The notes beneath the pieces were generated by a model. The model had not been told where the DNA came from and ran no database searches. It saw nothing but the letters and a program-made list of their open reading frames with translations. Positions 1 through 32,195 of a DNA stretch of 32,195 nucleotides are shown piece by piece. Origin of the DNA: an uncultured Actinomycetes bacterium (GTDB lineage: Bacteria > Actinomycetota > Acidimicrobiia > Acidimicrobiales > Microtrichaceae). The stretch is from the NCBI GenBank assembly GCA_903868545.1, contig CAIPVR010000065.1:1-32195 (forward strand), in the 5' to 3' direction. How positions within the stretch are numbered: position 1 is the first letter of the stretch; every line of letters begins with the position of its first letter. Position numbers and translations under genes: made by a program.

Positions 1-3000
1 CCCGTGGAGAAGGCCAGGAGGAGCACCGATCCCCCGTCTCCCGAGATCCCCAGGGGAGTCAGGGTCGGCCGGCTTCCGTCGAGCGCCGCCGGAGCCCGGA
101 CGAACTCGCCCGTCGCGGTCCGCCAGATGTAGGGCTCCACCTGGTCGTCGGTGTCCGAGGGAAGCAGTCGGGCGTTGGTGTTGGCCACGACGGTGGAACC
201 GTCAGCCGACAGGAACGCCTCGGGAGACCGTGACGAGCTCGGTACGGTTCTCGGCCAACGCCGGTAGGTCATGGACCCGGGGGTCCACAGGTAGAGGTCG
301 GGTCCCTCGAGGTCGCCGGCGGTCAGGTTCGACGGGCCGGAGGTCCTGTCCCGGATCAGTACCGAGCTGCCGTCACCCGAGATGTCCTGTCCATTGGCAC
401 TGCCGGAGGCGAACCCGTCGGTTCCCGCGGGCATCGGGATCACGGAGTCGTCGGTGAGATCCCAGACGACGACGTCGGTCACGAGCACCGGGATCACCAC
501 GCCGAAGTTGACCGGCTTCGTGGCCTTCCTGTTGACCATGACCCACCGGCCGTCGGCGCTGATCCGGGGCAGAACGAGTCTGTTCGCGTCATCGAGGGGG
601 ACGTCGGCCTCCGTGTTGACCGGTGCCCGCCGGTAGGTGTCGCTGCGGAGATCCCAGACGAAGGCGTCGCTGAAGCCGTTGGTGTCTCCCGCCACCAGGT
701 TGCTCGCCGGTGACCGGAAGGCGACCTTCGATCCGTCGGCCGAGATCGACATCCCCCTGCTCTCCCCGTTGGGCCGACGGCCGTCCACCCCGGGGGGCTG
801 GGCGCGGTAGCTCCTGGTCCGCCGATCCCAGACCAGCAACTTCGCGAGGGTGCTGGTGTCGCCGGGCACTGCGTTGGCGGCCGTCGGGTTCACCAGGACG
901 AACCGACCGTCGGCCGACGTCGCGCCCGGGCTGGGAAACGCGTACCCCTCGATCTTGCGGCCGTCCGGCCCGTTCGGCTGACGCTCGTAGCCCGGCCCGC
1001 AGCGAACCGCCAGCACGGCGTCGATCTCGTTGACCGCCGGGTCGACGGACCCGTCGCTGCCGGTGATGTTGGTGACGTCGGAGGTGGCGCCGGCGAGCAG
1101 GCACTGCTTCACCTGCGCCGCCGTGAAGGTGGGGTGGGCGTCGAGGACGAGCGAGGCGATGCCCGTCACCAGCGGGGCCGCCATCGACGTGCCGGACTTC
1201 CGAACGACGCCCGGGATACCCGTCGGGGACGTGGCCGGCACGGCGCACGCCACGACCGTCCCGTCCGGCAGGAGGAACCCCCCCACGGTGCCGGCGGGTC
1301 GGAAGGCGCAGTCCGTCGGGTCGTGGATGCTCGACTGCACGAGCACGCCCGGAGCGGCCACCTGACCGTCACGGGCGGAGAAGCTCGCGAGGTTCAGCCC
1401 CCCGGACGTGTCCACGTCGTCGGTGGCCGACACCGCGATCACGTTCGGGCGGGTGAGCGAGAGGGCCTGCGGCAGGGCATCCCTGACCCCCCTGCCCTCG
1501 GCGCCGCAGTTCCCGGCGGCCACCACGAACAGGACGTCCGGGTGCCTCGCCACCGCTGCGTCCCACGCCGCCCGCAGACCCGCTGGGATCGCCCGCTTGC
1601 ACCCGTTGGTGTCGTGCACGCCGCCGATCACGAGCGAGATGTTGACGAGGCGCACGTCGGGCCGCTCGTCGAGCCAGGCGTCGATGCCCGCGACCCGGTC
1701 CGCGTCCGACGCCGGCGAGACGCCGAGGTCGAGGACGCGGAGCCGACAGTCCGGGTCCACCCCCACCGCTCCGCCGTTGCCGTCGGCGCCGCACATGATC
1801 CCGCCCACGTGCGTGCCGTGGTCCGACGCCAACCAGGCGTCGCGGCGGTCGAAGACGTTGTGCCCCGGCAGCAGCATGTCGACCGTCGCGGTGTTCGGCA
1901 GCAGGTCGGGGTGGAATTCGTAGAAGCCGGTGTCGATGATGCCGACGGTGCGCCGTGGGGCCGGGGCGGCCGACGCCCACACCGCCGGCAGCCCCACCTG
2001 GCTCAGGTGGTACACCACCCCGGGCTGGGCCGGGTTCAGTTGGAGCGCCCGGTAGTCGTCCGGCGTGGTGTCCACCTCGCCCGGCGGCTCGGACACGGTC
2101 TCCTCCGCACCCGTCACCCCCGACAGCGCCCGCAGCAACGGGAGCGCCGCGGCCACGTCCGGCACCCGCACCCGGTACAGGCCGAGGTCGCGTTGCGCGC
2201 CCACCACCGCGCCACCCAGCGCTGCGGCCAACTGGGCCAGGTCGGCCGGCGGCGACGGAGGCGCCGCGAACACGTCCACGTGACCGGGCAGCACCGACGT
2301 GCCGTCCGGACGGGCCACCCACGCCTCTGGCGCCGGCAGGGGGAACCCGTCGGGCACACCCGGGCCCGGGTCCGTCACCGTCACCCGGAGGTCCAGCGTG
2401 CGGGCCACCAGGTCCCCCGACGGGCACGCGCCACCGCCCGGGTTCGTGGCGCAGCCGGCGACCGCGAAGGTGATGGTGCGGGCCCCTTCGGGCGCCGAGA
2501 GCGCCCCGACGCGCACCGCCACCGACCCCGGCGCCGACGGCGCAGCCGACGCGGACACCGACAGGCCCGACGTGTCGCCCACCGCGGCGCCCACCGACGT
2601 CACCACCGACGCGCCGGGCACCACCACCTCCAGGCCATCGGTGGTTCCCGACACCACCGACACCGACGCCGACAGGACGGTGTCCGACGACGGGACCGTC
2701 GTCGTGGTCGTCGTCGGAACCGCGCTCGTCGTCGTGGTCGAGCTCGTGGATGTCGAGGTCGTGGACGTCGAGGTCGTGGACGTCGTCGTCGTGGTCGAGG
2801 TCGTGGTCGTGGTCGTGGTCGAGGTCGACGTCGTGGTCGACGTCGTGGTCGGGACCGAGGTCGTGGTCGAGGTCGACGTCGTGGTGCTCGTCGGCACCGT
2901 CGTGGTCGTGCCACCCGACGGCCCCGCCACCGCACGCACCTCGGTCGACCGGCACCCCACCAACGACACCGGACCGTCCGGCACGTTGCGGGCCACCACG

Positions 3001-3347
3001 CACGCCGTCACCGACCCCACCGACGCCGGCACCGTCACGTCGAACCCGATCGCCACCCGGCCAGGCGCACCAACGTCCGGCCGCTCCCGGTCCGAACGGA
3101 ACGGTCCGAACCACGAGCCGTTCACCAGCACGTCCACCAGCAGTGGCTCGGGGGTGTCACGGTCCCAGGCCCATCCGACCAACCGGACGGAACCCTCGCC
3201 GGGCTCGAGGGACTCGAACCGGCCTCCCGGCACCGGGCTCGTCCCCGGCTCGGGCGCCGGTACGCACGCGACCGCTGCCGTCCCGATCACCGCCATCACC
3301 ACGGCGAGCACCATCGCCCGCGCCCGCACCGCCCCGCGTGCCGCCAT
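1..3347 (-). CDS. Subtilisin-like (S8) serine protease, probable lipoprotein, with Thr/Ser linker and propeller-like repeats (3' end outside window)
   Basis: The reading frame stays open from the ATG at 3347 to the left edge (at least 1115 residues). Residues 1-28 look like a lipoprotein signal (hydrophobic stretch, then AVAC with Cys28). Residues about 50-135 form a secreted beta module (GWAWDRDTPEP). Residues 145-220 are almost pure Thr/Ser, a probable cell-wall or inter-domain linker. About residues 355-430 resemble a protease prodomain. The S8 catalytic domain follows: Asp472 in GIIDTGF, His510 in DHGTHVGG, oxyanion Asn613 in AAGNCG and Ser721 in GTSMAAP, so the triad is complete. After residue about 780 come at least five repeats of the type ISADGxxV...VWDLRS, as in PD40/TolB-like beta-propellers. 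A TANNNT box 9 bases before the ATG supports this start. Role inferred: extracytoplasmic proteolysis with a propeller binding part; the substrate is unknown. Confidence 0.9.
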   Translation of the reverse strand, partial: MAARGAVRARAMVLAVVMAVIGTAAVACVPAPEPGTSPVPGGRFESLEPGEGSVRLVGWAWDRDTPEPLLVDVLVNGSWFGPFRSDRERPDVGAPGRVAIGFDVTVPASVGSVTACVVARNVPDGPVSLVGCRSTEVRAVAGPSGGTTTTVPTSTTTSTSTTTSVPTTTSTTTSTSTTTTTTTSTTTTTSTTSTSTTSTSTSSTTTTSAVPTTTTTTVPSSDTVLSASVSVVSGTTDGLEVVVPGASVVTSVGAAVGDTSGLSVSASAAPSAPGSVAVRVGALSAPEGARTITFAVAGCATNPGGGACPSGDLVARTLDLRVTVTDPGPGVPDGFPLPAPEAWVARPDGTSVLPGHVDVFAAPPSPPADLAQLAAALGGAVVGAQRDLGLYRVRVPDVAAALPLLRALSGVTGAEETVSEPPGEVDTTPDDYRALQLNPAQPGVVYHLSQVGLPAVWASAAPAPRRTVGIIDTGFYEFHPDLLPNTATVDMLLPGHNVFDRRDAWLASDHGTHVGGIMCGADGNGGAVGVDPDCRLRVLDLGVSPASDADRVAGIDAWLDERPDVRLVNISLVIGGVHDTNGCKRAIPAGLRAAWDAAVARHPDVLFVVAAGNCGAEGRGVRDALPQALSLTRPNVIAVSATDDVDTSGGLNLASFSARDGQVAAPGVLVQSSIHDPTDCAFRPAGTVGGFLLPDGTVVACAVPATSPTGIPGVVRKSGTSMAAPLVTGIASLVLDAHPTFTAAQVKQCLLAGATSDVTNITGSDGSVDPAVNEIDAVLAVRCGPGYERQPNGPDGRKIEGYAFPSPGATSADGRFVLVNPTAANAVPGDTSTLAKLLVWDRRTRSYRAQPPGVDGRRPNGESRGMSISADGSKVAFRSPASNLVAGDTNGFSDAFVWDLRSDTYRRAPVNTEADVPLDDANRLVLPRISADGRWVMVNRKATKPVNFGVVIPVLVTDVVVWDLTDDSVIPMPAGTDGFASGSANGQDISGDGSSVLIRDRTSGPSNLTAGDLEGPDLYLWTPGSMTYRRWPRTVPSSSRSPEAFLSADGSTVVANTNARLLPSDTDDQVEPYIWRTATGEFVRAPAALDGSRPTLTPLGISGDGGSVLLLAFST
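2690..2915 (-). repeat. Low-complexity Thr/Ser codon tract in the protease gene
   Basis: Read on the minus strand this stretch is runs of acc, acg and tcg codons giving a Thr/Ser linker of about 75 residues (roughly residues 145-220 of the protease). The imperfect tandem hexamers (acgacc, tcgacc, tcgacg) are prone to slippage, so length variation between strains is likely. The opposite strand gives a poly-Val open frame, which is an artefact of the repeat. Confidence 0.85.
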
Positions 3348-3356
3348 CGGCCCGTC

Positions 3357-3362
3357 AAGGTA
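3357..3362 (-). promoter_or_regulatory. -10 box of the protease gene
   Basis: TACCTT on the minus strand (TANNNT form) lies 9 bases before the ATG at 3347. That spacing would place transcription initiation at or next to the start codon, giving a leaderless mRNA. No Shine-Dalgarno sequence is present. Confidence 0.5.
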
Positions 3363-3449
3363 CGGAGGCCCACCGCAATGGGGCCTCACGCACGCGTCAA
3401 GAACGCATGCCGCTCACCGCCCGTGCCCGGGCCGACGTTCTCGGCGGTT

Positions 3450-3483
3450 GGGGTACCCCAGAGCGCCCTGAGGACCCCTATTC
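3450..3483 (-). repeat. Dispersed hairpin element, copy A
   Basis: GGGGT (3450-3454) pairs with ACCCC (3474-3478), and the inner CCcCAG pairs with CTGaGG around the loop AGCGCC, with one bulged A and one mismatch. The 21 bases 3463-3483 recur exactly at 16624-16644, and a related copy sits at 27271-27290. On the minus strand the element begins inside the stop codon (TAG, 3480-3478) of the short-chain dehydrogenase. It lies in the 130-base gap before the protease gene, so a role in transcript ending or mRNA 3'-end protection is possible. There is no T-tract. Confidence 0.6.
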
Positions 3484-4392
3484 GCCAGGAGGAAGGAGGT
3501 CGACGGGGGCGTCGCCGCGGGCGAGGCGCTGGAAGCGGTCGAGCGCCCCCAGGCCCACCTCGGGCTGCGGCAGCACCCAGAAGCGGCCCTCCCGCACGGC
3601 GGCCACCACCGCGTCGGCCACCGTCGCCGGGTCCCCCCCGGCGTCGTTGCCGGCCCGGACCGCACGCGCCACCGAGGCCGCGACCCCGTCGAGACGCTCG
3701 TCGTCGACGCCTGCGGCGGCCAGCGAATTGGCCGCCATCGGTGTGCGCACGTTGCCCGGGCACACGACCGACGCCCCGACCGACTCCCCGACCGACTCCC
3801 CGACCGACGCCCCGACCGACGCCCCCCGGTCCCCGCCCGCGTACGTTCCGCCGCTCGCGCCCTGCACACGGACCAGCTCGTGGTGCAGCGACTCCATCAA
3901 CCCCACCACCGCGTGCTTCGTGGCCACGTACGGGGCCAGGCCCGGCGTGGCCACCAGGCCGGCACCCGAGGCCACCGCCACCACGTGCCCGCGACCCCGC
4001 GCCAGCATCACCGGCACCGCGGCCCGCACCCCGTGCACCACGCCCCAGTAGTTCACACGCGTCTGCAGCTCCCACTGCCCGAGCGGCATCTCCCAGCTCA
4101 ACCCCGGTAGGTACACCCCGGCGTTCAGCACGCTCAGCGCGAGCCCGCCGAGGTCCTCGGCCGCGGCCACGAGCGCCGCGTGGTGCCCGACATCGCCGAC
4201 GTCACCCTCGAGGAGTCGCACGACCACGCCATCGCGCGCCGCCCCCCTCGCGCGCTCCCCCGCCGCCTCCAACGACGCCGGGTCGCGGTCGGCCAGCACG
4301 AGCGAGCACCCCTCGGCCGCGAGGCGCTCCGCCACCGCCGAGCCGATCCCCCCGCCGGCACCGGTCACGATCGCCACGCCCGAGAGTTCCAT
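3478..4392 (-). CDS. Short-chain dehydrogenase/reductase (SDR) with a tandem-repeat insertion
   Basis: A 304-residue classical SDR, expected to be a cytosolic NAD(P)(H)-dependent alcohol/ketone oxidoreductase. The Rossmann motif TGAGGGIG is at residues 10-17, with Asp35 after the second strand (VLADRD, which favours NAD over NADP). NAG is at 90-92, Asn114, Ser142 and the catalytic YVATK at 155-159. Substrate-binding regions are not diagnostic, so the substrate is unknown. Between the helix after YxxxK and the strand VVCPGNVRTP, where most family members have only a few residues, there is an extra Gly-rich segment of about 30 residues ending in five GxSV repeats (190-209). Catalytic residues are untouched. 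The ATG at 4392 has a TAGGGT box 9 bases upstream. It is transcribed divergently from valS. Confidence 0.9.
   Translation of the reverse strand: MELSGVAIVTGAGGGIGSAVAERLAAEGCSLVLADRDPASLEAAGERARGAARDGVVVRLLEGDVGDVGHHAALVAAAEDLGGLALSVLNAGVYLPGLSWEMPLGQWELQTRVNYWGVVHGVRAAVPVMLARGRGHVVAVASGAGLVATPGLAPYVATKHAVVGLMESLHHELVRVQGASGGTYAGGDRGASVGASVGESVGESVGASVVCPGNVRTPMAANSLAAAGVDDERLDGVAASVARAVRAGNDAGGDPATVADAVVAAVREGRFWVLPQPEVGLGALDRFQRLARGDAPVDLLPPGE
3767..3826 (-). repeat. Five tandem 12-base units inside the SDR gene
   Basis: Units of the form accgacgccccg or accgactccccg (plus strand) repeat five times with single-base differences, in frame. They encode GASV-GASV-GESV-GESV-GASV. The last unit merges with the normal SDR strand (SVVCPG), so the array looks like an expansion of native codons rather than an insertion of foreign DNA. 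Confidence 0.9.
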
Positions 4393-4401
4393 GCGGGCCG
4401 G

Positions 4402-4407
4402 ACCCTA
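4402..4407 (-). promoter_or_regulatory. -10 box of the SDR gene
   Basis: TAGGGT on the minus strand ends 9 bases before the ATG at 4392. With no Shine-Dalgarno in the gap, a leaderless transcript is likely. It is half of a divergent promoter pair with valS. Confidence 0.5.
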
Positions 4408-4457
4408 CCGGTGCGCCACGGCGGCGAACCGGCTTCGGACCCACACCCGCCGCCCGT

Positions 4458-4463
4458 TAGCGT
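4458..4463 (+). promoter_or_regulatory. -10 box of valS
   Basis: TAGCGT ends 10 bases before the valS ATG at 4474, consistent with a leaderless or near-leaderless mRNA. It supports the ATG at 4474 over the far-upstream in-frame start at 4180, which would lie inside the SDR gene. Confidence 0.5.
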
Positions 4464-4473
4464 GGGCCTCCGT

Positions 4474-7074
4474 ATGGCAGCCGTCCCCCCCACCCCCAGG
4501 TCCGTCCGCGACGTCCCCGACAAGCCCACGGTCGACGGGCTGGAGGAGAAGTGGGCACCCCGATGGGACGCGGAGGGCACCTACCGCTTCGACCGCGCGG
4601 CGGACCGCGACCGGGTGTTCTCGATCGACACCCCGCCACCCACCGCCTCGGGCTCGCTGCACGTGGGCCACGTCTTCTCCTACACCCACACCGACACCGT
4701 CGCCCGCTACCAGCGCATGCGGGGGATGGAGGTCTTCTACCCCATGGGCTGGGACGACAACGGCCTGCCCACGGAACGCCGGGTGGAGAACTACTTCGGC
4801 GTGGTGTGCGACACCTCCGTGCACCCCGTGGAGGGCGAACTCGAACTGCCCGCGGAGCCGCCCAAGGACCGCGGCGACTACCTGCGCATCAGCCGACCGG
4901 ACTTCATCGAGCTGTGCGAGCGACTGCTGGTGACCGACGAGCAGGCGTTCGAGGACCTGTTCCGGCGCCTCGGCCTCAGCGTGGACTGGTCGTACACCTA
5001 CACCACGATCAGCGACTCGACCCGGGCCGTCTCCCAGCGGGCGTTCCTGCACAACCTGGCCCGGGGCCAGGCCTACAGCCAGGAGGCGCCGAGCCTCTGG
5101 GACGTCACGTTCCGCACGGCGGTGGCCCAGGCCGAGCTCGAGGACCGCGAGCGTCCGGGCGCGTACCACCAGCTGGCCTTCCACCGGCCCGACGGCACCG
5201 ACGTCCTCATCGACACCACCCGGCCGGAACTCGTGGTGAGCTGCGTCGCCCTCGTCGCCCACCCCGACGACGAGCGCCACCGCCCGCTGTTCGGCACCAC
5301 CGTCACCACACCCGTGTTCGGCGTGGAGGTGCCCGTGCTGGCCCACCCCCTCGCCGAACCCGACAAGGGCACCGGCATCGCCATGATCTGCACCTTCGGT
5401 GACCTCACCGACGTGATCTGGTGGCGCGAGCTCGACCTGCCCACCCGCGCCGTGATCGGGCGCGACGGCCGTTTCGCGGAGGAGGCCCCCGAGTGGCTGG
5501 CCACCGAGGAGGCCCGCGCCGCCTACGACCGCATCGCCCGCAAGGCCCCCGGCGGTGCCCGCCAGCAGATGGTGGAGCTGCTCACCGGGTCGGGCGAGCT
5601 CCGGGGTGAGCCCCGGCCGATCACCCATCCGGTGAAGTTCTTCGAGAAGGGCGACAAGCCGCTCGAGATCGTGACCAGCCGCCAGTGGTACATCCGCAAC
5701 GGCGGCCGGTCCGACGAGCTGAAGGACGAACTGGTCGCCCGCGGTGGCGAACTCGCCTGGCATCCGCCGTTCATGCGCCACCGGCTCGACAACTGGATCC
5801 AGGGCCTGAACGGCGACTGGCTGGTGTCGCGCCAGCGGTACTTCGGCGTGCCGTTCCCCGTGTGGTACCCGGTGCTCGACGACGGGACCGTCGACCACGA
5901 CCGTCCGATCCTGGCCGCCGCGGACACGCTGCCCGTCGACCCGCAGTCCGACTGCCCGCCCGGCTACGACGAGCAGCAGCGCGGCGCGCCCGGTGGCTTC
6001 GTGGGCGACCCCGACGTGATGGACACCTGGGCCACCAGCTCCCTCACCCCGCAGATCGCGTGCCGCTGGGGCGACGACCCTGACCTGTTCGACCGCACCT
6101 TCCCCATGGACCTGCGCCCGCAGGCCCACGACATCATCCGCACGTGGCTGTTCTCCACCCTGCTGCGCAGCCACGACGAGTTCGGCACCGTGCCCTGGCG
6201 CAACGCCGCGCTCAGCGGATGGATCCTCGACCCCGACCGCAAGAAGATGTCCAAGTCGAAGGGCAACGTGGTCACCCCGCTCGGCCTGCTCGACCAGCAC
6301 GGTTCCGACGCCGTCCGCTACTGGGCGGCCTCCGGCCGGCCCGGCACCGACACCGCCTTCGACGAACAGCAGATGAAGGTGGGTCGGCGCCTCGCCATCA
6401 AGCTGCTCAACGCCAGCCGGTTCGCACTGTCGTTCGGTGACGTCACTGCCGGCACCGCGGTCACCGAGCCGCTCGACCGGGCAATGCTCGCCGCCCTCGC
6501 GGACCTGGTCGACGACGCCACCCGGGCCTTCGACGGCTTCGACTACGCCCGCGCGCTCGAACGCACCGAGCAGTTCTTCTGGCGCTTCTGCGACGACTAC
6601 CTGGAACTGGTGAAGGCCCGCGCCTACGGCTCGGAGGACGGACCGCCGTCGGCGGCCACGGACTCGGCGAGGGCGGCGCTGGCCGCGGCGCTGAGCACGC
6701 TGCACCGTCTGTTCGCGCCGTTCCTCCCGTTCACCTGCGAGGAGGCGTGGTCGTGGTGGATGGAGGGCTCGGTGCACCGGGCCACCTGGCCCGACGCCGC
6801 GGAGCTGCGGGCGCTCGCCGGCGTCGGTGCCGAACCCCGGGCGCTCGAGGTGGCCGCCGCCGTGCTGAGCGAGCTGCGCGGCGCCAAGTCGGCGGCGAAG
6901 GTGGGCATGCGGGCCCGGATCGAGCGGGCCGGGGTGACCGACACCGCCGAGCGGCTCGAGCTGCTGCGCGGCGTGACCGCGGACGTGACCGAGGCCGGCC
7001 GCGTGGACGAACTCGACCTCGTCGAGGGCCCGGAGTTCTCCGTGGTCGCGACCCTCGCCCCCGCCGCGGACTGA
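4474..7074 (+). CDS. valS: Valine--tRNA ligase (short form)
   Basis: Charges tRNA-Val with valine in the cytosol. The protein is 866 residues. The class I signature HVGH is at residues 63-66 (after SIDTPPPTASGSL), followed by GWDDNGLPTERRVENYFGV, typical of ValRS rather than IleRS or LeuRS. The CP1 editing domain follows (IDTTRPELV, then AHPL), and the second signature KMSKS is at 591-595 in DPDRKKMSKSKGN. The C-terminal anticodon-binding helical domain contains EQFFWRFCDDYLELVK. The protein then ends after a short alpha/beta tail and shows no long heptad coiled-coil arm such as the E. coli enzyme (about 950 residues) carries. This matches the shorter ValRS subgroup. The start is fixed by the -10 box and by alignment of the PTVDGLEEKW opening to the family. 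It converges on mscS, 51 bases apart. Confidence 0.95.
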   Translation: MAAVPPTPRSVRDVPDKPTVDGLEEKWAPRWDAEGTYRFDRAADRDRVFSIDTPPPTASGSLHVGHVFSYTHTDTVARYQRMRGMEVFYPMGWDDNGLPTERRVENYFGVVCDTSVHPVEGELELPAEPPKDRGDYLRISRPDFIELCERLLVTDEQAFEDLFRRLGLSVDWSYTYTTISDSTRAVSQRAFLHNLARGQAYSQEAPSLWDVTFRTAVAQAELEDRERPGAYHQLAFHRPDGTDVLIDTTRPELVVSCVALVAHPDDERHRPLFGTTVTTPVFGVEVPVLAHPLAEPDKGTGIAMICTFGDLTDVIWWRELDLPTRAVIGRDGRFAEEAPEWLATEEARAAYDRIARKAPGGARQQMVELLTGSGELRGEPRPITHPVKFFEKGDKPLEIVTSRQWYIRNGGRSDELKDELVARGGELAWHPPFMRHRLDNWIQGLNGDWLVSRQRYFGVPFPVWYPVLDDGTVDHDRPILAAADTLPVDPQSDCPPGYDEQQRGAPGGFVGDPDVMDTWATSSLTPQIACRWGDDPDLFDRTFPMDLRPQAHDIIRTWLFSTLLRSHDEFGTVPWRNAALSGWILDPDRKKMSKSKGNVVTPLGLLDQHGSDAVRYWAASGRPGTDTAFDEQQMKVGRRLAIKLLNASRFALSFGDVTAGTAVTEPLDRAMLAALADLVDDATRAFDGFDYARALERTEQFFWRFCDDYLELVKARAYGSEDGPPSAATDSARAALAAALSTLHRLFAPFLPFTCEEAWSWWMEGSVHRATWPDAAELRALAGVGAEPRALEVAAAVLSELRGAKSAAKVGMRARIERAGVTDTAERLELLRGVTADVTEAGRVDELDLVEGPEFSVVATLAPAAD

Positions 7075-7087
7075 ACGCGCACCACGC

Positions 7088-7125
7088 GGGCGCAGGATCG
7101 CCCGGGGCCGAGGGCGCAGGATCGC
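7088..7125. repeat. 14-base direct repeat between valS and mscS
   Basis: GGGCGCAGGATCGC occurs at 7088-7101 and again at 7112-7125, ending directly at the mscS stop codon. It fills most of the convergent gap. I see no strong hairpin here, so whether it stops transcription is unclear. Confidence 0.8.
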
Positions 7126-8091
7126 TCAGGGCGCGGGCGGCAGGGGCAGCGCGGCCACCGAGGCGAGGGGCACGCCCGCGACCTCGAACGCGGCGAGCAC
7201 CCGCTTGCGGTACTCCCGCTCCACCTGGAACTGCCCCGCAGGCTCGGTGTCGCACACCACCCGGAGGGTCACGCCGGTGGCGTCGATCAGGTGCACGCCG
7301 AGCACGTCCGGCGCCCCGGTGATCCGGGCCGCCCACTCCGGTTCCCCACGGAGCTCCTCCCCCACCTCGCCGAGGAGGGCGCAGGCACGGTCGACGTCCG
7401 CGTCGGGGGTGACCACCACGTCGACCACCGCCCGCGACCAGCTCTGGCTCTTGTTGCCCACCCGCACCATCTCGCCGTTGGCGATGTGCCAGACGGTGCC
7501 GTTGATGTCGCGCAGCCGGGTGGACCGAAGGGTGATGCGCTCGACGGTGCCGGTCACCGGCGGGCCGGCGTCGATGATGTCGCCCACGCCGTAGCGGTCC
7601 TCCACGAGGATGAACCAGCCCGCGAGCACGTCGCGCACCAGGTTCTGCGCCCCGAAGCCCAGGGCCACGCCCACCACGCCGGCCGAGGCGATCAGCGCGG
7701 CGAGGCTCACCCCCAACGCCGACAGGATCGCCGTGGTCGCCACCAGTACCACCACCGCGATCGAGACCGAGGTGGCGATGTGGGTGAGGGTCACCGCCCG
7801 CGCCTCCGACCGGCCGGAGCGCTCGCCGGGCACGAGTCGCTCCGGGACGTAGCTGCCCACCTTCTCGGCGCCCTTGATCATCGAGCGACCCAACCGGCCG
7901 ATCAGCACCTTCAGCACCCACATGGCCACCAACGCGACCACCACGATGCCGAGGATCCGCAGCGCCTCGTCGGTCAGCCACCCCGCGGCCCGGGCGAGGA
8001 CCTCGTTGCCGGTGGCGTCCCACACGGGCTCGCACAGGGCGCCCGCGTCGGCGCAGAACGACGGCGTCGCGGTGACGGCGGACAGGGGCAC
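7126..8091 (-). CDS. MscS-family mechanosensitive ion channel
   Basis: A 321-residue inner-membrane small-conductance mechanosensitive channel homologue, expected to vent solutes on hypo-osmotic shock. Transmembrane segments are near residues 43-63 and 102-128, followed by the pore helix at about 131-155. The pore helix has the Gly/Ala packing pattern GVVGVALGFGAQNLVRD and then the family signature AGWFILVEDRYGVGDII. A cytoplasmic beta domain (GTVERITLRSTRLRD, NGEMVRVGN) and an alpha/beta C-terminus follow. I chose the GTG at 8091 because a TAGATT box lies 7 bases upstream and the N-terminal C-x-x-VWD-x-TGN segment matches actinobacterial relatives. A longer open frame continues upstream but overlaps the divergent GGDEF gene and is not supported. 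Confidence 0.9.
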   Translation of the reverse strand: MPLSAVTATPSFCADAGALCEPVWDATGNEVLARAAGWLTDEALRILGIVVVALVAMWVLKVLIGRLGRSMIKGAEKVGSYVPERLVPGERSGRSEARAVTLTHIATSVSIAVVVLVATTAILSALGVSLAALIASAGVVGVALGFGAQNLVRDVLAGWFILVEDRYGVGDIIDAGPPVTGTVERITLRSTRLRDINGTVWHIANGEMVRVGNKSQSWSRAVVDVVVTPDADVDRACALLGEVGEELRGEPEWAARITGAPDVLGVHLIDATGVTLRVVCDTEPAGQFQVEREYRKRVLAAFEVAGVPLASVAALPLPPAP

Positions 8092-8098
8092 GACGGCG

Positions 8099-8104
8099 AA
8101 TCTA
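8099..8104 (-). promoter_or_regulatory. -10 box of the mscS-family gene
   Basis: TAGATT on the minus strand ends 7 bases before the GTG at 8091, supporting a leaderless mRNA and this start codon. Confidence 0.55.
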
Positions 8105-8192
8105 GCGAGGGGCCGCGGCGCGCACCGGCCCCCGGCAGCGGGGGCGCCGGGGGCGCTCCCAGAAGGTCGTACGGGTGGTCGCGGCCAGCCAC

Positions 8193-8198
8193 TATCGT
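8193..8198 (+). promoter_or_regulatory. -10 box of the GGDEF-EAL gene
   Basis: TATCGT ends 8 bases before the GTG at 8207. It forms a divergent promoter pair with the mscS-family gene in a 115-base gap that shows no other clear signal. Confidence 0.5.
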
Positions 8199-8206
8199 CA
8201 CCCTCC

Positions 8207-10390
8207 GTGAAGTCGCGCAGACGCAGGTGGGCCGAGGAGGTCGAGCGGGCCACCCACCGCGTGCGTGCCGAGTACGACAGCGCCCTCGGCGAGTCGGGGA
8301 TGGTGCTGTTCCGCCAGGTGACGCCCGGCACCGACGGCCACTTCGTGTCGCCGTCGCTGGTGCAGGTCCTCGGCTGGGACCCCACCGCGTTCCGCGAGCC
8401 CGGCACCCTGCGCGGGATCGTGCATCCCGACGACCTGGCCGCGTTCCGCGAGATCGTGCCGGTGGGCCCGCTGACGCCACCCGCACCGGCGCCGCCCACG
8501 GACCACGCCTTCACCGCCGAACCCTCCGGGCGCGCCGCCTCCGTGCCGGTGGAACCGGTCGTGCGGTTCCTCGCCGCCGACGGCGGCTGGCGCCACCTGC
8601 TCGTGCGACGCACACCGGCCGGCCCCCACGAACCGGTCCGCGGCGTGATGGTGGACGTCACCGTCAGCGAGACCGCCCGCGTCGAGGAACGACGGTTCGC
8701 CGAGGTGGTCCGCCGCAGCGCCAGCGCCGTGGTGCTGCTCGAGTTCATCGACCTCACCGAGCCCACCACCCTCCTGTTGCGCTCGGCCAACCCGACGGCC
8801 CGGCGTCTGTTCAACCTGGAACACCACTCGGTGGACGGCACCCGCATCGACGAGATCTTCGGCGCCGCGTCGTGCCGTCTCCTCCGTTCGGCGCTGTTCG
8901 ACGTGGCCCACACCGGTGAGTCGCTCACCGCGGAGCGCCTGTCCTTCGCCGAGCTGCCCGACACCTGGCTGGACCTGCGCCTCGACCGTCTTCCCGACGG
9001 CACGCTGGCCGCCACGGTGACCGACGTGACCCGCACGGTGAACCTCGAGGGCCGCCTCCGCCACCAGGTCAGCCACGACGCGCTCACCGGCCTGCCGAAC
9101 CGCACGCTGCTCGACGAGCGGCTGTCCACGCTCACCACCGGGCTGTCCGACGGCCACCACCTGGCCCTGGTGCTGGTGGGGATCGGCGGCCTCCACGAGG
9201 TGAACGCCACGATGGGCCACCAGTACGGCGACCAGCTCCTCGTGGAGGTGGGCCGACGACTCACCGCCGAGTGCCAGGAGGCCGACCTCGTCGCCCGCAT
9301 CGGCGGCGACGAGTTCGCGGTGCTCGGCCCGGCCGTCCCGGGCGAGGCGGCGGCGCTGGAACTCGGCCGGTCCGTGGAGCAGGCGCTCGCCCGACCGCTC
9401 GACGTGGACGGCCAGATGGTGCACCCGTCGGCCCGGGTGGGGGTGGCGGTGGCACCAGCCCACGGCGGCGATCCCCGCACGCTGCTGCACAGCGCCGACG
9501 CCGCGCTGCGGCTCGCGCACGCCGACGCAGCGACGCTGTCGGTGCACGACCCGGTGGCCGAGCGCAGCTCGGTGCGCCGCGTCGGCCTGCTCACCGAACT
9601 GCGCCGCGGCCTCGCCAACCAGGACCTCGAGCTGCGTTACCAACCCCTGGTGGAGCTGCGCACCGGCCGTGTCGCCCGGGTGGAGGCCCTCCTGCGCTGG
9701 CAGCGCGAGGACGGCGGCAGCCGCATCCCGGTCGAACTGCTGGAGATGGCCGAGCAGTCCGGCCTGGTGGAGCCGCTCACCCGCTGGGTGCTCGGCGAGT
9801 CCGCCCGCACCGCCGACCGCCTGACCACGCCGGCCGACGCCGTGGTGGTGAGCGCCAACCTGTCGCTGCGCCAGCTGGCCGACCCCGGCCTGCTGAGCTT
9901 CGTGGAGCTGCTCCTCACCTCCGGCGAGCTGTCGCCGGAGATGGTGGAGGTGGAGATCTCCGAGACCGAACTGGGCGACGACCCGGTTCGCGCCCAGCAG
10001 GTGGTCTCGCGCCTGTCGGGCATGGGCCTGCGGGTGGTGGTCGACAACTTCGGCACCGGGTACACGTCGATGGCCACGATGGCCGACCTCGAGGTGAAGG
10101 GCATCAAGATCGACCGCAGCTACATCTCCACGCTGTCCTCCGCTCCGGCCGACCTCGCCGTGGTGCGCTCCACCGTGGAGCTCGCCCACGGTCTCGGCCT
10201 CGAGGTGGCCGCCGAGGGGGTCACCGACGGCGACACGCTCGCGCTCCTCGCGGAGATGGGCTGCGACCACGTCCAGGGCGTGCACCTGTCGGGCCCGGTC
10301 ACCCTCGACGCGCTGCCCAAGCGGGTGGGCGAGCTCGAGGAGGCCATGCAGGGCTGGGTGGCGCTGCCCGGCCCGATCCTCCTCGACTAG
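8207..10390 (+). CDS. PAS-PAS-GGDEF-EAL cyclic-di-GMP signalling protein
   Basis: A 727-residue soluble regulator of cyclic-di-GMP with no transmembrane helices. Two PAS-like sensor regions come first: about residues 20-85 (VLGWDPTAFREPG, IVHPDD) and about 160-275 (ANPTARRLFNLE). The GGDEF domain opens with HDALTGLPNRTLLDERL and has an intact GGDEF motif at 366-370. The allosteric RxxD inhibitory site is QEAD (Gln357 replaces Arg), so product inhibition is probably absent. The EAL domain (about 460-720) keeps Glu493 in VEALLRW, the Asn in SANLSLRQL, the Glu in EISET, the Lys in IKIDR and the Gln in VQGVHL. However, the metal-binding DDFG motif reads DNFG (Asp613-Asn614). Cyclase activity is plausible; phosphodiesterase activity may be reduced. 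The GTG start is set by the -10 box. Its stop codon overlaps that of the convergent acyl-CoA synthetase. Confidence 0.92.
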   Translation: MKSRRRRWAEEVERATHRVRAEYDSALGESGMVLFRQVTPGTDGHFVSPSLVQVLGWDPTAFREPGTLRGIVHPDDLAAFREIVPVGPLTPPAPAPPTDHAFTAEPSGRAASVPVEPVVRFLAADGGWRHLLVRRTPAGPHEPVRGVMVDVTVSETARVEERRFAEVVRRSASAVVLLEFIDLTEPTTLLLRSANPTARRLFNLEHHSVDGTRIDEIFGAASCRLLRSALFDVAHTGESLTAERLSFAELPDTWLDLRLDRLPDGTLAATVTDVTRTVNLEGRLRHQVSHDALTGLPNRTLLDERLSTLTTGLSDGHHLALVLVGIGGLHEVNATMGHQYGDQLLVEVGRRLTAECQEADLVARIGGDEFAVLGPAVPGEAAALELGRSVEQALARPLDVDGQMVHPSARVGVAVAPAHGGDPRTLLHSADAALRLAHADAATLSVHDPVAERSSVRRVGLLTELRRGLANQDLELRYQPLVELRTGRVARVEALLRWQREDGGSRIPVELLEMAEQSGLVEPLTRWVLGESARTADRLTTPADAVVVSANLSLRQLADPGLLSFVELLLTSGELSPEMVEVEISETELGDDPVRAQQVVSRLSGMGLRVVVDNFGTGYTSMATMADLEVKGIKIDRSYISTLSSAPADLAVVRSTVELAHGLGLEVAAEGVTDGDTLALLAEMGCDHVQGVHLSGPVTLDALPKRVGELEEAMQGWVALPGPILLD

Positions 10391-12042
10391 CCGGCCCCCT
10401 CGCCCCCGGCGCCTGCCACCTCGGTGGCCCAGCGGTAGTCGGCCTTGCCGTTCGGCCCGCGGAGGACCCGGTCGACGGTCACCACCCGCTTCGGGCACTT
10501 GTAGCCCGCGAGGTGCTCCTTGCAATGGGCGATGAGCGCCGCCGGGTCCACCGTGGCGCCCTCCTCGGCCGCCACCACCGCGGTGACCGACTGGCCCCAC
10601 TTCTCGTCGGGCAGCCCCACCACGTTGGCGTCGCGCACCGCCGGGTGGAGCTTGAGCACCTCCTCCACCTCCTCGGGGTACACCTTCTCCCCCGCGGTGT
10701 TGATGCACACCGAGCCGCGACCCAGCAGGTGGATCGTGCCGTCGGCGTCGACGGTGGCGAAGTCGCCCGGCACGGACCAGACCCGGCCACCGAACGTGCG
10801 GAACGTGGCCGCGGTCTTCTCCGGGTCCTTGTAGTACCCGACCGGGATGGGCCCTCCCACGGCGAGCACGCCCACGTCCCCGGAACCGGGCGTGACCGGC
10901 TCGCCGTCCTCGCCGAAGACCGCGGCGTGCTCGCCGAGACGGAACGTGGCCGTGCCCGCCGAACGCCGGCGCGACGCGGTGGACCGCCCGAAGCCGGTGC
11001 CCTCCGAGGAGCCCAGCAGATCGGCGAGCAGCACGTCGCACCACTCGAGGAGGGCGTCCTTCACCGGCTGCGACCAGATCACCCCCGAGCTCACCACCAC
11101 CTGGAGCGACGACAGGTCGTAGGGCCTCCCCACCGACGCCGCCTCCTCGAGGGCGGCCAGCATCGGCTTGGCGAACGCGTCGCCCACGATCGTGAGCTGG
11201 GTCGCCCGCCGGTCCTGGACCGTGCGGCACAGTTCGTGGGCGTCGAAGTGGTGCCCGGTGAGGGTGATCGCGCAGCCGCCCGCCGAGAGCACCCCCACGG
11301 TCGCCATCGCGGACGTGCCGTGCATGAGCGGGGCGGCGGGCACCAGGCGGATCGCACCGGGCCCGTCGTGGAACGCCCTCACCGCGTCAGCCACCTCGTC
11401 GGGCGTGGCGGGAACGTCGCGGCGCAGCACCTTGAAGGTGGGGGCGGCGGTGCCCAGCAGGCTCCGGTGGGGCCACATGACGCCCTTCGGCATGCCGGTG
11501 GTGCCGCCGGTGTAGAGGAACCACTGGTCGTCGCCGGAGCGCTCGATACGGGGCATCGGCTCGGCCGCGTCGAGCGCCGTGTCGTAGTCGAGCGCCCAGT
11601 CGGGCACCGGGTGGTCCTCGTCCGCGTCGACCACCAGCACCGTGCGCAGCAGCGGCAGATCGCCGCGCACGGCATCGAGGCGGTCCACCAGCTCGGCGGA
11701 GACCAGCACCGCCTCGGCGTCGGAGTTCTCCAACAGGTACCGAAGCTCCGCCTCGAGGTACCGGTAGTTGACGTTCACCGGCACGCAGCGCGCCTTGAAC
11801 GCACCGAAGGTGGCCTCGAGGTACTCGTTGCCGTTGTGCAGGTAGAAGGCCACCTTCGCGTCCGGACCGAGGCCGGCCGCGGTGAGGTGGCCGGCCACCC
11901 GGGCGGCACGAACGTCGAAGTCCCTCCAGGTGCGCACCACGTCGCCGTGCACGACCGCGTCCGCGTCGGGCACCGTGTCGGCCACCGTCTCCCAGACGGT
12001 CGCCAGGTTCATGCCGGCCTGCGGGTTCGTGCCGTCGGCCAC
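10387..12042 (-). CDS. Acyl-CoA synthetase (AMP-forming), FadD-like
   Basis: A 551-residue member of the ANL adenylating family that activates a carboxylic acid with ATP and loads it onto CoA. The P-loop YTGGTTGMPKGVMWPH starts at 177, the adenylate-binding motif LLGSSEGTG is near 342-350, and the hinge and A8 region contains SVPGDFATVDADGTIHLLGRGS. EKVYPEEVEEVLKLHP is near 452-467, and the catalytic A10 lysine is Lys533 in PNGKADY. Substrate chain length cannot be read from sequence; close family members use medium- or long-chain fatty acids or steroid side chains. The GTG at 12042 has a GAGAGGGG ribosome-binding site 8 bases upstream, which favours it over the ATG 30 bases downstream. The 3' end shares the CTAG with the stop codon of the GGDEF-EAL gene. 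It is divergent from the CoA-transferase-family gene. Confidence 0.92.
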   Translation of the reverse strand: MADGTNPQAGMNLATVWETVADTVPDADAVVHGDVVRTWRDFDVRAARVAGHLTAAGLGPDAKVAFYLHNGNEYLEATFGAFKARCVPVNVNYRYLEAELRYLLENSDAEAVLVSAELVDRLDAVRGDLPLLRTVLVVDADEDHPVPDWALDYDTALDAAEPMPRIERSGDDQWFLYTGGTTGMPKGVMWPHRSLLGTAAPTFKVLRRDVPATPDEVADAVRAFHDGPGAIRLVPAAPLMHGTSAMATVGVLSAGGCAITLTGHHFDAHELCRTVQDRRATQLTIVGDAFAKPMLAALEEAASVGRPYDLSSLQVVVSSGVIWSQPVKDALLEWCDVLLADLLGSSEGTGFGRSTASRRRSAGTATFRLGEHAAVFGEDGEPVTPGSGDVGVLAVGGPIPVGYYKDPEKTAATFRTFGGRVWSVPGDFATVDADGTIHLLGRGSVCINTAGEKVYPEEVEEVLKLHPAVRDANVVGLPDEKWGQSVTAVVAAEEGATVDPAALIAHCKEHLAGYKCPKRVVTVDRVLRGPNGKADYRWATEVAGAGGEGAG

Positions 12043-12140
12043 CGCTCGGTCCCCTCTCGTCGGCCGACGGGATCGTTCGCCGGCGTACTACTCTCCCCCG
12101 GCGCCGGGCCCGCCCAGGTCCGCCACCGAGAGGAGCCACC
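12043..12140. promoter_or_regulatory. Divergent control region with two Shine-Dalgarno sites
   Basis: This 98-base gap separates the acyl-CoA synthetase (minus) from the CoA-transferase-family gene (plus). GAGAGGGG (12058-12051, minus) and GAGAGGAG (12128-12135, plus) are the two clearest ribosome-binding sites in the window. TACTCT at 12089-12094 is a candidate -10 box for the plus gene and would give a leader of about 40 bases. I see no convincing operator palindrome. Confidence 0.5.
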
Positions 12141-13442
12141 ATGCCCGCCCGCACGGCCGACTCGCCAGCCGAGGCCGCCAGCCTCGTCCGCCCCGCCGAC
12201 TCCGTGGCCGTGGGCCTCGGCCCCGCCCACCCGGTGGGGTTCCTCCACGCCCTCGGCGAACGCGACGACTGGGTCGACCTGCAGCTGTTCGGGGCCCTCC
12301 TCACCGACCTGTACGCGATCTTCACCAAGCCGGGGGTCCACTACCGCAGCGGGTTCTTCGGCCCCGCCGAGCGGTTCCTGCGCGACAGCGGCGCCGACAT
12401 CGAGTTCGTGCCCGCCGACTTCCGCCGCTTCGGCCCGATCGTCGAGAAGCTCGCCCCCCGGGTGATGGCCACCGCCGCGGCGCCGCCCGACAAGGACGGC
12501 TACGTGAGCCTGAGCCTGCACGCCGGGGCCACCACGGACGAGCTCCACCGCTGCGGCCGCGACCCGGAACGACTCCTGATCGTGGAGTACAACGACAACT
12601 ACCCGCGCACCCACGGGCTCGAGGGCGTCTACGACCACTCGCTGCACGTGGACGAGATCGACGTCCTGCTCGAGACCGACGCGGTGCCGATCAACCTGCC
12701 CGACGCGGCCGGTTCCGACGCGGATCGGGCCATCGCCGAGCACGCCCGCGCCTTCATCCGCGACGGCTCCACGCTGCAGACCGGCATCGGGGCCATCCCG
12801 TCGATGATCGCCTCGCTGCTCGCCGAGGGTCCCGGCGGCGGCTACGGCATCCACTCCGAGATGTTCACCAACGGCCTCATGCGTCTGCACCAGGCCGGCA
12901 AGGTCACCAACGACCACAAGGGCGAGTTCGACGGCTACTCGATCTGCACCTTCGCCGCGGGGGTGCCGGAGCTCTACGAGTGGCTCCACGAGAACGGGGA
13001 GGTGCGCTTCCTGCCGGTGGGCATCGTGAACGACGCCCGCTACATCGCCGAGAACCGCGACTTCGTGTCGATCAACGGGGCCACCGCGGTCGACCTGTAC
13101 GGCCAGGTCGCGGCCGACACGATCGGTGGCCACCAGCACTCCGGGATCGGCGGACACGAGGACTTCCTCGCCGGTGCCGGCCTCCAGCTCGACGACCGCT
13201 CGCTGCTGTGCCTGCGCTCCTCGACGATCGTCAACGAGGGTCGCGTCAGCCGCATCGTCACGAACCTGGCACCCCAGATGCTGGTGACCACCCCCCGCCA
13301 CCAGATCGACGTGGTGATCACCGAGTTCGGGTTCGCAGAGCTGTCGGGGCTGACGGTCCGCGAGCGGGCCCGGGCGCTGGTGGAGATCGCGCACCCCGAC
13401 TTCCGCGCCGAGCTCGGCGAGGCCGCCGACCGGATCGCCTGA
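12141..13442 (+). CDS. Acetyl-CoA hydrolase / CoA-transferase family protein
   Basis: A 433-residue class I CoA-transferase of the acetyl-CoA hydrolase/4-hydroxybutyrate CoA-transferase group, which moves CoA between carboxylic acids through a glutamyl-CoA thioester. The N-terminal half has VGLGPAHPVGFLHAL and the substrate region NDNYPRTHG. The C-terminal half has QTGIGAIPSMIASLL and the catalytic Glu240 in GIHSEMFTNG, followed by NDHKGEFDG and, near the end, TEFGFAELSGLTVRERARALVE with the usual HPDFR ending. All these are as expected for an active enzyme. The ATG has a strong ribosome-binding site (GAGAGGAG, spacing 5). It sits back to back with an acyl-CoA synthetase, so both probably handle CoA esters of the same or linked acids. 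The actual acid is not evident. Confidence 0.9.
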   Translation: MPARTADSPAEAASLVRPADSVAVGLGPAHPVGFLHALGERDDWVDLQLFGALLTDLYAIFTKPGVHYRSGFFGPAERFLRDSGADIEFVPADFRRFGPIVEKLAPRVMATAAAPPDKDGYVSLSLHAGATTDELHRCGRDPERLLIVEYNDNYPRTHGLEGVYDHSLHVDEIDVLLETDAVPINLPDAAGSDADRAIAEHARAFIRDGSTLQTGIGAIPSMIASLLAEGPGGGYGIHSEMFTNGLMRLHQAGKVTNDHKGEFDGYSICTFAAGVPELYEWLHENGEVRFLPVGIVNDARYIAENRDFVSINGATAVDLYGQVAADTIGGHQHSGIGGHEDFLAGAGLQLDDRSLLCLRSSTIVNEGRVSRIVTNLAPQMLVTTPRHQIDVVITEFGFAELSGLTVRERARALVEIAHPDFRAELGEAADRIA

Positions 13443-13469
13443 CACCCACACCCCCCACTCCCCGGCTTC

Positions 13470-13509
13470 GTGTCGCGCCTGCACACTCATCGGTGCGCAG
13501 GCGCGACAC
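13470..13509. terminator. Bidirectional hairpin terminator
   Basis: A perfect 13-base inverted repeat (GTGTCGCGCCTGC and its complement) extends, after one A-C mismatch, by CAC/GTG around a six-base loop. It lies between two convergent stop codons (13442 and 13520). There is no long T-run on either side, which is common for high-GC actinobacterial terminators. Confidence 0.8.
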
Positions 13510-13519
13510 AGAGCGGGGG

Positions 13520-16570
<3,051 letters not shown>

Positions 16571-16610
16571 GGACACCACCCCGCCACGGCCGGCGGGAAC
16601 TTCGGACATC

Positions 16611-16644
16611 AGGGGTGCTCCGGGCGCCCTGAGGACCCCTATTC
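16611..16644 (-). repeat. Dispersed hairpin element, copy B
   Basis: AGGGGT-g-CTC-c-GGG pairs with CCC-t-GAG-g-ACCCCT (16611-16640), a near-perfect 30-base inverted repeat. Bases 16624-16644 are identical to copy A. It lies 31 bases downstream of the photolyase stop and upstream of the beta-galactosidase promoter, the same relation to the preceding minus-strand gene as copies A and C. It is a plausible terminator. Confidence 0.65.
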
Positions 16645-16667
16645 CCCTATTCCTCTGGTCCTCTGGT
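16636..16667. repeat. Two adjacent 8-base tandem duplications
   Basis: CCCCTATT occurs twice in a row (16636-16651) and is followed at once by CCTCTGGT twice in a row (16652-16667). The first unit overlaps the end of the hairpin element. This looks like recent local slippage in the gap after the photolyase gene. Confidence 0.85.
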
Positions 16668-16674
16668 GGCGGGG

Positions 16675-18207
16675 TCAGAGGGTGCCGGCGTCGAGGCGGG
16701 CGAGCACCTCCGCGGCACGGGCACGCACCTCGGGCAGGTCCGACAGGCGCCGCAGCCCCGCCATCTGGTTCCGCATCCGGCCGTTGCCGCGGAACCGCTC
16801 CTCGTGGCGGGCGAGGAAGTCCCAGTAGAGCGTGGTGAACGGGCACGCGTCCTCGCCGGTGCGACGGCCCGGGTCGTACCGGCAGCCCCGGCAGTGGTCG
16901 CTCATCCGCTTGATGTACGCACCACCCGCCGCGTACGGCTTGGTGGCCATGCGGCCGCCGTCGGCGTGCAGCGTCATGCCCACCACGTTCGGCGACATCA
17001 CCCATTCCGCCCCGTCGACGAACCGCTCCCACATCCAGTCGTTGAGCTCACCGGGGCGCACCCCCGTGAGCAGACACAGGTTGCCGAGCACCATGAGCCG
17101 CTCGATGTGGTGGGCGTAGGCGTGGTCGTCCACGTGGCCGAGCACGTTGGCCACGCAGGCCATGTGCGTGGCCGGGTCGTCAGGACGGTCGGTGCCGTCG
17201 GGGCCGTCGGGTCGGCCGGCCGAGGTGAACGCCGGGGGCAGCGGACGGTCCGCACCCAGTTCGTTCCACCCGTCCCACTCCGACTCCCACAGCCACCAGA
17301 GGCCCCAGACGTACTCCCGCCAGCCGATGACCTGGCGGACGAACCCCTCGGCCGAGGCCAGCGGCACGCGGCCGTCGCGGTAGGCGACCTCGGCCGCCTC
17401 CACCACCTCCGCGGGGTGCAGCAGGCCGAGGTTCATCGACGACGACAGGACCGAGTGGGCCAGTTTCCACTCCGCGGCGAGCATGGCGTCCTCGTGGGGC
17501 CCGAACCGGGGCAGCCCCTGGTCGATGAACACCTCGAGACGCTCGAGCGCCTGGGCCCGCGAGGTGGGCCACAGCCCCAACGGCGCCGCGCCGACGGTGC
17601 CCGACGGGAGACCGTCGGCGACCCGCCGGTCGAGGTCGTCGGGGGCGAACACCGGGGCGTCGGGCCAGCTGCGGCCGTCCCGGGGCGGCGGCTCCCGGTT
17701 GTCGGCGTCGAGGTTCCACACGCCACCGCACGGCTCGTCGCCGTCCATGAGGACACCGAGGCGCACCCGCTGCCACCGGTAGAAGTCCTCCATGCGGAGC
17801 CGGCCGGGCCGGGTGGTGGCCCAGGCCGCGAAGTCCTCGTGGTGGCAGAGGAACTGGTCCGAGCGCACCGTGGTGCAGTCGAGCTCCGCCGTCAGCCGTC
17901 GTGCGGCCCGGGAGTTCGGCTCCGTGACCAGGACCTCCTCCGGGGCGGCCGCGGCTCGGTGGGCGGCCAGCCCCGAGGCGAAGTCCGGGGCGTCGCGGAG
18001 ATCGACCTCGAAGCCCTCGTCGCGCAGCTCGGCCGCGAACCGCTCCATCGCCGTGAGGTAGAGGTGCAGCCGCTGGCGGTGCCACGGACGGGACCGGGCC
18101 TTCGCCCCGGACCGCACGAGCAGCACCCGGTGCGTGGCCGGCGTCGCGTCGGCGAGCGCGCCGATGGAGCGGTTGAGCTGGTCGCCGAGGACCCAGACGG
18201 TGCGCAC
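16675..18207 (-). CDS. FeS-type bacterial cryptochrome/(6-4) photolyase (PhrB-like)
   Basis: A 510-residue flavoprotein of the deoxyribodipyrimidine-photolyase-related family, whose characterised member PhrB of Agrobacterium repairs (6-4) photoproducts with light, using FAD, a lumazine antenna and a [4Fe-4S] cluster. It opens with TVWVLGDQLN. The FAD-binding helical half has EGFVRQVIGWREYVWGLWW and YAHHIERLMVLGNLCLLTG. Four cysteines fit the cluster ligands with the right spacing: Cys351, Cys439 and Cys442 (HCRGC) and Cys455 (DACPF). The end of the domain (YWDFLARHEERF, GNGRMRNQM) is complete. Length matches PhrB. It is the last gene of a six-gene minus-strand run, 31 bases behind the Bcp peroxiredoxin, downstream of a predicted B12 light sensor. 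The start is a GTG without a clear ribosome-binding site, so translation may be coupled. Confidence 0.93.
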   Translation of the reverse strand: MRTVWVLGDQLNRSIGALADATPATHRVLLVRSGAKARSRPWHRQRLHLYLTAMERFAAELRDEGFEVDLRDAPDFASGLAAHRAAAAPEEVLVTEPNSRAARRLTAELDCTTVRSDQFLCHHEDFAAWATTRPGRLRMEDFYRWQRVRLGVLMDGDEPCGGVWNLDADNREPPPRDGRSWPDAPVFAPDDLDRRVADGLPSGTVGAAPLGLWPTSRAQALERLEVFIDQGLPRFGPHEDAMLAAEWKLAHSVLSSSMNLGLLHPAEVVEAAEVAYRDGRVPLASAEGFVRQVIGWREYVWGLWWLWESEWDGWNELGADRPLPPAFTSAGRPDGPDGTDRPDDPATHMACVANVLGHVDDHAYAHHIERLMVLGNLCLLTGVRPGELNDWMWERFVDGAEWVMSPNVVGMTLHADGGRMATKPYAAGGAYIKRMSDHCRGCRYDPGRRTGEDACPFTTLYWDFLARHEERFRGNGRMRNQMAGLRRLSDLPEVRARAAEVLARLDAGTL

Positions 18208-18238
18208 GTGGACGGGGCGCCGGAGGGCCGGCGGCCGG

Positions 18239-18697
18239 TCAGGCCGGGGTGGCCGAGCGCAGGGCCGAGAGGGCCTCGTCCGCGTGGACGTCCATGTTCA
18301 TCTCGGAGGAGATGACCCGGAGCAGCCGCCGGTCGGTCCCGATCACGAACGTGGACCGCTTGTTGAACAGCGGACCCATTCGCTTCACCCCGAACGCCGC
18401 CGCCACCGAGCGGTCGGTGTCGGACAGCAGCGGGTAGCCGAGTCCGTGCTTCGCGTCGAAGGCCGCCTGCTTGTCGACCTTGTCGGCGCTGATGCCGACG
18501 CGCTGCGCGCCCACCTCCGAGAACTCCGCGGCGAGGTCACGGAAGTGGCACGACTCCTTGGTGCAGCCGGTGGTGAGGGCCTTCGGGTAGAAGAACAGCA
18601 CCACCGGGCCCTTCTCCAGCAGCTCCGACAGCGACACGGGCGTGCCGGTCTGGTCGGGGAGGGTGAAGTCGGGTGCGAGGTCTCCGGCGGCGAGCAT
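18239..18697 (-). CDS. bcp: Peroxiredoxin, Bcp/PrxQ type
   Basis: A 152-residue thiol peroxidase that reduces hydrogen peroxide and organic hydroperoxides at the expense of thioredoxin or a similar donor. It starts LAAGDLAPDFTLPDQTG. The peroxidatic Cys45 lies in the PrxQ signature ALTTGCTKESC, with a resolving Cys50 five residues on, followed by ISADKVDKQAAFDAKHGLGYPLLSD and RSTFVIGTDRRL. The fold appears complete. The frame is open further upstream, but that part overlaps the phosphatase gene and lacks peroxiredoxin similarity, so I use the ATG at 18697. The 65-base gap before it is extremely GC-rich with self-complementary GGCCGGGCCC stretches, which might attenuate transcription. Its place between a photolyase and a B12-regulator operon suggests a role against light-generated peroxides. 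Confidence 0.93.
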   Translation of the reverse strand: MLAAGDLAPDFTLPDQTGTPVSLSELLEKGPVVLFFYPKALTTGCTKESCHFRDLAAEFSEVGAQRVGISADKVDKQAAFDAKHGLGYPLLSDTDRSVAAAFGVKRMGPLFNKRSTFVIGTDRRLLRVISSEMNMDVHADEALSALRSATPA

Positions 18698-18762
18698 GGC
18701 GTGGAAAACCCGGTGGGCCGGTCGGGTATTCCGGCCCGGCCGCCCGGGCCGGGCCCGGCCGC

Positions 18763-19530
18763 TCAGGCCAGCAGGCGCTGCCGCAGGGCCGGGGGTACGG
18801 AGGGGTCGAGCCCGGCGTCGAGGAGGTAGGCCTCCGCACCGCCGTGACGGGCCCGGAGCCGCGACAGCGTGACCTCCATGGTGCCCGGCCGGGCCGACCA
18901 CACCCCCAGGTGCAGTTCGTCGTCGCCCGCCTCGCCGTACGGGTGCCCGTGGACCCACAACCACGTGGTCTGCACCGCCGTGGCGAGCGACGAACGGGCG
19001 TAGTCGGCCACCACCAGGTCGTCGGGCACGCCGAGCAGTCCCAGGAGCAGCATGGCGAGCAGGCCGGTCCGGTCCTTGCCCACCGCGCAGTGGAACGCCA
19101 CGCCCCCGTCGGTGGCCGCCACCTTCTCCACCGCGCCCACGAACCGCCCGCCGAAGCCCTCGAGGATCTCGGTGTAGCGGTGGACCAGCACCGGCGACGC
19201 GTCGGTGTCGGTCGGTTCGAGCGCGGCCACGTCGTCCGCGTCCCAGGCGTAGTTCGGGTCGAGCACCGGGTGGTGGGCCAGTTCGATGCCGTCGTGGGCG
19301 AACACACCGTCGGCGGTCTGCTCCGAGTGGTCGCGCAGGTCGAGCACCACCCGCACGCCGTGGTCGTGCAGCGCGACGCGGCTGTCGTGGCGGGCCCGGT
19401 GCAACGAGTCGCCGCGGACCAGCACCCCGGGCCGCACGGCCCGACCACCCGCGGCGGGCAACCCGCCGAGGTCGCGGGTGTTGAAGATCCCGTCGCGGGC
19501 GAGCACGGGACGTAGCGAGCTGGTGGGCAC
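18763..19530 (-). CDS. Protein-tyrosine/serine phosphatase-like protein (Y_phosphatase3 type)
   Basis: A 255-residue member of the bacterial tyrosine/lipid phosphatase family related to mycobacterial PtpB. The catalytic P-loop is HCAVGKDRTG (Cys148 nucleophile, Arg154), preceded by the N-terminal signature FNTRDLGG and the strand VRVVLDLRDHSE. The Lys and Asp inside the P-loop (GKDR) mark the group that acts on phosphotyrosine/phosphoserine and sometimes phosphoinositides. There is no signal peptide. The start is a GTG 16 bases after the preceding gene. Substrate and role are unknown. Its position inside the sigma/B12-regulator run, between an unknown beta-rich protein and a peroxiredoxin, is the only hint, so a signalling role in the same stress response is inference. 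Confidence 0.88.
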   Translation of the reverse strand: MPTSSLRPVLARDGIFNTRDLGGLPAAGGRAVRPGVLVRGDSLHRARHDSRVALHDHGVRVVLDLRDHSEQTADGVFAHDGIELAHHPVLDPNYAWDADDVAALEPTDTDASPVLVHRYTEILEGFGGRFVGAVEKVAATDGGVAFHCAVGKDRTGLLAMLLLGLLGVPDDLVVADYARSSLATAVQTTWLWVHGHPYGEAGDDELHLGVWSARPGTMEVTLSRLRARHGGAEAYLLDAGLDPSVPPALRQRLLA

Positions 19531-19546
19531 GACGGTCCGATCCGGC

Positions 19547-20764
19547 TCAGTCGAGCGCCAGGACCACGCCGACGCCCTCGGCAGTGACCCGCAGGTCGTC
19601 CACCCGGACCGGCACGGTGTCGGTGCTGCCCGGCACGAGCGGCAGCGCGACCGTGGCCGGGAACCGGAGGCGCAGTGGGACCGCGCCGGCCAGCCCGCCG
19701 ACGGTGCGGCTCAGGTCGTTCACGAAGCCGGGCAGGAAGGACGGCAGCTCCACCCAGGCGGCCTGCACGGTCAGCTCGAGGCGGCCGCCCACGAGGCGGG
19801 GCCGGATCTCGGTGCGCAGGGCGCTGCGGAGGTCGGGCAGCCGGTCCGAGAGCACCCGGCTCTGGCGCAGCGTGCCGCCGACGCGCTGCTCACCGAGGTC
19901 GAGCTCCAACTCGAACGGCAGGGGCAGGTTGCCGATGGCGCGTTCCAGCAGCAGGTGGGCCAGGTGGTCCACCGCGCCGGCGGCGGCCCCGACCCCGAGG
20001 CGGTTCCCCGCCACCGGCACCGGCCGGGCCACGCCCTCGGCGTCGGGGCGGGCCGGCAGGGAGAAGGTGAGGGTGCCGGTGCCCACGCCGACCGTGGCTC
20101 GGCCCGTGTCGACCCCCAGCTCGTGGAGGACCATGCCCACGTCGGGGCCCAGGTCGGTGCCGACGGAACCCACGTGCTCGCCGAGGGACGCGAACAGACC
20201 GTCGCCCATGGAGCCGAACATCACCTGGACCATCTGGGTCATCGGCACCCAGGTGCCGGGGTCCACCCCGTCGGGCACCGGCGCGTCCGGGTCCACCTGC
20301 AGGCTCACGAGCTCGGCGCGGGAGAGGTCGAGGCCCACGTTGACCGTGCGGTCGTCGCGCAGCTCGACCATCGGGTCGACCAGCGCCTCCACCCGCACGG
20401 GGATCGGGGCGGGGAGTTCCGGAAGGCCCAGCGGCGCACCCTCGACGACATCGCCCTCGTAATCCGCCGTGCGCACCGAGACGTCCCCGTCGGCGGTGAC
20501 CACGGCACGCGCCCGGCCGCCGTCCTCGGCCCGGAGGTCGAGGGAGCCGCCGGTGATCGTCAGCGCCAGGCGGAGGTCCACCTCCCCCATCGCCGGCAGC
20601 ACGACCTGCTGCTCGAGCGGGTCGAGCGGGACGCCCTCACCGACGACCAGCGCGAGCAGGCCGTTCAGCAGATCCTCCGTGAACGAGACGACCACGGCCG
20701 CGCGGGCGGTGGTGGGCTCTGCGGTGGTGGGGTGACCTGCGTCGGGTTCCGCTCCGTCGGGCAT
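19547..20764 (-). CDS. Unknown beta-rich protein of 405 residues
   Basis: I do not recognise the family with confidence. The protein has no signal peptide, membrane segment or cysteine. It is dominated by alternating hydrophobic strands separated by Gly/Pro turns (for example VDLRLALTITGGSLDLRAED, NVGLDLSRAELVSLQV, GRLELTVQAAWVELPSF), with a helical-looking region near residues 175-230 (MTQMVQVMFGSMGDGLFASL). Repeated amphipathic strands in two halves recall lipid-binding tubular (BPI-like or DUF2993-like) folds, but this is only an impression. It starts 10 bases after the B12-regulator stop and ends 16 bases before the phosphatase start, so it is almost certainly co-transcribed. An in-frame extension upstream would overlap the regulator and is rejected. 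Confidence 0.75.
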   Translation of the reverse strand: MPDGAEPDAGHPTTAEPTTARAAVVVSFTEDLLNGLLALVVGEGVPLDPLEQQVVLPAMGEVDLRLALTITGGSLDLRAEDGGRARAVVTADGDVSVRTADYEGDVVEGAPLGLPELPAPIPVRVEALVDPMVELRDDRTVNVGLDLSRAELVSLQVDPDAPVPDGVDPGTWVPMTQMVQVMFGSMGDGLFASLGEHVGSVGTDLGPDVGMVLHELGVDTGRATVGVGTGTLTFSLPARPDAEGVARPVPVAGNRLGVGAAAGAVDHLAHLLLERAIGNLPLPFELELDLGEQRVGGTLRQSRVLSDRLPDLRSALRTEIRPRLVGGRLELTVQAAWVELPSFLPGFVNDLSRTVGGLAGAVPLRLRFPATVALPLVPGSTDTVPVRVDDLRVTAEGVGVVLALD

Positions 20765-20774
20765 GCCGGCGGTT

Positions 20775-21659
20775 CTAGCCGACCCGACCCGAAGCGTACG
20801 AGGCGAACAGGTCCACCACCGCGGCGGGGTCCGCTGCGAAGCCCTCGGAACCGAGGGCCAGGGCCGAGGCCTCGTCGACCACGGCACCGCCGCCCACGAG
20901 CACGGGCACCCCCGGCAGGCCCTCGCGCACCTCGCCCACCTGGGCGGCCACGCCGTCGAGCACTTCGGGTGCCGACACGCAGAGCCCCACCGCCGTGAGC
21001 CGCCCGACCTGGCGACCTGCGTCCACGAAGGACGCGGGCGGGGTGTCGGCCCCCAGGTCCATCACGTCGAACCCCGCACCCCGGAGGAGGTCCGACAGGA
21101 TCGCCGTGGGCAGCGAATGACGGTCACCCGCCACCGACCCGAGCACGACGGTGCCCCGGCGGCGGCCCGGCCTGGCGAACCGGGGTCCGAGCCGGCCGAT
21201 CAGCCGGTTGGCCACGGCGGACGCCCGGTGCTCCTCGGCGATGGGCAACTCGCCCGCCGCCCACCGCTCCCCGATCCGGCGCATCGCCGGCGAGAGCATC
21301 TCGGTGAGCACCTCGGAGGGCTCCGCCCCGGCGGCCATGGCCGCCTCGACCACGCCCCAGGCGCCGGCTTCGTCGCCGGCGAGGAGCCGCGCCTCGAGAC
21401 GCTCGCGATGGGTTCGGCGCGACGTCGGGGCCGGTTTCCCCGGACCGCCGCTCTCGTCACGTTCCACGGACCGGCCCGGACGATCACGGCGGAACCCGGC
21501 GAGGTCGACCTCGTCGACCCGCCACTCGTCGCCCACCTTCGTCGCCGGAAGGCGGCCGCTCCGCACGTAGCGGTAGGCGGTCATGTAGTGGACGCCCAGG
21601 CGTTCGGCCGCTTCCCGGAGGCCCAGTTGGGCGGGGTCGGCCGGTGTGCGGGTGCTCAT
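20775..21659 (-). CDS. CarH/LitR-like B12-dependent regulator with excisionase-type HTH
   Basis: A 294-residue predicted transcription factor and light sensor. Residues about 11-58 are a winged HTH of the excisionase/MerR kind (LREAAERLGVHYMTAYRYVR, then KVGDEWRVDEVDL). A charged linker follows (59-85), then a four-helix cobalamin cap (about 86-165) with the Wx9EH motif (Trp133, Glu143, His144), which in CarH covers the upper face of adenosylcobalamin. The Rossmann B12-binding domain (about 168-290) has D179-R-H181-S-L-P184, matching [E/D]xHxxG except for Pro in place of Gly, then Ser229 and GGG (256-258). The Trp-to-His spacing (48) is close to that of Thermus CarH (46). CarH proteins repress in the dark and leave DNA when light breaks the Co-C bond. 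The gene starts 9 bases after the sigma-factor stop. A redox or B12-level sensor is the alternative reading. Confidence 0.85.
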   Translation of the reverse strand: MSTRTPADPAQLGLREAAERLGVHYMTAYRYVRSGRLPATKVGDEWRVDEVDLAGFRRDRPGRSVERDESGGPGKPAPTSRRTHRERLEARLLAGDEAGAWGVVEAAMAAGAEPSEVLTEMLSPAMRRIGERWAAGELPIAEEHRASAVANRLIGRLGPRFARPGRRRGTVVLGSVAGDRHSLPTAILSDLLRGAGFDVMDLGADTPPASFVDAGRQVGRLTAVGLCVSAPEVLDGVAAQVGEVREGLPGVPVLVGGGAVVDEASALALGSEGFAADPAAVVDLFASYASGRVG

Positions 21660-21668
21660 CCCGGCCGC

Positions 21669-22631
21669 TCAGTCCTGAGTGAGGTAGCGCCCGACCGCCC
21701 GCCACGACGGGTGCAGGAGCTTGGCGAGTCCGCGGTGCTCGAGCTGGCGGATGCGCTCCCGGGACAGTCCGACCTCGTCGGCGACCTGGGCGACCGACAG
21801 CGGTTCGGAGCCGTCGAACCCGTAGCGGAGCCGCAGGATCACGCGTTCGCGGTCGTCGAGGACCGAGAGCATGTCCTCGAACTCCTCGGGGAGCAGGCGG
21901 GAGGTGACGTCCTCCACCTCGGCCCGGGCACGTACGTCCTCGATGAAGTCGCCGAGTTCGGCCCCACCCTCCTCACCCACCGAACCGGAGAGCGAGATGG
22001 GGTCGGCCGACACCCGCATCAGTTCGGTGATGCGCTCCTCGCTGAGGTTCGCCGCCTCGGCCAGTTCGGAGAGCTCGGGCGCCCGGCCCATCGTCTGCTC
22101 GAGGAAGGTGGTGGTCTCACGGAGGCGGAGGAGTTCGTCGTTGGCCCGGCTGGGGAGACGGACCGAGGACCTGCTCCCGGCGATGCCCCGGGAGATGAAC
22201 TGACGGATCCACCACACCGCGTAGGTGGAGAAGCGGAAGCCCTTCTCGGCGTCGAACTTCTCGACGGCCCGCATCAGGCCGAGGTTGCCCTCCTGGATGA
22301 GGTCGAGGAGGGGCACGCCGGAGGACTGGTAGCGCTTGGCGACCGACACCACGAGGCGCAGGTTCGACTTCACGAACAGGTCGGAGGCCTCCCTGCCCTG
22401 TTCGGCGGCCCTGCGGAGGCGCCGGCGTTGGGCCGGGGTGGCCGACCCGTTGAGTCGGCTCAGTGTCTCCTCGGCCCTGCGACCCTCGGCGATGGACCGG
22501 GCCAGTGCCTGTTCACCCTGCGGGGTGAGGAGGGGGTGGCGGCCGATCTCCTCGAGGTAGAGGCCGACCGGGTCCTGCGCGGACCGCTTGCGGACGGGGG
22601 TTGCGGTGTCGCTCACGGGCTCTGCAACCAT
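21669..22631 (-). CDS. Group 2 sigma-70 factor (RpoD-like)
   Basis: A 320-residue primary-like RNA polymerase sigma factor. Region 1.2 is DPVGLYLEEIGRHPLL (20-35). Regions 2.1-2.4 run from about 84 to 153 (DLFVKSNLRLVVSVAKRY, GLMRAVEKFDAEKGFRFSTYAVWWIRQ). Region 3 is about 162-240, and region 4 about 255-308 (LDDRERVILRLRYGFDG, then the HTH VAQVADEVGLSRERIRQLEHRGLAKL). There is no acidic region 1.1 extension, so this is a group 2 alternative sigma rather than the main housekeeping factor. The ATG at 22631 follows an AT-rich patch. It is the first gene of the minus-strand run that includes the B12 regulator, so it probably transmits the regulator's signal to other promoters; that part is inference. 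Confidence 0.9.
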   Translation of the reverse strand: MVAEPVSDTATPVRKRSAQDPVGLYLEEIGRHPLLTPQGEQALARSIAEGRRAEETLSRLNGSATPAQRRRLRRAAEQGREASDLFVKSNLRLVVSVAKRYQSSGVPLLDLIQEGNLGLMRAVEKFDAEKGFRFSTYAVWWIRQFISRGIAGSRSSVRLPSRANDELLRLRETTTFLEQTMGRAPELSELAEAANLSEERITELMRVSADPISLSGSVGEEGGAELGDFIEDVRARAEVEDVTSRLLPEEFEDMLSVLDDRERVILRLRYGFDGSEPLSVAQVADEVGLSRERIRQLEHRGLAKLLHPSWRAVGRYLTQD

Positions 22632-22636
22632 CGGAC

Positions 22637-22681
22637 TTAGTGCTAAATGCCCGCCCGCCCGCGAAATCCGTGGTGACACGG
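22637..22681 (-). promoter_or_regulatory. Control region of the sigma/B12-regulator operon
   Basis: Two palindromes precede the sigma gene: TTAGTGCTAA (22637-22646), an AT-rich island in very GC-rich DNA only 5 bases before the start codon, and CCGTG-N4-CACGG (22668-22681). Unlike most promoters in the window there is no TANNNT box at the usual distance. This fits a promoter read by an alternative sigma and/or covered by a repressor. Either palindrome could be the regulator's operator. Confidence 0.4.
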
Positions 22682-22735
22682 GTCGCCCTCGCGCCGCGCA
22701 AGCGTCGCGCGGGCCGGGCCCGATCCGGTCAGCCC

Positions 22736-23269
22736 TCAGCAGGGCAGCTCGACCTGTCGCACCTCGACGGACGGCGTCGGTGATCCCGCCGGACCCGCCA
22801 CCAACAGGAGGAGCTGGCCCCGGTACTCGCCCGTCTCCCCGCACCCGGGGCCGGTCACGTCGTGCTCCACCTCCAGACGGACGCGGCCGTCACCGTCGAC
22901 CCGGTCCACCCCGACCAGCCGGACGTCGTGCCGATCACCCAGGTACCCCACCACGCCGTACCAGCGGTCGGCCCGCACCTCGGGTGCGCCGCCCCGACCG
23001 CGCGCCCCCTCGCCGCAACGGGCCCGGGCGAGCAGCGCAGCCGGTTCCCGACCGAGACCGACGACGCGGCCGGCCGGCACCCGCCGGAGCGGATCGTCGC
23101 TCTCCCGGTAGCCGCAGAGGATCGTCACGCCCGACCAGCCCCCCTCCTCGACCGAGGGCGATGGGCCGGAGCCGCACGCCGCGCCCACGAGCCACACCGC
23201 CGTGAACACCACCACCGTGCGGACGGCCCTCGACCGCCCGGACGCGCGGATCGCTCGACGCTGCTCCAT
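22736..23269 (-). CDS. Small putative lipoprotein, function unknown
   Basis: A 177-residue protein beginning with a basic stretch (MEQRRAIRASGRSRAVR), a hydrophobic core and VGAAC, a probable lipobox followed by Gly/Ser/Pro-rich sequence, so export and lipid anchoring are likely. The mature part has paired cysteines and a beta-rich C-terminal half (VRLVGVDRVDGDGRVRLEVEH, then GQLLLLVAG). That half loosely resembles the PrcB-type domain found in some secreted bacterial proteins, too weakly for a functional call. It ends 104 bases before the sigma gene and is divergent from the carotenoid-oxygenase-family gene. Membership of the photoprotection run is uncertain because of that gap. Confidence 0.7.
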   Translation of the reverse strand: MEQRRAIRASGRSRAVRTVVVFTAVWLVGAACGSGPSPSVEEGGWSGVTILCGYRESDDPLRRVPAGRVVGLGREPAALLARARCGEGARGRGGAPEVRADRWYGVVGYLGDRHDVRLVGVDRVDGDGRVRLEVEHDVTGPGCGETGEYRGQLLLLVAGPAGSPTPSVEVRQVELPC

Positions 23270-23345
23270 GTCCGTTCCGACGACCCGGAGCCCCGGACGG
23301 TTCCCCGCACCCCGTCGGCTGCAAGAATGGTGAACAGCGTCAACC

Positions 23346-23352
23346 AGGGGGA
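23346..23352 (+). promoter_or_regulatory. Ribosome-binding site of the carotenoid-oxygenase-family gene
   Basis: AGGGGGA lies 7 bases before the ATG at 23360. It decides for this start over the in-frame ATG at 23327, which has no such site. Confidence 0.65.
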
Positions 23353-23359
23353 CACCGCC

Positions 23360-25090
23360 ATGCCCGTGCCGCGCACCGCCACCACCGCCCGCCACCAGGA
23401 CCTCGACCTGCGGCTCGTGCAGGGCGCCTGGCCCGACGACGTGCAGGGCGAGGTGGTCTTCTCCGCCCCCCAGGTGGCACCCGACCTGGCGTACGCGTTG
23501 TTCGGCTTCGGGGTGGTCTGCCGCCTCTCACTGCGGCCCGGCACCCACGGCGCGGCGAACGACCGCTTCGCCTGGCGGGCCCGCGTGACCGACACGCCCA
23601 GCCAGCGCCTCCACACCCGGGCGGCGGAGCGGTTCCGCCCGGGGCCCACCGGCTACGCGTCGCCGTTCGGGTTCCCGAACGCGGCCAACACCGCACCTCT
23701 GCCGTGGGGCGACCGCCTGTTCACGACCTGGGACGTGGGCCGGCCCGTGGAGGTGGACCCGGTGGACCTCACCTACCTCGCCGACGTGGGCGCCCAGGAC
23801 GGCTGGGGCGCGCCCACCATGCCGAACCCCGGCGTCCTCCCCTTCTACTTCTCGAGCGCGCACCCCGTGGTCGACCCCGAGCGCCACTGCCTGTGGACCG
23901 TGAAGCTGACCTTCGACGCCTCCGGCGGCATGCAACTGCACGTGGTCCACTGGGACGGCACGGGCACCGCCGCGAGGTGCTGGCCGATCGAGGGTGGCAT
24001 CGTGTTCGGCTCGTCGCACACCGTGAGCCAGACCCGCGACTGGCTCGTGCTGGCCGACTCCGGCAACTTCAAGACCGATTCCGGGGAGATGGCCGGCGGC
24101 CCCCGGACCGTCACCGTCGACGACGACGCCGCCGTCTACCTGGTGCGCAAGGACCAGCTGCTGGGCGCCGCGCAGGGCACGCCCGTCACCCCGGTGCGGG
24201 CCCGGGTGGCGCCCACCACCGGCCACTTCTACGCCCGCTGGGACGACAGCGACGGCGTGCGCGTGCTGTTCGAGCACATGGACCGGATGGACCTGGGCTT
24301 CAAGCTGGAACCCGGCGACCTCGACGCCCACGGCCGACCGGTCGACCCGGCGCTCGTGGGCTTCTACAACATGGGCATGGCACCGAGCACCTGCTCGGAG
24401 GTGCGCTTCGATCCCACCACCGGGGACAGCCGGGTGGAGGCCCGGTTCCGTGAGGACTGGACGTGGAACCTCGAGCTGTCGGCAATGGACTGGAGCGCCG
24501 AGGCACTCGCCCGACCCACCCGTCACCACATCGCCTACCAAGGCTGTCGGCCGGGGGCGGTGTCGCAGCGGGCGGTCGCCGCCTACGGCGACCGCCTCGG
24601 CCCCATCCCCGAGCACGACACGCCCGGCGCCCTCGTCTCGCTGGAGCGCGGCGGCCTCGAGGTGGCCGCACGATGGGACTACACCGACACCGGGGACCAC
24701 ATCACGTCGCCGGCGTTCGCCCCCCGTCAGGAGGCCGTGCCCGAGCGCGGCACCGGCACGGATCCCTATGCCGGGGCCGAACCCGGCGGGCACGAGGGCT
24801 GGGTGGTGCTGCCGGTGCTCAACGACGACGGGTTCCGGGTGGAGCTGTTCGACGCCGCACGGGTGGGTGACGGGCCGGTCGCCACGCTCGCGACGCCCGA
24901 CCGTGAGTGCGTGCCCGTCCTGCTGCACTCGGCGTGGATGCCGCGGGCGGTGGCCCACGACCCGGGGATCGAACGCCTGCGCTTCTCCGACGAGGTGGAC
25001 ACGGTGGACCTGACCGCGCTCGGCGACGACGTCGCCGCGACCGTGCGGGCGGTGGCCGACGAACTCGACGGTCGGGTCGCGGTCCGCTGA
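23360..25090 (+). CDS. Carotenoid oxygenase (RPE65/CCD) family protein
   Basis: A 576-residue predicted non-heme iron dioxygenase or isomerase that would cleave a conjugated double bond in carotenoids, apocarotenoids or stilbenes. The four iron-ligand histidines of the seven-bladed propeller appear in order: His168 (SSAHPVVDPE), His220 (FGSSHTVSQTRDWLVLADS), His306 (LFEHMDRMDLGF) and His523 (LLHSAWMP). The characteristic late block is present: TSPAFAPRQ, then GWVVLPVLNDDGFRVELFDAARVGDGPVATLATP. Overall similarity to classical members looks distant, so the substrate is not predictable. There is no signal peptide. A good ribosome-binding site marks the start. It lies about 730 bases from the sigma/B12-regulator genes, divergent from the lipoprotein, and is followed 26 bases later by a PGPGW protein. 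No carotenoid biosynthesis gene is in the window. Confidence 0.85.
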   Translation: MPVPRTATTARHQDLDLRLVQGAWPDDVQGEVVFSAPQVAPDLAYALFGFGVVCRLSLRPGTHGAANDRFAWRARVTDTPSQRLHTRAAERFRPGPTGYASPFGFPNAANTAPLPWGDRLFTTWDVGRPVEVDPVDLTYLADVGAQDGWGAPTMPNPGVLPFYFSSAHPVVDPERHCLWTVKLTFDASGGMQLHVVHWDGTGTAARCWPIEGGIVFGSSHTVSQTRDWLVLADSGNFKTDSGEMAGGPRTVTVDDDAAVYLVRKDQLLGAAQGTPVTPVRARVAPTTGHFYARWDDSDGVRVLFEHMDRMDLGFKLEPGDLDAHGRPVDPALVGFYNMGMAPSTCSEVRFDPTTGDSRVEARFREDWTWNLELSAMDWSAEALARPTRHHIAYQGCRPGAVSQRAVAAYGDRLGPIPEHDTPGALVSLERGGLEVAARWDYTDTGDHITSPAFAPRQEAVPERGTGTDPYAGAEPGGHEGWVVLPVLNDDGFRVELFDAARVGDGPVATLATPDRECVPVLLHSAWMPRAVAHDPGIERLRFSDEVDTVDLTALGDDVAATVRAVADELDGRVAVR

Positions 25091-25104
25091 CCGCCACGAC
25101 GGCC

Positions 25105-25110
25105 CATACT
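25105..25110 (+). promoter_or_regulatory. -10 box of the PGPGW gene
   Basis: CATACT ends 6 bases before the ATG at 25117, close to the actinobacterial -10 consensus and spaced for a leaderless transcript. It suggests this gene has its own promoter despite the short gap to the gene before it. Confidence 0.45.
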
Positions 25111-25116
25111 GACGAC

Positions 25117-25584
25117 ATGGATGTCGTGGGTCAGGACGGGGACGACCGGCGCCCGGACGGCCACGACCACCCGACCGCCCACGAGGTCGTCGAGCGGGTC
25201 CGCGACGCCGCGTTCGAGGCCGAGCGGGCGACCGGTGAACGGGAGGAGACGGAGGCCGAGATCCGCCGCGGCGTCATCATCCGCCTCGCCCGGATCATCG
25301 GGGGCTTCGTCCTCATCGGCCTCGGCCTCGCCCTGCTCCCCCTGCCCGGACCGGGTTGGGTGACCATCCTGGTGGGGCTCGGGCTGCTCCCCTACGCCTG
25401 GGCCCAGCGGACGATCCGCCTCATCCGCCGGCGCATCCCCGGCGTCCCCGAGGACGGCCGCATCCCCACCCGCACCTGGATCGTGATGGGCCTGATCGTG
25501 GTGGCCACCATGAGCGTCTCGATCCTCTTCGGCGACGCCATCGGACAGTTCCTCGGCGACGCCTGGTCCTCGGTCTGGAGCTGA
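25117..25584 (+). CDS. PGPGW-family transmembrane protein
   Basis: A 155-residue small membrane protein with a charged N-terminal segment (about 1-50, rich in Asp, Glu and Arg; EAERATGEREETEAEIRR looks helical). A first hydrophobic stretch (about 54-75) runs into the family motif LPLPGPGWVTILVGLGLLP, then comes a basic loop (RTIRLIRRRIP) and a last membrane segment (about 120-140, TWIVMGLIVVATMSVSILFG). The PGPGW motif defines the family, whose molecular function is not known. The start follows a CATACT box with no ribosome-binding site. Longer in-frame starts upstream fall inside the carotenoid-oxygenase gene. Confidence 0.9.
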   Translation: MDVVGQDGDDRRPDGHDHPTAHEVVERVRDAAFEAERATGEREETEAEIRRGVIIRLARIIGGFVLIGLGLALLPLPGPGWVTILVGLGLLPYAWAQRTIRLIRRRIPGVPEDGRIPTRTWIVMGLIVVATMSVSILFGDAIGQFLGDAWSSVWS

Positions 25585-25594
25585 GCCGGGCCGC

Positions 25595-25600
25595 TACGGT
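25595..25600 (+). promoter_or_regulatory. -10 box of the epoxide-hydrolase-like gene
   Basis: TACGGT ends 6 bases before the ATG at 25607 in a 22-base gap, again fitting a separate leaderless transcript. Confidence 0.5.
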
Positions 25601-25606
25601 CCTGCC

Positions 25607-26605
25607 ATGACCAGCTTCCCGCCCGCGGTCCACCACACGCTGTCCGGACTCCACGCACCCGACGGCGACCCCGGCGGGATCCGGCTCGCGGTGCACGAGC
25701 TCGGTGACGGCGGCGACCGGCCCCCCGTGGTGTTCTGCCACGGGTTCCCCGAACTCGCGTACTCCTGGCGACACCAGCTCCCGGCCGTGGCCGACGCCGG
25801 GTTCCGCGCCATCGCCCCCGACCAGCGTGGCTACGGCGGCTCGAGCGCGCCCGACGCCGTCGACGCCTACGGCCTGGGCAACCTGTGCGGCGACCTCGCC
25901 GACCTGCTCGACGCACTCGAGGTGGAGCGCGCCGTGTTCGTGGGCCACGACTGGGGCGGCTTCGTGGCCTGGGCGATGCCGGTGCTGTTCCCCGAGCGCT
26001 GCGCCGGGGTGGTCGGGGTGTGCACGCCGTACGTCCCGTTCCCCACCACGGCGTTCCTCCGTTCGATGTTCCCGGACGACGAGAAGATGTACATGCTCTG
26101 GTTCCAGCAGCCGGGCGTGGCCGAGTCCGTCATCGACCCGCGGGCCCGGCTCCTGTTCGAGAAGCTCATGATCGGCGGCGTGGACCCGGCGGAACTGCTG
26201 GCCGCCCAGCTCGCCCGAGGCGAGCTGGACATGAACCCCTTCCGCGACCTCGAGGGCCTCGAGCGCGTCGGCGAACCGATCGTGACGGAGGACGAACTGT
26301 CGGTCTACGCCGACACCTTCGGCCGCACGGGCTTCCGGGGCGGCGTCAACTGGTACCGCAACATCGACGCGAACGCGGCGGCCCACCCGGAGGTGGGCAC
26401 ACGACCGCTGGAGCTGCCGACACTGATGATCTGCGCGGAGTGGGACCCGGCGCTGCGGCCCGAGATGGCCGCCGGCATGCCCGACCTGTGCGCCGACCTG
26501 GAGCTGCACACCGTCGCGAAGGCCGGCCACTGGGTCCAGCAGGAGAGCCCGGAAGAGGTGAACGACCTCCTCGTCGACTGGCTGGTCCGCCGCTTCGGCG
26601 GGTGA
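25607..26605 (+). CDS. Epoxide-hydrolase-like alpha/beta hydrolase
   Basis: A 332-residue alpha/beta-hydrolase most like soluble epoxide hydrolases, which open epoxides to diols through an aspartyl ester. HGFPE at 45-49 forms the oxyanion region. The nucleophile is Asp115 in VGHDWGG (a Ser here would mean an esterase; Asp indicates epoxide hydrolase or dehalogenase). The charge-relay Asp280 lies in ICAEWDPAL and the base His308 in AKAGHWVQQE. Two cap-domain tyrosines that activate the epoxide oxygen are likely Tyr162 (EKMYMLWFQQPG) and Tyr250 (GGVNWYRN), which supports the epoxide hydrolase reading over dehalogenase. The substrate is unknown. Placement after a carotenoid-oxygenase-family gene raises the possibility of carotenoid- or lipid-derived epoxides, as speculation. 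Confidence 0.92.
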   Translation: MTSFPPAVHHTLSGLHAPDGDPGGIRLAVHELGDGGDRPPVVFCHGFPELAYSWRHQLPAVADAGFRAIAPDQRGYGGSSAPDAVDAYGLGNLCGDLADLLDALEVERAVFVGHDWGGFVAWAMPVLFPERCAGVVGVCTPYVPFPTTAFLRSMFPDDEKMYMLWFQQPGVAESVIDPRARLLFEKLMIGGVDPAELLAAQLARGELDMNPFRDLEGLERVGEPIVTEDELSVYADTFGRTGFRGGVNWYRNIDANAAAHPEVGTRPLELPTLMICAEWDPALRPEMAAGMPDLCADLELHTVAKAGHWVQQESPEEVNDLLVDWLVRRFGG

Positions 26606-26687
26606 ACCCGGCGACTCCGGCGGGCCCGGCGGGAAGAACCGGGCGCCGCCGGCCGTTCGGATCCGCTGGACGCCCTCCGGGGCGACC

Positions 26688-26704
26688 GTCCCGCGTCACG
26701 GGAC
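26688..26704 (+). other. Small hairpin before the AhpE-like gene
   Basis: GTCCCG (26688-26693) and CGGGAC (26699-26704) can form a six-pair stem with a five-base loop, 28 bases before the ATG at 26733, in a 127-base gap that otherwise shows nothing clear. It could be a terminator for the preceding gene or a leader structure. Confidence 0.35.
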
Positions 26705-26732
26705 CCACCACGAACCACGAGAGCGAGCGACC

Positions 26733-27194
26733 ATGGCACTGAGCGTCGGCGACGAGGCCCCCGACTTCACCCTGAACGACACCGACGGCAACGCCGTGAC
26801 ATTGAGCTCCTTCCGGGGCGAGCGCTCGGTGACGGTGGTGTTCATCCCCTTCGCGTTCACCGGCGTGTGCCAGGGCGAACTGTGCGAGCTCCGGGACCAC
26901 CTCGAGACGTTCCGGTCGGCCGACAACGAGGTCCTGGTCATCACCTGCGACCGGGCGCCGAGCCTGAAGGAGTGGGGTGCGCAGCAGGGCTACACGTTCC
27001 CGCTGCTGTCCGACGGATGGCCCCATGGCGAGGTGAGCCGGGCCTACGGGTGCTTCAACGAGGCACTCGGCTGCGCCGAGCGGCTCACCGTCGTCGTCGG
27101 AAAGGACGGCAACGTCGCCGACCTGTTCCGATCCGGCGGCCTCGGGGAGGCCCGGCCGCTGTCCTCCTACACGGACGCCCTCGCCAAGGTCTGA
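26733..27194 (+). CDS. AhpE-like peroxiredoxin
   Basis: A 153-residue peroxiredoxin of the AhpE group known from mycobacteria, which reduces alkyl hydroperoxides and peroxynitrite. The peroxidatic Cys46 is in PFAFTGVCQGELC, followed by ELRDHLETF. The conserved Arg-rich strand, TFPLLSDGWPHGEVSRAYG and VVVGKDGNVADLFRS complete the fold. A second cysteine, Cys51, five residues on, and Cys71 (VITCDRAP) are present; one-Cys AhpE lacks a resolving partner, so an intramolecular disulfide is possible here. The ATG is preceded by a purine-rich stretch (GAGAGCGAGCGA). It is the second peroxiredoxin in the window, about 8 kb from the Bcp type. It converges on the glycosyltransferase gene. Confidence 0.92.
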   Translation: MALSVGDEAPDFTLNDTDGNAVTLSSFRGERSVTVVFIPFAFTGVCQGELCELRDHLETFRSADNEVLVITCDRAPSLKEWGAQQGYTFPLLSDGWPHGEVSRAYGCFNEALGCAERLTVVVGKDGNVADLFRSGGLGEARPLSSYTDALAKV

Positions 27195-27203
27195 ACCGGC
27201 CGG

Positions 27204-27240
27204 CCCGCCCGGCCCACCCGCCCGGCCCACCCGCCCGGCC
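27204..27240. repeat. 13-base tandem repeat after the AhpE-like gene
   Basis: CCCGCCCGGCCCA is repeated almost three times (27204-27216, 27217-27229, then 11 bases of a third copy). It starts 9 bases after the stop codon and lies in the convergent gap. Pure G/C tandem arrays of this kind vary by slippage and can stall polymerase. Confidence 0.85.
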
Positions 27241-27255
27241 GGATCTCCGGCGGCT

Positions 27256-27290
27256 GCACGCCCGTTCCGGGCGTTGCGGACCCCTATTTC
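27256..27290 (-). terminator. Hairpin plus dispersed element, copy C
   Basis: GCACGCCCG and CGGGCGTTGC pair around TTC with one bulge (27256-27277), a strong hairpin between convergent genes. Overlapping its right arm is the third copy of the dispersed element (GCGTTGCGGACCCCTATTTC, 27271-27290). Its CTA (27284-27286) is the stop codon of the glycosyltransferase on the minus strand. Unlike copies A and B, the left ACCCC-pairing arm is missing and a different hairpin takes its place. Confidence 0.6.
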
Positions 27291-28456
27291 CCGGGACGGG
27301 CGGGGGGTTCGGGCGGCGCCGAGTGGCCGACGGCCTCGCGCAGGAGCGCCCGGAGTTCGTCGACCCTCGCCGGCCAGGTGTACCCCTCCGCCACCCGGGC
27401 CGCCGCGGCCGCGCCCATGCGCACGCGGCGATCCCGGTCGGCGAGCAGCCCGCCCACCTCCCGGGCCACCTCGTCCACGTCGGTGCCGTCCACGAGCACA
27501 CCGGCCTCCGGCGCGCCCACTGCGTCGGGCACCCCGCCGATGCTGCCCGCCACCGCGGGCACCCCTACGCCCTCGGCCTGGATCACCACGATCCCGAACG
27601 CCTCCACCTCGAGGCCCCGACGCCGCTCGCGGGTGGGGAACGCGAACACGTCCCCCGCCGCGTAGTGGGCCGGCAGTTCCTCGTCCGGCACCTGTCCGGC
27701 GAACACCACGTCGCCGGCGACCCCGTGCCGTCGGGCCAGCCGCTCGAGCTCCTCCCGGTACTCACCCCCGCCCACCACGAGGAGCGCCGCGCCGGGCACC
27801 TGTCGGCGGATCGCCGGCAGCGCACGGATCAACGTGTCCTGGCCCTTGCGGGCCACCAGGCGCGACACCGTCACCACGAGGGGTCGACCCACCAGCCCGT
27901 GCCGGTGACGCACTGCGGAGCCGTCCACCCCCGGGTGGTACTCCCCGGGATCCACGGCGGGTGGCAGCAGGGCGTAGCGGGGCCCCGGCCCGAACGCGGG
28001 CCGCAGGAGCCCGTCGCACCAGTTCGACACGAACGTGACGAGGGCGGCGTCGCGACCCACGTGCCGCAGGAAGCGGGCGCCGCCCGGGGCACGGGCCGCG
28101 CTCACCTCGAGGCCGTGGGTGAACGCCGCGTACGGCACGCCGGTGCGGCGCCGCAGCCACGGGCCCATCAACCCGAGCGGGAACGCCGCACCGAACAGCA
28201 CCACGTCGGCCCCGCTGCCGCGCACGAGCGCCGCGACCCTGCGTGCGACGGTCGGCGTGGGGAGCAGCGTGGCCCGCGGGTGGCGCACCACCCGGTACGG
28301 CGCGGTGGCGTCGAAGGCCGCCGCGCCCTCCCACGTGGACCCGAACAGGGTGACGTCGTCGCCGGCCGCGGCGAGGCCGCGGGCGAGCTGGTCGACGTAG
28401 TACTGGATCCCGCCCACCCGGGGCGGGAGGTCGTTGGTGACGACGAGCACCCGCAT
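27284..28456 (-). CDS. GT4 glycosyltransferase, PimB-like mannosyltransferase
   Basis: A 390-residue GT-B enzyme with a two-Rossmann architecture. The opening VTNDLPPRVGGIQYYV (GG at 15-16) is characteristic of actinobacterial PimB'/MgtA enzymes, which add mannose from GDP-mannose to phosphatidylinositol monomannoside or a glycolipid acceptor at the inner membrane face. The C-terminal nucleotide-sugar part has VSRLVARKGQD (Arg199, Lys204), LLVVGGGEYREELERL, GQVPDEELPAHYAAGDVFAFPT and the acidic region GLEVEAFGIVVIQAEGVGVP with its conserved glutamates. The acceptor is not proven by sequence. The ATG at 28456 follows the GH36-like stop by only 5 bases, so translation is probably coupled. It is the last gene of a four-gene minus-strand run. 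Confidence 0.9.
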   Translation of the reverse strand: MRVLVVTNDLPPRVGGIQYYVDQLARGLAAAGDDVTLFGSTWEGAAAFDATAPYRVVRHPRATLLPTPTVARRVAALVRGSGADVVLFGAAFPLGLMGPWLRRRTGVPYAAFTHGLEVSAARAPGGARFLRHVGRDAALVTFVSNWCDGLLRPAFGPGPRYALLPPAVDPGEYHPGVDGSAVRHRHGLVGRPLVVTVSRLVARKGQDTLIRALPAIRRQVPGAALLVVGGGEYREELERLARRHGVAGDVVFAGQVPDEELPAHYAAGDVFAFPTRERRRGLEVEAFGIVVIQAEGVGVPAVAGSIGGVPDAVGAPEAGVLVDGTDVDEVAREVGGLLADRDRRVRMGAAAAARVAEGYTWPARVDELRALLREAVGHSAPPEPPARPGK

Positions 28457-28461
28457 GCGCC

Positions 28462-30150
28462 TCAGCCCGCCTCCCATCGACCCGCCCCGGTCCCGGGGTC
28501 GCCGACGAAGCGGCCCTCGGGACCGACCAGCGTGGTGGGAGGGTCGGCGACCAGCAGGTCCTCGCAGCGGGGTGGGCCACCGGCGCGGGCGGCCGCGTCG
28601 ACCCGACGCCCGACCGCGACCACCTCCTCGAGCAGCGCCCGGCCCGCCCCGGGCACCTCGGCGAGGTGGTCCGACACGGTCACCATGCCCCCGGTGGCCG
28701 CCACGAGCTCCGCCCACCCCCGTACCTGCGCCTCGGTCAGTCCGGTGCCCCCGGCGCGCAGGTGGAGGCGGCCGGGGTCGTCGAGCCAGAGCCGTCGGTG
28801 CTGGTGGGCCCGGCCCATCGCGTTGCGCCACGCGTTCCGCACCGCCGGCACCGTGCCCCGGTAGCCGGCGTCGGGCCACAGGGCCGGGTCCGGGGCGAAC
28901 CATCCCGCCGCGTCGGGGCCGGTGCGCAGCACGTCCACCGCGCCGAGGCACGGTCCGAGCGGTGCCTCGGCCGCCACGAGCGTGACCGGGTCGCCGACGC
29001 CCCTGCGGAGGGCGTCGAGCCCGGCACGCACCCGCTGCGCGGGGGTGCGGCGCGGGTCGTGGAAGTGACCGGGCAGCGCGGGCGCACGCACCTCGTCGAG
29101 GGCCAGGTGGGAGAAGCCGAGGTCGGCCAGCTCGGCACCCAGCCCCTCGAGGTGGTCGAGCACCTCGGGATGCGACGTGTCGAGCACGTGCACCACCTCG
29201 GTGCCGCCCCGGACGCCTCCCACCAGCGGTCCGCCGTCGGGGGCTCCCGCCAGCCAGTCGGGGTGCCGGGCGGCCAGCTCGGCCGTGGGCGCCACGAGGA
29301 ACGGGGCCAGACCCAGACCCGGTCGGAGCCCCACCGAGGCCACGGCATGGGCGACCGCCCCGAGACCCGACGGGAACGACGGGCCGGCGACGCACCAGTC
29401 ACCCACCTCGGCGGCGACGCCGTCGTCGAGGCGGAACACGTCGAGGGGCCACTGCCCGGCCCGGTCCAGCTCCGCCAGGAACGACCGCTCCCCCAGGCCG
29501 GCGCCGAAGTACGGGCCCGACGCCCACACCACCTGGTGGGGACCTCGCACGCGGGCCGCGGTGCGACGCCCGGCCTCGGCGGCCCACCCCTCGAGCGCAC
29601 CGACCGGGTCCCCCGTCGGGGTGATCCACACCTCGTGCAGCTGGCGTTCCTCGCCGGCTCGGAGCACCGCGCCGCCCAGGAACGCCTCCGACACCAGTTC
29701 GTTGCCGGTGCGACCCGGCCCGTAGCGGAAGGTGCCGTCGTGGAGGTCGCCGCCGAGGAAGCCGGCCACCACCCCGCCGTCGTCGTCCGCGAGCGCCACC
29801 ACGAGCTCGGAGCGCAGCTGCTCCGCGGGCACGGACGAGCCGTCGGCGTGGTGCGCCGCCACCGACCACGCGGCCGTCGACCCGGCGGCCGGGTCCACGT
29901 CGATCCCCGGACGGAGCAGGCCGCACCGGCTCGACGTGCACCGGCCGTGGGAGAACATCCGCACCCGGCCACGCACCTCCCGCGCCGAGAGCACCGTCCG
30001 CACGCACCGCAGCGCCACCGGCCCACCGGTGCCGTTCACCACCCGCCACGAGAATCCGGTGGGGGTGTCGCGCACCGACACCTCCACCCCGTCGGGCGCG
30101 GCGGCGCCGTCGGCGGCCACGGCGGTGCTGCGGTGGCGGGTCAGCTGCAT
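28462..30150 (-). CDS. GH36-like glycoside hydrolase (alpha-galactosidase family), divergent
   Basis: A 562-residue protein with the architecture of GH36/GH-D enzymes, which remove alpha-linked galactose or related sugars. After an N-terminal beta-sandwich (to about residue 200) comes a TIM barrel. FRLDDGVAAEVGDW corresponds to the family's DDGW-type motif. The probable nucleophile is Asp352 in LALDEVRAP and the probable acid/base Asp413 in RTGPDAAGW. It is shorter than typical alpha-galactosidases (about 700 residues) and the usual KxD and CxxxRxD signatures are altered (no Cys before the acid/base region), so specificity or even activity is uncertain. No signal peptide is visible. It is packed between a dienelactone hydrolase (34 bases upstream) and a PimB-like glycosyltransferase (5 bases downstream), hinting at glycan or glycolipid turnover. 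Confidence 0.75.
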   Translation of the reverse strand: MQLTRHRSTAVAADGAAAPDGVEVSVRDTPTGFSWRVVNGTGGPVALRCVRTVLSAREVRGRVRMFSHGRCTSSRCGLLRPGIDVDPAAGSTAAWSVAAHHADGSSVPAEQLRSELVVALADDDGGVVAGFLGGDLHDGTFRYGPGRTGNELVSEAFLGGAVLRAGEERQLHEVWITPTGDPVGALEGWAAEAGRRTAARVRGPHQVVWASGPYFGAGLGERSFLAELDRAGQWPLDVFRLDDGVAAEVGDWCVAGPSFPSGLGAVAHAVASVGLRPGLGLAPFLVAPTAELAARHPDWLAGAPDGGPLVGGVRGGTEVVHVLDTSHPEVLDHLEGLGAELADLGFSHLALDEVRAPALPGHFHDPRRTPAQRVRAGLDALRRGVGDPVTLVAAEAPLGPCLGAVDVLRTGPDAAGWFAPDPALWPDAGYRGTVPAVRNAWRNAMGRAHQHRRLWLDDPGRLHLRAGGTGLTEAQVRGWAELVAATGGMVTVSDHLAEVPGAGRALLEEVVAVGRRVDAAARAGGPPRCEDLLVADPPTTLVGPEGRFVGDPGTGAGRWEAG

Positions 30151-30184
30151 CCGGGGGACGACCGGGCGGGGCCGGACCGGTCGC

Positions 30185-30877
30185 TCAGCGGACCGTGTCG
30201 CGGAAGAACGCGAGCGTCGCCTCCCACGCCGCGGCCGCCGCCCCCGCGTCGTGGGCCTCCGGCCGGGTGTCGTTGAAGAAGGCGTGCCCCACCCCGGGGT
30301 GCACGCGCAGCTCCACGTCCTTGCCCCGCGAGCGCAGTTCCTCCTCGAGGGCCCGGGCGGCGGCGGGACCGAAGAAGTCGTCACCCTCGGCGTAGTGCCC
30401 GCGCACCGGCGCCTGCAGCCGGTCCCAGTCGGGCTGGGCGCCGTCCCACGGGATGAGCCCGTAGAACGGGGCGCAGGCGGCCACGTCGTCGGCCTCGTTG
30501 CACGCAACGGTGAGGGCCAGACCGCCGCCCATGCAGAACCCGATCACGCCCACCCTGGAGGAGGTCACGGCGTCGCTGGCCTTCAGGAAGGCGATCGCAC
30601 CCCGCAGGTCCTTCGCGGCCTGGTCCAGGTTGAGCGCCATCATGAGCTTGCCGGCCTCGTCGGGTTCGGAGTTCCCCACGGCGTCGCCGCGGTAGAGGTC
30701 GGGAGCGAGGGCGCTGAAGCCGGCGGCCGCGAACCGGTCGCACACGTCCTTGATGTGGTCGACGAGCCCCCACCACTCCTGGATCACGAGGATGCCCGGG
30801 CCGGTGCCCGTGGCGGAGGGGGAGAACCAGCCGGAACCGGTGGTGCCGTTGGAAGGGAAGTCGACCATGGAACCCAT
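30185..30877 (-). CDS. Dienelactone hydrolase family protein
   Basis: A 230-residue alpha/beta hydrolase of the dienelactone hydrolase family, which opens lactones or esters with a cysteine nucleophile. QEWWG (33-37) carries the conserved Glu that keeps the Cys inactive until substrate binds. The nucleophile is Cys115 in GFCMGGG, the Asp is within AEGDDFFG (166-167) and His198 is in GVGHAFFND. All are present, so the enzyme is likely active; the natural substrate is unknown. Three starts are possible: GTG at 30895, which overlaps the upstream TGA in a GTGA junction and would couple translation, ATG at 30877 (used here) and ATG at 30868, which matches the family's MVDFPSNG opening best. Confidence 0.9.
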   Translation of the reverse strand: MGSMVDFPSNGTTGSGWFSPSATGTGPGILVIQEWWGLVDHIKDVCDRFAAAGFSALAPDLYRGDAVGNSEPDEAGKLMMALNLDQAAKDLRGAIAFLKASDAVTSSRVGVIGFCMGGGLALTVACNEADDVAACAPFYGLIPWDGAQPDWDRLQAPVRGHYAEGDDFFGPAAARALEEELRSRGKDVELRVHPGVGHAFFNDTRPEAHDAGAAAAAWEATLAFFRDTVR

Positions 30878-30891
30878 GCCGGGAACCGTAC

Positions 30892-31710
30892 TCACCCGGC
30901 GAGGCGGAAGAGTTCCGGGGCGACCGGGCAGTCGGTGCGGCGCAGCGCCTCCGCCGGCTCCACCACCCCACCGGTCCCGGCGACCCGGTCGACCAGCGCC
31001 ATCGGGACCCGTTCCTGGGCCGCGCCGAGCGGGTCCGACGAATCGGACCACCGACCCACCAGCGCCTCGTACATGCGCGCCGGGAGCAGGCGCCCGGCAC
31101 CGGCCACCACCCACGTGGGGACCCCCTCCGCCCGGGCCGCGGCCGCCGCGGCCCGGCCACCGGCGGGCACGAGCACCTCGTCGGGACCGACCGCCAGCGC
31201 GTCGAGCAGGAGCACCCCTCCCCCGCCGGTCGCTGCGGCCTCGGCCACCGCGGTGCCGGTCGTGCGGGTCGGCACCTCCTCGGCCACCACGTCGAGGTCC
31301 GCGAGCCGACGCACCAGGTCGTGGGCGTCGCCGCCGCTGTCGACGCAGAGCACGGTCAGGTCGCCGCGCCGGCCGAGGGCGCCGAGGGACTGCTCGGGCC
31401 AGCCCACCACCACCACCGTGGCACCGTCGGGGAACGCGGCGGCGAGCAGGCGCGGCGTGGGGTCGTCACGCAGTTCCGTCACCGCCTCGCGTGCCTCGGC
31501 GAAGGGGTCGGGCGAGCACAGCATCCGGGCACACAGCCACCACAGGGGCCCGCACTCGAGCTGTCGGTCGATGATCCGGCGGCAGGCGGCCACGAGCCCG
31601 GCCGGGTCGTCGCGGAAGGCCCCGAGGGCCGCCGCCGACTCCTCCACCAGCAGATCCGCGGGCGCGCCCTGCGCCCGGGCGACGAACCGGAGCCGCTCGA
31701 TCGGGTGCAC
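30892..31710 (-). CDS. Unknown protein with possible eIF2B/MtnA-like fold
   Basis: A 272-residue soluble protein not recognised by a named family. The N-terminal half is helical (RFVARAQGAPADLLVEESAAAL, RRIIDRQLECGPLWWLCARML). The C-terminal half is an alternating Rossmann-like fold (ATVVVVGWPEQS, LTVLCVDSGG, GGVLLLDALAVGP). The block LLLDALAVGPDEVLVPAGGRAAAAAARAEGVPTWVVAG resembles in pattern the eIF2B-alpha/MtnA/ribose-1,5-bisphosphate isomerase family (acidic DA, then Gly, then A-rich helix, then VPxxV). I did not find that family's catalytic residues, so an enzymatic claim is not made. The GTG start is supported by TACACT 6 bases upstream. It heads the four-gene minus-strand run and overlaps or nearly touches the dienelactone hydrolase gene. 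Confidence 0.75.
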   Translation of the reverse strand: MHPIERLRFVARAQGAPADLLVEESAAALGAFRDDPAGLVAACRRIIDRQLECGPLWWLCARMLCSPDPFAEAREAVTELRDDPTPRLLAAAFPDGATVVVVGWPEQSLGALGRRGDLTVLCVDSGGDAHDLVRRLADLDVVAEEVPTRTTGTAVAEAAATGGGGVLLLDALAVGPDEVLVPAGGRAAAAAARAEGVPTWVVAGAGRLLPARMYEALVGRWSDSSDPLGAAQERVPMALVDRVAGTGGVVEPAEALRRTDCPVAPELFRLAG

Positions 31711-31716
31711 CGGGCG

Positions 31717-31722
31717 AGTGTA
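31717..31722 (-). promoter_or_regulatory. -10 box of the eIF2B-like gene and its operon
   Basis: TACACT on the minus strand ends 6 bases before the GTG at 31710, consistent with leaderless transcription of the four-gene run that ends at 27284. Confidence 0.55.
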
Positions 31723-31758
31723 CGCGGCCCGGATCTGCCCACCCCGGGCGGGGCGCGC

Positions 31759-31764
31759 TACTTT
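31759..31764 (+). promoter_or_regulatory. -10 box of the right-edge gene
   Basis: TACTTT ends 9 bases before the ATG at 31774. With the TACACT box at 31717-31722 it forms a compact divergent promoter pair in a 63-base gap. Confidence 0.5.
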
Positions 31765-31773
31765 TCGCACCCG

Positions 31774-32195
31774 ATGACGACGGCGCCCGCAGACCTCGAG
31801 CTCCACCCGATCGGGGGCGAGACCCGCTCCATGGGGCAGCAGACCGCCCTGTTCCACCTGGTGCTGGTGGCCATCGACCCGTACACCCACGAGAGCTCGT
31901 GGCTTCTCGAGACCGCGGGGCGGATCCTCGAGGAGTTCCGCGGTGCGGACTGCCGGGTGGCGTGGCTGGTCACCGCACCCGAGGCCGACGCCCAGGCGTT
32001 CCTCGGCCCGTGGGCCGAGCGGATCCTCACCTTCTGCGACCCCGACCGCACCGTCGTGGCCGGCCTCGGGATCGGCGCCATCCCCGCGCTGGTCCACGTC
32101 GGCAACGACCTCACGGTGATCGGCCACGTCGACGGGTGGGACCCGGAGGAGTGGAAGGTCGTCACCGACCGCCTCGGCGACATGATGAGCTGGTC
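31774..32195 (+). CDS. Thioredoxin-like fold protein, 5' part only
   Basis: The first 140 residues of a protein that continues beyond the window. The order of elements looks like a thioredoxin fold: a strand (FHLVLVAIDPYTHES), a helix (WLLETAGRILEEFR), a strand (CRVAWLVTAPE), a helix, then GIGAIPALVHVGNDLTVIGHVDGWDPEEWKVV, where Ile-Pro matches the cis-Pro loop before the paired strands. The usual CxxC is absent (YTHESS at that place), so it would not be a disulfide reductase. Function is unknown. The start follows a TACTTT box with no ribosome-binding site, so leaderless translation is likely. Confidence 0.75.
   Translation, partial: MTTAPADLELHPIGGETRSMGQQTALFHLVLVAIDPYTHESSWLLETAGRILEEFRGADCRVAWLVTAPEADAQAFLGPWAERILTFCDPDRTVVAGLGIGAIPALVHVGNDLTVIGHVDGWDPEEWKVVTDRLGDMMSW

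Follow-up and report, generated by a model that had tools for sequence, protein, structure and literature searches.

Several described systems link cobalamin, light and photoprotection. CarH and the class I LitR proteins (Thermus, Myxococcus, Bacillus megaterium) repress photoprotection genes in the dark and combine a MerR DNA-binding domain, a four-helix bundle and a Rossmann B12 domain, in this order, with Wx9EH and D/ExH motifs in the sensor part. The CarH operator consists of tandem 11-bp direct repeats, nAnnTnnACAn (PMC8156234). In Streptomyces, the B12 photosensory regulator LitR is paired with the ECF sigma factor LitS, which passes the light signal on to photoprotection genes (PMC12705666); in its light-activated form, LitR is described as promoting transcription of litS. 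Photocobilins (SasPcob, AbDPcob) are free-standing or enzyme-fused and contain a bilin-binding globin domain. In Pseudomonas, phrB, genes for an SDR and an FAD oxidoreductase, ufaM and cryB are light-induced through LitR (PMC9758184). This LitR belongs to class II, for which B12 binding is not expected; it has LOV partners and recognizes the consensus T(G/A)TACA / TGTACA.

Here we analyse a locus within a 32,195-nt stretch of DNA from a freshwater-type actinobacterium (the window). We propose, with a probability of about 0.6, that it is a light-inducible photoprotection operon under a B12-binding repressor, following the CarH working principle with a DNA-binding module and an operator of its own. 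As in LitR-LitS, a regulator of the B12 photosensory type is paired with a sigma factor for which a relay role is proposed; unlike in that system, the sigma factor belongs to group 2, its gene opens the operon and is followed by that of the regulator, and the proposed mode of control is repression. Our literature search found no paper combining a group 2 sigma factor, cobalamin, light and MerR, and the operon with its palindrome suggests an undescribed bacterial route to sunlight protection.

Gene content and conservation of the locus

Six minus-strand open reading frames, fronted by a palindrome, extend from 22631 to 16675 and are separated, from the sigma factor to the photolyase, by exactly 9, 10, 16, 65 and 31 bases; the gene count, strand and gaps of the initial annotation were all reproduced from the ORF coordinates. 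The features are:

22636..22647, minus strand: candidate operator palindrome TTTAGCACTAAG (consensus TTTAGYRCTAAA), from conservation, enrichment and co-occurrence with the regulator
21669..22631, minus strand: group 2 sigma-70 factor, sig (Pfam, NCBIfam)
20775..21659, minus strand: 294-residue regulator with HTH_17, four-helix-bundle and Rossmann B12-binding domains, b12 (Pfam, motifs, AlphaFold)
19547..20764, minus strand: 405-residue protein, TULIP-like fold suggested (low-confidence AlphaFold)
18763..19530, minus strand: Y_phosphatase3 (PtpB-type) phosphatase (Pfam, E 1.7e-49)
18239..18697, minus strand: Bcp/PrxQ-type peroxiredoxin, bcp (Pfam, NCBIfam, CTKESC)
16675..18207, minus strand: FeS bacterial cryptochrome/photolyase of the PhrB/CryB family, phr (E about 1e-108 to solved PhrB, CryB and relatives)
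13520..16558, minus strand: GH2 beta-galactosidase, perhaps a seventh operon gene (Pfam; trails the block in most relatives)
23360..25090, plus strand: divergent RPE65-type carotenoid oxygenase, ccd (Pfam; divergent position conserved)
22736..23269, minus strand: ORF for a lipoprotein-like product, located between ccd and sig and unmatched at the relatives' loci

The sigma factor contains regions 1.2, 2, 3 and 4 and lacks region 1.1 according to Pfam. It is thus a group 2 sigma-70 factor, as first annotated, and the presence of regions 1.2 and 3 rules out an ECF identity (regions 2 and 4 only). The alternative start GTG 22616 is conserved in relatives and may be the true start rather than ATG 22631. 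Among the further sigma-70 genes of the host genome, the 53% paralogue at C283 is probably the housekeeping factor.

The two last genes also belong to the families originally named: Pfam and NCBIfam identify the Bcp peroxiredoxin, with an AhpC-TSA domain and the CxxxxC pair CTKESC, and the photolyase aligns with PhrB and CryB, with a DPRP domain and four conserved FeS-cluster cysteines. Besides the repair of (6-4) photoproducts, CryB-type roles are possible for the latter. The active-site loop of the phosphatase reads HCAVGKDRTG. The 405-residue protein has no Pfam or NCBIfam family and no obvious signal peptide, and is restricted to the family of this actinobacterium (11 of the 298 genomes of the order). 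The best PDB matches of its AlphaFold model, which has a low pLDDT of 49, are nearly all TULIP proteins (LBP, YceB, SPLUNC, CETP, BPI), in which a long helix is wrapped by a curved antiparallel sheet. A TULIP-like lipid-binding fold (BPI/LBP/YceB) is therefore suggested with low confidence.

Three genera, all of a single actinobacterial family, keep the six-gene order, with 49-80% identity. A neighbourhood comparison, proposed at the outset, showed the full order in G028 (L033, to part of the beta-galactosidase gene), G026 (L034), G030 (L035), G020 (L036), G010 (L131) and, split over two contigs (L038 and L197), in G006, so the grouping is more than chance. The search for intrinsic terminators came up empty in every intergenic gap, and the one terminator-like match lies inside bcp with a score at shuffle level. 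Scanning gave no sigma-70 consensus promoter, and an Rfam search of 16400-26700 gave no match.

The beta-galactosidase gene trails the block in most relatives, whether or not the regulator is present, and may belong to the unit. The block formed by the 405-residue protein, the phosphatase, Bcp and the beta-galactosidase is found, whole or in part, without sig, b12 and phr in G008, G001, G016, G011 and G009. As the block thus exists in other genera without the regulator, its genes probably joined the unit by recruitment and are not dedicated parts of a light response. The proposal that the 405-residue protein and the phosphatase are new components of such a response is thus not upheld, the phosphatase being moreover of a known family. 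Light might even control sig and b12 only, with the block as an older unit merely lying downstream with its own promoter, for which the 65-bp gap before bcp could offer room; in G002, unrelated genes come after sig-b12. We consider this unlikely, as the other gaps measure 9-31 bp, no gap has a terminator, and the photolyase has joined the block in sig-b12 genomes only. Against the favoured model, the photolyase of G002 and G003 is sited elsewhere, and no palindrome (up to 2 mismatches) was found there within the stretch read.

The B12-binding regulator and its relatives

The initial annotation described the regulator as CarH-like, which holds for the sensor half only. The B12-binding_2 and B12-binding domains carry both class I motifs (GERW-x9-EH and GDRH), as well as all four light-signature motifs defined with SignatureFinder (GxxW, EH, GxxH and GxxxP; PMC11796333), and the motif residues W, E, H, H, G and P are invariant in 81/81 homologues. 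The domain order is that of CarH, and the AlphaFold model has a pLDDT of 89.8. However, the DNA-binding half is an excisionase-type HTH_17 domain (PF12728), also matched by TIGR01764 (excise), and neither Pfam nor NCBIfam detected a MerR-type N-terminal domain. The NCBIfam CarH model gives 55.7 bits, far short of its cut-off of 400 bits. The position of the upper-ligand histidine of Thermus CarH (TtCarH His132) is occupied by Ala134, and by alanine in 49 of the 81 homologues. With another DNA-binding domain, another operator and no His132, a classification of the regulator as CarH/LitR proper is not supported.

In sequence and fold, the sensor domain is nearest to photocobilins, CtMerR and CarH, the first two being the closest solved domains and likewise without the CarH histidine. 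Membership of the photocobilins is ruled out by the missing globin domain, the protein ending after the Rossmann domain; here, the sensor is instead attached to a different kind of DNA-binding domain.

Methionine synthase and corrinoid proteins are further relatives of the sensor domain. This kinship and the missing CarH ligand would fit a regulator sensing not light but cobalamin status (or adenosyl- versus methyl- or hydroxocobalamin), the locus then being a general stress operon tuned to B12 supply. Such a role seems rather improbable given the four light-linked motifs and the genomic company of the homologues, which across clades comprises photolyases, an oxidase-CFA-SDR-DUF1365 cluster, Nei/ferrochelatase and error-prone polymerases, and no methionine or B12 genes. 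The FeS photolyase and the regulator tend to occur together (13/16 genomes versus 1/17). These neighbours and this co-occurrence support the photoprotection theme originally put forward, and the set recalls the class II LitR/LOV regulon (photolyase, CryB, SDR, FAD oxidoreductase, CFA/UfaM). The names ImuA and NfuN, considered for 240- and 155-residue neighbours of homologues, were dropped as Pfam gave no confirmation.

Carotenoid genes and a gene for a PduO-type cobalamin adenosyltransferase are present in the host genome. In relatives, paralogous HTH_17-B12 genes have no neighbours in common with the query set. A rhodopsin search of the host genome gave no match, nor did its control, so that absence is not established.

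A candidate operator upstream of sig

The 12-bp palindrome TTTAGYRCTAAA lies just upstream of both sigma starts, overlaps the likely sigma promoter and falls inside 22632-22735, the region initially named for regulator binding. It is the sole site in the 3.69-Mb host genome with up to one mismatch. Among the nine readable sig-b12 genomes, it is conserved before sig in seven; its degraded state (2-3 mismatches) in the other two (L035 and L036) counts against the model. In 80 loci it has 17 exact matches, compared to none for nine control palindromes, and its two unspecified central bases are Y in 46/46 and R in 45/46 sites. Over 298 genomes, it is present in 47/95 with the regulator versus 10/203 without (p=1e-18, an optimistic value because the genomes are related), while the reversed motif is flat (10/95 versus 25/203). 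Across Acidimicrobiia, sites typically lie 10-45 bp 5' of regulator, sigma or oxidase/SDR genes and of photo-oxidative-stress operons. The palindrome is very probably the site to which the regulator binds.

That another repressor binds the palindrome, or that it is a sigma promoter element, is the least probable alternative: the promoter overlap, half-sites resembling the CIRCE arm (TTAGCACT) and the lack of an exact site in about half of the regulator-bearing genomes fit it, but the palindrome co-occurs with the regulator gene, precedes regulator genes having no sigma neighbour, is found in 0/32 members of a related clade with different wing residues versus 34/49, and is lost together with b12 in G004, where sig is kept.

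Unlike CIRCE, the palindrome is compact and without the N9 spacer. No CarH-type tandem repeats were found in place of this single palindrome, which also differs from the class II LitR consensus. Our literature search found no use of the motif as an operator, the matches checked concerning unrelated subjects. Upstream of ccd, relatives have a promoter-like element, TTGAC-N16-TAAA. A second regulator site there (GTGAAC...TAAA) was rejected: it persists in L126, from a regulator-free genome, and hence looks like a core promoter.

Proposed mechanism and implications

In the light-inducible operon that we favour, the adenosylcobalamin-bound regulator would sit in the dark on the single palindrome over the sigma promoter and start and so keep its own operon shut. 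Illumination with blue-green light would break the Co-C bond and release the regulator. The TtCarH H132A mutant is unable to monomerise, which speaks against the model as it stands; with alanine at this position, release would have to proceed in another way here. Sigma factor, regulator, TULIP-like protein, lipid/tyrosine phosphatase, peroxiredoxin and FeS photolyase would then be co-produced from a single transcript. With no further operator in the genome, it would fall to the group 2 sigma factor to carry the signal onward to other promoters, possibly that of the divergent carotenoid oxygenase.

If this is true, the regulator adds to the B12 photoreceptors a class whose DNA-binding module is new and whose operator is short and defined, of use in green-light gene switches, and the single operator with its sigma factor forms a simple, testable circuit. 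It would also show how actinobacteria of sunlit waters may switch on DNA repair and their defence against peroxide, and the palindrome would let light regulons of uncultured Acidimicrobiia be read from genomes.

More tentatively, at slightly less than even odds, Acidimicrobiia may possess a separate class of B12 photoreceptor-repressors, so far undescribed, combining an excisionase-type HTH with a photocobilin-like B12 module and acting on the 12-bp palindrome. In one lineage, this regulator would be coupled to a group 2 sigma factor, forming a light relay with a single operator. In a sister clade, where the putative operator is a different one, it would be linked to error-prone polymerases (ImuB-like/DnaE), mutagenic DNA repair then being gated by light itself.

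For the ImuB-linked homologue of the sister clade (e.g. L042), the putative operator reads CTGCGTTACGCAG.

Gene content and conservation of the run

The window corresponds to contig 65 in a genome of 3.69 Mb (97% complete). Its closest homologues are in actinobacterial MAGs, many of which carry the label Microthrixaceae, Ilumatobacteraceae or Acidimicrobiales. Below, G and L numbers denote genomes and loci.

Features of the locus (domains from Pfam/NCBIfam unless stated)
22631 to 16675, minus strand: six-gene run sig-b12-p405-ptp-bcp-phr
sig: sigma factor, sigma-70 regions 1.2, 2, 3 and 4
b12: regulator, HTH_17, B12-binding_2 and B12-binding
p405: 405-residue protein, no family match in Pfam or NCBIfam
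ptp: Y_phosphatase3 phosphatase, HCAVGKDRTG motif (Pfam and sequence)
bcp: AhpC-TSA peroxiredoxin
phr: DPRP photolyase (FeS type)
from 16558: bgal, GH2 beta-galactosidase, downstream of the run
22636-22647: candidate operator palindrome, overlapping any plausible sig promoter
22736-23269, minus strand: lipoprotein-like ORF between ccd and sig, without counterpart in relatives' loci
start 23360: ccd, RPE65-type carotenoid oxygenase, divergent from sig

The intergenic gaps agree with the initial annotation, and a terminator search of them found none. The assignment of the sig product to group 2 also stands, owing to its domain content and the mere 19 residues preceding region 1.2.

The neighbourhood comparison proposed earlier revealed the same six-gene order in three genera, namely g1 (window), g11 (L033-L036, L131/L132) and g7 (L038 and L197, on two contigs), with protein identities of 49-80%. 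In relatives, bgal usually comes next, and divergent ccd and an alpha/beta hydrolase gene accompany the order wherever the contig extends far enough. The parts of the run differ in evolutionary history. p405 occurs in 11 of the order's 298 genomes, all within the window's family, and its block with ptp, bcp and bgal occurs, whole or partial, without sig, b12 or phr in G008, G001, G016, G011 and G009. The stable core of the unit is formed by sig and b12, which are also neighbours in G003 (sig-b12-p405-bcp-SDR) and, with unrelated genes downstream, in G002; G004 has sig-p405-ptp-bcp-bgal and lacks b12. At the G002 locus (L133, 7647-10852), sig-b12 carries a perfect palindrome and is followed by genes for a LytR_C-like protein and a trehalose-phosphatase-like protein, with no photoprotection genes in these positions.

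The model of the 405-residue protein has low confidence (pLDDT 49); nearly all of the solved structures that match it best belong to the TULIP lipid-binding proteins (LBP, YceB, SPLUNC, CETP, BPI, juvenile-hormone-binding protein), a lead towards a putative cytosolic carrier of apolar ligands.

The B12-binding regulator

The sensor half of the regulator (model pLDDT 89.8) contains GERW-x9-EH, GDRH and GADTP. These cover the complete set of four motifs (GxxW, EH, GxxH, GxxxP) put forward as a signature for B12 domains that respond to light (PMC11796333). Residues W133, E143, H144, H181, G203 and P207 are unchanged in 81 of 81 homologues; this set was collected mostly via HTH peptides, and HYMTAYRY itself is invariant as an effect of how the sequences were selected. 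Sequence and fold searches place photocobilins nearest, then CtMerR, then CarH. A photocobilin identity was rejected, as the globin domain is missing.

The CarH-like character initially assigned to the regulator thus holds for the sensor motifs and fold, but not for the DNA-binding domain, which is HTH_17 whereas that of CarH is MerR, nor for the His132 position. Ala follows the Trp, the residue found in CarH H132A, which precludes the bis-His light state of CarH. A light response does not depend on this His, since light-responsive proteins carry Arg (CtMerR), Gln (SasPcob) or Tyr (AbDPcob) there. A link to light is further suggested within the window's family, where 13 of the 16 genomes that have an HTH_17-B12 regulator also have FeS photolyase, versus 1 of 17 without such a regulator (p = 1.3e-5). 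On the same side, the window's genome encodes a PduO-type adenosyltransferase and a carotenoid cluster. Alternatively, the regulator might read B12 status.

Candidate operator and proposed mechanism

Comparison of the regions upstream of sig in nine genomes revealed the palindrome TTTAGYRCTAAA. Seven of them carry it with one mismatch or none (window, L033, L034, L037, L131, L133, L130), and in the other two it is degraded (L035, L036). G004, which keeps sig and has no regulator, lacks it upstream of sig. A search of 80 homologous loci gave 17 exact occurrences of the pattern TTTAGNNCTAAA, versus none for nine control palindromes; with one mismatch there were 45, versus 0-8 for the controls. 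Of these 45 sites, 24 lie upstream of the regulator at a distance of 600 bp or less. The two bases left unconstrained in the search are a pyrimidine in 46/46 and a purine in 45/46, which from within the data speaks strongly for a genuine palindrome. Typically, it lies 10-45 bp ahead of the start of the regulator, sig, or divergent amine-oxidase/SDR genes (CFA/DUF1365 cluster). Across the 298 genomes of the order, 47 of the 95 that have the regulator contain the exact site, against 10 of the 203 that lack it (Fisher 1e-18, uncorrected for relatedness), compared with 10/95 and 25/203 for the reversed pattern. The region 22632-22735, initially proposed for gel shifts, contains this candidate operator, the only site at one mismatch or fewer in the window's genome. 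The palindrome differs from the tandem 11-bp direct repeats of the CarH operator (PMC8156234) and from the class II LitR consensus T(G/A)TACA/TGTACA (PMC9758184). A different protein might occupy it.

Beside the observed anatomy, conservation, light signature and candidate operator footprint, we propose that in the dark the AdoCbl-bound regulator would repress from the single palindrome, and that in the light it would leave this site, inducing all six genes together. The group 2 sigma factor would then pass the light signal on, a relay proposed chiefly because the genome has a single candidate operator. The carotenoid cluster of the same genome (crtE-crtI-crtB-cyclase-idi; L184, G000:C71, 7182-12044), from which the palindrome is absent, could be a target of the sig product. 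Alternatively, light might control sig-b12 only. The principle of a B12 photoreceptor with a sigma factor and photolyase is already known, and LitR-LitS of Streptomyces works alike (PMC12705666); the DNA-binding module, candidate operator, one-operator layout and group 2 partner have no description in the papers found.

Neighbours of regulator homologues

The homologues split into clades, each tied to another gene set, with neighbour families checked for the main representatives: oxidase-CFA-SDR-DUF1365, photolyase with NmrA/DUF2867, or ferrochelatase with Nei/Fpg. The first of these sets is similar to the regulon that light induces through LitR in Pseudomonas (PMC9758184). In L047, L059, L078, L103 and L105, the palindrome precedes the amine oxidase/SDR genes of this cluster, with the regulator gene a few kb away, which predicts that in other Acidimicrobiia this lipid-modification set is part of the regulon. 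Two genomes from a single genus (L135, L147; G018, G006) also have one-mismatch palindromes close to where a SigR-like ECF sigma gene begins; a probable anti-sigma gene comes after this sigma gene.

In a further clade of 32 (L040-L112; e.g. L042, L069, L081), the regulators adjoin an ImuB-like Y-family (IMS) polymerase and a DnaE-type polymerase III alpha, making light/B12 control of mutagenic repair possible. In this clade the wing differs (YVRLGLL), TTTAGYRCTAAA is found in 0/32, and GTYACGCA in 15/32, mostly about 33 bp upstream, versus 0/48 in the other clades.
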